The position numbers were made by a program, and so were the translations under genes. Positions 1 through 64,000 of a stretch of DNA of 64,000 nucleotides are shown in pieces. The stretch is from an uncultured Gammaproteobacteria bacterium (GTDB taxonomy: Bacteria; Pseudomonadota; Gammaproteobacteria; UBA6429; Thiohalophilaceae). The notes under the pieces were generated by a model. The model was not told the origin of the DNA. It made no database searches and worked only from the letters and a program-made list of their open reading frames with translations. Every line of letters begins with the position of its first letter. Positions within the stretch are counted from its first letter, which is position 1. The DNA is taken from the NCBI GenBank assembly GCA_913064945.1, contig CAJYAN010000010.1, positions 1-64,000 on the forward strand, written 5' to 3'.

Positions 1-43
1 CGATACCGCAGTAATATGAATGCTGTTTAGTGTAGAATTTCAT
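1..43 (-). CDS. IS110-family transposase, N-terminal 14 codons (runs off window)
   Basis: Reading the minus strand from base 43, the first codons give MKFYTKQHSYYCGI. I recognise this as the opening of IS110-family DEDD recombinases, where the next residues are normally D-L-H with the first catalytic Asp. A good ribosome site (AAGGAG, 9 bases upstream) precedes the ATG. Only the N-terminus is in the window, so activity cannot be judged. These enzymes act with a structured RNA encoded in the non-coding end of the element. The family includes a subgroup that inserts into integron attC sites, which fits the attC-like half site about 100 bases away. Confidence 0.72.
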   Translation of the reverse strand, partial: MKFYTKQHSYYCGI

Positions 44-119
44 TGAGCTTTCTCCTTTTGGGTTTCGTCGCCTTCCAGTTTAGTCAATAACGACTAAGCT
101 GGAGGGAGAAGGCTCAATG
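41..119. repeat. Nested inverted repeat at the IS110 element end
   Basis: Bases 41-55 (CATTGAGCTTTCTCC) match the reverse complement of 105-119 with one mismatch. Inside, 70-85 and 91-112 form a second stem (CCAGTTTAGTC against GACTAAGCTGG, one mismatch, 6-base loop). The outer arm contains the transposase start codon and part of its ribosome site. Candidate roles are the non-coding end of the element (the bridge RNA region in IS110-type elements) or a translation-control hairpin. Folding was done by eye. Confidence 0.55.
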
Positions 120-137
120 AGTATCAAAGCGCTACAC

Positions 138-190
138 TCGGACAAATTTTCCGCTACGCTCCAATTTTGCCGGTGAGCTCGGCGTTATGC
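138..190 (+). other. attC-like recombination half site (integron cassette)
   Basis: The stretch ends in GCGTTATGC, whose last seven bases (184-190) fit the attC R' core GTTRRRY. The preceding TGAGCTCGG is close to the equivalent part of classical 59-base elements. Arms at about 138-152 and 160-174 are imperfectly complementary (CGGACAAATT against AATTTTGCCG), as expected of a folded attC strand. No good RYYYAAC box is visible on the left, so the left part seems lost or replaced by the IS110 element. The cassette gene starts 46 bases downstream. Confidence 0.5.
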
Positions 191-235
191 GATAAATGGG
201 GTTGGTGAGAACCATACTGGCTGGAGAGAATATCC

Positions 236-835
236 ATGCGGAAAATTACTGTCATCGAATTTATTAGTCTTGACGGAGTGATGCAGGCTCCCGGAGGCCC
301 CGATGAAGATAAATCTGGCGGCTTCAAATACGGTGGTTGGACAGCCCCATACTTTGACGATTTTTCGGGTGAAATAATGAGGGAGCAAATGTCGCTGGAG
401 CAATCAGAATTGCTCCTTGGCCGACACACCTACGATATTTTTGCAGGATACTGGCCGCACAACGCTGATGGCTGGCCGGGGATCAATAACGTCAAAAAAT
501 ACGTGGTGTCACGCAACTCAGAATTCAATCTGAGCTGGGAAAATTCCGAACTGATTACTGGCGACATCGTCGAAAAAGTGAAGGCGCTGAAGAAAAGTGG
601 TCCAGATCTCCGCGTTTGGGGAAGTGGCAATCTGACCCAAACGCTTCTGAAGCATGACCTGGTGGACGAACTGTGGTTAAAGATATTCCCAGTAACGCTC
701 GGCTCTGGAAAGCGTCTTTTTGCTGAAGGCGCAATACCAGCTGCTTTCAATCTAGTTGATAGCATGGTTTCTCCTCTAGGTGTCATTGTGGCCAACTTCG
801 AACGGGTAGGTGAAGTTAAGACAGGTTCATTTTGA
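236..835 (+). CDS. Dihydrofolate reductase-family protein (RibD C-terminal-like)
   Basis: The 199-residue protein starts MRKITVIEFISLDGVMQAPG and has the pattern of the RibD-C/dihydrofolate-reductase fold: an N-terminal strand, a GRHTYDIF motif near residue 62, and GSGNLTQTLL followed by LVDELWLKIFPVTLGSGKR in the C-terminal half. Such proteins bind NADPH and reduce pterin-like or other small substrates, but the substrate here is unknown and trimethoprim resistance should not be assumed. It has a good ribosome site (GGAGAGA). It lies just after an attC-like site, and this family is a common gene-cassette cargo. I see no second attC after its stop. Confidence 0.8.
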   Translation: MRKITVIEFISLDGVMQAPGGPDEDKSGGFKYGGWTAPYFDDFSGEIMREQMSLEQSELLLGRHTYDIFAGYWPHNADGWPGINNVKKYVVSRNSEFNLSWENSELITGDIVEKVKALKKSGPDLRVWGSGNLTQTLLKHDLVDELWLKIFPVTLGSGKRLFAEGAIPAAFNLVDSMVSPLGVIVANFERVGEVKTGSF

Positions 836-880
836 GTTAAGGGGTCTAGTTTTATTAAGTAAATGTACTATGTTGATGTT

Positions 881-964
881 ATGGCTCGATCACTCCGAAT
901 CGAATATCTAGGTGCCTGGTACTATGTCATGAACCGTGGTGTAGCGCGCACGAATATTTGGGGC
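881..964 (+). pseudogene. RAYT transposase N-terminal fragment
   Basis: From the ATG at 881 the frame reads MARSLRIEYLGAWYYVMNRG, the typical N-terminus of REP-associated tyrosine transposases of the MARPLRIE type. Similarity stops after about 28 residues, where a poly-purine run and the terminal repeat of the neighbouring element begin. The frame then runs on without family similarity to a stop at 1037-1039. It lacks the HUH motif and the catalytic tyrosine. It is therefore a relic, apparently cut at the left end of the next RAYT unit and of a different subfamily from it. Confidence 0.68.
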
Positions 965-985
965 CAAGGAAAAAAGGGGGGAAAT

Positions 986-999
986 GGACGCTACCCTTT
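986..999 (+). repeat. Left terminal inverted repeat of RAYT unit
   Basis: GGACGCTACCCTTT here is the exact reverse complement of 1787-1800. Both copies lie next to an A/G-rich AAAAGGGG-type stretch on the outer side. The pair brackets the RAYT gene at 1113-1787 and probably marks the mobile unit or its REP-like substrate. Confidence 0.7.
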
Positions 1000-1112
1000 A
1001 AATTATATAGTTATCACACCACCAAGTAATTTACTTTAGCCTCTTGTATTTGCAGCAATTCAATCAATCAGTAAAATCATTGACACTATCAAACTCAGCA
1101 TAAGGATTTGCC

Positions 1113-1787
1113 ATGCCAAGATTAGCAAGGACAGTTTACGCCGAAGTACCCCACCATATCACGCACAGAGGTAATCGTCGGGAAGACGTTTTCTTTGATG
1201 AGGAGGATTATCAAACCTATCTTGAATGGCTACATTACTACAGCAAACAACACCAACTGGAGATACTCGCTTACTGCCTGATGACCAACCATGTACATCT
1301 TGTCGCCGTTCCTGGTACTGAGATTAGTTTGCAACAGGTGCTCAAGCCCCTTCATATGCGTTATGCGCGACGCATTAACCGACGTAATAGGTGGGAAGGG
1401 GCACTTCTGGCAAGGTCGTTACTTTTCATCTCCAATGATCAAGGTTATATGTGGTCTGCTATACGTTATGTTGAACGCAACCCTGTGCGAGCGCGCATGG
1501 TACGCAAAGCAGAACGTTATCCCTGGTCGAGAGCGTCTGGGCACTGCGGATTGACAGATGATAGCCTATTGACAACACTTGCCAAATGGAAAAATATGAC
1601 CGATCAGGTGGATAACGGGTTCGCATGGTTGGCTGGGGGCGATGAAGACAACGAGCTTAGTCTATTAAGACGTAACATTGAAAAGGGACTGCCGTGTGGC
1701 TCAGATCGATTTATCAACAAACTAGAAAAATTAGCTGGACGTTCATTGCACTTTAAGGCGCAGGGCAGGCCGAAACATGAGGAATAA
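1113..1787 (+). CDS. REP-associated tyrosine transposase (RAYT), with compensated frameshift
   Basis: The 224-residue protein belongs to the Y1 (HUH) transposase superfamily. The metal-binding HVH is in MTNHVHLV near residue 55, and the likely catalytic tyrosine is in AIRYVERNPVRA. RAYTs process REP-type hairpins as single-stranded DNA. Residues 97-108 read ALLARSLLFISN, where the family consensus is HFWQGRYFSSPM. That consensus is present in the neighbouring frame of the same DNA, so a +1 near the GGGG run (1398-1401) and a -1 near 1435-1440 have cancelled. The start is supported by AGGA 8 bases upstream. The stop codon overlaps the right terminal repeat. Confidence 0.8.
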   Translation: MPRLARTVYAEVPHHITHRGNRREDVFFDEEDYQTYLEWLHYYSKQHQLEILAYCLMTNHVHLVAVPGTEISLQQVLKPLHMRYARRINRRNRWEGALLARSLLFISNDQGYMWSAIRYVERNPVRARMVRKAERYPWSRASGHCGLTDDSLLTTLAKWKNMTDQVDNGFAWLAGGDEDNELSLLRRNIEKGLPCGSDRFINKLEKLAGRSLHFKAQGRPKHEE

Positions 1788-1800
1788 AAGGGTAGCGTCC
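1787..1800 (+). repeat. Right terminal inverted repeat of RAYT unit
   Basis: AAAGGGTAGCGTCC, the perfect inverse of 986-999, begins in the last base of the RAYT stop codon and is followed by CCTTTT. The unit thus ends about 20 bases before the stop codon of the aryl-polyene ketoreductase. Confidence 0.7.
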
Positions 1801-1820
1801 CCTTTTACTCTTAACCTGCC

Positions 1821-2540
1821 TTACGCCATGGCCCCGTTAATTCCAATCACCTGGCCTGAGATATACGCCGCCTCGTCCGAGGCGAGAAACGCCACCAGCG
1901 CAGCGACCTCTTCCGGCTGACCGGCGCGCTGCATCGGGACGATTTTTTTGATAGTCGCCTTGTCAAACACCTCGCTGGTCATTTCGCCGCTGATAATACC
2001 CGGCGCCACGGCGTTGACCGTGATACCGCGCGAGGCCATTTCATTGGCCAGTGATTTGCTCGCACCAATCAAACCTGCCTTGGCGGCGGCATAGTTGGCC
2101 TGTCCACGATTACCCATAACCCCGGCGATGGACGACAGGTTAATGATGCGACCCCAGCGAGTCTGCATCATCGGTAATAACAGGGGTTGCGTGACATTAA
2201 AGAAACCATTCAGGTTGACGTCGATCACCTCACGCCACTGCGCCTGGCTCATGCCGGCCATGATGGCATCGTCATGTATTCCGGCGTTGTTCACCAGCAC
2301 CTGTATGGTGCCGGCCGCTAATATTGCGTCGATCGCGGATAGTGTTGCAGCACTATCGGTAATATCAAAACAGACAGACTCGGCACTTCCACTGCTTGCC
2401 TTTATCTCTGCCACCACGGCCTCAGACTTTACGATATTCCGATTGGCGTGCACGATGACATGCAAGCCCGCCGCTGCCAGACGTCGACAGATGGCGCTAC
2501 CAATATCACCGCTACCACCGGTAACCAGCGCTCGTTTCAT
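1821..2540 (-). CDS. 3-oxoacyl-ACP reductase (FabG/ApeQ-like ketoreductase)
   Basis: This short-chain dehydrogenase of 239 residues reduces the 3-keto group on an ACP-bound chain with NADPH. It has the N-terminal TGGSGDIG cofactor motif, NNAG, and the catalytic Ser-Tyr-Lys set (LSSIAGV, then YAAAK). An upstream in-frame ATG at 2555 directly abuts the dehydratase stop codon. The ATG at 2540 is preferred because GGAAAG lies 7 bases before it and family members start MKRALVTGG. It is the last gene of the aryl-polyene-type operon, matching ApeQ. It lies beside the mobile patch, where a further ketosynthase (ApeR) would be expected in complete clusters. Confidence 0.9.
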   Translation of the reverse strand: MKRALVTGGSGDIGSAICRRLAAAGLHVIVHANRNIVKSEAVVAEIKASSGSAESVCFDITDSAATLSAIDAILAAGTIQVLVNNAGIHDDAIMAGMSQAQWREVIDVNLNGFFNVTQPLLLPMMQTRWGRIINLSSIAGVMGNRGQANYAAAKAGLIGASKSLANEMASRGITVNAVAPGIISGEMTSEVFDKATIKKIVPMQRAGQPEEVAALVAFLASDEAAYISGQVIGINGAMA

Positions 2541-2555
2541 GTTTGTGCTTTCCAT

Positions 2556-2990
2556 TTAGAGATTTGATACCACGGTTGCCCTGCCCGAGACCAGCATATC
2601 GTCGTTCGCCCTGACACTGAACTCATAAATCATGTTGCCCTGTTGTGCCATGATCTTTTTTGCCTCGACCTTCAATGCTGCCGATATGTTATCGACCAGC
2701 CTGTCTTTCACTCTGACATCACGTAACGCCGCCAGGTAACCCTCGTTTATCTGCTCCCCTTTACTGCTCGCGATCAAGCCCCCGTGTACGGCCATCGCCT
2801 GGGCACCGTACTCCACCAGGGCGATAGCACGCAGGCCCTCCTGGTTACGCAGGGGATTGTCGAGGTCGTGGTGGGTATTACTCAGACACTGGATCTGCTC
2901 ATCATCCCACGCGAGTACCTCGTCTAACAGACACATGCTTCCGGAATGCGGGATTAACTCGCAGAGCCGTGGCTTATCAATTAATGCCAT
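2556..2990 (-). CDS. ApeP-like 3-hydroxyacyl-ACP dehydratase (hotdog fold)
   Basis: The 144-residue single hotdog-domain protein carries the family motif around residues 12-25 (LIPHSGSMCLLDEV), with the His that serves in FabZ-like dehydratases. In aryl-polyene systems two such dehydratases (ApeI and ApeP types) remove water from ACP-bound 3-hydroxyacyl chains to build the conjugated polyene. Its start overlaps the end of the chain-length-factor gene by 10 bases, and its stop abuts the ketoreductase, indicating translational coupling. Function is assigned from motif and context. Confidence 0.82.
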   Translation of the reverse strand: MALIDKPRLCELIPHSGSMCLLDEVLAWDDEQIQCLSNTHHDLDNPLRNQEGLRAIALVEYGAQAMAVHGGLIASSKGEQINEGYLAALRDVRVKDRLVDNISAALKVEAKKIMAQQGNMIYEFSVRANDDMLVSGRATVVSNL

Positions 2991-3772
2991 ACCTGCACCG
3001 TAATGCTCTGTTGATCAAGATAGGGCAGCACCACACTGGCTGACTCTGTGGCCACTATCGCTTCTATCAACGGCAGGCTGGTCGCAATCGGATTGCCTCG
3101 CCGCAGCTGTTCCAGCGAGCGGTTTTGACACGTGCTTAACGGCACCGGCTGATGATTGACGCCCAGCTCGATGCCCGCCAGGCTGTGGCCCGTCGGCTGG
3201 CGGGCAAGCAGCATGGCGGTTGCAAACGGATAATCAATATGGTGTGCCGCCTGCAACAGCGGCGGTGCCGGAAGATCATACGCAAGCAGCAGGACCGGCT
3301 CGCCCTCCAGCATCACCTGACTGACGGCCTCGAGCAGGCCGGTCGCAAAACTGGCATCGCCAGCGGACAGGCTGACCGACGGTTGTTGCGAGCGCGCCGC
3401 GATGGCCCAGTAACCGGCGGCGGCGTTATGTACGGAATTATGAAACTGGGTCGGTGAGACAGGTCTGTCCTCCTGCAAAAGGGCGCGACAAATCTTGTCG
3501 GTGATCTCCAGATCGCCCTCGGACGAGGCAAACACTGTGGCGAGATGGCTGGCCGCATCGCTCTCTGGTAGCGCGTCCTGTCCGACCATCAGGGCCAGCC
3601 TGATCAACGCCGTGGTACGCCGTCGTTCATTGGCCGGTAACATCCCCGGCACGAGTTTATCCATGGCCTCAGGCTGCCAGTCGCCCTTGCCTTGCAGGAT
3701 AGGTATGGCCTGCGCCAGTCCCATCAGGCCCGGTGCTAAGATTGACAGGCTATTTATATAGACCCTGGTCAT
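2981..3772 (-). CDS. Ketosynthase-like chain-length factor (ApeC-like)
   Basis: At 263 residues it is shorter than a full ketosynthase and resembles the beta-ketoacyl synthase-like family (Ketoacyl-synt_2) that partners the active ketosynthase in aryl-polyene synthesis. The segment HNSVHNAAAGYW is family-typical. The nucleophile-elbow equivalent reads SLSAGDASFATG with no cysteine, so it should not condense by itself and probably shapes chain length in a heterodimer. ATG and the upstream ketosynthase stop overlap (ATGA), suggesting equimolar synthesis. Confidence 0.8.
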   Translation of the reverse strand: MTRVYINSLSILAPGLMGLAQAIPILQGKGDWQPEAMDKLVPGMLPANERRRTTALIRLALMVGQDALPESDAASHLATVFASSEGDLEITDKICRALLQEDRPVSPTQFHNSVHNAAAGYWAIAARSQQPSVSLSAGDASFATGLLEAVSQVMLEGEPVLLLAYDLPAPPLLQAAHHIDYPFATAMLLARQPTGHSLAGIELGVNHQPVPLSTCQNRSLEQLRRGNPIATSLPLIEAIVATESASVVLPYLDQQSITVQVWH

Positions 3773-4959
3773 TCGCGGCCCACAATCACACTGCAGTTGG
3801 TGCCACCAAAACCAAATGAATTCGACATGGCATAACGAATTGACTGCCGTTGATTCTCGGTCAGGACCTCGGTCTTAAGGGCCGGGTCGTGTTGTTGTAA
3901 ATTCAGGTTTGCCGGTAACAGGCCGGACTCCAGCGCCAGGCAGCAAAACAGGATTTCGGTAATTCCGGCCGCGCCGAGGGTATGCCCGGTAAAACCCTTG
4001 GTCGAACTACATGCCACCGGTGCGTTGAACACCTGGGAAAGAGCGGCATCCTCGGCGCTGTCATTGGATGGCGTCGCCGTGCCATGCAGATTTATATAAC
4101 CGATTTGCTGCGCGTCCAGACCGGCCCTCGACAACGCCTGCTGCATGGCCAGCACGGCACCGTCACCCTGCGGGTGAGGGGTCGACATATGATAGGCATC
4201 ACTACTCTCGCCATAGCCGAGCAAGCGATAACCGACCGTACCGTTGCTGTCTTTTTCCAGCAGGGCATAACCTGCCGCCTCACCAATGTTAATCCCCTGT
4301 CGCATGGCATCCCAGGGACGACAGGGCTCGGCAGCGACCAGCTGCAGGGAGTGAAAACCGTACAAAGTCGTCAGACAGAGACTATCGACACCACCAACAA
4401 CGGCGGCATCACAATAACCAGCCAGGATATGTCGATGCGCTGTGGCGAAGACCTTGGCGCTGGAGGAACAGGCCGTAGAGATCGTCAGGCCCACACCATT
4501 CAGGCCGAGTGAGGCCTGGGTATAGGCCAGTACCGAGGCAATATTATGCGTATGCAACATATCAAAGTCCGACGGCAGGCTGTCGATGGTCGCGTCCATG
4601 CGTCGGTAGGCCTTTTCGGTCTCCTCGATGCCGGAGGTACTGGTACCCATAAACACGCCAATGCGACTGGCGCCATACTTTTGTTTTGCTACTTCCACCG
4701 CCGCGCGAAAACCATCGTTATCGAGGCCCAACTTTGCCAGGCGATTATTACGACAATTAAACCGGTCCAGCCCCGGCTCCAGCGGATACGAAGCGGCTGC
4801 CTCGACGTCACCTGTCCAGGTAGCAAACTCCAGCCCCGGATAAGTCGCCGGGCGCAGCCCCGACTGGTCACGACAAATCTTTTGCCATACCTCGGCCTTG
4901 CCTTGGCCAAGGGCGTTGACCAGGCTGGTGGCGGTTATTTTTAAAGCAGGCATGGGCAT
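3769..4959 (-). CDS. Beta-ketoacyl-ACP synthase (aryl-polyene-type)
   Basis: The 396-residue thiolase-fold condensing enzyme has the complete Cys-His-His set: Cys about 164 in STACSSS, His about 292 in LHGTATPSND and His about 326 in GFTGHTLGAAG. It adds two-carbon units from malonyl-ACP to the growing chain. It is most like the ApeO-type partner of the cysteine-less factor encoded immediately downstream with an ATGA overlap. Start choice is uncertain, since ATGs at 4959 and 4953 are equally possible and neither has a strong ribosome site. Confidence 0.87.
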   Translation of the reverse strand: MPMPALKITATSLVNALGQGKAEVWQKICRDQSGLRPATYPGLEFATWTGDVEAAASYPLEPGLDRFNCRNNRLAKLGLDNDGFRAAVEVAKQKYGASRIGVFMGTSTSGIEETEKAYRRMDATIDSLPSDFDMLHTHNIASVLAYTQASLGLNGVGLTISTACSSSAKVFATAHRHILAGYCDAAVVGGVDSLCLTTLYGFHSLQLVAAEPCRPWDAMRQGINIGEAAGYALLEKDSNGTVGYRLLGYGESSDAYHMSTPHPQGDGAVLAMQQALSRAGLDAQQIGYINLHGTATPSNDSAEDAALSQVFNAPVACSSTKGFTGHTLGAAGITEILFCCLALESGLLPANLNLQQHDPALKTEVLTENQRQSIRYAMSNSFGFGGTNCSVIVGRE

Positions 4960-4968
4960 CGGTTTTAT

Positions 4969-7320
4969 TTACATCGCCGTTTTATCTTGTTGTCCTGATT
5001 CAGATTCGTTCTCGGGCTCGGCCAGTAACTGTGATAGTACATAGCAACACAACACACCTATCGAGACGGTCTGCCCCATCGCCGCGAGTACCGGAATCCC
5101 GGCAAAGGCCAGCACGCCGAAGGCGGCCAGGGTCGACGCAGCGCTCATCATAACACCATGTGTACGCATGTTCAGATCCTGCTCACTGCCAAGAGGGCGA
5201 TTGAAAAACAGACTATAGTCGAGCCCCATGCCAACCACCAGAAGCAGTGACAGTATGTGAAATAACGTTAATTCTGTACCCATCAGCACCTGCAGACTAA
5301 TGGTCAGCAAAACGGCGAGTACAATCGGTAATACCACACGCCACATTTTTCTACTGGAACGCATCATCACTCCGACCACTACCGCAATAAAGACGATGCC
5401 AATCATTAGGCGAGCCAGCGCCGTTTGCTGGTAGGTCAGCATCAGCTCACTACTGGCGCTACGCATATTCAAATACTGCGCGGCTAACGCCGGCCGGTCG
5501 TTCAGCCACGCTTGAAAACGTTGTTGATCTGCGATGCCTGAGACACGCAGTACCGACATCCACTGCCCATGGCGCACAAACATCGCCTGTTTCACAACGG
5601 CGGCCAGGGGTGTTTGCTGCATGCCCTGCCAGGTCAACGGCCTGAGTGTTTTGCTGTGTTCAACGTCGCGGACAAAATCCTCAAAGGCCGTCTTTTTAAA
5701 TGGTAGCCCACGCATAGCCTCACTCAAGGCCGTCATCAGCCTGGCGTGATCCGGTAATTGCTGCTGCCGAAGTCGTTGTGTTTTCTGGCTCGGCAGGACA
5801 TCGCTCACGGCAAAGACATGTTTAACCAAACCCTCTGCCTGTGCCGACGCCAATACGGGCCTTAAGGCCTCGACTTTTTCCAGCACAGCCTCAGCGCTGG
5901 TGGCGGTGACAAAAAACGCATGGTCCATGCCCGGCACCGCCATCTGGGCCCGCAGATGCTGATCAAGCTGGCGTGCCGCCTCCGGCACCGGACTGAGGCT
6001 GGCGATATCCCGCGACCATAGCTGACTCGAATTCGTCACCAGAATTATCATGGGCAGGACTGTCCCGACAGCAATCAGGACGTATTTCAACCTGGCAGAA
6101 AACCGCAGGCTGCCAATCCTGATGGCCGCGTGGCGAAGACCGCCATCACCATGGCGTAACCAGGAGGGCACAATCCAGCGTGTCACCAGCAGGGCCGTCG
6201 TCAAACCGGTTATGGCAAATACCGCCAGCTGCGACAGACCGGCAAAACCCGTCCCCAGGAGCGCCACATAGGAGAAGGCGGTGGTGATCACACTCAAGCG
6301 CAGGGTCGGCCAAATCGAAAGCAGTGTCTGCCGCGGTGCCTCACACTGGTTAAGATGACTAAACAGATGCAACGGCATATCCAGGCAGACGCCGAGCAGG
6401 GTAATCCCGAAGGCAATTACGATACCGTGTACCTCGCCGAACAATATATTGGTCACCACCAACGCCGCTAGAATCGCCGAGGCCAGCGGCAGGCTGGCGA
6501 CAACAATAAATTTTAGCGAACGATAGGCCCAGATAAACAGTAGCAACATCAAGCCACCCGAAATCACGCTGAGATAACGCATACTCGACTGGATTGCCGC
6601 GCGTGTCGCCACCGCCATCGTCGCCGGTCCACTAATCTCGAGCCTGGCAGTACGGCCATCGGGCAAAGCCCGCAGGCGACTCTTCAACAGACTGATCGCC
6701 CTGTCCTGTTGGTCCAGATCAAAACCCCGTCCCGCCAGCGACACCAGCATCATCGCCCCCTGCTGTGTCCTGTCAAACCACACACCAAGATGGCGTGGCG
6801 GCTGTCCCTGCCGGTTCAACCTCGATAAATAATGTATAAAGTGATTTTGCGGATCCGACGTCAGCGTCTGCTGTAACACCAGGCCCATCCCGCTACTTAG
6901 ATCGGTTACTCTGTTTTTCAGTGCCGTACGCAGTTCCGGTGCTGAAAATCCCTGCGTCGTCATTAACAGATACCGATAGGCATACAGCTGGCGAAATTCA
7001 TTAGGCTGAAATTCCGCTTCACCGTTTTGTACGCTGGTAAACAAGTTGCTCTTTAACAGTGTCGATTTTAATTCCCGGCTCAGGTTTGCCGAAGTGACAT
7101 CATCTTTGCCCTGGATACGAATCATTAAGTAACGCGAGGCGGCGCCCTGCTGTATTTCACTCAATAAAATATTCAGCTGAGCATGCCGGGAGGTCTGCGG
7201 CATAAACTGACTTATATCCGAAACAACCTTACCTTGTGTATAAAAGTAGACGGCCCCCGCCAGGAGACAGGCCAACCAGATCAGATGGGTGATGAAATTG
7301 TTATTTGTTCTCGTGTTCAT
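4969..7320 (-). CDS. MMPL/RND-family lipid exporter (ApeN-like)
   Basis: This large inner-membrane protein of about 783 residues has two repeated halves. Each has an N-terminal transmembrane helix, a periplasmic domain and a bundle of helices, as in MMPL proteins. Charged and Gly motifs within the helices (for example GVCLDMPLHLFSH and GMGLDYSLFFNR) correspond to the proton-relay Asp region. In aryl-polyene loci this protein with the LolA-like partner is thought to move the polyene lipid to the outer membrane. The start is ambiguous: a GTG at 7344 or the ATG at 7320 inside the end of the LolA-like gene. The latter is used here. Confidence 0.85.
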   Translation of the reverse strand: MNTRTNNNFITHLIWLACLLAGAVYFYTQGKVVSDISQFMPQTSRHAQLNILLSEIQQGAASRYLMIRIQGKDDVTSANLSRELKSTLLKSNLFTSVQNGEAEFQPNEFRQLYAYRYLLMTTQGFSAPELRTALKNRVTDLSSGMGLVLQQTLTSDPQNHFIHYLSRLNRQGQPPRHLGVWFDRTQQGAMMLVSLAGRGFDLDQQDRAISLLKSRLRALPDGRTARLEISGPATMAVATRAAIQSSMRYLSVISGGLMLLLFIWAYRSLKFIVVASLPLASAILAALVVTNILFGEVHGIVIAFGITLLGVCLDMPLHLFSHLNQCEAPRQTLLSIWPTLRLSVITTAFSYVALLGTGFAGLSQLAVFAITGLTTALLVTRWIVPSWLRHGDGGLRHAAIRIGSLRFSARLKYVLIAVGTVLPMIILVTNSSQLWSRDIASLSPVPEAARQLDQHLRAQMAVPGMDHAFFVTATSAEAVLEKVEALRPVLASAQAEGLVKHVFAVSDVLPSQKTQRLRQQQLPDHARLMTALSEAMRGLPFKKTAFEDFVRDVEHSKTLRPLTWQGMQQTPLAAVVKQAMFVRHGQWMSVLRVSGIADQQRFQAWLNDRPALAAQYLNMRSASSELMLTYQQTALARLMIGIVFIAVVVGVMMRSSRKMWRVVLPIVLAVLLTISLQVLMGTELTLFHILSLLLVVGMGLDYSLFFNRPLGSEQDLNMRTHGVMMSAASTLAAFGVLAFAGIPVLAAMGQTVSIGVLCCYVLSQLLAEPENESESGQQDKTAM

Positions 7321-7885
7321 AGAGACGGGTTTTAGAAAAATCACCGTTTACATCTGTGACGAGAAACTCACTTATTTTGTCTTGCTTACCAAGCACCTTG
7401 ATTGAGCTGATCTGTGCCTTGAGCTTTTCATTCAGTGGTATGAGTTGTAATGACCAATTCTGCCCCTGAGTCTGATATTCAGCAGTGAAGGTTTTTTTCA
7501 GGTAATTCAGATTGCCAAAGACAACAGCGCGCAGCGTGTTAATCGTAACCGACAGGGCAGGTACCCGATCAAGCGATATTTCCTTTTGTATAACACCGTG
7601 ACGAGACTGGATAAGACGATTGCCCGTGATCACCTGCGTCATCGGCTCCGGTGAGACAATGATCTTTTCCAGCCGATCCGGTAGTACGGCCTTGAGTCGA
7701 CCCTGTGTTGTCAGAGCCGAGTTGAGATACGAGGCGTGCCGCTCTTCAATAAAAAAGGCCTCGCGGTTATCTCTGTGTGCCAGGCTGGCCATGAGTATCG
7801 CCAGTGTATCCTGCGCCGCCGGAGAAACCGGCGCCAAACATACAAGCATAAGCATAGAACTTAGTAATCGATTAAGGTTTTTCAT
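7301..7885 (-). CDS. LolA-like outer membrane lipid carrier (ApeM-like)
   Basis: The protein of about 194 residues begins MKNLNRLLSSMLMLVCLAPVSPAA, a clear signal peptide with a predicted cut near residue 24, so it is periplasmic. The rest matches the LolA-like carrier family of aryl-polyene operons. By family it should shuttle a lipid across the periplasm, here presumably the polyene rather than lipoproteins. It overlaps both neighbours: its ATG lies within the last codons of the acyltransferase, and its end overlaps the exporter start. Confidence 0.78.
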   Translation of the reverse strand: MKNLNRLLSSMLMLVCLAPVSPAAQDTLAILMASLAHRDNREAFFIEERHASYLNSALTTQGRLKAVLPDRLEKIIVSPEPMTQVITGNRLIQSRHGVIQKEISLDRVPALSVTINTLRAVVFGNLNYLKKTFTAEYQTQGQNWSLQLIPLNEKLKAQISSIKVLGKQDKISEFLVTDVNGDFSKTRLYEHENK

Positions 7886-8786
7886 CGGACCAGAAATCAT
7901 AAAAATTAAACCAGTTTAAAGGCGCCTTACGAATATAAAATTCCAGTCGCCCCGCATAGGCCTGGAGTAATTCGGCAACCACCTTATTACGTTCATTGCG
8001 CGATGGCATTAACGGGCCGGATAACTCTTCAAAATATATCGCATAGCGATTTTTACCCAGGTATAACGGAAAAAACAAAATTACCGGCACCTGCATAATA
8101 CAGGCAATCGATAGTGGTCCGCCTGGCAATTCGACCTCATCACCTAATAACATGCACTTGCTATCCCTGTCACCACTTCGCCGATCACCGAGCATGCCGA
8201 CCAGCTCACCCTGTTCCAGGGCATCCTTCATTTTCAGTAAGGCGTCATCCTCCGCCAGATTAATAATCGCAGCGGCCAGTTTCGGGTTGAGCTTATCCAG
8301 CACCTGCATCATCATATTATTATGTTCATGATACATCATGATCTTGAGCTGTAGTTGGGAGCGATTGATGGCCAGGCTTCGCAAGGCATCCGAGCTTCCA
8401 AAATGTGCTCCCAGCAACAGACAGCCCTGTTGCGCGTTTACGTATTTATCCAGCACCTCGTCGCCGACAATTTCGATGTCAAATTCATCCAGTCGATCCG
8501 TTATAAAATACACTCTGTCGAGAATGGTCGCGGCAAACCAGAATAGATGTTTTGCTACCCTGAGTGGTCCTGCGGATTGTGGGTCAAGCCGCTGTAAATA
8601 ATTTTTCGACGCCTTTCGCGCGGCCGGTGCTGTCAAAAAAAAATACAGCGTTATCGGGTAGAGCAACATTCTGGCGAATGACCTCGATGTATTCAGTGCC
8701 AGCCAGCGGATGAGTCTTAGGGTAAAGGGATTGCTACGTTCTTTCGCTTCAGACCAGGCCGCGGCGTTGTCTAATGATTTAGACAT
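7872..8786 (-). CDS. LpxL/HtrB-family acyltransferase
   Basis: The 304-residue membrane-associated acyltransferase of the lipid A late-acyltransferase family has the HX4D catalytic motif in LLGAHFGSSD near residue 128. A further family motif (GMLGDRRSGDRDS) lies near residue 200, and a hydrophobic N-terminal helix (MLLYPITLYFFLTAP) is present. In aryl-polyene clusters such enzymes attach the polyene acyl chain to a lipid acceptor. Its start overlaps the dehydratase gene by 8 bases. A role in lipid A itself cannot be excluded, but the operon context argues for the polyene lipid. Confidence 0.83.
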   Translation of the reverse strand: MSKSLDNAAAWSEAKERSNPFTLRLIRWLALNTSRSFARMLLYPITLYFFLTAPAARKASKNYLQRLDPQSAGPLRVAKHLFWFAATILDRVYFITDRLDEFDIEIVGDEVLDKYVNAQQGCLLLGAHFGSSDALRSLAINRSQLQLKIMMYHEHNNMMMQVLDKLNPKLAAAIINLAEDDALLKMKDALEQGELVGMLGDRRSGDRDSKCMLLGDEVELPGGPLSIACIMQVPVILFFPLYLGKNRYAIYFEELSGPLMPSRNERNKVVAELLQAYAGRLEFYIRKAPLNWFNFYDFWSDEKP

Positions 8787-9072
8787 GAATACGCACTTGC
8801 CCGCTACAGATGAGTCTGTCGGCCGCGTGGCAGGTGAAGTCTAGCAGTGCCGTCTGTTTTTTTTCTAGCGTGACGGTCACCTCGTTACCAGGCAGCAGGG
8901 GGGAGAGAAACTTAACCGCTGGTAGAGAGCAAATCTCGACGTTGTCTATTTGCCGTCGGATACTCGACATGACTTCGTCCAGAATGACCACCCCCGGGAC
9001 CAGCGGATTGCCCGGAAAATGGCCCGCCAGGGAGGCGTGTCGTGGTGAAATAGTGAACTTGTCTGCAATCAC
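8779..9072 (-). CDS. ApeI-like hotdog dehydratase (FabZ-type)
   Basis: The compact 97-residue hotdog protein has the FabA/FabZ-like active-site stretch SLAGHFPGNPLVPGVVILDE near residues 15-34, including the GHFPGNPLVPGV signature. It is shorter than FabZ (about 150), which is usual for the ApeI type. It should act as the second dehydratase on ACP-bound chains, alongside the ApeP-like protein at the other end of the operon. It lies 62 bases after the ACP gene, the widest gap in the operon. Confidence 0.82.
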   Translation of the reverse strand: MIADKFTISPRHASLAGHFPGNPLVPGVVILDEVMSSIRRQIDNVEICSLPAVKFLSPLLPGNEVTVTLEKKQTALLDFTCHAADRLICSGQVRIHV

Positions 9073-9134
9073 GATATGTCAGGGCCAGGGTTATGTCACT
9101 GTGCAGTCATCGTGGCACGAATGTGGCGGCGACT

Positions 9135-9401
9135 CTAATGTTTGTTTGCCTGAACAAATTCCGCCAGATGGCGCAACGAGGAAAAAATATCCTTATTTTC
9201 CGGGTTGTCCGATTTCAGCTTAACGCCGTAGTTCGCCGCTAAGGCCATGGAGAGCTCCAGCGCATCGATGGAATCCAGACCCAGGCCATCGCCAAACAGG
9301 GCGGCGTCCGCCTCGATCTCTGCCGGTTCAATATCTTCCAGGTTGAGGCTCTCAATAATGAGTTCGGCGATTTCTCGCTCAAAGGGGGTTAGATTCGACA
9401 T
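9135..9401 (-). CDS. Acyl carrier protein (aryl-polyene-type)
   Basis: The 88-residue ACP has the phosphopantetheine attachment Ser in GLGLDSIDALELSMAL near residue 44, followed by the usual acidic helix. It carries the growing chain for the condensing, reducing and dehydrating enzymes encoded downstream. Characterised aryl-polyene clusters have two ACPs, but only this one is in the window. It is the first gene of the minus-strand operon. The 167 bases between it and the diguanylate cyclase should hold the operon promoter, although I see no convincing consensus boxes. Confidence 0.88.
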   Translation of the reverse strand: MSNLTPFEREIAELIIESLNLEDIEPAEIEADAALFGDGLGLDSIDALELSMALAANYGVKLKSDNPENKDIFSSLRHLAEFVQANKH

Positions 9402-9568
9402 ACTCGGTAAACTCTGTATCCGTTGGCAGGCCCAGCATACGCCTTATTCGTGCTGCTGTGCCGATAAAAATGCGCGGCAAGTATGCCAACAATTTGGCGG
9501 CGGCGCAATTTTCACGATGGCACAGTGACACCAGGCTTATTGACTCAGCGGCAAACATTTTATTGCCT

Positions 9569-11434
9569 TTATCGTGTTATTACCGCATTGCGACCGCTCT
9601 TTTTCGCCTCGTACAGGGCGTCGTCTGCCCGCTCGAATATGGATTCAGCATTGTCCTCGGCGATGGCCTCCGTCAGGCCACCGGAAATACTGATCGGCAC
9701 CGGATTATCCCGATAGTAAAAATCACACTTTTCTATCTTGCGACGCAATTTTTCCGCCACCCTGAGGCCTGCCTTGAGATCTGTTTCCGGCATCAGAATA
9801 ATGAATTCTTCACCACCAAATCGAGCTATAAAATCTGCCGCACGCACACTGTCCTGCATCACATCGGCAATAATTTTCAGCACCCGGTCGCCGGCCGAGT
9901 GGCCAAAGGTATCATTGACTTTCTTAAAGTGATCGACATCCACGACCAGGCAGACAAAGGGTTTGCCATAACGCTTTGACCTGGCCAGCTCACTGGCAAT
10001 CCTTTCTTCATAGGCCAGACGATTTGGTATACCGGTGAGCACATCGCGCAGTGCCTCACTATGCTTTTGCTGTAATTGATGCCGCAGGAGGTCGGCCTCC
10101 TGTTCCATCGCGTGTAGCTGCTTTCTTAGTTGGCCGATCATTTTCAGCGAGTGTTCGCTGCGCTGTTCTTCGGTCTCCCTGAAACCTGACATGTGTTTGT
10201 CAATTTCATTTAGACGGACTCGAATCGAATTCCTGACTTCGAGAAGATTTTCTGATGCATCCAGCGAAGTATTAATGTCGCCAACGGCAGTCCGTACCCT
10301 GTCATCGAGCTGGCGACCTTCCTGCGTGGATAATTCACGCCACTTGCCTGCCTGTTTTAATTCGCTATCAATATTTTTCAGGCGAACGGCCGTTTCATGC
10401 AGAAATTTTTCCAGTTCGGCTTTTTCCTTATTGATGCGTTCATGTTGTTGTTTGACTAAATCGGCAATATTCTCTATGCCGCGGATTAGCAGATAGTGGT
10501 TCTCGTTTGCCTCCTCCTGCGAGAGCATAGCGCGAACCACATCCACCTGATTTTTTAGATCGATCGATAAATCGAGTTTATTGACCAGTCCCAATAAGGC
10601 ATCACCGATTAACTGGATTTCTTCTTTCGCCTGATTGGCCGTGGCTGCACTTTTTGGTAGCGCACCGGCTATCTGTTGTGCAAGCTCGTCTACCACGGGT
10701 AACAGGTCACCGCGCGAACGTGCCTGCGTAACGCGTCGCTTCAGAGTCTTTATTTGCAGCTTTGACTGCAAATGCTCGGGTAGACGCATCATCAACTGAA
10801 GTACCAGTTCACCTGCCGCCGGGGCTATTAGCCGTTGCTTATCGGTCTCGCTACATGACTTCTCTGTTTTAGCTTCACTCTTTTCCAGTAAGCGCCTCAG
10901 AAACGGGCGCTTTTCCGGCAGTGCTGCTCGCGGTGATTTCTTTTTGAATTCTTCCTGCAGGAGAATATTAACCGTCTCTTCAAACAAACCGGCAAACGCC
11001 GTCAACGCCGTCCTTAATTCATCTTCATTTTTGGCGGCTTTTATCTTTTTTTGTAATGCCACCCGCTTGCCTGCGGCACCTTGCGGAAACTCAAAGGCCT
11101 CCAGCAACTCGATCAGGATGTCATTGGCTTGTAGCTTATCGGTGGTAGCGGGGCGCTGTTGTGCCTGTTCGTCATCCATATTCTGGATGAGCTCTGATAC
11201 TTCATCGACTACCGTCTGCAGGACATCGAAACCCTTTTCATCACGGATCGCACTACGTAGTTCGACTAATTTATTATTTAGATTATCGTACTGTGAATCG
11301 GTCGCAATTAGCGTCAATCGGGATATGGCCTTTCTTAATACACCCTCAACCTGCTTCCACGACTGTTCTTTACGTTCTAACTCATCCAGACTATCAAGAT
11401 ATTTATGTTTCCAGTCCTTGCTTACCTGATTCAT
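9569..11434 (-). CDS. Diguanylate cyclase, soluble, coiled-coil N-terminus (DgcH-like)
   Basis: The 621-residue protein ends in a GGDEF domain whose active site reads ARFGGEEF. An RAAD inhibitory-site motif lies five residues before it, so c-di-GMP feedback inhibition is expected. The first 440 residues are highly charged, lack membrane helices and are rich in coiled-coil heptads, without a recognisable sensor domain. The enzyme makes c-di-GMP from two GTP. By position (EEP protein, DsbA, cytochrome c4, EngB further along) it matches PA5487/DgcH of Pseudomonas aeruginosa as I remember that locus. Confidence 0.9.
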   Translation of the reverse strand: MNQVSKDWKHKYLDSLDELERKEQSWKQVEGVLRKAISRLTLIATDSQYDNLNNKLVELRSAIRDEKGFDVLQTVVDEVSELIQNMDDEQAQQRPATTDKLQANDILIELLEAFEFPQGAAGKRVALQKKIKAAKNEDELRTALTAFAGLFEETVNILLQEEFKKKSPRAALPEKRPFLRRLLEKSEAKTEKSCSETDKQRLIAPAAGELVLQLMMRLPEHLQSKLQIKTLKRRVTQARSRGDLLPVVDELAQQIAGALPKSAATANQAKEEIQLIGDALLGLVNKLDLSIDLKNQVDVVRAMLSQEEANENHYLLIRGIENIADLVKQQHERINKEKAELEKFLHETAVRLKNIDSELKQAGKWRELSTQEGRQLDDRVRTAVGDINTSLDASENLLEVRNSIRVRLNEIDKHMSGFRETEEQRSEHSLKMIGQLRKQLHAMEQEADLLRHQLQQKHSEALRDVLTGIPNRLAYEERIASELARSKRYGKPFVCLVVDVDHFKKVNDTFGHSAGDRVLKIIADVMQDSVRAADFIARFGGEEFIILMPETDLKAGLRVAEKLRRKIEKCDFYYRDNPVPISISGGLTEAIAEDNAESIFERADDALYEAKKSGRNAVITR

Positions 11435-11470
11435 GCCGTTCGCTTTCCCTGTTATTTACTACCGTTATTG

Positions 11471-13738
11471 TTAATCTTCAGCGCGAGCCCCGACTCGGTC
11501 ACGCGCTTTTTTTTCATGGGCCGGTTGACTGTCCGGCCGCCGGGTTTGACCGCTGCTATTGTGTTCATTGCTGTGGGCCTTAACCTTTCGCTCACTCTTA
11601 TCCTCATGCTCATGCCTGTGTCCGGCCGACGTCGTGACCGTCGAATCAAAGAACTGGCCATCATCTACCGGTGTCCATTGCTGGCGGTGATCATAATGAT
11701 GCTGGGTGCGCCCCTTCTCTATATCGTGCCGATCCTCCCACGACTTGAGGCGTTCGTGCGCTTTGTGATACTCGTGGCGCGATACGGGGACCCCGACTTT
11801 AACGTTGCCGGTACAGGATTCCAGGCCATCGGAGGCCTCAAAGCTAACCTGATAGACACGGCCATTGCCTTTGCTATAGCGCTCGGCACGCAGGAGCGCC
11901 ACGTTCTCCGGTGCAATTTTCTGAATAATTCCGTCCGGACTCGTATGCCCATCACCCCTGGCGTCGACCGGCTCGTCCTGTGTGATACCGGTAATTTTAA
12001 GGCTGACCTGATTGTAGACACTGTCCTCATCCACTATCCCCGCGATATCGACGGTAACCATTTTATGTGTCGGTGGCCACAGCATCTGCCGACTGGGTTG
12101 CGCCAGGTCACAGCGGGGCGGGTCGTTAATATTACGCACATGCACGACCATCTGGTCGGTTGAAGACTTTGGATTAAGCGGGTCGTTATCGGTTACGGTT
12201 AACTCAAACACGAGGTCAACACCACCGGCTGATACGGTTGGCGCTCGAAAGGTTGGTGTTGCCGACAGGCTACGTTCCAGGCTTACGCTCGGGCCGCTGA
12301 CCTGCTGCCACTCAAAATCAATACCATCGCCATCACTGTCATAACTGTTAATCCCGCTCAAGACCACATAACTTGCCTCATCCTTGACCATGTCCTCACC
12401 AGCGACCGCAGTCGGCGGCGTATTGTCGAGGATCGTCAACCGCACCACGTCGGCACTACTGCTCTCCTTGCCGTCATTGACTACAAGCTCAAAGGCCAGT
12501 GTCTGACCTACAGCGGCGGGCACGGTAAAGTCTGGTTTCACTGCCGTGGCATCACTCAGGGCCACATCCGGGCCTTCGACCTGGGTCCAGCGATACGTCA
12601 GGGTCGGGTCATTATCCGGGTCATAGCTGTGGCTGGCATCCAGTCTGGCGATGGCACCGGCCTTGATGGCGAGGTCGTCACCGGCGTCCGCTACCGGTGG
12701 CTGATTGCTATTTTTCACCGTCACGTTCATATACACGGGCGCGCTACTCAAACCTAGCGCATTGGTCACGACTAGCTGATAACTGAAGACCTGATTCGAC
12801 GACACATATGGCGCGCTAAAAAGTGGCTGTGCCAGCGCCGGGTTATCCAGTAAATTATCTGGCTGCGCCGGTGACAACTGTGTCCATGCATAACTCAGGG
12901 CACTGTTTTGCGGGTCACTACTGGCAGACCCGTCCAGCGGGATACTCTGGCCTTCGTTCAGGCTGACATCAGCGGTGACCCTCGCCTCGGGGGCACGCTG
13001 GATCAGGTGGGCACTATAGGCAATGATATTGGGGGCGTAATTGTACGCTGTCCCCAGGCAGGCCGACCGTACCGGCTCCAGAAATTTGCTGCAATATGGT
13101 GTGAAGCGTAAAAAGTAGTCCAGCGGGATTGTCGAATAAACGACATAACCACGCCCATAGGGATAGCTCAGCAGAATACTCCGTTCAGGCTCTGTCTGGC
13201 TCAGGATGCTGGTTACACCAGCGGGAAATGAGGCCGTATCGGCATAACCATGACTCGCTGCATGGCCGCCATCCAGATTCGTATTGGTCACCGCGCCGCC
13301 GGGGCCATGCGTGACCAGTGTTGTGTCATCCTGAACCTGGGTATCGGTGCTGGGATTCCAGACAAAGCTGATCTGGCTCCCCAGTCCTGGCAGGATGGTG
13401 GCCGCCAGGTCTACCTCGCGATCATGGATAACAAACACCATGCCATTCTCAATCGCGGCATTGATCTCCGGTAATCGACTTTTGAACTCGGCAAAATGGG
13501 TGAAAATACTGCAGTTGGTAACGAACAGGACATCGACACCGGCCAGGTCGGCACTCGTCAAATCGGTGAGCATTTTGGGTGTCTGACCGGCAGCACTAAT
13601 GGCCGGCAGGCTCCAGTCTTCGCTCTGACCGGTACACTCTTCGTAATGTGCGACAACAGCGGCCTTTAGCGGCACAAACCAGCTCAGGGTCCACACGATA
13701 ACCACATACCGCCAAAAACGGGGACCAGTCCTGGCCAT
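11471..13738 (-). CDS. Secreted PKD-repeat protein with N-terminal GATase-like domain
   Basis: The 755-residue protein has a signal peptide (cut near residue 26, after PLKAA). Residues 27-245 resemble a class I glutamine-amidotransferase-like or ThuA-like fold (VLFVTNCSIF, FVIHDREVD, GRGYVVYSTIPL), but no catalytic Cys-His pair is evident. Three or more PKD/REJ-like beta domains follow from about 255 to 545, each with the ADAGDD...LDASHSYDPD pattern. After a further beta domain the last 110 residues are rich in His, Lys, Asp and Glu. It is probably exported and may bind carbohydrate, protein or metal. Function is unknown. It interrupts the DgcH-EEP gene order seen in Pseudomonas. Confidence 0.75.
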   Translation of the reverse strand: MARTGPRFWRYVVIVWTLSWFVPLKAAVVAHYEECTGQSEDWSLPAISAAGQTPKMLTDLTSADLAGVDVLFVTNCSIFTHFAEFKSRLPEINAAIENGMVFVIHDREVDLAATILPGLGSQISFVWNPSTDTQVQDDTTLVTHGPGGAVTNTNLDGGHAASHGYADTASFPAGVTSILSQTEPERSILLSYPYGRGYVVYSTIPLDYFLRFTPYCSKFLEPVRSACLGTAYNYAPNIIAYSAHLIQRAPEARVTADVSLNEGQSIPLDGSASSDPQNSALSYAWTQLSPAQPDNLLDNPALAQPLFSAPYVSSNQVFSYQLVVTNALGLSSAPVYMNVTVKNSNQPPVADAGDDLAIKAGAIARLDASHSYDPDNDPTLTYRWTQVEGPDVALSDATAVKPDFTVPAAVGQTLAFELVVNDGKESSSADVVRLTILDNTPPTAVAGEDMVKDEASYVVLSGINSYDSDGDGIDFEWQQVSGPSVSLERSLSATPTFRAPTVSAGGVDLVFELTVTDNDPLNPKSSTDQMVVHVRNINDPPRCDLAQPSRQMLWPPTHKMVTVDIAGIVDEDSVYNQVSLKITGITQDEPVDARGDGHTSPDGIIQKIAPENVALLRAERYSKGNGRVYQVSFEASDGLESCTGNVKVGVPVSRHEYHKAHERLKSWEDRHDIEKGRTQHHYDHRQQWTPVDDGQFFDSTVTTSAGHRHEHEDKSERKVKAHSNEHNSSGQTRRPDSQPAHEKKARDRVGARAED

Positions 13739-13988
13739 ACATCACCTCAACGTATAACTTATTGTATTCCTTCGCTAATTCTTCTCCTAAAGATGTGTCC
13801 CTGAATCTACGTGCCTATCCCTGCCACCATCGTTATTCATCGACCAAAAATTTTGTGAGTTTAATTTTTTTATCACGTCACAGTGATGGCCTGGTCACGA
13901 CGGGTCACCCTCGTGGCCTGGCTGCCGTCATGTCAGGCGTGCAGGCACCCGCATTTGACGTCGAAGGGCTAATTTTCCCTAGGGCTGA

Positions 13989-14762
13989 TCAGGCTGCCAG
14001 AGTGGCAAGGCGGATATCGACGGGGAGGTCCAGCTCCATCACGATCGGCAGGTGATCCGAGTAAGCGTGACTCAGGGCGTGGACTTTATGCACCTTGAGG
14101 CCTGGGGTGACCAGAATATGATCGATATGGAAGCGGGGACGCCAGCTGGGAAACGTCAGGGTCTCTTCCGCAGGCTCAAACAATTGCGTGCGCTGAAAAA
14201 GCAACTGCATTTCAGGGCTGTCGGGACGACAGTTCATGTCACCCATGAGAATGACATGCGGATATTGATTGACGATGTCACTGATGAAGGCCAGCTGACG
14301 ACAGCGTGCCTTACGACTGAGTGCCAGGTGCAGCATGATTAAAACCAGTGAGTGCTCGCGATTACCATACCGTGCCAGGATGGCATTTCGACCCGGGATT
14401 AAACCGGGCAGGGTGATGTCCTGGACCTCAGCCGGGGTAAAGCGGCTCAACAGGCCATTGCTGTGCTGGGCAATCCTGCCCAGGTTGCGATTGACCTGAT
14501 GGTGCCAAAAGGGAAAACCGGCACGAAAGGCGAGGTATTCAGCCAGATTGATATAATTACTGCGTAGGCTGCCGGCATCCACCTCCTGTAGACCCACGAT
14601 ATCGACATCACTGAGCAGGCTGGCCGCACGGTCCAGATTCTCCAGCCGCTGGGTATGCGGCAGGACGTGTTTCCAGCTATGGGTAAAATAATGATGCGGC
14701 CGTCGGGTGGTAATTCCGACCTGCACGTTATAACTCATTATTTTAATGCGCTGTCCGCTCAT
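13989..14762 (-). CDS. Endonuclease/exonuclease/phosphatase (EEP) family protein
   Basis: The 257-residue metal-dependent hydrolase of the EEP fold has the metal-binding Asn in MSYNVQVG, the Glu in GLQEVDAG, GDMNCRPDSPE, and the final SDHLPIVMELD. All catalytic signatures are intact. The substrate (DNA, a phosphodiester lipid or a sugar phosphate) cannot be told. There is no signal peptide, so it is probably cytoplasmic. It lies 14 bases after the acetolactate synthase and is the positional match of PA5488. About 250 bases downstream (13739-13988) hold no gene I can support. Confidence 0.87.
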   Translation of the reverse strand: MSGQRIKIMSYNVQVGITTRRPHHYFTHSWKHVLPHTQRLENLDRAASLLSDVDIVGLQEVDAGSLRSNYINLAEYLAFRAGFPFWHHQVNRNLGRIAQHSNGLLSRFTPAEVQDITLPGLIPGRNAILARYGNREHSLVLIMLHLALSRKARCRQLAFISDIVNQYPHVILMGDMNCRPDSPEMQLLFQRTQLFEPAEETLTFPSWRPRFHIDHILVTPGLKVHKVHALSHAYSDHLPIVMELDLPVDIRLATLAA

Positions 14763-14775
14763 ACGACTTCAGTGC

Positions 14776-16407
14776 TTATATCGGACACACCATCTCACCA
14801 AGCTTGCCCGTGAGCTTAAGGTTTTCGCCGTAATCCACCGGACAGTCAATGACGCTCACCGTGTTATCGTTGAGCGCCTTTTTCAAGGTCGGTAACAGGT
14901 CTTCGCCTTTTTTTATTCTGTAACCCTTGGCACCAAAAGACTCGGCATACATTACAAAGTCGGGGTTGTTAAAGGCGATATTCGAAGGCCTGCCAAACTG
15001 ATTCATTTGTTTCCACTCAATCAGGCCGTAGGCACTGTCATTCCAGATTAAAATGACAATCGGCGTTTGTAGGCGCATGGCGGTTTCGATCTCTTGCGAG
15101 TTCATCAAAAAGCCGGCGTCGCCGGTGACCGCCACGACCTTGCGATCGGGAAAGGCCAACTTGGCGGCAATCGCCCCCGGCACGGCAATCCCCATACTGG
15201 CGAAGCCGTTGGAAATAATACAGGTGTTCGGAAACTCGCAACGAAACATGCGCGACATCCACATTTTGTGAGCGCCCACATCGGAGATTGCAATGTCTTC
15301 CAGGTGCATGGCCGTGCGCAGGTCCCAGATAATCTTTTGCGGCTTCATGGGGATGCTGGTGTCATCCTTGCATTGATTCATGTCCTCAATGACGGCCTCC
15401 CGCAGGCCGCGCATGGCACTGCCTGTACTGGGGCTCGCCAGCCTCATGATACGCAACAGGGAGTGCTTGATGTCACCGATCACACCTACCTGTACCTGGT
15501 AGTAGGCATCGACCTCGGCCGGTGACTGATCGATATGGATAATGGTGCGGTCCTTGGTCGGGTGCCATAGGTAAGGATGGTACTCCACCAGGTCATAACC
15601 AATGCAGATAATGACATCGGCACGATCAAATCCACAGCTGACATAATCCTTGGCCTGTAAACCGGCACTACCCAGGGCCATGGGGTGCTTAAATGGAATC
15701 ACGCCCTTGGCCATGAAGGTATTGGCAACCGGGATACGCAGCTCTTTGGCAAATTCCGCCAGCTGTTTCCAGGCCTTGCCACGAATGACACCGTTACCGG
15801 CGAGAATGATCGGATTCTTGGCCGAAGAGATAATCTCCGCCGCGCGATCGACCCGCTCGCCAGATGGCTCCGAGGGATGGGGGTATTTCACAAATAGCGG
15901 CTCGGCATCGATTTCCATTTCAGCGATGTTCTCTGGAAATTCAATAAATGTCGCGCCGGTCTTTTCCGTCTGCGCCACCTTGAAGGCCTTGCGTACAACC
16001 TCGGGAATAATATCCGGCGTTAACAGACGCGACGAATATTTGGTGATGGCGCGGAAGATCTCTTCCAGATCGAGTACCTGGTGTGATTCTTTATGCAGAC
16101 GATGGGTGCTGGCCTGACCCGCGATGGCGACCACGGGCGCATGGTCCATATTGGCATCGGCGACGCCAGTGATAAGATTAGTCGCCCCCGGCCCCAGTGT
16201 GGCAAGACAGACACCGGCTTTACCGGTAAGGCGGCCATAGACATCGGCCATAAAGGCGGCACCCTGTTCATGGCGTACGGTTATAAATTTGATCGAGGAG
16301 TCGAGCAGGGCATCCATCACGTCGAGATTCTCCTCGCCGGGGATACCAAAAATATATTCTACACCCTCATTCTCGAGGCATTTAACAAACAGCTCGGCTG
16401 CCCGCAT
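14776..16407 (-). CDS. Acetolactate synthase large subunit (AlsS-type ThDP enzyme)
   Basis: The 543-residue thiamine-diphosphate enzyme condenses two pyruvates to acetolactate, or acts on related 2-oxo acids. It has the three usual domains: the N-terminal pyrimidine-binding part with the catalytic Glu in TVRHEQGAAF (near 47), a central domain, and the C-terminal ThDP motif GDAGFLMNSQE ending with the NDSAYG Asn. No regulatory small subunit follows, so a catabolic or AlsS-like role is likelier than branched-chain synthesis. A strong AAGGAG site precedes the ATG. It sits between dsbA and the EEP gene, which are adjacent in Pseudomonas. Confidence 0.85.
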   Translation of the reverse strand: MRAAELFVKCLENEGVEYIFGIPGEENLDVMDALLDSSIKFITVRHEQGAAFMADVYGRLTGKAGVCLATLGPGATNLITGVADANMDHAPVVAIAGQASTHRLHKESHQVLDLEEIFRAITKYSSRLLTPDIIPEVVRKAFKVAQTEKTGATFIEFPENIAEMEIDAEPLFVKYPHPSEPSGERVDRAAEIISSAKNPIILAGNGVIRGKAWKQLAEFAKELRIPVANTFMAKGVIPFKHPMALGSAGLQAKDYVSCGFDRADVIICIGYDLVEYHPYLWHPTKDRTIIHIDQSPAEVDAYYQVQVGVIGDIKHSLLRIMRLASPSTGSAMRGLREAVIEDMNQCKDDTSIPMKPQKIIWDLRTAMHLEDIAISDVGAHKMWMSRMFRCEFPNTCIISNGFASMGIAVPGAIAAKLAFPDRKVVAVTGDAGFLMNSQEIETAMRLQTPIVILIWNDSAYGLIEWKQMNQFGRPSNIAFNNPDFVMYAESFGAKGYRIKKGEDLLPTLKKALNDNTVSVIDCPVDYGENLKLTGKLGEMVCPI

Positions 16408-16499
16408 GCGGCTCTCCTTGTCTTGATTTGGCCATTTAATGAGGTATCGGCAGCTTAAAAATCCTCTTTACCCTAAATCGTATCAGGCGCTATGAATTC

Positions 16500-17132
16500 T
16501 TACTTGCCCTGTTCCTTGGCGATGAGGTAGTTGACGACTTCCAGCATTTTTTCATTGCTACCCGCCAGTGAGGCGCTGGTACGGTACTTCCCATCGACAA
16601 TCAAAGACGGTACACCATCGATGCCGTAACGCTGCGTCAGGTCTTCCGCACGGCGGACATCGGCATCGACGGCAAAGGAATTGAATGCATCAAAGAAGGC
16701 CTTTTTCTTTACGCCATGCCGGGCAAAAAAATCGGCCAGCTCATCGGCGCTGGCCATACGCTGACCCTTAATGTGAATGGCATCAAACAGGGGCTGGTGT
16801 ATTTTATCCAGTACACCCAGGACCTTGGCTGTATAAAAGGCCTGTGCATGCAGTCGCCAGGAGGGATTAAAGACGGCCGGAATCCGTACAAAATTAACAT
16901 TCCTGGGCTTATTCTTAATCCATTGATCCAGAAGCGGCTCAAAGTGAAAGCAGTGAGGACAGCCATACCAGAATAATTCGACGACCTCGACCTTTTTATC
17001 ATCAATCTGGTTATCAACCCGTGGTGAAACGGTCTTGTACTCAATGCCTTCATCAATACCGGCGGCCCACAGCGGGGTGGCAATGACAAACAGTAACCCC
17101 AAGACCCAGGCACGTGATTTATTCGCCATCAT
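16500..17132 (-). CDS. dsbA: Thiol:disulfide interchange protein DsbA
   Basis: The 210-residue periplasmic oxidase has a signal peptide (cut near residue 23, after LWA). The thioredoxin fold carries the redox motif CPHC in FWYGCPHCFHFE near 54, and the cis-proline loop is GVPSLIVDG. It inserts disulfides into exported proteins and is reoxidised by DsbB, which is not in the window. It lies next to the cytochrome c assembly genes and cytochromes, as in many gammaproteobacteria where dsbA follows cytochrome c4. ATGs at 17132 and 17129 are both possible. Confidence 0.95.
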   Translation of the reverse strand: MMANKSRAWVLGLLFVIATPLWAAGIDEGIEYKTVSPRVDNQIDDKKVEVVELFWYGCPHCFHFEPLLDQWIKNKPRNVNFVRIPAVFNPSWRLHAQAFYTAKVLGVLDKIHQPLFDAIHIKGQRMASADELADFFARHGVKKKAFFDAFNSFAVDADVRRAEDLTQRYGIDGVPSLIVDGKYRTSASLAGSNEKMLEVVNYLIAKEQGK

Positions 17133-17176
17133 TTAATCCCTCGTATTTTTATTAGACGCCGCGACTAAGCGCCTGC

Positions 17177-18355
17177 TTATAGCTCACCATAGGAATGCAG
17201 GCCTGACAAAAACATATTGACTCCCAGGAAGGCGAACGTTGTCACCAGCAGACCAATCGCTGCCCACCAGGCCAGTGGAGCACCGCGCCAGCCTTTGGTC
17301 AGACGCATATGTAACCAGGCAGCATAGTTTAACCAGACAATAAGCGCCCAGGTCTCTTTCGGGTCCCATGACCAGTATCCACCCCAGGCCTCTGCCGCCC
17401 ACATGGCACCCAGTATCGTCGCCATGGTGAAAAAGGCAAAACCCAACGCAATGGACTTGTGCATGATATCGTCGAGCATATCCAGATCGGGCAGATGTCT
17501 TGCCATGTAGCCATCAGGATTTACCTGTACGGCCTTTTGTTTTATCAGATACGCCACGCCCAGCATGGCGGCAATGGCAAACGAACCATAACCTACAAAG
17601 TTGGCCGGCACGTGGATCTTCATCCAGTAACTCTGTAAGGCAGGGACAAGCGGCTTAATTTCACTAGCATCCCGCGCAAAATTGTACCAGAGCAGAAAGG
17701 CAACGGCGGCACTGATCACCAGCAACACAAAGCCACCCATTTTACGAGTCTCATACTTCTGTTCGTAAAACAGATAGAGTGCTGCCGTTATCACTGAAAA
17801 CAGAATAAAGACTTCGTAGAGATTACTTACAGGGATATGACCGATGTCCGGGCCCAGCAGATACGATTCGCGCCAGCGCACCATCAGACCAATCAAACCC
17901 ATGGCCGTTGCAGTCCAGGTCATGCTGGAGGCGACCTTCCCGACAAACTCGTTGTCACGAAACGTGGCATAAAAGTAGGTTACTGTCGCCATCACAAACA
18001 AGGCGCTCATCCACATAATCGCCGACTGACTGGAAATGAGAAATTTCAAAAAGAAATTGTGCTCTGCCAGCGATAGGTCCGTACCGTAGATGCTGATCGA
18101 CCAGAGGCTGATCACAGCGACGGCAATCACCAGGCCGCGAAATGACTTCCAGAGCAAGCCCAGGCCGGTAAGCCCCATGGTTGCACCCGACAGAATACCA
18201 AGCTCGAAGGTATCCATTTCACTACCGTAACGTGCGAAGACATAAAAACCACTGGCCAGTACCAGGGCAGCCCATAGGCCATCCCAAAGATTCAGATTTT
18301 TAAACCATGACCAACGCTCAAACGATGAAGGCATTACATGCTGACTTGTATTCAT
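17177..18355 (-). CDS. ccsB: Cytochrome c biogenesis protein CcsB/CcsA-type (system II)
   Basis: The 392-residue polytopic membrane protein has about eight hydrophobic segments. The haem-handling WWD motif lies near residue 315 (WGGYWSWDPKETWALIVW), and conserved His residues flank it. With ResB it forms the system II cytochrome c synthase, which exports haem and attaches it to CXXCH motifs in the periplasm. It lies 30 bases after resB. A GAGGGG stretch precedes the start. It should mature the two cytochromes encoded just upstream. Confidence 0.92.
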   Translation of the reverse strand: MNTSQHVMPSSFERWSWFKNLNLWDGLWAALVLASGFYVFARYGSEMDTFELGILSGATMGLTGLGLLWKSFRGLVIAVAVISLWSISIYGTDLSLAEHNFFLKFLISSQSAIMWMSALFVMATVTYFYATFRDNEFVGKVASSMTWTATAMGLIGLMVRWRESYLLGPDIGHIPVSNLYEVFILFSVITAALYLFYEQKYETRKMGGFVLLVISAAVAFLLWYNFARDASEIKPLVPALQSYWMKIHVPANFVGYGSFAIAAMLGVAYLIKQKAVQVNPDGYMARHLPDLDMLDDIMHKSIALGFAFFTMATILGAMWAAEAWGGYWSWDPKETWALIVWLNYAAWLHMRLTKGWRGAPLAWWAAIGLLVTTFAFLGVNMFLSGLHSYGEL

Positions 18356-18385
18356 TTCTTTTCCCCTCGTACCATGCCGGAATAT

Positions 18386-20392
18386 CTACCGTCTTTCGGC
18401 AATTCCCAGCGCTTTAAGTTCAAAAGCTTTTGTGAGTTCAACAAAGTGCTTACTGAAATCTTCCTTATTCCTCAGACCGCTGCCGGCCAGGAGTATCTGC
18501 AGCTTGCCGTCGACCGGCTTGAGCAGCAACCATAACCGCTGAGGCATAATATAGAACATCATAAAAATACCCAGCACCAGCATACCACTTCCAAGATAGA
18601 CTATATCCTTACCAGGAGAACGGGTAATTTCCAGCCCCGAGGCCTGACGCTCATCATAGGATGCCAGCTGCACATAAAAAGGCGAGCCATATTTACTGAT
18701 AGCGGCCAGATTCGTGACGGCATCTTCAAAAAAAGCCTGGTTCGCCGGCGACAGCGGCTTACTAATATCCACACCCTCCTGTTTCAGCAGGTCAAGATAG
18801 GCGGACTGCATGACATTACGCAGGATTTTGATATAGGCATCGGCAACAGAGGCCTGTTTATCCTTTGGTACGCGCTGGCGGATCTCGTTGTCAATGGCGG
18901 CAAAACCCCCGTCCACATACAGCTTCACCAGCTGTCGCATCGAATCCACAATACGGTCACGAACCTGTGGTGAATTCAGCTTGGCATTTTTAAGGGCTTT
19001 TGTCGCATTCTGACGGGCAATTTCCGCCACCCGCTTCGTATTATTTAGCAGGGCGTGAAACTCCATGAAGCGATCGACCTTACCTTGCGGGTCCATCGGA
19101 ATATGTAAGTACCGATACGGCTCATCGACAGATTTACGCATGCCGCTAATATAGAACAGGCGTCCATCCTGTTCCACCGGCCCCATAAAATTCAGGTATT
19201 CGGTCGCGACACCGGTGGCGTCGCGCAATTTAAAGACAATACTGGGGCCATAATTGACAAAGCTTCTGCCGCTGCCTTTTTCTGCCGGAAAGACGTTAAA
19301 GGGCTGGAACTTATCAATCTCCAGCGTCAATTTCTGGCCTTTCACTTTTAGGTCTCGGTGATCAAACACGGCCGTATCAACCTTGGTTGTATGCAGCTGC
19401 GGGTCAAAAAATGGCCACAATTTCAGGTGCAGCTTGGAACCGCCGTCACCGAAGCTGGCCTGATAGATGCTATAGCCACGGTAGAGTAGTGGATGATTAA
19501 CCCGAATGGTTGTTTTGAGCGGCTTGCTCAGTTGATCGTCATGGATGATGAGATCACTTTCAAATGACTTTGGCTGGCCCGATGGATAATGCTCAATTCG
19601 AAAGTCTTTGAGCTCTACCGAAAAAGGCAGCTCCTGTATCAGATAGCCATCCCGGATATTCAAAAAAACCAGATTGGTCGTACTACCCTCCGGCAGGGTA
19701 ATGTTGCCACGAAATGAAAAATTATCCTGAGGCTTCAGACGACTCTTGGCTGGCACCTCACTGGCTGAAATATTACGTGTCTCCAGCGAGATCGCGCCGC
19801 GCCATTCCTTGATCTTGAGTGGCAAATTTCCATCGATCAAACCACCAATACAAATAACGACGATACCCACATGGGTAAATATATAACCGAACCGGCTGAG
19901 CCCGCCCTTAATCATGGCAAAGACCTGCTCATCGCCACGTTTTTTTATTCTTAAACGATAGCCTGCACCCTTAAAAAACTGCTGGGCCTTATCGGCTACC
20001 TGTTGCGTCTCCTGCGCCACCTGCCATTCTTGCTGATTGGCCATTGTGCGTAGTGATTTTTCCTGGGCATTCAGGCGAAAGTGCAATACATCACGCAAAA
20101 TAATGGGGATATTCCGATAGACACAAACGGTCGTACTGAGTAAGAGAAACGCCAGCAACAACAAAAACCAGATAGCACCATAAACATCATACAGGCCAAG
20201 CTTTAGGAACACCTGATGCCAGAAGGTACCAAACTTGATAATGTAATCGGTGTAGGGCTGATTCTGCTTCAGGACGGTACCGATGACCGAGGCAATCGCT
20301 ACCACCACCAGAATGGTGATCGCCAGATTCATTGACCCTAGAAAGGTCAACCAGATATTTTCACTTTTTTGCTTGTTTGTTGTTTCTGACAC
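18386..20392 (-). CDS. resB: Cytochrome c biogenesis protein ResB
   Basis: The 668-residue membrane protein has three N-terminal helices (near 15-37, 68-92 and 170-190) and a large periplasmic domain with the family GYIFTHVGIVVICIGG stretch. One C-terminal helix (about 600-620, LGSGMLVLGIFMMFYIMP) is followed by a short cytoplasmic tail. It is the partner of the CcsB protein in system II haem attachment. Presence of system II here does not exclude a Ccm system elsewhere. The gene follows the cytochromes after a terminator, so it may have its own promoter in the 116-base gap. Confidence 0.93.
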   Translation of the reverse strand: MSETTNKQKSENIWLTFLGSMNLAITILVVVAIASVIGTVLKQNQPYTDYIIKFGTFWHQVFLKLGLYDVYGAIWFLLLLAFLLLSTTVCVYRNIPIILRDVLHFRLNAQEKSLRTMANQQEWQVAQETQQVADKAQQFFKGAGYRLRIKKRGDEQVFAMIKGGLSRFGYIFTHVGIVVICIGGLIDGNLPLKIKEWRGAISLETRNISASEVPAKSRLKPQDNFSFRGNITLPEGSTTNLVFLNIRDGYLIQELPFSVELKDFRIEHYPSGQPKSFESDLIIHDDQLSKPLKTTIRVNHPLLYRGYSIYQASFGDGGSKLHLKLWPFFDPQLHTTKVDTAVFDHRDLKVKGQKLTLEIDKFQPFNVFPAEKGSGRSFVNYGPSIVFKLRDATGVATEYLNFMGPVEQDGRLFYISGMRKSVDEPYRYLHIPMDPQGKVDRFMEFHALLNNTKRVAEIARQNATKALKNAKLNSPQVRDRIVDSMRQLVKLYVDGGFAAIDNEIRQRVPKDKQASVADAYIKILRNVMQSAYLDLLKQEGVDISKPLSPANQAFFEDAVTNLAAISKYGSPFYVQLASYDERQASGLEITRSPGKDIVYLGSGMLVLGIFMMFYIMPQRLWLLLKPVDGKLQILLAGSGLRNKEDFSKHFVELTKAFELKALGIAERR

Positions 20393-20444
20393 GGGACTAA
20401 CCTTGCTGATTTAATCGCGGAGGCCACCATACACAAAAAACAAA

Positions 20445-20471
20445 GGGCGGTCTTTAAAAAAAAGACCACCC
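20445..20471 (-). terminator. Rho-independent terminator of cytochrome c5-c4 operon
   Basis: On the minus strand GGGTGGTCTTT pairs with AAAGACCGCCC (one mismatch), followed by TTTGTTTTTTG. It sits 38 bases past the cytochrome c4 stop codon and separates the cytochromes from resB. Confidence 0.8.
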
Positions 20472-20508
20472 ATTTTGTACTGCGATTACTGCTGCAGTCG
20501 AATACCGT

Positions 20509-21114
20509 TTAGTGCAGACCCTGAATATAGGCGGCAACCGCCTTGATATCAGAGTCTGACATGCGACCTGCAATATCACGCATCATTTTGTTGGGGTCAT
20601 TACTACGTGTACCACTGCGGAAATCCCCCAGGGTCTTGACAACATAGGCCGCATGCTGGCCACCTAGACGTGGAAATTTTGCCGCAGGATTACCACTACC
20701 GGTCGGTCCATGACAGGCCATACAGGCCGCTACCTTCTTGTCCTTGATACCGCCACGGTAGATCTTTTCACCCTGCTTTACCAGTGCTTTGTCTGCACCA
20801 CCCAGGCTCACTTGCTGCTTGCTAAAGAAGGCTGCCAGGTCATCCACATCCTGTGAGCTAAGGGCCGCAGCCTGGGCACTCATAATCGGGTCTTTTCGAT
20901 TACCTGCCTTGAAGTCATGCAGCTCTTTGGCGATATAGGAAGCATGTTGTGCCGCCAGCTTGGGCCAGACGGGGTTGACGCTAACACCATTAACGCCATG
21001 ACAACTAAAACAGACCTGTGCCTTGGCCTTACCTGCCTCGACATTCCCGAGGGCAAACGCGGAACCGGCCAGCGCAAAAAGGGCACTGGCGACCAATATT
21101 TTACGTAACATCAT
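20509..21114 (-). CDS. Dihaem cytochrome c4
   Basis: The 201-residue exported protein has a signal peptide (MLRKILVASALFALAGSAFA) and two class I cytochrome c domains with haem motifs CFSCH (near 35) and CMACH (near 131). Each is followed by its own Met-ligand region, the two-domain layout of cytochrome c4. It carries electrons in the periplasm to terminal oxidases. The ATG overlaps the cytochrome c5 stop (ATGATG), so the two are translationally coupled. It matches the position of PA5490 (cc4) in P. aeruginosa. Confidence 0.93.
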   Translation of the reverse strand: MMLRKILVASALFALAGSAFALGNVEAGKAKAQVCFSCHGVNGVSVNPVWPKLAAQHASYIAKELHDFKAGNRKDPIMSAQAAALSSQDVDDLAAFFSKQQVSLGGADKALVKQGEKIYRGGIKDKKVAACMACHGPTGSGNPAAKFPRLGGQHAAYVVKTLGDFRSGTRSNDPNKMMRDIAGRMSDSDIKAVAAYIQGLH

Positions 21115-21419
21115 TTTGCGTGCGCCACCATGTAATCAACCGCTGCCTTAACGCTGGCATCGCTCAGGCCAGCATTACCACCCTTGGCTGGCATAAAGCC
21201 CTTGGCGCCCTTAAAACCATGAATCGCATGCTTGTACAAAGTATCCTTGCCCTTTGCGAGACGCGCCTTCCACTCCAGTTTGTCACCAAATTTGGGGGCA
21301 TTTGCAACACCGGCGGCATGACACACAGCGCAGGTCTTGTTGTATGTTTCATTGGCCTGAGCGGCACTCATCGCACTCATCAGTGCAATCGCAGATACCA
21401 TAGCGATAGTTTTTTTCAT
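21111..21419 (-). CDS. Monohaem cytochrome c5-family protein
   Basis: The small exported cytochrome of 102 residues has a signal peptide cut after AQA (near 22), one haem motif CAVCH near residue 34 and a Met ligand in the GFMPAKGG stretch. This is the length and pattern of cytochrome c5. A strong GAGGAG ribosome site lies before the ATG. It is the first gene of the operon with cytochrome c4 and is divergent from engB across 150 bases, which should contain both promoters. Confidence 0.9.
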   Translation of the reverse strand: MKKTIAMVSAIALMSAMSAAQANETYNKTCAVCHAAGVANAPKFGDKLEWKARLAKGKDTLYKHAIHGFKGAKGFMPAKGGNAGLSDASVKAAVDYMVAHAK

Positions 21420-21571
21420 GCTGTGAACTCCTCACTTAAAAGTTTTTTGTCGCGAATGATGCCTCGATTCGTCAACTGGTTCATAATGCACCGCCGCGGC
21501 CCGAAACAACCTGAAATTTTGCGGCTCTTGTATACCAAGTAGACCCGTTGTGGTCAAGAGATCAAAGACTT

Positions 21572-22225
21572 ATGAGTTTAGTCAGAAACCCCGCCCGTTA
21601 CGCGCAAGCCGAATTTCTGCTTAGTGTACCTCATCCCAGGCAGGCACCCCAAGATGAAGGTTTTGAGGTGGCGTTTGCCGGGCGCTCGAATGCGGGGAAG
21701 TCCAGTGCGCTCAATACCATTACCAGCCGTAAAGGACTGGCGCGCACCAGCAAGACTCCCGGACGTACCCAGCATCTGGTTTTTTTTCGTCTCGACGACC
21801 ATCGCCGCCTGGTTGACCTGCCGGGCTATGGTTTTGCCCGCGTCCCCGAGGCGATGAAGCTCAAGTGGCAACAGGCCATGCGAACCTATTTGACGGATCG
21901 ACAGGCCCTCAAGGGTCTCGTGCTCATTATGGATATTCGTCGCCAGCTGACTGATTTTGACCAGATACTGCTTGATTGGTGCATTCAGTACCAGCTTCCC
22001 GTCCATATCCTGCTGAGTAAGGCGGACAAACTAAAACGCGGGGCTGCCAAAAGTGCCCTGCTGAAAATGAAGCAAGACTTACAGGGCTATACGGGCATTA
22101 GTATTCAGCTGTTTTCCTCGCTCAAACGCGACGGCGTTGAAGAGGCCCAGCAAAAACTGGACGAGTGGTTACGCTGGGATGAGGTCATCGAGACTAGCGA
22201 GACTAGCGAGACTAGCGAACCGTAA
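21572..22225 (+). CDS. engB: Ribosome biogenesis GTP-binding protein EngB/YsxC
   Basis: The 217-residue small GTPase is needed for 50S subunit assembly. It has G1 GRSNAGKSS (near 37), G3 DLPGYG and G4 LSKADK. The ATG at 21572 is chosen because family members start [16 protein letters not shown]; a TTG at 21548 would add eight unneeded residues. The C-terminus ends [11 protein letters not shown], encoded by three copies of a 9-base unit (22191-22217). It is divergent from the cytochromes and converges on a candidate small RNA. Confidence 0.94.
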
Positions 22226-22238
22226 CTCAGACTAACAT

Positions 22239-22348
22239 AAAAAAAGCCCCGGTCCTGTGGGATTGAGAGGTGACTGGGGCTATAAGTTTCGACCCGGCCT
22301 GGGAGGCCGAATCACCACTGCCACCAGGGAGGGCGGGGCAGTAGCATT
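22239..22348 (-). ncRNA. Candidate Spot 42/ErsA/sX13-type regulatory sRNA
   Basis: On the minus strand three consecutive stem-loops can be drawn. An 8-bp stem is formed by 22337-22344 and 22315-22322; a 6-bp CGGCCT/AGGCCG stem with a CCC loop spans 22295-22309; a 10-bp terminator stem (22272-22281 with 22245-22254) is followed by seven Ts. All three loops show C-rich, anti-Shine-Dalgarno-like stretches (CCCTCCC, TCCCA, ACCTCTC). A TACAAT -10 box (22360-22355) would place the 5' end near 22348, giving about 110 bases. It converges on engB, as spf does on yihA in E. coli. It could instead be only the trmL terminator region. Confidence 0.62.
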
Positions 22349-22449
22349 AGTAATATTGTAATCCAATTATCTGATTATTCCACTCAGGTATTGTTAAGAA
22401 TTGTCAATTCTGGACGCGAGAGACGACAGGCCCTGTGGCGACACCCAGC

Positions 22450-22917
22450 TCAAACGCTCGCGCCCGCAAACCCCACTTGCCGCCAGGCCTCATAGAGGAC
22501 GACCGCGGCACAATTAGACAGGTTCATACTACGGTTATCCGCCTGCATGGGAAGACGCATCACGGAATCGGCACCCAGCTGCCCCCGAATCGCCTCTGGC
22601 AAGCCACGAGTCTCCGGACCCAATAAAAAGGCATCGCCCGCCTGATAGCGTTCATCATAAAAACTACGCCGTCCCTTGGTGGATAGCGCAAAAATTCGTG
22701 CTGGGCTAACCTTTTCAAGAAAGGCATCGAAGCTGTCGTGCTGCATAACCGCACTGTATTCACGATAATCGAGCCCCGCACGTCTCAACCGGGTATCATC
22801 CAGCTCAAATCCCAGGGGGTGAATTAAATGCAGGTAGGTACCCGTATTGGAACACAGGCGAATAATATTGCCTGTATTCGGCGGAATCTCGGGTTGATAC
22901 AGCACCAGATGAAACAC
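22450..22917 (-). CDS. trmL: tRNA (cytidine(34)-2'-O)-methyltransferase TrmL
   Basis: The 155-residue SPOUT methyltransferase modifies the wobble base of leucine tRNAs using SAM. The trefoil-knot motifs are all present: NTGNIIRLCSNTG near 15-27, GPETRGLPEAI near 100, and NLSNCAAVVLYEAWRQ at the end. The length is normal for TrmL. It is monocistronic or lies upstream of the candidate sRNA on the same strand. In the Spot 42/ErsA loci I know, polA occupies this position. Confidence 0.93.
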   Translation of the reverse strand: MFHLVLYQPEIPPNTGNIIRLCSNTGTYLHLIHPLGFELDDTRLRRAGLDYREYSAVMQHDSFDAFLEKVSPARIFALSTKGRRSFYDERYQAGDAFLLGPETRGLPEAIRGQLGADSVMRLPMQADNRSMNLSNCAAVVLYEAWRQVGFAGASV

Positions 22918-23025
22918 TTGAATTACCTGCTTATTTTATTATTGAGAAGTCGTAAATTTTAATTCGATCCAAAGCGCGTTAGTATCACAGCTAACATTGT
23001 ATCTATTCCGTTGGAGACGATAGCC

Positions 23026-23307
23026 ATGCGAATACAAATTATTCTTCCTGCACTGTTTTTTCTAAGTCTGACCGCCTGTGCCGGTAATCCCAATAGTCCC
23101 GCCGCACGGCAGTGCGAACAGGGCCTGAAAACGGCCTATCAGGAGCTCGATCTCGCCAGGGCCAAAGGCTTTGACGGTACGGTCGAATACACCAAGGCGG
23201 CTGGCCTGCTGGGCGCGGCCAAGATACAAAACGAATTTGGGAAGTACCCCAACTGTATCGATAAAGTTCAGCGCGCCCGTCAATATATTAAAAAATCAAA
23301 ACACTGA
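23026..23307 (+). CDS. Small lipoprotein of unknown function
   Basis: The protein of about 93 residues has a lipoprotein signal (MRIQIILPALFFLSLTAC) and lipobox LTAC|A near residue 18. The mature part is a single helical segment resembling tetratricopeptide-like helices (QGLKTAYQELDLARAKGF...KAAGLLGAAKIQNEFGKY). An upstream TTG at 23011 is open in frame, but GGAGA sits 8-9 bases before the ATG at 23026. It is likely anchored in the outer membrane, since the residue after Cys is Ala. I do not recognise a named family. Confidence 0.75.
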   Translation: MRIQIILPALFFLSLTACAGNPNSPAARQCEQGLKTAYQELDLARAKGFDGTVEYTKAAGLLGAAKIQNEFGKYPNCIDKVQRARQYIKKSKH

Positions 23308-23319
23308 GACATCTGCTGT

Positions 23320-24069
23320 GTGAAGATATTCGATAGTCATTTCCATATTATTGATCATCAATTTCCGCTTGTTGCCAATAATGGCTTTATACCCGATGCG
23401 TTTAGTGTCGAACAATACCAGCAGCACACCAGCCAGCTGAATATCATGGCGGGTGCGGTTGTCTCCGGTTCATTTCAGGCCTTTGATCAGAGCTATTTAC
23501 TCGCGGCACTCAAACAGCTTGGCCCCGGCTTTGTCGGTGTCACACAGTTGCCTGCCACCTGCCCCGATGCTGAAATCCTCGACCTGCATCATTCCGGTGT
23601 ACGGGCACTTCGCTTCAATCTTAAGCGTGGTGGCTCTGAAGCTATCCAGCACATCGAGGCACTGGCGCAGCGCGTCTATACCCTGGCGGGCTGGCATATT
23701 GAGCTGTATGTCGATTCTACAGAACTGGAGAGTCTCTACCCAATACTAATGCGCTTACCGAAATTCAGTATTGATCATCTTGGTCTTTCTGCGACAGGAT
23801 TTTCCACGCTCTTAAAACTGATCGAGGCAGGTGCGCGCGTCAAGGCAACCGGGTTTGGCCGTGTAGATTTTAACGTTGCCAATGCCCTGCAGAAAATTTT
23901 CAGTGTCAATCCGGACGCACTCCTGTTTGGCACGGACTTACCCGGTACCCGTGCACCACGCGCCTTTACACCGCAGGATTTTGAATTAATCAGCTCGCTA
24001 TTTTCCACGGCGCAACAGGAAAAAATTTTTTACAAAAATGCCGCTGACTTTTATCACATTAACAACTAA
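23320..24069 (+). CDS. Amidohydrolase-family TIM-barrel hydrolase
   Basis: The 249-residue protein starts at a GTG and opens MKIFDSHFHIID with the first metal-binding HxH of amidohydrolase-2 enzymes. Later motifs are SIDHLGLSATGF (a metal-ligand His) and the final catalytic Asp in LLFGTDLPGTRAPR. It probably hydrolyses or decarboxylates a small carboxylate or lactone, but the substrate is unknown. It is 12 bases past the lipoprotein gene, so the two may be cotranscribed, and it is convergent with the PhnD-like gene. Confidence 0.83.
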   Translation: MKIFDSHFHIIDHQFPLVANNGFIPDAFSVEQYQQHTSQLNIMAGAVVSGSFQAFDQSYLLAALKQLGPGFVGVTQLPATCPDAEILDLHHSGVRALRFNLKRGGSEAIQHIEALAQRVYTLAGWHIELYVDSTELESLYPILMRLPKFSIDHLGLSATGFSTLLKLIEAGARVKATGFGRVDFNVANALQKIFSVNPDALLFGTDLPGTRAPRAFTPQDFELISSLFSTAQQEKIFYKNAADFYHINN

Positions 24070-24079
24070 TACGACTGAT

Positions 24080-24913
24080 TCAGGATTTATCAAAAGGTGC
24101 GATCAATTTACGCACAATATCGTAATCTTTGTCTGACGTTGGCGCAAAACCATCATACTTGCCACTAAGCGACCGAATTATTTTTTTATGTGCAGGATTC
24201 CTGATATCAAGTTCCAGGAATGCCTGAATCAGTTTTTTTCTGGTCGCCGCATCCAGCTTGCCACTGGCGGTTATATTGTAGGGTGGTAAATGTGGTGAGC
24301 GATACAAAACGCGGATGCCCTTCTTCTGCCACGCATAGACCTTGGTGTCCTTCAATATACCGGCATCAAAGTCACCATTTAAAACTCCCCGCACAATATT
24401 GTCATAGTGGCCAATAAAGTGATAGCTGCCCAATTTTTTCAACGGCATACCCGCACCAACCACCACCGCACGCTGTAATAAAGCCGCCTTATCACCAAAG
24501 GCAAAACTCTTTCCCGCAAGGTCCGCTACGGTCTTAATCGGGCTATCTTTACGCACAACAATCATAAGTTGAAACGAGTCTTTATGATTGGTCACTGTCT
24601 TGACGAGGATCTGTGCATTACCTCTCTGGTGTGCCTTTAAATACGCTACTGGCGTCAGGTAGGCGAGGTCGACTTTGTCACTGGCGACATCGGTAATCGC
24701 GGCCGGCATATTGGCCGACAACATCAGGACGACCGGGCGGTTCATTTTACTGGTTAAATAACGGGTTAAAGGTGTTAGCCGGCGGTGCATGACGGCCGGA
24801 ATATCCATGGCAACCGAGCCTAAGCGCAATTCATTGACTGCCTCCGCTGCCGTTCCTTTTTCTGGCAGGCCACACACGATCACGAAAACAAACACAGAAA
24901 AATAGTTATTCAT
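24080..24913 (-). CDS. PhnD-like periplasmic substrate-binding protein
   Basis: The 277-residue protein has a signal peptide (about 22 residues, cut after GTA) and the PhnD/SsuA/transferrin-type periplasmic binding fold. Family stretches include LAYLTPVAYLKAH, KDSPIKTVADLAGKSFAFGD and GVLNGDFDAGILKD. No ABC permease or ATPase follows. Its ATG overlaps the last bases of the membrane diguanylate cyclase gene by 8 bases. It is therefore more likely a ligand sensor feeding that cyclase than an uptake component. The ligand (phosphonate, phosphite or another anion) is not evident. Confidence 0.85.
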   Translation of the reverse strand: MNNYFSVFVFVIVCGLPEKGTAAEAVNELRLGSVAMDIPAVMHRRLTPLTRYLTSKMNRPVVLMLSANMPAAITDVASDKVDLAYLTPVAYLKAHQRGNAQILVKTVTNHKDSFQLMIVVRKDSPIKTVADLAGKSFAFGDKAALLQRAVVVGAGMPLKKLGSYHFIGHYDNIVRGVLNGDFDAGILKDTKVYAWQKKGIRVLYRSPHLPPYNITASGKLDAATRKKLIQAFLELDIRNPAHKKIIRSLSGKYDGFAPTSDKDYDIVRKLIAPFDKS

Positions 24914-26267
24914 CCTTAGTTCCTTTGTTTTGCAGATCGATTTTTTTTGCCATGCCTTCGATGCTATTTAAAATTCCATTGTGATGCGTAATTTGATTAC
25001 GGCCGTGCTCCTTACTAAAATACATCGCCACATCGGCACAGTTCGCCAGCTCCGTGAAGGACTGTATTTCTAAATAACTATCCGGAAACGTGTTTATACC
25101 GAAGCTTGCTGTTACTGAAATTACATCATCACCAATGTCGGTATAGTGAAGTTCAATTTGCTGTCGTAATTTTTCAGCCAGGTCGTAACTGTCTTCTTTG
25201 TCGGTGCGTCGGCAAATGATTGCAAATTCCTCACCACCTATTCTGCAGGCGGCATCAGAGGAGCGGATATTTTGCCTGATGAGTTTTGCAATCTCGAGCA
25301 GTACCCTGTCACCCGCCGCATGACCGTATTTATCATTAACCACCTTGAAATGATCGACATCGAGAAATATTATGCTCAGACTGTCGCCGTGCCGCCGTGA
25401 ATAGTCAAACTCTTTTTCCAGCAGGCTATCAAAATGACGTCGATTAAATAATTCAGTGAGCGGGTCGGTAATGGTCAGTCGTTGCAACTCCTGATTAATT
25501 CGCTGTAACTCATCCGATTGCGCCAGCAGACGTTCATTTTTATCACGCAATTCCTGGTCCGCCGAATTAATACGCGAGTGCAACTGTGCGGTTACGTCAT
25601 TGAGGCGACGACGCATGATATTAAACTGATGCGCCAGACGGCCAAACTCATCACGGGAACTGTATGGGATATCAGCGGTGATCAAGCCGTTCTCATCCAC
25701 GTTACTCTCCATGGCATCGGTAATCATCGTCACGGGCCGGATAATCACATAGGACAACGCCAGAAACTCGCCAATGGCAATCAGCAGAATAATAATGGCC
25801 TCACGACGGATGAGATTTTCGCGCTGGGCATGCAGCTTTTCGACTATCCGGCGGTTGTCCAGGACCAGGGTCAGCTCACCAATGACACTCCTGTCAAACA
25901 GGATATCGTGCCGAAACGTGCTCCAGGGTTCACTATTTATCTTCAGGTGTCCTGACTCTGCCATGACATTTCCTTTGCCACTCACTACCCTGGCAAAATC
26001 AATATCCTGGCCTTTGACAATCTCGTCCAGTAACAACTGGATCGTATGGTAGTCGTAACCGACCACACTGTAGGCCAGAGATTCTGCGGTCAGGCGGACC
26101 ATACGTTCACCGTCCTGTTTCGTCTGCAGGGTAATCTCGCTCTCCTGTTCCTGCAGGGTATACCAGCCGGTTGTCCCCAGCGCCAACGTCAGTACAGCCA
26201 GCAGCACCAGTATCATTTTCTGCCGTACGCCGAGGTGTACACGTTCTTTCTGTCCGGGCAAATTCAT
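24906..26267 (-). CDS. Membrane diguanylate cyclase with HAMP domain
   Basis: The protein of about 453 residues has an N-terminal transmembrane helix near 20-40, a periplasmic sensor part, a second helix near 155-175, a HAMP region, a coiled linker and a GGDEF domain. The active site reads GGEEF, with RSSD five residues before it as inhibitory site. It makes c-di-GMP in response to a periplasmic signal, probably via the PhnD-like partner encoded in overlap. The ATG at 26267 is preferred over 26279 because GGGA lies 6 bases upstream. Confidence 0.9.
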   Translation of the reverse strand: MNLPGQKERVHLGVRQKMILVLLAVLTLALGTTGWYTLQEQESEITLQTKQDGERMVRLTAESLAYSVVGYDYHTIQLLLDEIVKGQDIDFARVVSGKGNVMAESGHLKINSEPWSTFRHDILFDRSVIGELTLVLDNRRIVEKLHAQRENLIRREAIIILLIAIGEFLALSYVIIRPVTMITDAMESNVDENGLITADIPYSSRDEFGRLAHQFNIMRRRLNDVTAQLHSRINSADQELRDKNERLLAQSDELQRINQELQRLTITDPLTELFNRRHFDSLLEKEFDYSRRHGDSLSIIFLDVDHFKVVNDKYGHAAGDRVLLEIAKLIRQNIRSSDAACRIGGEEFAIICRRTDKEDSYDLAEKLRQQIELHYTDIGDDVISVTASFGINTFPDSYLEIQSFTELANCADVAMYFSKEHGRNQITHHNGILNSIEGMAKKIDLQNKGTKDE

Positions 26268-26422
26268 TCTGTTTCCCATAACGCGATCCGCCTTGCTGGT
26301 CCGACTTCACCAACACACCACTGATATAGCGGCAGGTACAGAAAATGCCTAAGCCTGCGTTCGCTCGTCCTTTTTTATCAAACACGATTACTTTTCAGCG
26401 GGGAATGTTAGAATCTCCTGCT

Positions 26423-27367
26423 ATGACAACTGACAATCCATCCCGCCTGCAGACTGAATTCTGTGGTATGCGCTTTAACACCCCGCTGGTCCTGCTCTCT
26501 GGCTGCGTGGGTTTTGGCGAGGAGTACACCCGGGTCAAGGGTTTTACGAATCTTGATGTCGGTGGCGTCTGCCTGAAGGGCACCACCCTGGAGCCACGCC
26601 TGGGTAATGCGCCTCATCGGGTCTATGAGACCCCGGCCGGCATGCTAAATGCGATCGGCCTGCAAAACCCCGGTGCCCGTCATGTAGTCGACAGCATTCT
26701 GCCTTCACTCGATTTCACCGAGACCCGCTTTATCGCCAACCTTTCCGGCTCCACCATTGAGGAATATGCCGAGGTCGCGCGCATCTTCGACGACTCACCC
26801 ATTGATGCCATGGAGATCAACATCTCCTGCCCCAACGTGAAGGAAGGTGGGGTCGCCTTTGGGAACGACCCGGAGATGTCTGCTCGTGTGGTCGACGCCT
26901 GCCGCAAGGCAACAAATAAACCACTTATCACCAAGTTATCACCCAATCAGACCAATATCGCCGAAAATGCCCGCCGATGTATTGAGGCTGGCACTGATGG
27001 CTTTGCCGTGATCAATACCCTCATGGGCATGGCCATCGACATCGAGTCCCGCCGACCCATTATCGGCAACAATCAGGCCGGGCTCTCCGGACCTGCCATC
27101 AAACCCATCGCCCTGCTTAAGGTACATCAGGTCTACCAGGTCTGCCGTGCACACGGCATTCCAATCATTGGACAGGGAGGGGTAACAACCGCTGAGGATG
27201 CGATTGAATTTATGCTGGCCGGTGCCTCGGCCGTTGGCATTGGCACCGCTTTGTTTTACGACCCGCTGGTGTGTCCGAAAATCAACCAGGGCATTCGCCA
27301 ATACCTACAGCGCCATGCGCTGACAAATGTCTCCCAGCTGGTGGGGCGCCTCGCGCTAAATAGCTAG
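26423..27367 (+). CDS. Dihydroorotate dehydrogenase-like protein, class 1B type
   Basis: The FMN enzyme of about 314 residues has a TIM barrel, catalytic Cys in MEINISCPNVKEGG (near 130), substrate Asn residues, and C-terminal phosphate-binding IIGQGGV and AVGIGTALF motifs. The Cys base marks class 1B, which normally uses NAD through a PyrK partner. No pyrK is nearby, so the electron acceptor is open. An in-frame ATG at 26405 would add six residues. The start used here is the one fitting family alignments. It is divergent from the GGDEF gene. Confidence 0.85.
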   Translation: MTTDNPSRLQTEFCGMRFNTPLVLLSGCVGFGEEYTRVKGFTNLDVGGVCLKGTTLEPRLGNAPHRVYETPAGMLNAIGLQNPGARHVVDSILPSLDFTETRFIANLSGSTIEEYAEVARIFDDSPIDAMEINISCPNVKEGGVAFGNDPEMSARVVDACRKATNKPLITKLSPNQTNIAENARRCIEAGTDGFAVINTLMGMAIDIESRRPIIGNNQAGLSGPAIKPIALLKVHQVYQVCRAHGIPIIGQGGVTTAEDAIEFMLAGASAVGIGTALFYDPLVCPKINQGIRQYLQRHALTNVSQLVGRLALNS

Positions 27368-27453
27368 GCAGGCTGCAGCCTGACTAAAGCTTTTCCAGGC
27401 CTGAGTCGATACAGCAGCTAACTGACTGACTGTATTTGACTTTTTGAGGCAAG

Positions 27454-29199
27454 ATGGTAATAAAGCGCAAAATTCGTATTGGCGACCTTTTGGTCGAGCA
27501 GGGAGCGATTACTCAGGACCAGCTTATGGCGGCGTTGGCGGCGCAGAAAAAAACCGGCCACAAGCTGGGACGCACCCTCATCCAGCAGGATTTCATCAAG
27601 GAAGAACAGTTGCTGGAGATCCTCTCCACCCAGCTCAAAATTCCCTATATCGATCTCAAACACTATAAGTTTGACCCGGTTACTGTACAAAAGATCCCCG
27701 AGACGATGGCGCGCCGCTACCGGGTGGTCGCCTTAAAAGAAAATGCCGATGGCTCACTGCTGGTCGGCATGGTCGACCCTACGGACATCTTTGCCTTCGA
27801 TGAGCTAACCAAACAGCTCAAGTGCACCATTCAGGAAGCCGTAGTGCGTGAGTCACAACTCCTCGCCACGATCGATCAAAGCTATCGCCACACCTCGGCC
27901 ATTTCCACGCTCGCCGGTGAGCTGCACGATGAGCTGGGTGATACCGATTTTGACCTGGCCCAGCTGGGACAGGATGACGATGTCGTCAATGCCCCGGTCG
28001 TCAAACTGCTACAGACCCTGTTCGAAGATGCCGTGCAGATCGGTGCCTCCGATATCCACATCGAACCGGATGAAAATGTCCTGCGTATCCGTCAGCGTAT
28101 TGATGGCATCCTGCAGGAACAGGTCATGAAGGAAAAGCGAATCGTTGGTGCCCTCGTCTCGCGGCTCAAACTGATGTCGGGCCTGAATATCTCTGAAAAA
28201 CGCGTGCCACAGGATGGCCGCTTCAATATCCGCGTCCGTGATCGCAGCATCGATGTGCGTGTCTCCACCATGCCCATACAATATGGCGAGTCGGTCGTTA
28301 TGCGTCTTCTTGATCAGTCCGGTGACATGCTTAATCTGGAACAGTTGGGCATGCCAGCGGATATTGTCAAACGTTTTCGCAATCACATACATCGGCCTTA
28401 CGGCATGATTCTGGTGACCGGTCCAACCGGTAGCGGTAAAACCACTACCCTGTATGCGGCATTAAAGGAACTGAATGAGCCCAGCAAAAAAATCATTACC
28501 GTCGAAGACCCGGTGGAATATCGCCTGCCTCGGATCAACCAGGTACAGGTACACGCCCAGATCGGCCTGACCTTTGCCAGTGTACTGCGTTCGGCCCTGC
28601 GTCAGGACCCGGACATCGTACTGGTAGGCGAAATGCGTGACCATGAAACCGCGGAGATTGGCCTGCGCGCCTCCATGACCGGTCACCTGGTCATGTCGAC
28701 GCTGCACACCAATGATGCAATTTCAACGGTCAACCGTTTACTCGACATGGGCACCGAGGGATATCTACTGGCCAGCGCACTGCGTTGTGTCGTCGCCCAA
28801 CGTCTGGTGCGGCGCATCTGTGAAAGCTGCAAGACGACTTATCAACCCGATCGCCATGAAATGGCCTGGCTTTACAGCCTGCTACAGGACAAACAGGTCG
28901 ATTTTCAATTTCATCGTGGCAGCGGTTGCCCGCACTGCAACAATACCGGTTATGCAGGCCGAATCGGCGTGTTTGAATTACTCGAATTTGATGAGGCACT
29001 GTCGGATGCCCTGCGTCGCGAAGATGTCTCGGGATTTACCCAGGCCGCCAGAAAGGCAAAATTTTTCCGCCCTTTTTCAACCCACGCCCTCGACTACGCA
29101 CGACAGGGACTGACGTCACTGGAAGAGGTCATGCGTGTCTCCAGTTCCATTGATGAGCTGGAGCTACCGGAAATCATCGCCAGCGAGATTGACGAGTAA
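27454..29199 (+). CDS. mshE: MSHA pilus assembly ATPase MshE
   Basis: The 581-residue secretion ATPase of the GspE/PilB family powers pilus extension. The N-terminus carries MshEN-type repeats (RIGDLLVEQGAITQDQLMAAL, then KLGRTLIQQDFI), the motif family that binds c-di-GMP in Vibrio MshE. The core has Walker A GPTGSGKT (near 329), Walker B DIVLVGEMRD and a His box. A C-terminal four-Cys zinc site follows (CESC ... CPHC). It opens the plus-strand msh operon and is followed by mshG after one base. Confidence 0.93.
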   Translation: MVIKRKIRIGDLLVEQGAITQDQLMAALAAQKKTGHKLGRTLIQQDFIKEEQLLEILSTQLKIPYIDLKHYKFDPVTVQKIPETMARRYRVVALKENADGSLLVGMVDPTDIFAFDELTKQLKCTIQEAVVRESQLLATIDQSYRHTSAISTLAGELHDELGDTDFDLAQLGQDDDVVNAPVVKLLQTLFEDAVQIGASDIHIEPDENVLRIRQRIDGILQEQVMKEKRIVGALVSRLKLMSGLNISEKRVPQDGRFNIRVRDRSIDVRVSTMPIQYGESVVMRLLDQSGDMLNLEQLGMPADIVKRFRNHIHRPYGMILVTGPTGSGKTTTLYAALKELNEPSKKIITVEDPVEYRLPRINQVQVHAQIGLTFASVLRSALRQDPDIVLVGEMRDHETAEIGLRASMTGHLVMSTLHTNDAISTVNRLLDMGTEGYLLASALRCVVAQRLVRRICESCKTTYQPDRHEMAWLYSLLQDKQVDFQFHRGSGCPHCNNTGYAGRIGVFELLEFDEALSDALRREDVSGFTQAARKAKFFRPFSTHALDYARQGLTSLEEVMRVSSSIDELELPEIIASEIDE

Positions 29200-29200
29200 T

Positions 29201-30424
29201 ATGCCACAGTTTTTATACAAAGGCCGTGATCGCACGGGCCGTCCCATTCAAGGTGAAGTCGAGGCCAGCAGTGCCGATGCCGTCGCCCTGCAATTACAGA
29301 ATAATGGCGTGACTCCCATTGATATAAATGAGTTCACGCCCTCCATCAATCCCCTGAGCCAGATCGCCAATCGCTATCGTGAGTCGCGCCCGACCAAACT
29401 GGAAGACACGATTCTCTTCAGTCGGCAAATGTATACGCTCTTGCGCGCCGGGGTACCCATTATCCGTGCCATCAATGGCCTTGCGGAGACAACGCGCAAC
29501 TACCAGTTTAAAACCGCTCTAAAACAGATCGCGGCCGATCTGGAATCAGGTTATGAGCTGTCACGCGCACTCAATCAGCACCCACAAATTTTTTCCTCAC
29601 TGTTTGTCAGCATGGTCCAGGTCGGTGAAAACACCGGTAATATGGACGATGCCTTCTTACAGTTATCGGATTATCTGGACCGTGAACGTGAGACGCGTGC
29701 CCAGGTCACGTCGGCCATGCGATATCCGATGTTTGTGCTGGGCGCTATCTCGGTCGCCATGCTGATCATTAACATCTGGGTCATACCTACCTTTACCAAG
29801 GTGTTTGCCGGTTTCGGTGCAGCGTTACCTTTACCAACCCGCATTCTGATTGGCATCTCACACTTCTTTGTCGTCGCCTGGCCATACCTGTTAGTCGCGT
29901 TGATTGGCCTGATTTTCGCGACCAAAAAATACCTTCGCACAGAGCGTGGGCGTTATCACTGGGATCGCCTCAAGCTCAAGCAACCAGTGGTAGGCAATAT
30001 TTTATTACGCGCCCTGCTGGCACGCTTTGGCCGTGCCTTTTCCATGGCCCTGCGCGCCGGTGTGCCGCTGGTGCAGGGTTTACATCTCGTTGCCCGCGCC
30101 GTGGACAATACCTATCTTGGAAAAAACATTACCGACATGCGAATCGGTGTCGAGCGTGGTGACACCCTCACAAACACCGCGGCCTCGACAAAAATGTTTA
30201 CCCCGCTGGTCCTTCAAATGATGGCCGTCGGCGAGGAGAGTGGTGCGGTCGATGACCTGCTGGAACAGGTCGCTGATTTTTATGATCGTGAAGTGGACTA
30301 CGATCTAAAGAGTCTCTCCAGCAAGATCGAACCTTTATTGATTATTGTCATTGGGATTATGGTGCTGGTGCTCGCCCTGGGTGTCTTCCTGCCCATGTGG
30401 GATCTGATCAATGTGGCCAAATAG
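29201..30424 (+). CDS. mshG: MSHA pilus inner-membrane platform protein MshG
   Basis: The 407-residue protein of the GspF/PilC family has two copies of the T2SSF domain (about 70-195 and 275-400) separated by membrane helices, and ends with a hydrophobic helix (IIVIGIMVLVLALGVFLP). It anchors the assembly ATPase to the membrane and passes motion to the growing pilus. The ATG at 29201 follows the mshE stop by one base. An open reading frame continues upstream inside mshE but is not needed. Confidence 0.93.
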   Translation: MPQFLYKGRDRTGRPIQGEVEASSADAVALQLQNNGVTPIDINEFTPSINPLSQIANRYRESRPTKLEDTILFSRQMYTLLRAGVPIIRAINGLAETTRNYQFKTALKQIAADLESGYELSRALNQHPQIFSSLFVSMVQVGENTGNMDDAFLQLSDYLDRERETRAQVTSAMRYPMFVLGAISVAMLIINIWVIPTFTKVFAGFGAALPLPTRILIGISHFFVVAWPYLLVALIGLIFATKKYLRTERGRYHWDRLKLKQPVVGNILLRALLARFGRAFSMALRAGVPLVQGLHLVARAVDNTYLGKNITDMRIGVERGDTLTNTAASTKMFTPLVLQMMAVGEESGAVDDLLEQVADFYDREVDYDLKSLSSKIEPLLIIVIGIMVLVLALGVFLPMWDLINVAK

Positions 30425-30529
30425 TCTTTTACAAAACTTCCTTGACATGCAGACACCACCCCGGCGCGAATACCTGTTTAAACTATCGCTAACACGCCGG
30501 GGCGATGCCCCTGGCAGGCAGCGGTTCTC

Positions 30530-31069
30530 GTGAAATCACACAATCTCAGTCAGCACGGCTTTACATTGCTGGAGCTGGTGGTCGTCATCATTATTATTTC
30601 CATACTCGGCCTGGTGGCGGTCAATCGCTCCGCGCAGTGGGGTGAGATCGCCGAGCGCGCCGGTCTGCAAACGGTCGTCGGTACTATTCGTACCGCGCTG
30701 GGCCTGGAGACGGCCCGACTGGCGATACACCATCACCTCGACCGCCTGCCGAACCTGGTCGACACCAACCCCATGGACCTGTTAGCGCAGACACCGGATA
30801 ATTATACGGGCACGGTGGAGCGTGAAGCCCGGGCAGGGCCGGAGGGCAGCTGGTATTTCGTCAATAGTAGCCATCTGCTGGTGTATCACCTGAAACGCAC
30901 CGACGGTTTTTCAAGCCAGCTGACGGGGGCGCCACGGGTTCGCTTTCGGATTAAACTGATCTACACCGATAACAACCACAATGGTCGTTTTGATCGCGGC
31001 ATCGATGATATTGGCGGTCTGGATCTGGTCCCGGCTGAAGCCTTTAGCTGGCAGCCGCCGCAACCCTGA
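30530..31069 (+). CDS. Type IV prepilin-like protein (minor pilin, mshB/F position)
   Basis: The 179-residue protein has a short leader and a class III prepilin cleavage site: G|FTLLELVVVIIII near residue 10, with the conserved Glu5 of the mature protein. The C-terminal domain is unlike MshA and includes an acidic DNNHNGRFDRGIDD stretch that may bind calcium. It starts at a GTG. Its place between mshG and the major pilin is that of mshF and mshB in Vibrio, but I cannot assign either. The 105-base gap before it holds a TTGACA (30442) and an 8-bp inverted repeat (30459-30466 with 30495-30502). Confidence 0.78.
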   Translation: MKSHNLSQHGFTLLELVVVIIIISILGLVAVNRSAQWGEIAERAGLQTVVGTIRTALGLETARLAIHHHLDRLPNLVDTNPMDLLAQTPDNYTGTVEREARAGPEGSWYFVNSSHLLVYHLKRTDGFSSQLTGAPRVRFRIKLIYTDNNHNGRFDRGIDDIGGLDLVPAEAFSWQPPQP

Positions 31070-31082
31070 GGACAAACCCGTT

Positions 31083-31664
31083 ATGTCAGCACAAATCACC
31101 GCCTGGCTGTTTGATAGCCTGGTCCTGTTTATGCGGATCAGTCTTATCCTGGTCTGGCTGTATAGTGTGTTTCTGGTACTCCTGCCCGACGTCACGCTGC
31201 GATTACAACAACGTATCAACCGGCGCTTTTCCACACGCCAACTGAGTCGTTACCTGGAAATGCCGATCAACCTGGATCGCTATCTCTATCGCCATGCACG
31301 CCCCGTCGGTGTCTGCCTGCTGCTGGGGTCCGTCGGCCTGCTGTACCTAAACTGGCAGCTGCCCGCCACGATTCAAGCCGGGAGTCCCGCGCTATGGGCC
31401 TGGCTGGCTGAGTCACTATTCTGGTTTCTGTGGATCGCAGGAACTACGATATTTTTAATTGGCCTGACGTGCTTCGTCCGTCCCAGCCTGCTCAAGCCCC
31501 TGGAGCGACGCGCGAACCAGTGGGTCTCGAGCCGACAGAAAACCCAGTTTTTGAATCACGAATACCGGCCGCTGGATACTCTCCTGCAACAGAACCCCCG
31601 GAGCCTCGGCATTGTCCTCGCCGCGATTAGCAGCCTGCTCCTAATTATGCTAATAAGAGTCTAA
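31083..31664 (+). CDS. Integral membrane protein of unknown function in the msh operon
   Basis: The 193-residue protein has about four hydrophobic helices (near 5-35, 80-97, 107-133 and 175-193) and basic loops between them (RRFSTRQLSRYLEM, ERRANQWVSSRQK). No family motif is recognised. GAGGA lies 10 bases before the ATG at 31083. The same frame stays open upstream across the previous gene, which is not meaningful. It sits between a minor pilin and the major pilin genes and is not part of the Vibrio msh set I know, so it may be a lineage-specific pilus accessory. Confidence 0.7.
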   Translation: MSAQITAWLFDSLVLFMRISLILVWLYSVFLVLLPDVTLRLQQRINRRFSTRQLSRYLEMPINLDRYLYRHARPVGVCLLLGSVGLLYLNWQLPATIQAGSPALWAWLAESLFWFLWIAGTTIFLIGLTCFVRPSLLKPLERRANQWVSSRQKTQFLNHEYRPLDTLLQQNPRSLGIVLAAISSLLLIMLIRV

Positions 31665-31736
31665 AATTATTAAAGTTTTTCGTTTTTTCTGTCGATAGCC
31701 AGTAATAAGGAAACTATCCTGAGCAAGGTCTGTTAT

Positions 31737-31752
31737 TGCCGCCGCGGCGGCA
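31737..31752. repeat. 16-bp perfect palindrome in the mshA leader
   Basis: TGCCGCCGCGGCGGCA is its own reverse complement. A second hairpin, GGCGAC/GTTGCC with a TGCG loop, follows about 19 bases later. Both lie in the 149-base region between the membrane protein and the major pilin. They could be an operator, an RNA stem-loop controlling pilin levels, or an mRNA end/processing site. Confidence 0.6.
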
Positions 31753-31813
31753 GATATCTAAATCAGGAGGCGACTGCGGTTGCCCCAAAAGACCAATCAT
31801 TTGGAGACTCATA

Positions 31814-32335
31814 ATGAAACAATCACGTGGCTTTACCCTAATCGAACTGGTAGTGGTCATCCTGATCCTGGGCATCCTGTCCGCTACCGCCTTACCGAGA
31901 TTTTTAAATGTGAATACGCAGGCGCATCACGCCGCCGTCGCCGGGGCCAGCGGTGGGCTGGCTGCGGGTGTGGCGCTAGCACGTGGTGGCTGGCTCGCCC
32001 AGGGTAGTACTGCTGCTGCTACCGTTACTAATTTTGGCACTAACAATATCACCACTAGTAATACCGGATGGCCGACTGGGATTACAGGCAATACCGCTCC
32101 AGATACGATAGGTACCGCTGCAGAGTGTGTCGACCTGTGGAATAATTTGATGCAAAACCCACCTACCGTGGCTACTGCAACCGGCTCTGACTATCAGGCA
32201 ACAAATCCATCCAGCAATACGTGCCTATACACGTATCAGGCCGATACAGGCCGCAGTATTCAATACGTTGCTGGCAGTCGTAATACGACGACCAGCGTTA
32301 TCACAGCTGGCGCTATTACTTCTACCAACCCGTAA
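31814..32335 (+). CDS. mshA: MSHA-type major pilin (MshA-like)
   Basis: The 173-residue type IV prepilin has the leader MKQSRG cut before FTLIELVVVILILGILSATA, with mature Glu5 present. The PRFLN segment after the helix is typical of MshA/MshB pilins. Two Cys residues (in AAECVDLW and NTCLYTYQ) probably close the C-terminal disulfide loop. A strong GGAG site lies 7 bases before the ATG at 31814. The surface-exposed part is rich in Thr, Ser and Asn, as in many pilins under variation. Only one MshA/B-like copy is present. Confidence 0.85.
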   Translation: MKQSRGFTLIELVVVILILGILSATALPRFLNVNTQAHHAAVAGASGGLAAGVALARGGWLAQGSTAAATVTNFGTNNITTSNTGWPTGITGNTAPDTIGTAAECVDLWNNLMQNPPTVATATGSDYQATNPSSNTCLYTYQADTGRSIQYVAGSRNTTTSVITAGAITSTNP

Positions 32336-32414
32336 AAGTTAATTGACGTGCCGATGTTTTAGCGGCCTAGTCATTTTAAATATGATGCCATTGAGGCAAA
32401 CAACAAACCGGCAC

Positions 32415-32858
32415 ATGCCGGTTTTTCAATCAGGCTTCACCCTGGTCGAGCTGGTGGTGGTGATCCTGCTGGTCGGTATACTATCCGCCGTCGCCATACC
32501 GCGCTTTTTCAAGACCTCTGGTTTTACTGAACGAAATGCGACCGAGGAAATCCTGATCGCCTTTCGCTATGCCCAGCAACTGGCGATGTCACGTAGTGGC
32601 AACATTCAGATGGTCATCGATGGCAACAACTACCGGATCCAGGAAGTCGGTCCGCCCATTACCATTGTCGCCAATCCTAATGGCGCCGGTAACTACAGCG
32701 TCAATCTGCCCGGCGGTATCACTGCCAGCAACACGACCATTACCTTCGATAGCCTGGGCCGCCCATCGCCCAATAGCCAGACTGACATTGCCATTGGCAA
32801 CAGTGGTACATATACAGTTCGCATAGAAAAAGAGACTGGCTATGCCCACCGGATCTAA
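32415..32858 (+). CDS. mshC: MSHA minor pilin MshC
   Basis: The pseudopilin of about 147 residues has a seven-residue leader MPVFQSG before FTLVELVVVILLVG, mature Glu5 intact, then the MshC-like body (NATEEILIAFRYAQQLAMSRS). The short C-terminal domain ends EKETGYAHRI. The frame is open further upstream to 32343, but the ATG at 32415 gives a normal prepilin leader; no strong ribosome site marks any choice. It overlaps mshD by 17 bases. Confidence 0.8.
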   Translation: MPVFQSGFTLVELVVVILLVGILSAVAIPRFFKTSGFTERNATEEILIAFRYAQQLAMSRSGNIQMVIDGNNYRIQEVGPPITIVANPNGAGNYSVNLPGGITASNTTITFDSLGRPSPNSQTDIAIGNSGTYTVRIEKETGYAHRI

Positions 32859-33468
32859 AACACAACATGGCGTCACGCTGATTGAGTTGGTGATCTTTAT
32901 CACCATCACCTCCATCGCCCTGGTCAGTGTCCTGAGTATTTACCTGACCAGTGCCAGTCACAGTGCCGACCCGATGATCCGCATTCGCAGCATTGAGCTG
33001 GGGCAATCCACTCTGGAGGAAATTTTACTTAAACGCTACGACAATAACACGCCGAACGGTGGCGGTTGCGTGACGTTTGCGACCAATAGTCGCTGCACCA
33101 GCAGCGACACGGCCACCTCATCCACGAGTACACTGCTGAAGGCCGAGGCGGGTGAAAACCGCGCCACATATGATGATGTCGATGATTATAATAATCTTGC
33201 CTACTGCGGTAACAATGTAGCCAGTGCCGATGCAGCCTGCACCTCGACCTGTCAGCCCATGCTTAATGCCGCCGGGAGTAATATCGCTACCGAGTACGCC
33301 GGTTTTGCCGTTTGTATTCGTGTCAGCTTTGCCGGAAATGAAATGAATAGCGTTACACCCGGCACGGGTACGACGGTACTCAGCAACGATGCCAAGCGTA
33401 TTGATGTTATTGTCACCGACCCACTGAAATCACGCATGGTCTTTTCTGCCTACAGGACCAACTTCTAA
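32842..33468 (+). CDS. mshD: MSHA minor pilin MshD
   Basis: The 208-residue pseudopilin has leader MPTGSKTQHG and mature VTLIELVIFITITSI, the variant with Val at position 1. A polar domain with several Cys follows (GGGCVTF, SRCTSS, LAYCGN, AACTSTCQP), suggesting disulfides. The order after MshC and the SHSADPMIRIRSIELGQS helix fit MshD, which in Vibrio is thought to sit at the pilus tip. It overlaps mshC at its start, and its stop codon shares one base with the mshO start codon. Confidence 0.83.
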   Translation: MPTGSKTQHGVTLIELVIFITITSIALVSVLSIYLTSASHSADPMIRIRSIELGQSTLEEILLKRYDNNTPNGGGCVTFATNSRCTSSDTATSSTSTLLKAEAGENRATYDDVDDYNNLAYCGNNVASADAACTSTCQPMLNAAGSNIATEYAGFAVCIRVSFAGNEMNSVTPGTGTTVLSNDAKRIDVIVTDPLKSRMVFSAYRTNF

Positions 33469-34301
33469 TGCGTGCGCGCGGCTTTACTTTCGTCGAGATG
33501 GTGGTCGTTATTGTGTTACTCGGTATCGTCGGCTCGATGACGGCCGCGATCATTAATGGCAGCATGCAAGGCTACCAAAACCAGACCAGGCGTGAAACAT
33601 TACAAGCGACGGCCCGCCTTGCCATTGAGCGTATTCAGCGTGAGATACGTCAGGCCTTACCTAATAGTGTTTGTACCACCAATGGTAGTGGCTGTAACGC
33701 CAGTGGTAGTAAAGTCTATTTTATCACCGCTAAAGACGCGGGGCGTTACCAGGATCAAACTGGTGTCTATGCCTCGGGCGTTGCGCGTGCGCCTCTACCG
33801 CTGCCTTCCACGGGTGCCTCAACCAGTTTCGATGTCCTTTCCGGTACGGCCTTGCAGGCGACGATCGGTGACTGGGTTGCTGTGTATAATCTAAGTAACT
33901 CTTCTATCTACACTATTGGTAGCCGTCGCAAGCAGATTACCGGTATTTCGCAAAAAGATATTGACGGTAATGGCAGTAATGATATCGATGTGATTCATTT
34001 TGCCAGCGGCACTTTTCCACAAAACTCACCACATCACCGCTTTCAGATTATCGAGGCGCATTCCACCATGTTTTATTGTCAGGGTGGTAATCTGTATCGC
34101 GCCACAGGAAATTTTTCCACTCCGTCGACGGCAATTGAATCTCCGGCCCCTTTATTGCTGGAAAACGTCACTACATGTCAGTTTACCTATGACCCCGGCA
34201 GTCAGTTTCGTTCCGGTTTGTTACGGATCGATCTGACTATTACGGATCAAGGTGAAAAAATTCACTTTACCCAGGAGGCGCACGTCTATAATGTCTCGTA
34301 A
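33468..34301 (+). CDS. mshO: MSHA minor pilin MshO
   Basis: The 277-residue pseudopilin has the very short leader MRARG before FTFVEMVVVIVLLGIVG, with Glu5 present. The ARLAIERIQREIRQALPNSV helix after the membrane part is characteristic of MshO and PilW-like minor pilins. The ATG overlaps the mshD stop codon by one base (TAATG), so translation is coupled. It probably belongs to the tip complex with MshC, D, P and Q. Confidence 0.86.
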   Translation: MRARGFTFVEMVVVIVLLGIVGSMTAAIINGSMQGYQNQTRRETLQATARLAIERIQREIRQALPNSVCTTNGSGCNASGSKVYFITAKDAGRYQDQTGVYASGVARAPLPLPSTGASTSFDVLSGTALQATIGDWVAVYNLSNSSIYTIGSRRKQITGISQKDIDGNGSNDIDVIHFASGTFPQNSPHHRFQIIEAHSTMFYCQGGNLYRATGNFSTPSTAIESPAPLLLENVTTCQFTYDPGSQFRSGLLRIDLTITDQGEKIHFTQEAHVYNVS

Positions 34302-34809
34302 CGTCCACCTTCAACCTGGTCCCGCCTTCTCCTCCCGGGAGTCAACGCCGTCTGCAACAGCGTTGATCTCTCAAGCCATGTCTGATAAGTGGCCGTCAAG
34401 AAGCGGTAGCCGCCCCTCGCACAAATCTGTCTGCAGGCAACAGGGGATCACCCTCGTTGGCGCATTATTTATCATCATTGTCATGGCGCTCCTGGGAACC
34501 GGCCTGCTGCAGCTCATGGCAACCAGCCAGCAGTCCGTAAGCCAGGAACTCACTTCGACCAGGGCATATTTTGCCGCCCAGTCAGCCTTACAGTGGGGCA
34601 TGTATCAGGCAAGCTTTGCCAGTGCGACGGGCAGTCATACACTTAGCTTTAATTATCAGGGCCTGGTCAACACAAGCGCGGCCATTACACTCAATGCGGA
34701 AAATATCGCCGGTGCAGACTATTATCAAATCAATTCCGACGGACGCTATGGATCTACTGGTGATCGTGAATTCAGTCATCGCAAGCTGTTACTTCGATTC
34801 AGGCCTTGA
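34291..34809 (+). CDS. mshP: MSHA biogenesis protein MshP (PilX-like)
   Basis: The protein of about 172 residues has an unusually long N-terminal extension (about 50 residues, rich in Ser, Pro and Arg) before the prepilin-like helix QQGITLVGALFIIIVMALLG. The following helix RAYFAAQSALQWGMYQA is typical of PilX/MshP. The first mature residue follows Gly, but position 5 is not Glu, as in some minor pilins. The ATG at 34291 overlaps mshO by 11 bases and has AGGAGG 12 bases upstream. Later starts inside the extension are possible. Confidence 0.82.
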   Translation: MSRNVHLQPGPAFSSRESTPSATALISQAMSDKWPSRSGSRPSHKSVCRQQGITLVGALFIIIVMALLGTGLLQLMATSQQSVSQELTSTRAYFAAQSALQWGMYQASFASATGSHTLSFNYQGLVNTSAAITLNAENIAGADYYQINSDGRYGSTGDREFSHRKLLLRFRP

Positions 34810-37800
34810 TGGAGCGCACAATGTCGCAAGCCTGCTGCACAATGATTAAGATGAGGCGACGTTGCCTTCTGATACTGGCACTGCTGTTCGTGCCGCTTGC
34901 CTCTTTTGCGGCGCTGCAAATGCACCTGCCACTCGATAATAGTCTTAACGATACCAGCGGAAATGGAAATAATGGTGTGTTTCCAGGAGGCAGCAGTAAT
35001 CCTGTCTATACCAACGCGGTTATCAATGAGGGGCTTAGCTTTGATGGCACAAACGATTTTATTCGTGTGCCCTCGTTTAGTCCGGGTAATACCTTCACCG
35101 TCGCGCTTTGGGTTAAGCTTAATAGCTTTAGCAGCCTCAACACCTTTATTGAGTATGTCAAAACCAATAATCGAAATGACTTTTATCTTGGTTATGACAA
35201 TAGCCTGCAACAATTATTTGTCGAACTCGAAGATACTAAAACTACAGAGGGTGGCTCTTGTGGTAATCCTAAATTCTGCACAGGCATAAAGCTTAGCACC
35301 AATCGCTGGTATCACCTGGCGGCTACCGTCACGCCGACCACGCTCAAGGTCTATGTTGATGGCACACTCGCTTATAACACCACTCATAGTACTAGCGTGG
35401 TCTTTAACCCCGGTACCTGGCTAATTGGTGCCGATTCAGACTCCAATCCCAGCAACACCCCGGATAGTGACTTTCTCAATGGCCGACTGGACGACATTCG
35501 AATCTATAATCAGGAGCTCACACTGGCTGAGATAAATTCGATCATCGGTATTACCGGCTCCTGGCAATTTGATCAATGCAGCCTCAATGGCACTGCGAAT
35601 GAGGTTATCGATAGTAGTGGCCATAACTACCATGGGACCGCCGTCAATGGTGCGACGACAACTACGGGTAAGATATGTCGTGGTGGTCTCTTTGATGGGA
35701 GTAACGATTATATTGCACTGCCGACCCTGCCAAATCTCACCAGTAGTTTTACCATTACTGCCTGGATAAAACCTGATGTTATCAACAAAGACCAGCGCAT
35801 TTTTGTTGATGATGATAATAACAGTGGCGGCTTTGCCGTTAGTCTTGGTGATGGCGGCAACGGACATCTGCGGTTCTTTTCAAGAAATATCAATCCCGTT
35901 AGCCTTGATTCAAGCGCCGTTATAAGCGCCGGCAACTGGTATTTTGTGGCGGCTGTTCACAATGCCGTGAACAAAACGCGCCAGATATTTGTCAATGGCA
36001 CCGCCGTCACGTCTGCTCAAACCTATACCGGCACCTGGGGTACCGACAATGGTACCGCTGCTATAGGCGGTGAAACTAACAATGCCGGTTCAGAAAATTC
36101 TGCAAATTGGCGCTTTAAGGGTGACATCGATGAGGTCAAGCTCTATTCACGTGCGCTCAACGAAGATGAGCTTAACGGCTATTATACGCTTCCCGATCCG
36201 CTGACACGCAGCTGTCCGTACTGCACGGGTGGTACCGATAAGCTCGTCGCCTACTATAAAATGGATTCTGGCAGCTGGAGCGGAATACCGAATGAAGTGC
36301 TAGATGCGAGTGGCAATAGTAACCATGCCAATACTGTCAATGGCGTCTCCACCGTTGCCAATGGCAAGGTTTGTCGTGCTGGTTCGATCGACAGTGACGG
36401 CAAGGCGATTGATACCAAACTTGACCTTAATACTGCCATAGGCAACAAGGGAACGGTGTCATTCTGGTTTCGACCAAACTGGACGAACAAGGGCAATGAA
36501 AAAAATACCTCTCGCGTCCTCTTCGATGCTTCACTGGGTGATAAATATTTTAAGTTTGCCAAGACACGTAATGCCAGTGATCCACCCAATGCCTGGCGCA
36601 ACAAATTAATATTAATGTTCGAAGACAGTAGTGATCGTGATGTCGCCGTTTATAGTAGCGACCTATCTATATTTCAAACAAACACCTGGGTACATCTTGC
36701 CGTCACCTGGGATTATCCTGATAAAAAATTTGAAATTTATGTTAATGGGTCACGTGTCGCTAACCAGATAATAGATTCAAGTGGCAACACTACCTCTACG
36801 CTTGATTCCATGCCAAATCTTGACACGCTCTATCTTGGCGATAATCGGTCAACCTATAACCCGTACAATGTTACGCAGCCTGCCAATGGCACTTTTGATG
36901 AAGTGTACATATATAATAGCGTACGGACACAGGCTGAAATACAGGCCAATATGAATGCCACCCACAGCTGTGGTGGCCTTGACCACATCAGCATTGAGCA
37001 CGACGGTACGGCGCTCACCTGTAATCCGGAATCCGTCACCGTCAAGGCCTGCGACTCCGCTGATTGTTCCGCGCTGCATACAGACCCGGTGAGCGTTACC
37101 TTAAGCCCTGCCGGCTGGGTCGGCGGTGACACACAAACCATCAATAACGGCTCCGCCACGCTACAGCTGCGCAAGACCACTGCCGGCACAGTCACGCTTG
37201 GCGTCACCTCATCGGCACCGGCGGCGACAAATGCCGTCCAGTGCTATAACACCGCAACATCGACGAGCGGAGACTGTCGCCTTAATTTTCATGATAGCGG
37301 TTTCATCTATAGTGTACCGGATATCACCGCCTGCCAGAGCTCTGCCAGTTTTATGGTACAGGCTGTCCGCAAGGATGCTACCAGTCAATTATGTGTACCG
37401 GCCTTTGCCAATCGCACGGCGACTGTCAATCTGTGGACGACTTACTCAAACCCGTCGACTGGGACCAAATCACTTCGGCTCACACACAACGCCACTAATT
37501 ACACTCTGGCCACGTCCACACCGGGTACTCCGATCAGCCTCAATTTTGATGCCAATGCCCGCGCTGCGCTGACTGTCTATTATGAAGATGCGGGCCAGGT
37601 TACACTGAATAGCTCATTTACCGGCACGGGTAGTGAAGCCGGTTTAATCATGACGGGGAGTGACGCCTTTGTCAGCAAACCTGGCACCCTGTATGTCTAT
37701 AGTGATGATGCCAATAGCGACTGCACCACGGCTGATGCCAGCTGTACGGCCTTTAGAAAAACCGGTCAGGCATTTAATTTAAAAGTTCGAGCCGCCTGTA

Positions 37801-38963
37801 ATAATGCACCAACCTATACCCTGACTCCAAATTACCGGCAAAATAATATTGCCTTAACAAACACCAACATTGCCCCGGCCGTCAGTAATGGTGCCCTTGG
37901 CGTAACCAGCATCAACTTCGATGCGACAGCCAGTGGCGAAGTCCTGATCAGTAACCAGACGCTGTCAGAAGTCGGTGACTTCACGATTACGGCGACACCA
38001 CCTGCGCTTGGTTATTTCGGGCTCAGTGTCACGCCGGGAACCAGTGCCTATATTGGCCGCTTTACACCAGATCACTTTTCCCTGTCTGCCCCGGCCACAC
38101 TAACCAATCGCAGTGATATTACCAGCTGTACTGATAATTTTACCTACATGGACGAGGACTTCCGTCTTGCTTATTTACTACAGGCTCGTAACTCCAGTAA
38201 TACCGTGACCCAAAATTATACTGCTGGTTTTGCCAAGCTCGACCCAACGCTCGGTACGGCGGACTTCAATTATGGTGCCACCGTTAATAATACCGATTAC
38301 AGTGCCCGCCTGAGTAACGATCATTCTGGAAGCACACAATTCATTAATGGCCTCGCCACAATCAAGGATACGCTACGCCTCGCGCGTGCCACCGTACTCG
38401 ATGGGCCGCTCAAACCACTCGCAATTGGCATTGCGCCCCGCGATAGTGACGGGACACTGATGCAGAGCTATGACCTGTCTCTAAATGGCGGTGGCAATAC
38501 ACATACCCAGATACAGAATAGTACCGATATACGTTCCGGGCGGTTTATTATGGGAAATGCCTTTGGCCCACAGACGCTGAATCTAGCGATTCCCGCACAG
38601 GCACAGTACTACGATGGTAGCAATTTTGTCCTGAATACCAGTGATTCATGCAGCCTGATGAACAGCGGCCTGATCAGCTTCGACCAGTGGACGGAGAACC
38701 TGAGCGCGGCTGATACACAGGTCTTTTCAATAAATCACCCTGCCTTAAGCGCCGGTGATGCCGCGTTAATACTTACCGCCCCCAATAGTCTTAATACCCT
38801 GGATGACAACAACGGTAGTGTTCGCGTCACAACGAGTGTCCCTGCCTATTTACAGTACGACTGGTCTGCCAGCGGCTCTCTGCAAAATCCAACGGCAGTC
38901 GCAACATTTGGTATTTATCGTGGTGACGATCGGATTATTTTTTGGAAAGAAATACAGAATTAA
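34809..38963 (+). CDS. mshQ: MSHA biogenesis protein MshQ, with three LamG-like domains
   Basis: This very large exported protein (1384 residues) has a signal peptide cut near residue 35 (after ASFA). It carries three concanavalin/LamG-like domains at about 37-245, 250-465 and 480-735. Each opens with a DSSGN...G pattern and closes with a D(D/E)(I/V)x(I/L)Y(N/S) motif. The rest, to the end, is the MshQ C-terminal region (DUF6701-like beta domains). It may form an adhesive tip on the minor pilin complex. The ATG overlaps the mshP stop (TGATG). Confidence 0.88.
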   Translation: MERTMSQACCTMIKMRRRCLLILALLFVPLASFAALQMHLPLDNSLNDTSGNGNNGVFPGGSSNPVYTNAVINEGLSFDGTNDFIRVPSFSPGNTFTVALWVKLNSFSSLNTFIEYVKTNNRNDFYLGYDNSLQQLFVELEDTKTTEGGSCGNPKFCTGIKLSTNRWYHLAATVTPTTLKVYVDGTLAYNTTHSTSVVFNPGTWLIGADSDSNPSNTPDSDFLNGRLDDIRIYNQELTLAEINSIIGITGSWQFDQCSLNGTANEVIDSSGHNYHGTAVNGATTTTGKICRGGLFDGSNDYIALPTLPNLTSSFTITAWIKPDVINKDQRIFVDDDNNSGGFAVSLGDGGNGHLRFFSRNINPVSLDSSAVISAGNWYFVAAVHNAVNKTRQIFVNGTAVTSAQTYTGTWGTDNGTAAIGGETNNAGSENSANWRFKGDIDEVKLYSRALNEDELNGYYTLPDPLTRSCPYCTGGTDKLVAYYKMDSGSWSGIPNEVLDASGNSNHANTVNGVSTVANGKVCRAGSIDSDGKAIDTKLDLNTAIGNKGTVSFWFRPNWTNKGNEKNTSRVLFDASLGDKYFKFAKTRNASDPPNAWRNKLILMFEDSSDRDVAVYSSDLSIFQTNTWVHLAVTWDYPDKKFEIYVNGSRVANQIIDSSGNTTSTLDSMPNLDTLYLGDNRSTYNPYNVTQPANGTFDEVYIYNSVRTQAEIQANMNATHSCGGLDHISIEHDGTALTCNPESVTVKACDSADCSALHTDPVSVTLSPAGWVGGDTQTINNGSATLQLRKTTAGTVTLGVTSSAPAATNAVQCYNTATSTSGDCRLNFHDSGFIYSVPDITACQSSASFMVQAVRKDATSQLCVPAFANRTATVNLWTTYSNPSTGTKSLRLTHNATNYTLATSTPGTPISLNFDANARAALTVYYEDAGQVTLNSSFTGTGSEAGLIMTGSDAFVSKPGTLYVYSDDANSDCTTADASCTAFRKTGQAFNLKVRAACNNAPTYTLTPNYRQNNIALTNTNIAPAVSNGALGVTSINFDATASGEVLISNQTLSEVGDFTITATPPALGYFGLSVTPGTSAYIGRFTPDHFSLSAPATLTNRSDITSCTDNFTYMDEDFRLAYLLQARNSSNTVTQNYTAGFAKLDPTLGTADFNYGATVNNTDYSARLSNDHSGSTQFINGLATIKDTLRLARATVLDGPLKPLAIGIAPRDSDGTLMQSYDLSLNGGGNTHTQIQNSTDIRSGRFIMGNAFGPQTLNLAIPAQAQYYDGSNFVLNTSDSCSLMNSGLISFDQWTENLSAADTQVFSINHPALSAGDAALILTAPNSLNTLDDNNGSVRVTTSVPAYLQYDWSASGSLQNPTAVATFGIYRGDDRIIFWKEIQN

Positions 38964-39114
38964 AAAATTCTTCTCCGCAAAGGCCTAGTAGAAAAATGCT
39001 TTGTACTGCAAGCATGTCTACCACTCAACCTATAAGCGTGATTCATAGACTTTGTTTTTAGAACTTATCATCGTTTCTTAAACGTTTCGTCCCTTGTGCC
39101 TCTGCCGTTTAAAA

Positions 39115-40521
39115 TCAAACGGCTTCTTCCATACCCAGTTCTTTAATTTTACGTGTCAGGGTATTTCGCCCCCAGCCCAACAGTTTGGCGGCATCCTGTT
39201 TGCGTCCACCGGTTTTTCGCAGAGCGGTTTCAATCATGACCCGCTCAAAGGCAGGCGTCGCCTGTTCCAGAATTGATTCATCGCCCTGCGCCAGTGACTG
39301 CTCTGCCCAACGACGTAGTGAATCCTGCCAGTTACTGGTCACGACACCTTCGCCTCCCTGTTTGCTTTGCAATTCAGGCGGCATATCATCCAGGTGCACG
39401 GTCTGTCCCGGTGACATCACCGTTAACCAGCGACAGGTGTTCTCCAGCTGACGCACATTCCCTTTCCAGGGCAGCGTCGAGATGAAGGCTTCAACCTCCT
39501 TATCCAGTGTCTTGATTTCCATATTCAATTCTTTTGCTGCCTCAACGAGAAAATACTTTGCCAGAAGAGGAATATCTTCCTGCCGCTCGCGCAATGGCGG
39601 GATATGGATGCGTATGACATTAAGACGGTGAAACAGGTCTTCTCGAAAACGGCCATCAGCGACACGGTTTTCCAGATCCTGGTGCGTGGCGGCAATAATT
39701 CGGACATCCACCTTCACCGGGCTATGACCACCAACACGATAAAACTCACCATCGGCTAGTACTCGTAACAGGCGTGTTTGCAGTTCGGCCGGCATGTCAC
39801 CAATTTCATCCAGGAACAGGGTCCCGCCATTGGCCTGTTCAAAGCGTCCCTGACGTAATGCCTGTGCACCGGTAAATGCCCCCTTTTCGTGACCAAACAA
39901 CTCCGACTCCAGCAGGTCTTTTGGGATCGCCGCCATGTTCAGCGCGATAAAGGGTTTGTCGGCTCGCGGGCTGTGTTGGTGCAGGGCATGGGCAACCAGC
40001 TCTTTGCCCGTACCGGATTCGCCGTTTATCAGCACGGTGATATTCGAGCGTGATAGGCGCCCTATGGCACGAAACACTTCCTGCATGGAGGCCGCCGCAC
40101 CTATAATTTCAGGTGTCTCAATCTGATCCTGTACTTCCGCCGGGCGATTACTACGTGAATGCATCACGGCACGACGCGTCAACTCGACCGCCTCATCTAC
40201 GTCGAACGGTTTAGGCAGATATTCAAAGGCGCCTTCCTGATAGGCGGAGACTGCGCTGTCCAGGTCAGAATGTGCCGTGGTGATAATCACCGGCAGATCG
40301 GGGTACTGGCTATGAATATGTTGCAATAGCTCAAATCCATCCATGCCCGGCATCCGAACATCGGTAATGATTGCGTCGGGCTTAATTCTTCCCAGGGCGC
40401 GCAGGGCGCTGGCACCATCCTCAAAACATTTGACATCCATCTCGGCCTGCTTGAGTGCTTTTTCCAGTACCCAGCGAATTGAGCGATCATCATCTACTAC
40501 AAATATTTTTTCCATGCCCAT
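39115..40521 (-). CDS. ntrC: Nitrogen regulation response regulator NtrC
   Basis: The 468-residue sigma-54 activator has a receiver domain with the phospho-acceptor Asp in AIITDVRMPG (near 54). The AAA+ domain has GESGTGKE and the sigma-54 contact loop GAFTGA, and a Fis-type helix-turn-helix lies at the end (RKQDAAKLLGWGRNTLTRKIKEL region). When phosphorylated by NtrB it activates nitrogen genes such as glnA, whose promoter in this window carries a matching box. It lies 8 bases after ntrB. A 151-base region separates it from the convergent mshQ, with no strong terminator. Confidence 0.95.
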   Translation of the reverse strand: MGMEKIFVVDDDRSIRWVLEKALKQAEMDVKCFEDGASALRALGRIKPDAIITDVRMPGMDGFELLQHIHSQYPDLPVIITTAHSDLDSAVSAYQEGAFEYLPKPFDVDEAVELTRRAVMHSRSNRPAEVQDQIETPEIIGAAASMQEVFRAIGRLSRSNITVLINGESGTGKELVAHALHQHSPRADKPFIALNMAAIPKDLLESELFGHEKGAFTGAQALRQGRFEQANGGTLFLDEIGDMPAELQTRLLRVLADGEFYRVGGHSPVKVDVRIIAATHQDLENRVADGRFREDLFHRLNVIRIHIPPLRERQEDIPLLAKYFLVEAAKELNMEIKTLDKEVEAFISTLPWKGNVRQLENTCRWLTVMSPGQTVHLDDMPPELQSKQGGEGVVTSNWQDSLRRWAEQSLAQGDESILEQATPAFERVMIETALRKTGGRKQDAAKLLGWGRNTLTRKIKELGMEEAV

Positions 40522-40529
40522 GGCGGTGT

Positions 40530-41606
40530 CTACTCATTATTTGGTATTGGTAATAAAACCGAGAAACATGTATGGCCGGGTTGGCTATTACATTCGATCA
40601 GCCCGTTATGTTGTTGAATTAGTGACTGTGCGATAGAGAGTCCCAGGCCAGACCCTTCGGCGCGCCCCGTCACCATTGGGAAAAAGATTTTTTCCTTAAT
40701 ACCTTCATCGATACCCGGACCGTTGTCGATAACGTCCACTTTAAGCACCAGACGATAACGTGTATGTCCTATGGTGTAATTACGCTCTATACGTGTCTTT
40801 AGGGTAATTTCACCTTTTTGTTGCATGGCCTGACTGGCATTACGCACAATATTCAGGATCGCCTGTATCAGCATATCCGGGTCCGCGTTTAATTCAGGGA
40901 GGCTGGTATCATAATCACGCTTAATATCTAGCCCCGCCGTGATCTCGATTAAAACCAGGCTACGGATTCGTTCCAGAACTTCGTGAATATTGATCTCGCG
41001 CTTTTTCGGCAAGCTGTTCGGCCCAAGTAAACGGTCAACCAGATTTTGCAGGCGGTCGGCCTCATCGATTATGACGCGGGTATATTCCTTCAGCTCAAAG
41101 CTATCCAGCTCCCGCTCCAGTAATTGCGCTGCACCGCGAAGACCGCCAAGGGGATTCTTCACCTCATGAGCCAGCCCTCGCAGCAATTCCTTGGTCGCGG
41201 TTTGCTGTGAGTAGAGATTTTCATCACGCGTAATACGTAACAGGCGATCCAGGCGGGTCAGTTCCAGTAATACCTCGACGGCACCACCCTCAACTGGCAA
41301 TGTACTGACAGTAACATCAACGCAGATCTCGCGGTCACGCATGACTGTCAGGCTCAGCTCATGGCGTGTAATGGGGTGACTACTACGGAGGCTATCCTGC
41401 ATGTCCTGGCGGAGCGGTTCGTTGCATTGCATCAATTCATCGATCTCCTGCCCGATCAGGTGGCGTGCACTCACCGCGAACAGCATCTCTCCAGCGGGAT
41501 TGATGTAACGCAGGCGCATCTCCGCGTCAAAACACATCACGACCGAGTTGAGGCTCTCCAGGATCCTCTGCGAAACGTCATTGTGGGGCATAATTACGGC
41601 TACCAT
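40530..41606 (-). CDS. ntrB: Nitrogen regulation sensor kinase NtrB (GlnL)
   Basis: The 358-residue cytoplasmic histidine kinase has an N-terminal PAS domain, an H-box (RGLAHEVKNPLGGLRGAAQL) with the phospho-His near 141, and a C-terminal ATPase domain with DNGPGI and GSGLGLSI motifs. It phosphorylates or, with PII protein, dephosphorylates NtrC according to nitrogen status. The start at 41606 has only a short-spaced AAGGG; an ATG 15 bases further in is possible. It is separated from the DUF4124 gene by 232 bases, in which I see no sigma-54 promoter. Confidence 0.94.
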   Translation of the reverse strand: MVAVIMPHNDVSQRILESLNSVVMCFDAEMRLRYINPAGEMLFAVSARHLIGQEIDELMQCNEPLRQDMQDSLRSSHPITRHELSLTVMRDREICVDVTVSTLPVEGGAVEVLLELTRLDRLLRITRDENLYSQQTATKELLRGLAHEVKNPLGGLRGAAQLLERELDSFELKEYTRVIIDEADRLQNLVDRLLGPNSLPKKREINIHEVLERIRSLVLIEITAGLDIKRDYDTSLPELNADPDMLIQAILNIVRNASQAMQQKGEITLKTRIERNYTIGHTRYRLVLKVDVIDNGPGIDEGIKEKIFFPMVTGRAEGSGLGLSIAQSLIQQHNGLIECNSQPGHTCFSVLLPIPNNE

Positions 41607-41838
41607 AATCCCTTATTGCAATATACAAACCAACAGGGGCGATTTGTTCAGGTCATCCTGCACCTGTCAGATAATAGTCAAATAAAACAATAAGATAAAT
41701 AATAATGGCGGCTTAATATCGGTTGTTTGTTTAGTCGATCCAGTGCTGTTTTGTTTTATATAGGGGGTGGTACTCGCACCAATATAATGCCTGTGTTTTT
41801 TCGTATGCCCTAAAATAGGTCATAATTATATTGGCACG

Positions 41839-42453
41839 CTACTTTGGTGCCGCTCCTGGTGGATTTTTGGATGACTTGAACAATATCGAAAATCGCTTCA
41901 TAAAAAACTCAACGCTATCACTCTCGGCCAGCTGCTTACCATCGGCGCTTATCAATACCGCCTGTAGCTGATGCGCCCCTCGCGCCACATTCTTTAGCTC
42001 AATCGTTGTCTGATCTGTCTCACGGATGACCTTACCGTCCATGCTAAGGACAATTTTCTGGCCCTGCTTCAAGCCGTTTACACCTTTCGCCGCGCTGGCT
42101 TGCGGCTGATTTTTAACGTCTTTATCTGCTTGCTGTAGACTCACAACCACGCTCATATTGCCGGGATTATTACGTATGGTCTCCTTTGCGGTCGGACTGA
42201 TAATCTGTATCCGGGATGCCGCCGGTAGCGCCGCCACAACAGGCTTTGCCGGGGTTATCACCGGCTTCACCTTAACTGCTTTATAGGTCGACGTATCTTT
42301 GACGTCTACTTCTTTCGCTCCCTTTTTATACTCATCACTAAACTCTACAACACCCTTGCTATCAACAGAGCGGTATACCTTTTCTGCCTGGGAGACGGGA
42401 ATATATAAAACAACCAAACAAACAATCAGATAAAGTTTATTAGTTAGTGGCAT
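41839..42453 (-). CDS. DUF4124-domain exported protein
   Basis: The 204-residue protein has a signal peptide (cut after VSQA, near 23) and a DUF4124 domain: the VYRSVDSKGVVEFSDEY stretch at about 26-43. An Ala/Lys/Pro-rich linker follows, then a beta-rich domain (about 80-185) resembling those found with this domain. Such genes commonly lie between glnA and ntrB in gammaproteobacteria; the biochemical role is unknown. Here its start overlaps the end of mshN by 14 bases, so it is coupled to the pilus operon instead of glnA. Confidence 0.82.
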   Translation of the reverse strand: MPLTNKLYLIVCLVVLYIPVSQAEKVYRSVDSKGVVEFSDEYKKGAKEVDVKDTSTYKAVKVKPVITPAKPVVAALPAASRIQIISPTAKETIRNNPGNMSVVVSLQQADKDVKNQPQASAAKGVNGLKQGQKIVLSMDGKVIRETDQTTIELKNVARGAHQLQAVLISADGKQLAESDSVEFFMKRFSILFKSSKNPPGAAPK

Positions 42454-43669
42454 TGTCAGATCCCAGCTTCTCTAAACGAAGATTCACGTATGACAATAGT
42501 TTAGCGGGCAAATTCAGATCACGCGCCTTTTTATAGGCAGAAATTGCCTCTTTATTCTTACCCATATTCTCCAATGAAATGGCCATCCCGAGCCACCAGT
42601 GTGAATATTGCGGTTTCTTTTTGATGAGTTCTAAGTAAAGGGCCGCCGCTTCACCATACTGTTTATTCTGTTGATAGAGGCCTGCAAGCAGGGCGTAGTA
42701 GTTAGGCCGATTGTCTATTCCTGGCGTAACCGCATTCAACATGGCGATTGCCTCGGGTAACTTTTTCTCCGCCATGAGTACCCGCGCGTAAATTTCACGG
42801 AAGGCATACTGCTCGGGTTGCAGCTGCATACCCTGGGTTAAGATTGCACCAGCCTCGCTAATACGCTGCTGCTGCAAATACAGGACCGCGAGCATTTCTC
42901 TGGCCTTGCTGTGCTTTGGTTGTAACGTCAAGGCCCGCTTTAATTTGATCACACCGGCCTGTTCCTGACCACGCGCAATATCATCGTAGCCTTCTTGATA
43001 GGCCATTTCAGCAAGCTTTTGATTATTCAGAGGTAGCAATGTCTTACGTAGCCGATGTTGGCCATTTTCTGTGCTGCTGTTTTCCGCCAGCACAACCACC
43101 TCGTCCCTGACGCGCTCTGGCCTGACGGCTGGCAATTGCCTCAAAGAAACATCGCGCATAACTAATTTCGTGCTGCTCTGCACTGCGGGGGCTTGCCGCT
43201 GTTGCTCAGTATCATTCACATCCAGGGCTCCCTGCGCTACAAGGGCCGCCAGCATTCTACGTACCTGGCTATGCTCTACCGCGGTCGCTTGCGGCACTTC
43301 CTCTGTTATCGATGTATTGTCTGACACTGATCTTTGCGAGGATAGCTGCCTGGCTGTCTTTCGTTGCGCCTGTCCTGACGCATCCTTCTCAACATTTACC
43401 CTTGAAGCTGATGACTTATCTGAGACGCTGGTCGCTGGCACGCTATCAACAGCCAGTACTCTCGTTGTACTGATATTCCGATAATAACTACCTGCTGCAA
43501 TACCGGTACAAACCACGCTGATCGCCATAATGAACAGAATATACCTTCGCTTGTTACGGGCCTTGCCTGCCATTGTCCAGGTAATACCTCTGATCGTGTC
43601 CCTGTGCTCGTCCAGTTGCGGCGCGCTACGCGCCTCCAGATCCTTTAGCATTTGATTAATCAAGCTCAT
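42440..43669 (-). CDS. mshN: MSHA biogenesis protein MshN (TPR protein)
   Basis: The 409-residue protein opens MSLINQMLKDLEARSAP, the family start. One transmembrane helix lies near 40-60, followed by a low-complexity periplasmic linker and about six tetratricopeptide repeats in residues 215-400. It is thought to be an inner-membrane scaffold for pilus assembly. It follows mshM by 6 bases and overlaps the DUF4124 gene by 14 bases. Confidence 0.88.
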   Translation of the reverse strand: MSLINQMLKDLEARSAPQLDEHRDTIRGITWTMAGKARNKRRYILFIMAISVVCTGIAAGSYYRNISTTRVLAVDSVPATSVSDKSSASRVNVEKDASGQAQRKTARQLSSQRSVSDNTSITEEVPQATAVEHSQVRRMLAALVAQGALDVNDTEQQRQAPAVQSSTKLVMRDVSLRQLPAVRPERVRDEVVVLAENSSTENGQHRLRKTLLPLNNQKLAEMAYQEGYDDIARGQEQAGVIKLKRALTLQPKHSKAREMLAVLYLQQQRISEAGAILTQGMQLQPEQYAFREIYARVLMAEKKLPEAIAMLNAVTPGIDNRPNYYALLAGLYQQNKQYGEAAALYLELIKKKPQYSHWWLGMAISLENMGKNKEAISAYKKARDLNLPAKLLSYVNLRLEKLGSDNATN

Positions 43670-43675
43670 CGTAAG

Positions 43676-44575
43676 CTAACCCGCCTTCCAGGTTGCAATT
43701 GCAACCAATAACATTGCCGTCATGCTGCCACTGATCCACGACCAAAGTGGAAAACGGCGGCGTGTCCATTGCTGTGAAGTTCGAGTATCTTCAATTGCCT
43801 GTTTTGCATGAATCGCTGTTACCAGGTGATTGCCTTTTCCAAAACAGGCCATCAATGCCTTATGGCATAAAATATTAATTAACCGGGGTATGCCGTGGCT
43901 ATTTTTGTAAATTAATGCCAACGCCCTGTCATCAAACAACAGTACACCCTTATAACCGGCAATATTCAAACGGTGTTGAATATAGGATTTCATTCCTTCC
44001 CGGTCGATTGGTTCTATAGTATAGGCAAACGTGATGCGCTGCTTTAATTGACGAATTTTTACCTGCTCCAGTCGTTTATCCAGTTCTGGCTGACCAAACA
44101 TCACCACCTGTAGAAGTTTCCTTTTCTCTGTTTCCAGGTTTGTTATCAGTCTCAGCGCCTCCAGGGTTTCGTCCGGCATCGCCTGCACCTCATCGATACA
44201 CAGGACTATTTTTTTTCCCGCCTTGGTGAGCTCAATCAAACGCTTCGAAATTAGACTTTGCAGTCGGTGTACGAAATGACTTATCTCCACACCCAACTCT
44301 TCAGCCAGTGCAACCTGTAAACCATACGGTGACAATAGGGGGTTAGGTAAATAAATTGTGAGATAGTCATTATGTAGCGAATTGAGTAATTTCCGGCACA
44401 AGAGTGTCTTGCCTGTACCCACTTCGCCAGTAACCTTAATAAAACCCTCGCCGGTTTTCAGTGCGACTAACAATGTATTCAGTGCCTGGGCATAGTGTCC
44501 ATAGGCAAAAAAGTATTCTGTATCCGGTGATAGTGAAAAGGGTGCCTGTTTCAAGCCAAAGTAACGTTGGTACAT
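43676..44575 (-). CDS. mshM: MSHA biogenesis ATPase MshM (ExeA-like AAA)
   Basis: The protein of about 299 residues has Walker A GEVGTGKT near 48, Walker B KIVLCIDEVQAM, and an ExeA/GspA-like AAA fold. A C-terminal transmembrane helix (about 280-297) is present. These proteins help build the secretin through peptidoglycan. The ATG at 44575 overlaps the mshL stop (TGATG) and has AGGAG 8 bases upstream. It gives the family start MYQRYFGLKQAPFSLSPD, so the 23 extra in-frame codons upstream are discarded. Confidence 0.9.
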   Translation of the reverse strand: MYQRYFGLKQAPFSLSPDTEYFFAYGHYAQALNTLLVALKTGEGFIKVTGEVGTGKTLLCRKLLNSLHNDYLTIYLPNPLLSPYGLQVALAEELGVEISHFVHRLQSLISKRLIELTKAGKKIVLCIDEVQAMPDETLEALRLITNLETEKRKLLQVVMFGQPELDKRLEQVKIRQLKQRITFAYTIEPIDREGMKSYIQHRLNIAGYKGVLLFDDRALALIYKNSHGIPRLINILCHKALMACFGKGNHLVTAIHAKQAIEDTRTSQQWTRRRFPLWSWISGSMTAMLLVAIATWKAG

Positions 44576-46329
44576 CAAGGTTTCTCCTTGCCTTCCCAGA
44601 ACTTCCTGAACCGACCACGTGTCTTTTTTAGCTGATTTGACCATTGCTCATCACGGTCAATCACCACTGGTTTTAATAAAATCACTAATTCACTTTTATG
44701 CGAAGCCTGTTTCTTATGTTTGAATAAGTTTCCAACGACGGGTATATCACTCAGGCCTGGTACGCCAGCATTATCGTTGCTCGTTGAGTTTTGCATCAAG
44801 CCACCAATTATCACGACCTGTCCACTCTTGGCGCGTATAACACTGTCGGATTCACGAATAGTACTTACCGCTAGTGGAATACTCAGACTCGTCGTCGATG
44901 AGGTGCTTATTTGTTTACTTTTCTCCGTAACTTGCACGACCGTCGGGTGTATATACAGTATTACATTATCATCTTCGCTAATCTGCGGCAGGACATCCAG
45001 AGCCACTCCAGAAAAGAATGGCGTTAGCTCGACATTATTCTGTGTGCTGCTGGTACCCGTCGTTACATTTGTATTACTCGCAACATTCGTTACAAAAAAT
45101 TCGTCTGTGCCGACCTTAATCACCGCTTTTTGATTATTGACCGTTGAAACCTGAGGGCTAGAAAGTACATGCACATCACCCTGAGATTTTAGCAATTCGA
45201 TAAAGGCTGAAAAATCATTACTAATATTTAATGCCAGGCTGAAGGCACCGCCAAATGCCGAGGCGGCTGTCCCAGTAATTTGGTTCAATGCACTCGGATC
45301 CAGTGTTCCTGACTGACCTCGAATACCTGTATAGCCAGTATCAAATACGCTCCCCCCGCCACCAGTTTGGCCTAAGAGAAAACGGTTGCTATCTGTCTGC
45401 TTTAATGCGGCCCAGTTAATCCCGGATTGGAAACCCTTTTTCAGTTCAACCTCTAAAATCTTTGCCTCAATGATGACCTGTCGCTGCACAATCGCCTGTG
45501 TATCTTTCAAATATTGCTCTACCGCCCTCAGCTCCTCTGGCATTGCCCGCACTACCACGACGCCCGAATGTGGACTTACAACGACACTGCGTCCTTTTCC
45601 TGTACCAACCATGGTCTTAAGCGCTGAACTCAGCTCTGACCAGAAATCTGAATCTGTCTCTGTGTTTACCTCACTCCCTGATACACTACCTGTCCTTTGT
45701 GCATTACCTGAATTATTATTACCTGAACTATTATTTGAATTACTTGTTGTGTCTGTTACCTGCCCAGAACTGACCCTCACATCTGACTTGCTCGTTCTTT
45801 TAATCGCCAGATAATTTATCTTAAATGTTCTGGACCGTATCGCATTTGCATATACCCTATAACCTGTTTGATCCTTTTCATAATCATATCCATATACCTG
45901 TCGTACCACTCTCATGACATCTTCGATACTGACATTCTTCAAATCAAGACTGATGAAACCTTTCACATCAGGGTGTACTACCATATTGTAAGGTGTGCCC
46001 TGTACTAAACCCATGAAAAACTGTTTGGCACGCTCATGATTCACTTTGATGTCAAAATGTGGTTCTATATCAAGCTGTTTTTTACCCGGCAGCTGGATAT
46101 TGATTGGTGGCAATAAATCCGCAACTGTTGGGTTATAAGCCTGTTCTTTTTTCTTCACCTGTTCACTTTTACCATCCAGTGCCTGCTCAAAGAGTCTCCA
46201 TGAATCTTTGTCCTGCGGTTGCTCTGATGCACAGGACACCAACGTCAACATTGTCAGTATTAACAGCCATTTTTTATTGATAACAGAAAAATTATTCTCT
46301 TTATCTTTATTTAATAGCACGAGCTTCAC
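44575..46329 (-). CDS. mshL: MSHA secretin MshL
   Basis: The 584-residue outer-membrane secretin has a lipobox LVSC near residue 33. N-terminal secretin/STN domains follow (GTPYNMVVHPDVKGFISLDL), then a Ser/Asn-rich loop (about 200-230) and the C-terminal beta-barrel region with VPGLSDIPVVGNLFKHKK. It forms the pore through which the pilus leaves the cell. The GTG start overlaps the mshK stop (GTGA), which leaves a rather long n-region before the lipoprotein signal. A later start is possible. Confidence 0.92.
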   Translation of the reverse strand: MKLVLLNKDKENNFSVINKKWLLILTMLTLVSCASEQPQDKDSWRLFEQALDGKSEQVKKKEQAYNPTVADLLPPINIQLPGKKQLDIEPHFDIKVNHERAKQFFMGLVQGTPYNMVVHPDVKGFISLDLKNVSIEDVMRVVRQVYGYDYEKDQTGYRVYANAIRSRTFKINYLAIKRTSKSDVRVSSGQVTDTTSNSNNSSGNNNSGNAQRTGSVSGSEVNTETDSDFWSELSSALKTMVGTGKGRSVVVSPHSGVVVVRAMPEELRAVEQYLKDTQAIVQRQVIIEAKILEVELKKGFQSGINWAALKQTDSNRFLLGQTGGGGSVFDTGYTGIRGQSGTLDPSALNQITGTAASAFGGAFSLALNISNDFSAFIELLKSQGDVHVLSSPQVSTVNNQKAVIKVGTDEFFVTNVASNTNVTTGTSSTQNNVELTPFFSGVALDVLPQISEDDNVILYIHPTVVQVTEKSKQISTSSTTSLSIPLAVSTIRESDSVIRAKSGQVVIIGGLMQNSTSNDNAGVPGLSDIPVVGNLFKHKKQASHKSELVILLKPVVIDRDEQWSNQLKKTRGRFRKFWEGKEKP

Positions 46330-46670
46330 TCCGAACTTATTTTATGCACATGTTTATCAACAAAACGTAGCAGGTAGACAACGACAGGTTGCTTTTTATA
46401 AAGTATTGTTACTGATGCCGGTTTTATATCAATTATTTGACCACCACTGACCTTTGCTCCCTTGCCCACCGTTCTGCCATTTATCGTTGCCAGTTTACGA
46501 TTTTTACTAATGAGCGTGGACGTAAGAAGCCAACGAGGCCTGTCTTTACTGCCTGAGTCTGTCTGTGTCCCTCGAAAATTTGGTGGCTGCATGGGGTCCG
46601 TCATTGCCATGACATTCCCGGCCGTCAACAGTATCTGTACTATCATCATCATATACAGAGATTTAAACAC
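46326..46670 (-). CDS. mshK: MSHA biogenesis protein MshK
   Basis: The small protein of about 114 residues has a signal peptide (LYMMMIVQILLTAGNVMA) and a PilP-like beta domain. The MTDPMQPPNF opening and ISKNRKLATINGRTVGKGAKVSGG are recognisable for MshK. It links the inner-membrane MshI/J complex with the secretin. It overlaps mshJ and mshL at its two ends. The GTG at 46670 has GAGGG 8 bases upstream and is preferred over the adjacent TTG at 46673. Confidence 0.83.
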   Translation of the reverse strand: MFKSLYMMMIVQILLTAGNVMAMTDPMQPPNFRGTQTDSGSKDRPRWLLTSTLISKNRKLATINGRTVGKGAKVSGGQIIDIKPASVTILYKKQPVVVYLLRFVDKHVHKISSE

Positions 46671-47325
46671 CAATCCAGCCCTCTTTTAGACTTAAGGTAT
46701 GCACTTTTAATGTTATTTTTGCCTGCGGATATTTAATCATTTCAATATCAATACCATCCCAGTAAAAATCCCACTGCAATGCCTCCAGGGCTTTTAAATA
46801 TGCTGCGGTGTCGACGTAGCTACCTGTCAGCTCTAATTCAAAACCATGTCTATATAACCCGAATTTTTTACTCTCTTGTTTTTCTTTTTTATTATCTTCC
46901 AGTATGTACTCAGCCGGGAGGTTTTTTAGTTTAACTAAATGCAGATGGCCACTACTCTTCAAAACATCCTCTAACGCTGCTGCCATTTTGTTTGGGTCAA
47001 CAAATCCATGCATATTTTTTTGCAGCACATTGTTGACAGTCTCTAACTTTTTTTTGAGTAAATTAATTTTCTTTTTCTTAAGCTCATTGGGGTCATTCTT
47101 TGCCTGCTGAAGAATTGAATTTATAGTTAGTTGAATATTCTGCACCTGCTGCTTTAGTGCAACATTCTTCTCTATAATTTGCGTACGACGTTCACGCTGC
47201 GGATCACTAATTATTAAAACCCAGGCACTTATGATTGCTACTGCACAAACAGCGATCATTAATATACGTTCTCGCTCATTTCTCGAATCAAACCACGCAC
47301 TTATCACTTGCCAATAGTGCTTCAT
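46663..47325 (-). CDS. mshJ: MSHA biogenesis protein MshJ (PilO-like)
   Basis: The 220-residue inner-membrane protein has one N-terminal helix near 22-42. A coiled coil follows (IIEKNVALKQQVQNI to LLKKKLETVNNVL), then a PilO/GspM-like ferredoxin fold in the periplasm. It pairs with the PilN-like protein just upstream, with which it overlaps by 4 bases. It is part of the alignment complex between platform and secretin. Confidence 0.85.
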   Translation of the reverse strand: MKHYWQVISAWFDSRNERERILMIAVCAVAIISAWVLIISDPQRERRTQIIEKNVALKQQVQNIQLTINSILQQAKNDPNELKKKKINLLKKKLETVNNVLQKNMHGFVDPNKMAAALEDVLKSSGHLHLVKLKNLPAEYILEDNKKEKQESKKFGLYRHGFELELTGSYVDTAAYLKALEALQWDFYWDGIDIEMIKYPQAKITLKVHTLSLKEGWIGV

Positions 47326-47933
47326 TGCTTTTCGTCACCTGCATAGTCAGTATTCATTCTAAAATTTATCCAGTTATTTTCCTTTTTAATTCGAGACAGC
47401 ATAAATGTCTTGAATTCTTTACCTGCAAATACCGATTCACCACCAAGGCGCTGAAGAAGTACCGGCACCAACTCTGGCCTGGTTGCACTTCCAGCTAAAC
47501 TCATTTTCTCGCCACCGTGATTTATTACTACATGGGTCAACCATGTACCAGGAACATGTTGATCGGCTAGACCTCGCAGATACTTTGAAAATCCCACAGA
47601 ATTGCCATATTCATCTCTATTCAAAACACCAACAATTTTCTTTTTTAGTTTCAATTCCTCTTCAAGTTGGGTGATGCGTGCCTGCAGCTGCTTGTCTTCT
47701 GTACGCCGCGGATATTGTATTTCAATGGTTTTTAGTTCGCTTTGTTTGGCTAACCACTGCTGTTTGCTCAATAGCAAATCCTGTTGTCTATTCCACGTTT
47801 GCCAGTAGCCATAAAAATCGATCACCAGCATCACGCCAAGACAAATCAGTACTGTGCTTGCCAGTTGCTTTGATGACCAACGAAGCCTGGTTGGCTTTAA
47901 TACATCCTGATATAAGTTAATCTGTTGTCTCAT
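47322..47933 (-). CDS. PilN-like MSHA biogenesis protein (MshI2)
   Basis: The 203-residue bitopic protein starts MRQQINLYQDVL, like PilN where the NLL/NLY N-terminal motif binds the cytoplasmic actin-like partner. A single helix lies near 25-45, followed by a coiled coil and a small periplasmic domain. Overlaps of 4 bases on both sides tie it to mshI and mshJ. In some msh operons this is called MshI2. Confidence 0.85.
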   Translation of the reverse strand: MRQQINLYQDVLKPTRLRWSSKQLASTVLICLGVMLVIDFYGYWQTWNRQQDLLLSKQQWLAKQSELKTIEIQYPRRTEDKQLQARITQLEEELKLKKKIVGVLNRDEYGNSVGFSKYLRGLADQHVPGTWLTHVVINHGGEKMSLAGSATRPELVPVLLQRLGGESVFAGKEFKTFMLSRIKKENNWINFRMNTDYAGDEKQ

Positions 47934-48907
47934 ACCTGCTTAATACCGTCATTCCTCAGTGCTGCCCCAATGGCTGACCAACAAACCGCCTGCCGATATC
48001 GGTCAACCGGTTCCTGCCAATCCAGGATGGTACTGATATCAAGCAAACGCACCTGCACACCTAACTGACTCTCGATATACTTGACTAGTCCCGGCACCTC
48101 AATTGCCAGGGGTGCGATGATGAGGCTGTTAATTGGTGCCAGCCCAAAATGACTTTCATAATAATCTAGCGAGCGTTGCACCTCGAGAACGATTTGATCC
48201 ATCGCCCGCTGTAAATCTGGCGATAGACCCACCATACTGAAACCGTCATCTTCTCCATCTTGCGGGCGATCCAGTTCACGATAACCAAAATCCAGCTGTC
48301 GGGATAAGTACAATGTTGATTGATGGGTTAATGTCAGTAAACCATGGTCAGCACCGAGTGCGAGTAGCGCTACACCCTTTTCATTCTCCGGCAACCATTC
48401 CGCAATATTCCTCTGCGTTAACTCAGGGATATCAATGGCCTCTAACTGAACATTGTTTTCCTGTAATAACAGTGTCTTTTCCTGCAGTCGGCTTTTCTCG
48501 GCAACAACGACATAAACCATTGCCTGTCGACTACTGCCTGCGGGCTGTGGCACATCAAAAATATCAATTAACGCCTCACCGACATCAAAATCAATTAAAT
48601 CTTTCAGCTTCCAACGAATCGCCTGCAGCACCTCTTCGGGTTCAACCTGTGGCGCTTCCATGGTCTGTATACTGAAATCGGGTTTTTCCAGCACCAGCGT
48701 CGTGTCCTGATCCGTTGCATTATGTACTTTTAATAGCTTGCGTAGACTGGTGGCGATGTTATTCGTCTCGCCGTATGCCTCAAACGCACAGGTGAGTAGT
48801 TGAGGTGGAGTGCTTTCGCTACTAATTCGAGCCAAAGCGATTCCCTCAGGCTGGAGGCTTATCCCCAGCCTTTCTCGTGTTTTCTTCTTTCGTGTCTTAA
48901 ATCTCAA
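47930..48907 (-). CDS. mshI: MSHA biogenesis protein MshI (PilM-like)
   Basis: The 325-residue cytoplasmic actin-fold protein resembles PilM/GspL. It has ISLQPEGIALARIS at the N-terminus, LEKPDFSIQTME, and GVALLALGADHGLLTL in the second half. It recruits the PilN-like protein through that protein's N-terminal motif. It starts at a TTG (no ATG available) with a weak ribosome site. It is the first gene of the minus-strand msh half. Upstream, a TATAAT on the minus strand (49013-49008) is a candidate -10 box. Confidence 0.86.
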   Translation of the reverse strand: MRFKTRKKKTRERLGISLQPEGIALARISSESTPPQLLTCAFEAYGETNNIATSLRKLLKVHNATDQDTTLVLEKPDFSIQTMEAPQVEPEEVLQAIRWKLKDLIDFDVGEALIDIFDVPQPAGSSRQAMVYVVVAEKSRLQEKTLLLQENNVQLEAIDIPELTQRNIAEWLPENEKGVALLALGADHGLLTLTHQSTLYLSRQLDFGYRELDRPQDGEDDGFSMVGLSPDLQRAMDQIVLEVQRSLDYYESHFGLAPINSLIIAPLAIEVPGLVKYIESQLGVQVRLLDISTILDWQEPVDRYRQAVCWSAIGAALRNDGIKQV

Positions 48908-49073
48908 CAGGACTCGTACTCAGCTTTTGTATTAATCGGCTTGTAATCACATAGCGGCAATATTGAATAAACCTAAAATAGCCTAATATGTCTATAGTTA
49001 GTTGATAATTATATACTAGTTTCTTAAATATGCCTTATAGAGCATTGTTTTTCATATCTTTTATTCCGCACAT

Positions 49074-49102
49074 AAAAAACGCCCCTAAAAAGGGGCGTTT
49101 TT
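49074..49102. terminator. Terminator downstream of glnA
   Basis: ACGCCCC (49079-49085) pairs with GGGGCGT (49092-49098) around a TAAAAA loop, with A- and T-runs on both sides, so it can act in both directions. It lies about 20 bases past the glnA stop codon and insulates glnA from the msh operon. Confidence 0.9.
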
Positions 49103-49123
49103 AAACCTAAAGCTGACTTCAAC

Positions 49124-50530
49124 TTATAGACTGTAGTACATGTCGAACTCAATCGGATGCGTTGTCATACGCATACGGGTAACTTCGTCCATTTTCAGAC
49201 CAATATAGGCATCAATCACGTCATCTGTGAACACGCCGCCAGCCTTGAGAAAGTCACGGTCTGCACTCAGTGCATCCAGTGCCATATCCAGGCTGTGACA
49301 AACGGTCGGAATCTGCGCGGCTTCTTCGGCTGGCAGGTCATACAGGTCCTTATCCATGGCGTCGCCAGGGTGGATCTTGTTCTGAATGCCATCCAGGCCA
49401 GCCATCATCATGGCGGCGAAGGCCAGGTAGGGGTTGGCTGTTGGATCTGGAAAACGTACCTCGATACGGCGGCCCTTTGGATTGGCGACGTACGGAATAC
49501 GGATCGAGGCCGAGCGGTTCCGGGCAGAATAGGCCAGCATGACCGGCGCCTCAAAGCCCGGGACCAGGCGCTTGTATGAGTTGGTCGAGGCATTGGTAAA
49601 GGCATTCAGGGCACGGGCGTGCTTGATAATACCACCGATGTAGAACAGGGCTGTTTCTGACAGGCCACCGTACTGATCACCGGAGAACAGGTTTTGTCCG
49701 CCCTTGGCCAGCGACTGATGCACATGCATCCCCGAACCATTATCACCAACAATCGGCTTTGGCATGAAGGTCACGGTCTTACCATAGGCATGGGCAACAT
49801 TCTGAATAACGTATTTCATACGCTGGTTCCAGTCCGCACGCTCAACCAGGGTGGCGAAACGAGTACCGATTTCACACTGACCGGCGGTCGCCACTTCGTG
49901 GTGGTGGACCTCAACAGGCACACCCACTTCTTCCAGCGCCAGGCACATGGCCGCGCGTATATCGTGCAGCGAGTCAACCGGGGGAACAGGGAAATAACCA
50001 CCCTTAACGCCTGGACGGTGACCCATGTTGCCGTCGGTATAGACTTTCTCTGAATTCCAGCCCGCCTCTTCAGAGTCGATTTTGACAAAACTGCCACTCA
50101 TATCTGAGCCCCAGCGGACGTCATCCAGGATAAAAAATTCAGGTTCCGGGCCAAAATAGGCTGCATCGGCCAGTCCAGTCGACTGCAAATAGGCCTCGGC
50201 GCGCTTGGCCAGTGATCGTGGGTCGCGCTCGTAGCCCTGACCAGTGGCGGGCTCAATGATGTCGCAGGAGATAATCAGGGTGGCTTCGTCAGTGAATGGG
50301 TCGATGAAAGCGGTATTGGCATCCGGCATTAAGATCATGTCTGATTCATTAATACCCTTCCAGCCGGAGATGGAAGACCCGTCAAACATTTTACCTTCAA
50401 CAAAGGTATCGGCTTCAATGGTACTGGCGGGAACGGAAACATGTTGTTCCTTACCGCGAGTATCGGTGAAACGGAAGTCGACAAACTTCACGTTATTGTC
50501 TTTCATCATTTTTAGTACTTGATCTGACAT
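49124..50530 (-). CDS. glnA: Glutamine synthetase type I
   Basis: The 468-residue dodecameric enzyme makes glutamine from glutamate, ammonia and ATP. Motifs are all present: [12 protein letters not shown] (near 50-61), MHVHQS, the ATP-binding [16 protein letters not shown] region, and the adenylylation Tyr in [10 protein letters not shown] near 397, so control by GlnE is expected. A GGAGG ribosome site precedes the ATG. It is transcribed from a sigma-54 promoter with an upstream NtrC box and followed by a strong terminator, so it is probably monocistronic. Confidence 0.97.
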
Positions 50531-50601
50531 GACTGCCTCCGCAAATCGTCAATTATGCTTTGCCCACAAGTGGGCGCGCGAGAAATTATGGCCTAAGATT
50601 T

Positions 50602-50617
50602 AGCACGAACCGTGCCA
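50602..50617 (-). promoter_or_regulatory. Sigma-54 (-24/-12) promoter of glnA
   Basis: On the minus strand TGGCACGGTTCGTGCT has GG and GC separated by exactly 10 bases, and matches the TGGCAC-N5-TTGCW consensus except for one base. The inferred transcript start is near 50591, giving a leader of about 60 bases. Confidence 0.85.
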
Positions 50618-50678
50618 CCAGATAACTAATTGTATTTATTGATTAAATTTACAAATTCTTTGCCTGGCATTCATTTTA

Positions 50679-50697
50679 TCGCACAATAATAGTGCGA
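50679..50697. promoter_or_regulatory. NtrC-binding box upstream of glnA
   Basis: TCGCAC-N7-GTGCGA is a perfect inverted repeat and fits the GCAC-N7-GTGC NtrC pattern. Its centre is about 97 bases before the inferred start. A second, half-matching copy (GCGT-N7-GTGC, 50711-50725) lies 30 bases further up, near three helical turns away, as in the paired sites of E. coli glnA. Confidence 0.8.
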
Positions 50698-50726
50698 TTA
50701 AATCAGTGCTGCGTAATTATGGTGCA

Positions 50727-51926
50727 TTAATGGAATATTAAATTTATGCTATCAACTTCCGCAACCTTTTGCGCTACCTGACTGAAACGTTCATCCAGCT
50801 GATGCTGTTTGCTGTTACCACCCTCCAGCACCGATAACGGCAGGAGCAAGTTTACCTTAATTTTTCCTGCAAGGTAGTGCAATGTGACGTCTTCAATCTG
50901 TTGTGACTCCGGAATTTCACTCCAGTGTGTCGATAACTTCGCCAACAAAGCCTGGCGTAAGGGCAGCTTGATATTCGGCCGGTAGATCTCATCATCTTCA
51001 GGGTCAATATGCACCATGACATCGGCTACCTCGTCGATATCACTTATCACCTGTTGGCGCACAAACTCACTAATTTGATGACCTTCTGACACGCTCAGTT
51101 GTGGTGCGACCTGGATATGCACATCAACCAGCGCATCTGATCCCATACGCCGGGTTCGCAAAATATGCAGTGTCTTGACACCATCCACCGCCAGAATACT
51201 TTTACGTATTGCCTTGACCCTTTCCGGTTCCAGGCCCGTATCGATGAGCTCGCGTACACTGTGCCAGCTCAGATCCCAGCTAATCTTGGCAATCATAATC
51301 GCCACGCCCACCGCCGCAATGGCGTCAAGATAACTAAGTCCTGCCATACTACCGGCGACACCAATCGCAACCACCACGGACGAAATGGCATCGGTACGCG
51401 AATGCCAGGCATTTGCCTTGAGCATATTGGAGCGATACTTCCGCGCTATTCTCATGGAATAGTGGTAAAGCCCCTCCTTAACAAAAATCGAGACGCTGGC
51501 TAGAACCAACGCCAGCATACCGGGCTGCCAGAGCTCACCCGGATGAAATAGGCGCGTCACCGCATCCCAGGTGATACCAATCGCGACAATAAACAGCGCC
51601 AGACCAAGTGCAACCGTGGCCAGGGTTTCAATACGGCCATGCCCATAGGGGTGGTCTTCATCCGCCTCACGATGTGAATGTTTGGCCGCATAGATCACAA
51701 TAAAATCGGTAAACAGATCAGACAGGGAGTGCACACCATCCGCAATCAGGGCCGTCGAATTACCGATAAAACCACCCACGATTTTGACGATACCCAGCAG
51801 TAAATCAAATAACGAACCTACCAGTGTCACACGCAATACTTCCTGATAGCGTTTGTCTCTAGCCTCCTGGCTATTGATACCGGACATTGTCGACGGCGCA
51901 CCGAGATGATCATTCATCTGTTTCAC
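50727..51926 (-). CDS. Cation diffusion facilitator (CDF) transporter
   Basis: The 399-residue membrane protein has six helices. Metal-site residues are in ALIADGVHSLSDLFTDF (near 62, HxxxD) and HSRTDAISSVVVAIG (near 180). The C-terminal cytoplasmic domain (about 225-310) has the ferredoxin-like CDF fold, followed by an extra stretch of 90 residues beyond the usual length. It exports divalent metal (Zn, Fe, Mn or similar) in exchange for protons. Its start overlaps the TusA-like gene by 17 bases, an unusual partnership. Confidence 0.9.
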   Translation of the reverse strand: MKQMNDHLGAPSTMSGINSQEARDKRYQEVLRVTLVGSLFDLLLGIVKIVGGFIGNSTALIADGVHSLSDLFTDFIVIYAAKHSHREADEDHPYGHGRIETLATVALGLALFIVAIGITWDAVTRLFHPGELWQPGMLALVLASVSIFVKEGLYHYSMRIARKYRSNMLKANAWHSRTDAISSVVVAIGVAGSMAGLSYLDAIAAVGVAIMIAKISWDLSWHSVRELIDTGLEPERVKAIRKSILAVDGVKTLHILRTRRMGSDALVDVHIQVAPQLSVSEGHQISEFVRQQVISDIDEVADVMVHIDPEDDEIYRPNIKLPLRQALLAKLSTHWSEIPESQQIEDVTLHYLAGKIKVNLLLPLSVLEGGNSKQHQLDERFSQVAQKVAEVDSINLIFH

Positions 51927-52146
51927 CTATTTGCAGAATAATTTTTACCTCATCCCCTTCCTGCCCTGCGCTAATCACCTCATGACCATTAATACGGCAC
52001 CAGGCCGGCACATCGTTGACGGCACCCGGGTCGGTACAGACCACTTCCAGGATATCACCCGTGTTTAGCTCACTGGCCCGGTTTTGTACCTTGATCACCG
52101 GCATCGGGCATAGCAGTCGACGTGCATCAAGCTGATAAGTGCTCAT
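51910..52146 (-). CDS. TusA/SirA-family sulfur carrier protein
   Basis: The 78-residue protein has the family motif RRLLCPMPVIKVQN, with the persulfide-carrying Cys near residue 13 and the CPxP turn. TusA proteins accept sulfane sulfur and pass it to tRNA-thiolating enzymes or to sulfur oxidation. The start codon overlaps the stop of the PP-loop gene (ATGA), which fixes the start at 52146. This coupling suggests it delivers sulfur to that enzyme. Confidence 0.9.
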   Translation of the reverse strand: MSTYQLDARRLLCPMPVIKVQNRASELNTGDILEVVCTDPGAVNDVPAWCRINGHEVISAGQEGDEVKIILQIGETDE

Positions 52147-53189
52147 ACATACCATGCCTCATCAATGTTAGCGGGCGCGATGGGGGCGACGGCAACGGGT
52201 TTGCTTTGGCCATCGGGATAATTGATTTCCATCACCACCGACTCCGCCGTACGCCCCTGTCCAAACCGGGCGGCGATGGAAGCCGCCAGCAGCAGATCCT
52301 CATCACTGACATCGCCATCAATCAAAACCAGTGGTCCGCTGTGGCTACTGCAAAACAGGGAAATAAACTCCTTGCGATAGCCTTCCATGAATTTATTCTC
52401 ACCCTCTTCGCGGCCGATAATCATTTTAAAATTATCACGCGGGCGAATGTGGCGGCCAACTTTTAATAACATAATGTCATCCAGCTCATAATCACGACTG
52501 GAGTGGTGCTGCCACATATCGACAAGCTTGTCGGAATAATTTTTATCGGTTAAAAAGCAGCAACCACCGGCGGGCTGGGCATACTCCTCAAAACCAAATT
52601 CCGCCGCCAGGGCCATTTGCGGTTTGCGCGATCGACCACTAAAACCATATAGGCCTTCGCGCTTCACCCAGCCCTCGCGTTCGGGTAGCGTTGCAGGCAA
52701 ATTCTGTGCACACAGTGGGCGCAACAGGCGGTCCCCTGCGCCTGAATCACGCGCCACCACCGGCATGGTATCCTTGCGCTGCGACATAGGGCGCTGACCG
52801 ATGACTTCACCGGTAATAATAAAATCGAACTCATGCTCTTCAAGCCACTGTAGTGCCTTACTGACCATAAAGGTTTTGCAATCAAGACAGGGGTTAAGAT
52901 TTGCGCCATAACCGTGTTTGGGATTGATTAAAACATCTTTATATTCATCAATGACATCGATGATATGCAGCTTGATTCCCAGCTGCTCCGCCACCCATAG
53001 GGCATTATTTCTCTTCGGCTTATCCTGATCGCGCTTGCGGATCGCATGGGTGTGGCCTTCAACACAAAAGCCGGTAAAAAAATTGATGCCCTCGACATGA
53101 ATACCCTGTTCCATCACCACCTTGGTAGCGAGCAGGGAATCGAGTCCGCCGGAGATTAGCGAGACGGCTTTGTGTTTTTGATTTGGCAT
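52143..53189 (-). CDS. PP-loop ATP-dependent thiolation-type enzyme (MnmA/ThiI-like)
   Basis: The 348-residue protein opens with a PP-loop ATP-pyrophosphatase site SGGLDS (residues 13-18), so it adenylates a substrate. Later Cys motifs are CLDC (101-104) and GGCC (208-211), either of which could carry persulfide. It resembles the group often annotated as tRNA 2-thiouridylase-like but is distinct from canonical MnmA in length and C-terminus, so the true substrate is open. Overlap with a TusA-like gene supports a sulfur-transfer role. Confidence 0.78.
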   Translation of the reverse strand: MPNQKHKAVSLISGGLDSLLATKVVMEQGIHVEGINFFTGFCVEGHTHAIRKRDQDKPKRNNALWVAEQLGIKLHIIDVIDEYKDVLINPKHGYGANLNPCLDCKTFMVSKALQWLEEHEFDFIITGEVIGQRPMSQRKDTMPVVARDSGAGDRLLRPLCAQNLPATLPEREGWVKREGLYGFSGRSRKPQMALAAEFGFEEYAQPAGGCCFLTDKNYSDKLVDMWQHHSSRDYELDDIMLLKVGRHIRPRDNFKMIIGREEGENKFMEGYRKEFISLFCSSHSGPLVLIDGDVSDEDLLLAASIAARFGQGRTAESVVMEINYPDGQSKPVAVAPIAPANIDEAWYV

Positions 53190-53259
53190 GATGGTTTTTA
53201 AGCGGTGCTTGAAGATAAACAGCCCCGATCATACCAGATGCCAGAACGATTGGTTGCCC

Positions 53260-53838
53260 TCAGTGTGCAGGACCGCCTTTTTTTGTCATGATGATACTGG
53301 CATCAGTGTACTTCGACAGGGTTTTTCGCGCCTGCTGACTCCCCGTATCCTGCCACAGCTCCATCGCCTGAATTGGTGAGAGTCCCATTGCCTGCTGTGG
53401 ATTGATTTGCTGGATGGCCTGCAGTGTATCCATAATAACCACAAACTCTTGTGCTAAATGGCCAAACAGCCGGGCCAGGGCGGTTACTGACTGGTTGGCA
53501 AGGTGATGATAGGCGCTACGTCCCAGTTGCACATAGTAGCTAATCTTTACCAGGCGTTTCTCAGCACGTTTTGGGAAAAAGCCAGCATGAAGTAGACATA
53601 TATCCCCTACATCGCGCATTTGTTCCTGCTGTACCTGGCCACTGGCCTGCATGCCCTGCAGGTAATCCAGTGCCAGGATACGGTCGGCAATTTCAGGGCG
53701 GGTCGAGAACCGCATAAGCAGAAAAACCAGATAGCTTTCCAGATCTTCATCAAGGTGGATACCCATACCCGCTTCGGCCTCTGTCACCAGGCTATGCCAT
53801 TGTGCCGTGCCTGTCTCCGGTTGAATTGCTGAACTCAT
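53260..53838 (-). CDS. Conserved-type protein of unknown function
   Basis: The protein of about 192 residues has no signal peptide or membrane helix. It is predicted all-helical, with GMGIHLDEDLESYLVFLLMRF near 25-45 and a central AEKRLVKISYYVQLGRSAYHHLA segment. GGAGG lies before the ATG at 53838, which is preferred over the GTG at 53844. I do not recognise the family. It is divergent from glyQ, with 200 bases between them holding a TATAAT (53946-53951) likely to serve glyQ. Confidence 0.7.
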   Translation of the reverse strand: MSSAIQPETGTAQWHSLVTEAEAGMGIHLDEDLESYLVFLLMRFSTRPEIADRILALDYLQGMQASGQVQQEQMRDVGDICLLHAGFFPKRAEKRLVKISYYVQLGRSAYHHLANQSVTALARLFGHLAQEFVVIMDTLQAIQQINPQQAMGLSPIQAMELWQDTGSQQARKTLSKYTDASIIMTKKGGPAH

Positions 53839-54039
53839 GCTCACCTCCGGTTTTTATCACTCACCTGTTTAAATACATCGACGTAAATGTGGTTTGACTT
53901 GAACTTGATGGCTGGATCAATGCATATTTCAGACCATGACTCCTATATAATACAAGGCTGCATTGAACAGGGCATCTAAAGTGATGTCATACTTTGTACC
54001 GCTACTATATTTAACTACTTGAAATAATAGGAAAAATCA

Positions 54040-54966
54040 TTGAGCGCCAGCATAAATACGCCACCGGCGACCTTCCAGGACCTTATTCTGTCTCTACAAC
54101 ACTACTGGGCGGATCAGGGCTGCATTATCACCCAGCCCTACGATATGGAAATGGGTGCCGGCACCTTCCATCCGGCGACGTTCCTGCGCGCTATCGGCCC
54201 CGAGCCCTGGAGTGCCGCCTATGTGCAGCCATCTCGCCGACCTACGGACGGCCGCTATGGGGAGAATCCCAATCGTCTACAGCACTATTATCAGTTTCAG
54301 GTGGTGATAAAGCCCTCGCCACTGAATATTCAGGAACTGTATTTGAATTCCCTGCGTATGCTGGGTCTCGACCCGCTGGTGCATGATATTCGCTTTGTCG
54401 AAGATAACTGGGAATCTCCCACTCTTGGCGCATGGGGTCTGGGCTGGGAGATCTGGCTCAACGGTATGGAGGTCACGCAGTTTACCTATTTCCAACAAGT
54501 CGGTGGCCTGGACTGTAGACCCGTTACCGGTGAAATTACCTATGGCCTGGAACGTATCGCCATGTATCTGCAGGGCGTCGAAAGCGTGTTTGACCTGGTC
54601 TGGACCGACGGGCCCCTGGGCAAGGTTACCTATGGTGATGTCTTTCACCAAAATGAGGTAGAGCAGTCCACCTATAATTTTGAACATGCCAACGTCGAGG
54701 CGCTTTTTAAACAGTTCGACCAATGTGAATCAGAGAGCCAGCAGCTGATCGAGGCAAGCTTGCCGCTTCCCGCCTATGAGCAGATGCTCAGGGCCTCACA
54801 TACCTTTAACCTACTCGACGCCCGTCATGCCATTTCCGTCACGGAGCGGCAGCGTTATATCTTACGGGTACGACAATTATCCCGTGCCGTCGCCGAGGCC
54901 TATTATGCCAGCCGTGAACAGCTCGGTTTCCCGATGTGTCAATCCGTGACAGGGGGTGACAAATGA
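54040..54966 (+). CDS. glyQ: Glycyl-tRNA synthetase alpha subunit
   Basis: The 308-residue class II synthetase subunit carries the adenylation core: motif 1 region [18 protein letters not shown], then [20 protein letters not shown] and [13 protein letters not shown]. It makes glycyl-adenylate with GlyS as tetramer partner. No ATG fits. The TTG at 54040 has AGGAAA upstream and gives the family N-terminus. It overlaps glyS by 4 bases (ATGA). Confidence 0.96.
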
Positions 54967-57035
54967 ACCACCGTGATTTACTCATCGAGATTGGTACAGA
55001 AGAATTACCGCCCAAGGCACTCAACAAACTTAGTACAGCCTTTGAGCGTGGGGTTATCGACGGCCTGAAAAAAGCAGACCTATCTTTGCAGGACGTTCAG
55101 GCCTATGCCTCGCCACGACACCTGGCCTTGTTGATACGCGGTCTACAAACTCAGCAGGTGGATAGAAAAATTGAGCGTCGTGGCCCTGCACTACAGGCGG
55201 CCTTTGACGCCGAGGGCAATGCAACTAAAGCCGCCCAGGGATTTGCCCGCTCCTGCGGTGTCGATGTTAGTGATCTAACACAACTCGATACGGATAAGGG
55301 TAGCTGGCTGGTCTTTCATATCGAAGAAAAGGGCAGACCCGCGTCCGACTTGATCCCGGATATCGTACAGCAGGCACTGGACAAATTACCGATCCCCAAA
55401 CGCATGCGCTGGGGTAAACTCGATACACAATTTGTCCGCCCTGTGCACTGGGCCGTACTGTTATTTGGCGATGACGTTATTGAGGCTGAAATACTAAGCG
55501 TCAAGACCGGGCGCATTACCTATGGTCATCGCTTTCACCATCCGCAAGCTATCACCATCGCCAGGCCTGATGAATATGAAATGCTACTTGAATCTGAAGG
55601 TAAGGTGATCGTAAATTTTGCTCGCCGCCAACAGGCTGTCCGTGGCCAGATCGAAGAGGCCGCTATGAGCAAAAATGCCACTGCGGTAATCAATGATGAC
55701 CTACTAGAAGAAGTAACCTCAATGGTTGAATGGCCAAGCGCCGTCATCGGTAACTTTGAACAACGCTTTCTCGATGTTCCTCAGGAGGCCTTGATCTCAA
55801 CCATGAGCACTAACCAGAAGTATTTTCATCTTATCGACAGCAGAGGTAAATTACTGCCTCACTTTATTACGATTTGTAATATTGAGAGTAGAGATATTGA
55901 CAGGGTCCGTGAAGGTAACGAGCGCGTCATTCGACCACGCTTTGCCGATGCAGAATTTTTCTGGAACCAGGACCGTAAGCAACCGCTGGCACGCCGCGTC
56001 GATAAGCTGGCTAATATTATCTTTCAAAACCAGCTTGGCACACTACTGGACAAAACTCGTCGCGTAGCCAGGCTCGCCGAACATATCGCCAGCCTACTGG
56101 GTGGTGACAAGTTACTGGCACTTCGTGCCGCCGAGCTCTGCAAGTGTGACTTGATGACAGATATGGTCTTCGAGTTCACCGAGTTGCAGGGTATTATGGG
56201 GCGCTATTATGCAACACATGATGGCGAACCTGCCGAGGTCGCTCAGGCGTTAGATGATTATTACAAACCCCGTTTTGCTGGCGATAATCTGCCTGACACT
56301 ATTACTAGTCAGTCTCTCGCAATTGCTGATCGGCTTGATACCCTGGTCGGTATTTTCGCTATTGGCCAGACTCCTACCGGAGATAAGGACCCCTTTGCGC
56401 TGCGTCGCGCGGCCCTTGGTGTCCTGCGTATCATTATCGAACAAAAACTTGACCTGGATCTACATGCCTTAATTAGTGAGGCCGCTGGTTATCACGACAA
56501 ATCAATTAAGGCTACTGACGCCATTTCCGCTGTATTTGCATTTATGCTCGATCGCCTAAATGCATATTATAAGGATCAGGGTATCCGTCATGATGTTAGT
56601 GATGCCGTCCTTTGTCTTCAGCCACGACGTCCACTGGATATCGACCAACGTATGCATGCCGTTATGGATTTTTGCTCCTTGCCCGCGGCCAGTAGCCTGG
56701 CGGCGGCCAACAAGCGTATTGGTAATATCCTGAAAAAGGTCAGCGACAAAGTAAATGACAACGTCGCTACTGCTTTACTACAGGACACCGCTGAAAAGGC
56801 CCTCTACGTGCAGCTCACCACACTTGATACCACCGTACAGAAACATATAAATCGCCGCGACTATCAGGCGGCATTAACCGAACTCGCCAATTTGCGGGAA
56901 AATGTTGACCTGTTCTTCGATGAGGTCATGGTAATGGCTGATGATGAGAAAATTAAACATAACCGTATCGCCATACTGCATCGTCTTCATGCCCTGTTTC
57001 TGCAAGTCGCCGATATCTCGCGGTTACAGGCATAA
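54963..57035 (+). CDS. glyS: Glycyl-tRNA synthetase beta subunit
   Basis: The 690-residue subunit recognises tRNA-Gly. It starts [20 protein letters not shown], has the HD-like segment in the middle, and ends with the anticodon-binding helical domain ([20 protein letters not shown]). Length is normal. It is the partner of GlyQ, translationally coupled to it, and followed closely by a MazG-like gene. Confidence 0.96.
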
Positions 57036-57040
57036 CGATA

Positions 57041-57382
57041 ATGGATGATTCTTACACCGCCATGTTGGCTGCCGTCCAGGCCTTTCATGACAAACATGAT
57101 TTTAAAAACACCGGTGGCGAAGACTTAATCTATCGGCTTGCCCTGATGACAGAAGAACTGGGTGAGATTGCCGAGGCGGTGACCAAAGGACGCGATAAAC
57201 AAGCCCTGGCTGAAGAGGTCGCTGATCTTTTTATACTCCTGATTGGTACCGCCATTGCTGCCGATTTTGATTTGCAACGGGCATTCTGGAACAAAATGGA
57301 AAAAATTATGCAGCGTAAAGCCAAAATGGTTAACGGTAGGATCAGAGTCTCCGACTTTAAAGATAAGAATAGTAATGAATAA
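57041..57382 (+). CDS. MazG-like nucleotide pyrophosphohydrolase
   Basis: The 113-residue all-alpha NTP pyrophosphatase has the metal-binding EELGEIAEAV (near 30, EExxE) and EEVADLFILLIG (near 58, ExxD) motifs. It should hydrolyse a nucleoside triphosphate to the monophosphate, for house-cleaning or signalling; the specific nucleotide is unknown. It lies 5 bases after glyS, between genes that are closer together in Pseudomonas. Confidence 0.85.
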   Translation: MDDSYTAMLAAVQAFHDKHDFKNTGGEDLIYRLALMTEELGEIAEAVTKGRDKQALAEEVADLFILLIGTAIAADFDLQRAFWNKMEKIMQRKAKMVNGRIRVSDFKDKNSNE

Positions 57383-57454
57383 AATAACCGGTCCATTGAG
57401 CCTGTTATCTTTCTCTACTCGAGCCCCGAACCTCGATACTCGGCCCTGATAACC

Positions 57455-57997
57455 ATGAAATTAATCATACTCGACAGAGACGGTGTTATAAACGAAGACT
57501 CCGATCACTTCATCAAATCAACGGAAGAGTTTATACCGATTGAAGGTAGCCTGGAGGCCATCGCGCGCCTCAATCAATCCGGCTACAGTGTCGTTATTGC
57601 GACCAATCAGTCTGGTATTGCACGCGGTTATTTTGACCTGAATACGCTCAATAGCATTCATGAAAAACTTCGCCGATTGCTGGCGCCCTTTGGTGGTCAT
57701 ATCGACGCCATCTTTTTCTGTCCACATGGCCCGGAGGATCACTGTTTGTGTCGTAAACCTGATATTGGTCTTTTTGATGAAATCAAACAACGATTTGGCA
57801 TCGAACTCTACGATGTCTTTGCCATCGGTGATAGTCTACGCGACCTGCAGGCGGCGCAGCGCGCAGGTGCCAGCCCGATACTGGTCAGAACCGGCAAGGG
57901 CGAACGAACCCTGGCGAACGGTAGCGGTATCGAAGACATCCCCGTTTTCAATAATCTTGCCAGCTTTGTTGATGAGCTCCTTATCCACGAGATATAA
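57455..57997 (+). CDS. gmhB: D-glycero-beta-D-manno-heptose 1,7-bisphosphate 7-phosphatase
   Basis: The 180-residue HAD phosphatase has the nucleophile motif LDRDGVINED (Asp 7 and 9), motif II ATNQSGIARG, a zinc-binding loop with CPHGPEDHCLC, and the final GDSLRDLQAA. It removes the C7 phosphate in ADP-heptose synthesis for the lipopolysaccharide core. It is followed after 2 bases by an acyltransferase, the same pair as next to gyrB in Pseudomonas. Confidence 0.93.
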   Translation: MKLIILDRDGVINEDSDHFIKSTEEFIPIEGSLEAIARLNQSGYSVVIATNQSGIARGYFDLNTLNSIHEKLRRLLAPFGGHIDAIFFCPHGPEDHCLCRKPDIGLFDEIKQRFGIELYDVFAIGDSLRDLQAAQRAGASPILVRTGKGERTLANGSGIEDIPVFNNLASFVDELLIHEI

Positions 57998-57999
57998 AA

Positions 58000-58740
58000 A
58001 TGCAGTATCTAGCCTCACTTATATTTAGTCTTTGCATGATTGTGTTAACCATTATCTTTTCACTTATCGGTATTATTCTTTTTCCCATTCCACCGACTCT
58101 CCACTACCAGGTAATGCGCCAATATGCGATTTTGAATATCTATATTCTGAAATACCTCTGTCGCATTCACTATCAGGTTGACGGCCTGGACAATATTCCC
58201 GCCAAGACATGTATCATTTTTAGCAAACACCAGTCCACCTGGGAGACCATGGCCCTACAGGTTTTTTTCCCGGCTCACTCCTTTATCGTCAAACGTGAAT
58301 TACTCTGGGTCCCTTTTTTCGGTTGGGGACTTGCCTCGATGCGGCCAGTGGCGATTAATCGTGGCAGTGGCCGCAAGGCGATTGCACAGCTTCTGAGCAA
58401 AGGTAAAAAGCTTCTCCAAACTGGACGCTGGCTGGTCATATTCCCGGAGGGAACCCGCGTGCGCCCCGGTCAACATAAGCGCTATAAAATTGGCGGAGCC
58501 CTGTTAGCCGCCGAGACAGGTGTCCCGATTATTCCGGTCGCGCATAATGCTGGACAATTCTGGCCCAAACGTGGTTTTTTAAAGCGTCCGGGTACGGTCA
58601 GAGTGGTCATTGGGCCCCTCATTCCCACCCATGGTCGCAAGGCCGAGGATATCCTTGCCGAGGCCGAGACCTGGATTGAAACGACCATGACAAACATTCA
58701 CACCGCTGTACGTCCTTCCGCTTCAGACCAGGGTGATTAA
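58000..58740 (+). CDS. plsC: 1-acyl-sn-glycerol-3-phosphate acyltransferase (PlsC family)
   Basis: The 246-residue membrane acyltransferase has an N-terminal helix (about 7-32) and the catalytic HX4E motif KHQSTWE (near 76) in place of the commoner HX4D, a variant found in this subfamily. FPEGTRVRPG (near 151) binds the glycerol phosphate. It makes phosphatidic acid in membrane lipid synthesis. It is coupled to gmhB and followed by a clear terminator. Confidence 0.9.
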   Translation: MQYLASLIFSLCMIVLTIIFSLIGIILFPIPPTLHYQVMRQYAILNIYILKYLCRIHYQVDGLDNIPAKTCIIFSKHQSTWETMALQVFFPAHSFIVKRELLWVPFFGWGLASMRPVAINRGSGRKAIAQLLSKGKKLLQTGRWLVIFPEGTRVRPGQHKRYKIGGALLAAETGVPIIPVAHNAGQFWPKRGFLKRPGTVRVVIGPLIPTHGRKAEDILAEAETWIETTMTNIHTAVRPSASDQGD

Positions 58741-58792
58741 CTCAGTAGCAATAGGTTAAAATATCCGTAAATAATGATATACTAATATAATT

Positions 58793-58819
58793 AGGCCCTA
58801 ATCATCTGGGGCCTTTTTT
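58793..58819 (+). terminator. Terminator after plsC
   Basis: AGGCCC pairs with GGGCCT around a ten-base loop and is followed by a run of Ts on the plus strand. It closes the glyQ-plsC operon and separates it from fbp. Confidence 0.85.
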
Positions 58820-58880
58820 ATCGCCATCGGAAATGCCCGGCGATACAATTACGTCTAATTTGAAGAGGTTTCTGGTCATT

Positions 58881-59915
58881 ATGCAAAACGGAAGAACAAC
58901 GATTACCCAATTCATTATTGAGGAGCAACGCCACATCCAGGGTGCCACTGGTGATTTCACCTCTCTGCTTAATGATGTCGTTACCGCCTGTAAGGTGATT
59001 TCAAACATGGTCAATCATGGCGCCCTCGTGGGTGTCCTCGGTGCGGCGGGCACCGAAAATGTTCAGGGTGAAGACCAGAAAAAACTGGACGTCATTTCTA
59101 ACGACGTTTTCCTTCAATCCAATGAATGGGCCGGACACTTAGCGGCCATGGCCTCTGAGGAAATGGAGGATATTTATCATATTCCTTCTCAGTACCCGAA
59201 AGGCAAGTACTTACTTACTTTTGACCCGCTCGATGGTTCTTCCAATATTGATGTCAATGTCTCTGTCGGCACCATATTTTCAATTCTACGCTGCAAGGGT
59301 GATTGCCAGAATCCCACCGCCGACGATTTTCTCCAGCCCGGCACCGAGCAGGTCTGCGCCGGTTATGCCTTGTACGGTCCTTCGTCGATGATGGTGCTTA
59401 CCACAGGCAACGGCGTCAATGGCTTTACGCTTGATCAGAACATTGGTGAATTTGTCCTGACCCACCCGGATATGACCATCCCCACAGAGACACGTGAATT
59501 TGCCATCAATGCCTCTAATGGCCGTTTCTGGGAGGCCCCTGTGAAGCGTTATGTTGACGAGTGCTTACAGGGTGACACCGGTTCTCGTGACAATGATTTC
59601 AATATGCGCTGGATCGCCTCGATGGTTGCCGAAGTCCACCGTATTCTGACCCGTGGTGGTATTTTCATGTATCCCATTGATGAAAAAATGAAATCTAAGG
59701 GCCTGCAGGGAAAACTTCGTCTCATGTACGAGGCCAACCCCATGTCTTTTATTGTGGAGCAGGCCGGCGGTATGAGTTCAACCGGGCGCGAGCGAATAAT
59801 GGAAATTGCACCCTCGGAATTACATCAGCGTGTGCCGGTAATACTCGGATCAAAGACAGAGGTGGAGCGTGTAGTCGCGTATCATAAAGAACACGACACT
59901 GACGCCGCCGCCTAA
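58881..59915 (+). CDS. fbp: Class I fructose-1,6-bisphosphatase
   Basis: The 344-residue phosphatase of gluconeogenesis or the Calvin cycle has the metal-binding [12 protein letters not shown] motif (near 115) and the end domain with [10 protein letters not shown]. Metal ligands Glu and Asp are all in place. The ATG at 58881 gives the family start; an in-frame ATG at 58833 would add 16 residues unlike other members. It stands between plsC and gyrB, where Pseudomonas has no fbp. Confidence 0.95.
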
Positions 59916-59941
59916 ATGTAGGGTTCGTTTGTAACCAGGAA

Positions 59942-59965
59942 AAGCCCGCTCAATGCGGGTTTTTT

Positions 59966-59967
<2 letters not shown>
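59942..59967 (+). terminator. Terminator between fbp and gyrB
   Basis: CCCGC (59945-59949) pairs with GCGGG (59955-59959), followed by eight Ts on the plus strand. The T-run overlaps the gyrB stop codon. On the minus strand a shorter T-run follows, so it may also end gyrB transcripts. Confidence 0.85.
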
Positions 59968-63483
<3,516 letters not shown>

Positions 63484-63504
63484 AGATAACTACGCTGTTC
63501 GATG

Positions 63505-64000
63505 CTATAACCGCATCGGCATAACGACATATCGAGATTTAACATCACCGACACCACAAATTAGACAGCTGTGATTAGAATCGGTGAAATAGAGTTCCGC
63601 ATCTTCTGTCTTGACCGCATTGAGGGCATCCAGTAAATAGCTCACATTAAAACCGATTTCAAATTCCTCACCGTGATATTCAACCTCAATTTCCTCTTCC
63701 GCCTCTTCCTGTTCAGGGTTATGAACTGTAGCTCGGATGAGATTTTCACTAAAACTTATCCTCATGCCTCGATATTTCTCATTGGATAAAATTGAGGCAC
63801 GACTAAATGCCTGATGTAACAAAGCCCTCGAACAAATAATCCTGGTGCCATCAAGTCTGGGGATAACCTGTTGATAATCAGGGAACTTGCCGTCAATAAG
63901 CTTAGATATGAAGCTAACGTCTGGTAACTGTAGACGAACGTGATTAGAACTAAGCGTAACAATGACCGGTGTATCTGAATCATCAAGTAGTCGTACGATT
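63505..64000 (-). CDS. dnaN: DNA polymerase III beta sliding clamp (C-terminal part)
   Basis: The last 164 or so codons are present; the start lies beyond the window. The frame reads LQLPDVSFISKLIDGKFPDY then QQVIPRLDGTRIICSRALLH, and ends in CGVGDVKSRYVVMPMRL, the clamp C-terminus with the VMPMRL tail. The ring-shaped clamp tethers polymerase III to DNA. No frameshift is needed: the shorter open frame seen from 63822 is only the part after an internal TTG. Confidence 0.96.
   Translation of the reverse strand, partial: IVRLLDDSDTPVIVTLSSNHVRLQLPDVSFISKLIDGKFPDYQQVIPRLDGTRIICSRALLHQAFSRASILSNEKYRGMRISFSENLIRATVHNPEQEEAEEEIEVEYHGEEFEIGFNVSYLLDALNAVKTEDAELYFTDSNHSCLICGVGDVKSRYVVMPMRL

Follow-up and report, generated by a model that had tools for sequence, protein, structure and literature searches.

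A C-rich small RNA gene beside engB in a Thiohalophilaceae genome, with a promoter unlike that of its polA-side paralogue

The DNA analyzed here, referred to as the window, is a stretch of 64,000 nucleotides from an uncultured gammaproteobacterium of the family Thiohalophilaceae. Its plus strand carries engB (ysxC/yihA; 21572–22225), the convergent locus marker with an MMR_HSR1 domain, and its minus strand carries trmL (22450–22917), with a SpoU_methylase domain; the Pfam check covered only these two genes, and the names of the other neighbors were taken from translations. Between them, on the minus strand at 22239–22348, a small RNA gene of about 110 nt was delimited by a covariance model match and by its fold. 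Its 3′ end falls in a U7 run (22239–22245), a predicted intrinsic terminator that occupies the same place in relatives and lies 13 nt from the stop codon of the convergent engB. We call the gene E1, the engB-side unit of a pair in which P2 is the polA-side unit. The end of trmL lies about 100 nt upstream of E1 on the same strand, where relatives have P2 and polA. A sequence-only reading of this DNA had described an RNA converging on engB with trmL in the place of polA, and the coordinates and strands of both genes agree. From the order engB-c5-c4-dsbA that it also proposed, engB-c5-c4 stands, whereas cytochrome c4 does not directly adjoin dsbA, the order in the window being engB-c5-c4-resB-ccsA-dsbA. 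At the end of engB, just before the E1 terminator, GAGACTAGC occurs three times in tandem (22193–22222) and encodes a C-terminal ETS repeat.

The predicted RNA folds into three consecutive hairpins, each of whose helices covaries in relatives. Hairpin 1 (22314–22345, minus strand) presents the loop CCCUCCC at about 22333–22327; hairpin 2 (22291–22313) has an apical CCC within CCUCCCAGG, forming the loop (U)CCC(A); and hairpin 3 (22245–22281), the terminator stem, has the loop ACCUCUCAAUCCCACAG at about 22271–22255, with 96.9% of the cells of helix 3 paired in the alignment of relatives. The minimum free energy of E1 is −49.6 kcal/mol, compared with −35.8 ± 3.9 kcal/mol for dinucleotide shuffles (z = −3.55), and none of 200 shuffles was as good. 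A TACAAT −10 box lies at 22360–22355 on the minus strand, aligned with TACACT, TAGACT, and TAAGCT in relatives at an equal distance from an upstream repeat. It predicts an RNA start near 22348, a 5′ end that was placed from this box alone and that accords with the earlier placement of the box for an RNA of about 110 bases.

Plain BLAST of the RNA in relatives returned only short matches of low significance, and the search therefore relied on synteny and covariance models. The first model, R1, derives from an alignment of 11 P2 RNAs found in relatives, with a hand-set structure, and includes neither sequence from the window's genome nor any E1 unit. Its sole match in the 64-kb window is full length, at 22347–22240 on the minus strand (42.6 bits, E = 4.8e-10). 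Because R1 was built without this genome and matches E1 only, E1 is more than a chance resemblance. Over 46 loci, R1 yielded 69 matches, and in the resulting alignment of 65 distinct rows all 24 model pairs show double-sided, compensatory changes, with 92.3% of the cells paired. The covariation score of this alignment was 0.584, against 0.197 when shuffled and at most 0.106 with partners slid, figures that lean upward because the alignment was fitted to the model. RNAalifold, applied to a mixed MAFFT alignment, recovered only 8 pairs, as variable loops shift the stems. On comparative evidence, the E1 of the window is a real RNA gene, and the three minus-strand stem-loops with C-rich loops and a seven-T terminator, as originally drawn, are borne out by both the fold and the R1 match.

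A match to engB was found in all 40 genomes of the window's GTDB family. In most of these relatives, engB is followed by two minus-strand RNA units and, beyond them, by a convergent polA whose 3′ end was recognized from the C-terminal codons. When 38 units with a CCUCCC-like first loop were folded singly, nearly all formed three hairpins, mostly with C-rich loops; about a dozen further E1 units keep the terminator and a C-rich loop, with hairpins 1 and 2 degenerate. In such degenerate units (among them L032, L034, L040, L041, L045, L046, L049, L055, and L071), the upstream repeat is conserved, as is a terminator loop containing multiple CCC runs (CCCCACATCCCAACCCC or a similar sequence), and these units possibly constitute a second functional type. 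Other variations of the locus include a doubled E1 beside engB, giving three RNAs (E1, E1′, and P2) in L048 (G026:C25), and a single genome (G018) in which engB is present twice, with an E1-type unit after each copy (L056 and L070).

A second model, R2, was built from 43 sequences, the window RNA among them. Across the whole genome to which the window belongs, it marks exactly two strong places, C10:22240–22347 (minus) and C10:122139–122250 (plus), the third-best place scoring 22.3 bits. The second place, about 100 kb from E1, is the P2 sister (71.8 bits with R2; fold z = −7.8). It is found about 1 kb downstream of polA, beyond a gene for a 140-aa membrane protein, and converges on a gpsA-like gene; against the Rfam anti-hemB model it scores 27.8 bits (cut-off 49.5). 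Judged from these sequences, the window RNA is E1, the engB-side paralogue of the tandem pair. We infer from gene order that the polA-P2-E1-engB block was split by a rearrangement in this genome, which would account for the presence of trmL upstream of E1.

The two paralogues differ in their promoters. Upstream of the P2 sister lies GAACTT-N15-GTCTCA, a 9/9 match to the sigmaE pattern, and a GAACTT-type −35 with a GTC-type −10 and a 15-nt spacer precedes 24 of 25 P2 units. The full 9/9 pattern occurs at 20 of 25 P2 units and at 0 of 27 E1 units, compared with 0.2% of shuffled sequence; at the window RNA, a search for GAACTT-N15-GTC reached 6/9, which is chance level. The P2 promoter therefore resembles a sigmaE/AlgU promoter in its sequence. 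Across the whole genome the pattern showed no enrichment (24 occurrences versus 25 in the reversed control), so that it is position and conservation that support the promoter assignment. E1 units carry instead a 17-bp direct repeat (for example, TTTAACAATGTTTAACA or ATTTACAAAGGTTCACA), found 31–32 nt before the −10 box in 21 of 24 units with the intervening DNA diverged; these distances come from an automatic pick in which ties favor 31, and a few of the −10 picks are doubtful. The repeat of the window, ATTGACAATTCTTAACA (22392–22408, minus strand), is a probable activator site centered about 52 bp before the predicted start and, as in relatives, 31 nt before the −10 box. With a weight matrix derived from the relatives' boxes, it ranks first among the 127,968 positions of the window. 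The runner-up, at 5272 (minus), falls within a coding frame and was dismissed as chance. A direct repeat of about 10-bp spacing near −52, combined with a weak −35, is suggestive of an OmpR/CpxR-type activator.

This arrangement bears on whether E1 has a promoter of its own. With the end of the same-strand gene trmL a mere 100 nt or so upstream, the element could mainly be a trmL terminator or 3′ UTR, or could derive from that 3′ UTR by RNA processing. We consider this improbable: the conserved repeat and −10 box stand between trmL and the RNA, with the spacing seen in relatives that have another gene or RNA upstream, and the two stable hairpins with their loops ahead of the terminator covary as well. 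To the same small extent, E1 might be a degenerating copy of P2 that has lost any separate function, as the degenerate hairpins 1 and 2 of several relatives and the lower scores of E1 units under the P2-trained model would suggest. However, the E1 promoter element is kept across many genera, even in units with degenerate hairpins 1 and 2; E1 has itself been duplicated in L048; and the window copy retains all three C-rich loops.

We thus favor, with good though not complete confidence, the explanation that E1 is an independent gene for a C-rich, three-hairpin small RNA, the engB-side paralogue of the pair, driven by an activator through the upstream repeat and blocking translation by an anti-Shine–Dalgarno mechanism. 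What can be read from the sequences is the locus, the fold and its conservation, the pair of paralogues, and the existence of two promoter types; transcription, regulator, targets, and repression are what we infer beyond them. E1 would be transcribed independently, as its own small RNA gene, and switched on by a transcription factor that recognizes the direct repeat, with its 10-bp spacing, near −52; a signal different from that of P2 would thereby produce a similar RNA. Its CCUCCC-like loops would then pair with the G-rich Shine–Dalgarno regions of several mRNAs and block their translation. Known RNAs offer precedents, since sX13 uses its C-rich loops to repress mRNAs that bear G-rich motifs close to the start codon (PMC3771888), and the ribosome site of ntrB is blocked by NfeR1, an RNA with three anti-SD loops (PMC10746234). 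Pairing of the E1 loops with G-rich ribosome-binding sites is most likely by this analogy. In the window's own genome, the pattern AGGGAGG-N3-12-ATG occurs 24 times, compared with 6 for the reversed pattern; ribosome sites are G-rich in any case, so this is no proof, and the signal could be ordinary ribosome-site bias. Candidate targets whose reading frame is plausible include several exported proteins, a DUF302 protein, and two regulators, one an OmpR-type response regulator and the other of the Fis type. C-rich small RNAs with multiple identical loops can also bind proteins or other RNAs, and Hfq is encoded in this genome, as is RpoE. A role mainly as a sponge, in which the C-rich loops titrate Hfq or another RNA or protein rather than pair with mRNAs, is nevertheless very improbable, as the characterized C-rich relatives act on mRNAs (PMC3771888, PMC10746234) and sX13 works without Hfq.

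No Rfam family reached its gathering cut-off in the window, and the sub-cut-off matches of ar14, sX13, ErsA, and anti-hemB all fall on E1, on the same strand. Anti-hemB, or Burkholderia RNA 7 (RF02837), is known in B. cenocepacia as the transcript ncS04 (PMC5688073). It shares C-rich hairpins and a U-rich terminator with the window RNA, and the places found with its model lie beside engB and polA in L201–L203. R1, which contains no window sequence, matches three anti-hemB members above the cut-off (E = 4.8e-10 to 2.6e-14), whereas the window RNA scores 16.4 bits with the anti-hemB model (cut-off 49.5) and has a different promoter. ErsA (Pseudomon-1, RF01719) lies in the polA-engB intergenic region (PMC8575079) under a sigma22-dependent promoter (PMC7565897), and sX13 (RF02232) is located after polA (PMC3771888). 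Both true RNAs are matched at polA by R1 and R2, ErsA with E = 1.6e-5 and 8.5e-7, respectively, and three true sX13 members by R1 with E = 1.1e-4 to 2.7e-3. The window RNA shares C-rich loops with ErsA, whose sigmaE-type promoter is like that of the P2 sister, and, by its fold, the three stems with three C-rich loops of sX13. In contrast, it scores 17.2 bits with the ErsA model and 19.5 bits with the sX13 model (cut-offs 50); it lacks a sigmaE promoter and has trmL rather than polA upstream, unlike ErsA, and it lies at engB, whereas sX13 lies at polA.

The best Rfam score of the window RNA, 29.1 bits (E = 7.6e-4, full length), was obtained with ar14/NfeR1 (RF02344), an RNA of three hairpins with anti-SD motifs (PMC10746234). 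This remains below the cut-off of 58.8, and the loops of E1 differ from one another instead of repeating three identical CCUCCUCCC motifs; the likeness to the alphaproteobacterial ar14 is perhaps only convergent. Spot 42 shares the gene neighborhood (polA-spf-yihA). The kinship to it that had been proposed from the sequence is rejected, as the E. coli spf locus scores only 14.2 bits with R2 (E = 0.12) and the Rfam search gave no Spot 42 match in the window. The broader proposal of an unannotated C-rich small RNA of the polA/engB locus is upheld by covariation, synteny, a conserved promoter element, and models that recognize ErsA, sX13, and anti-hemB, whereas strict Rfam membership of ErsA or sX13 is not. 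By its sequence relationships, the window RNA is a variant of the ErsA/sX13/anti-hemB kind.

To place this kind of RNA more widely, 369 genomes across the GTDB class Gammaproteobacteria were searched, and R2 found the family in 167 of them. The 29 best new R2 loci represent 22 families, and engB and/or polA is the neighbor at 26 of them. A sigmaE-type promoter of at least 8/9 is present at 26 of the 29 and of 9/9 at 18, compared with 6.9% and 0.3% of shuffles, and R2 itself carried no gene or promoter information. The Rfam cut-offs were reached by 2 of 20 class loci, both anti-hemB; the Rfam anti-hemB model finds many of the places of R2, yet exceeds its cut-off in only 20 of the 369 genomes. 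Measured against this engB-polA family as defined by R1 and R2, the window RNA has the model match and the adjacency to engB, but not the usual, though non-universal, sigmaE promoter. Tandem copies elsewhere have a sigmaE-type promoter of their own in 31 of 35 cases, and none attains a score in the range of genuine E1 boxes, so that among the genomes sampled the E1 promoter is peculiar to the family of the window. Multiple copies of the RNA, three to five per array, occur in L248 (G300:C3:217200–218700), L209 (G209:C33), and L247 (G316:C8), with five tandem copies in L248, and nearly every copy in these arrays has its own sigmaE-type promoter. At a locus in another family (L194, G327:C5), the RNA is immediately preceded by trmL, past which lies engB, and the sigmaE-type promoter is retained.

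We lean toward the view that Gammaproteobacteria, including betaproteobacteria, possess an ancient, sigmaE-driven anti-SD small RNA at engB-polA that often multiplies in tandem, of which ErsA and anti-hemB would be local versions bearing separate names and E1 a copy rewired in the Thiohalophilus-related family. New in this work are the link across the class and the exchange of promoters between paralogues; in the open-access literature, no paper on either was found, and earlier work may exist in subscription papers, most of which lay outside this scope. The sX13 study did not settle whether RNAs of this sort are encoded at polA in other bacteria too, or whether they act alike (PMC3771888). The family model answers the presence part of that question for many gammaproteobacterial families, links RNAs that Rfam lists separately, and indicates that sigmaE control is shared. 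The window RNA appears to be a natural example in which a single RNA body has come under two different promoters, an arrangement open to direct testing. If this view is correct, the organism would hold two similar RNAs under two promoters, and the window RNA would have moved from envelope stress to another signal.
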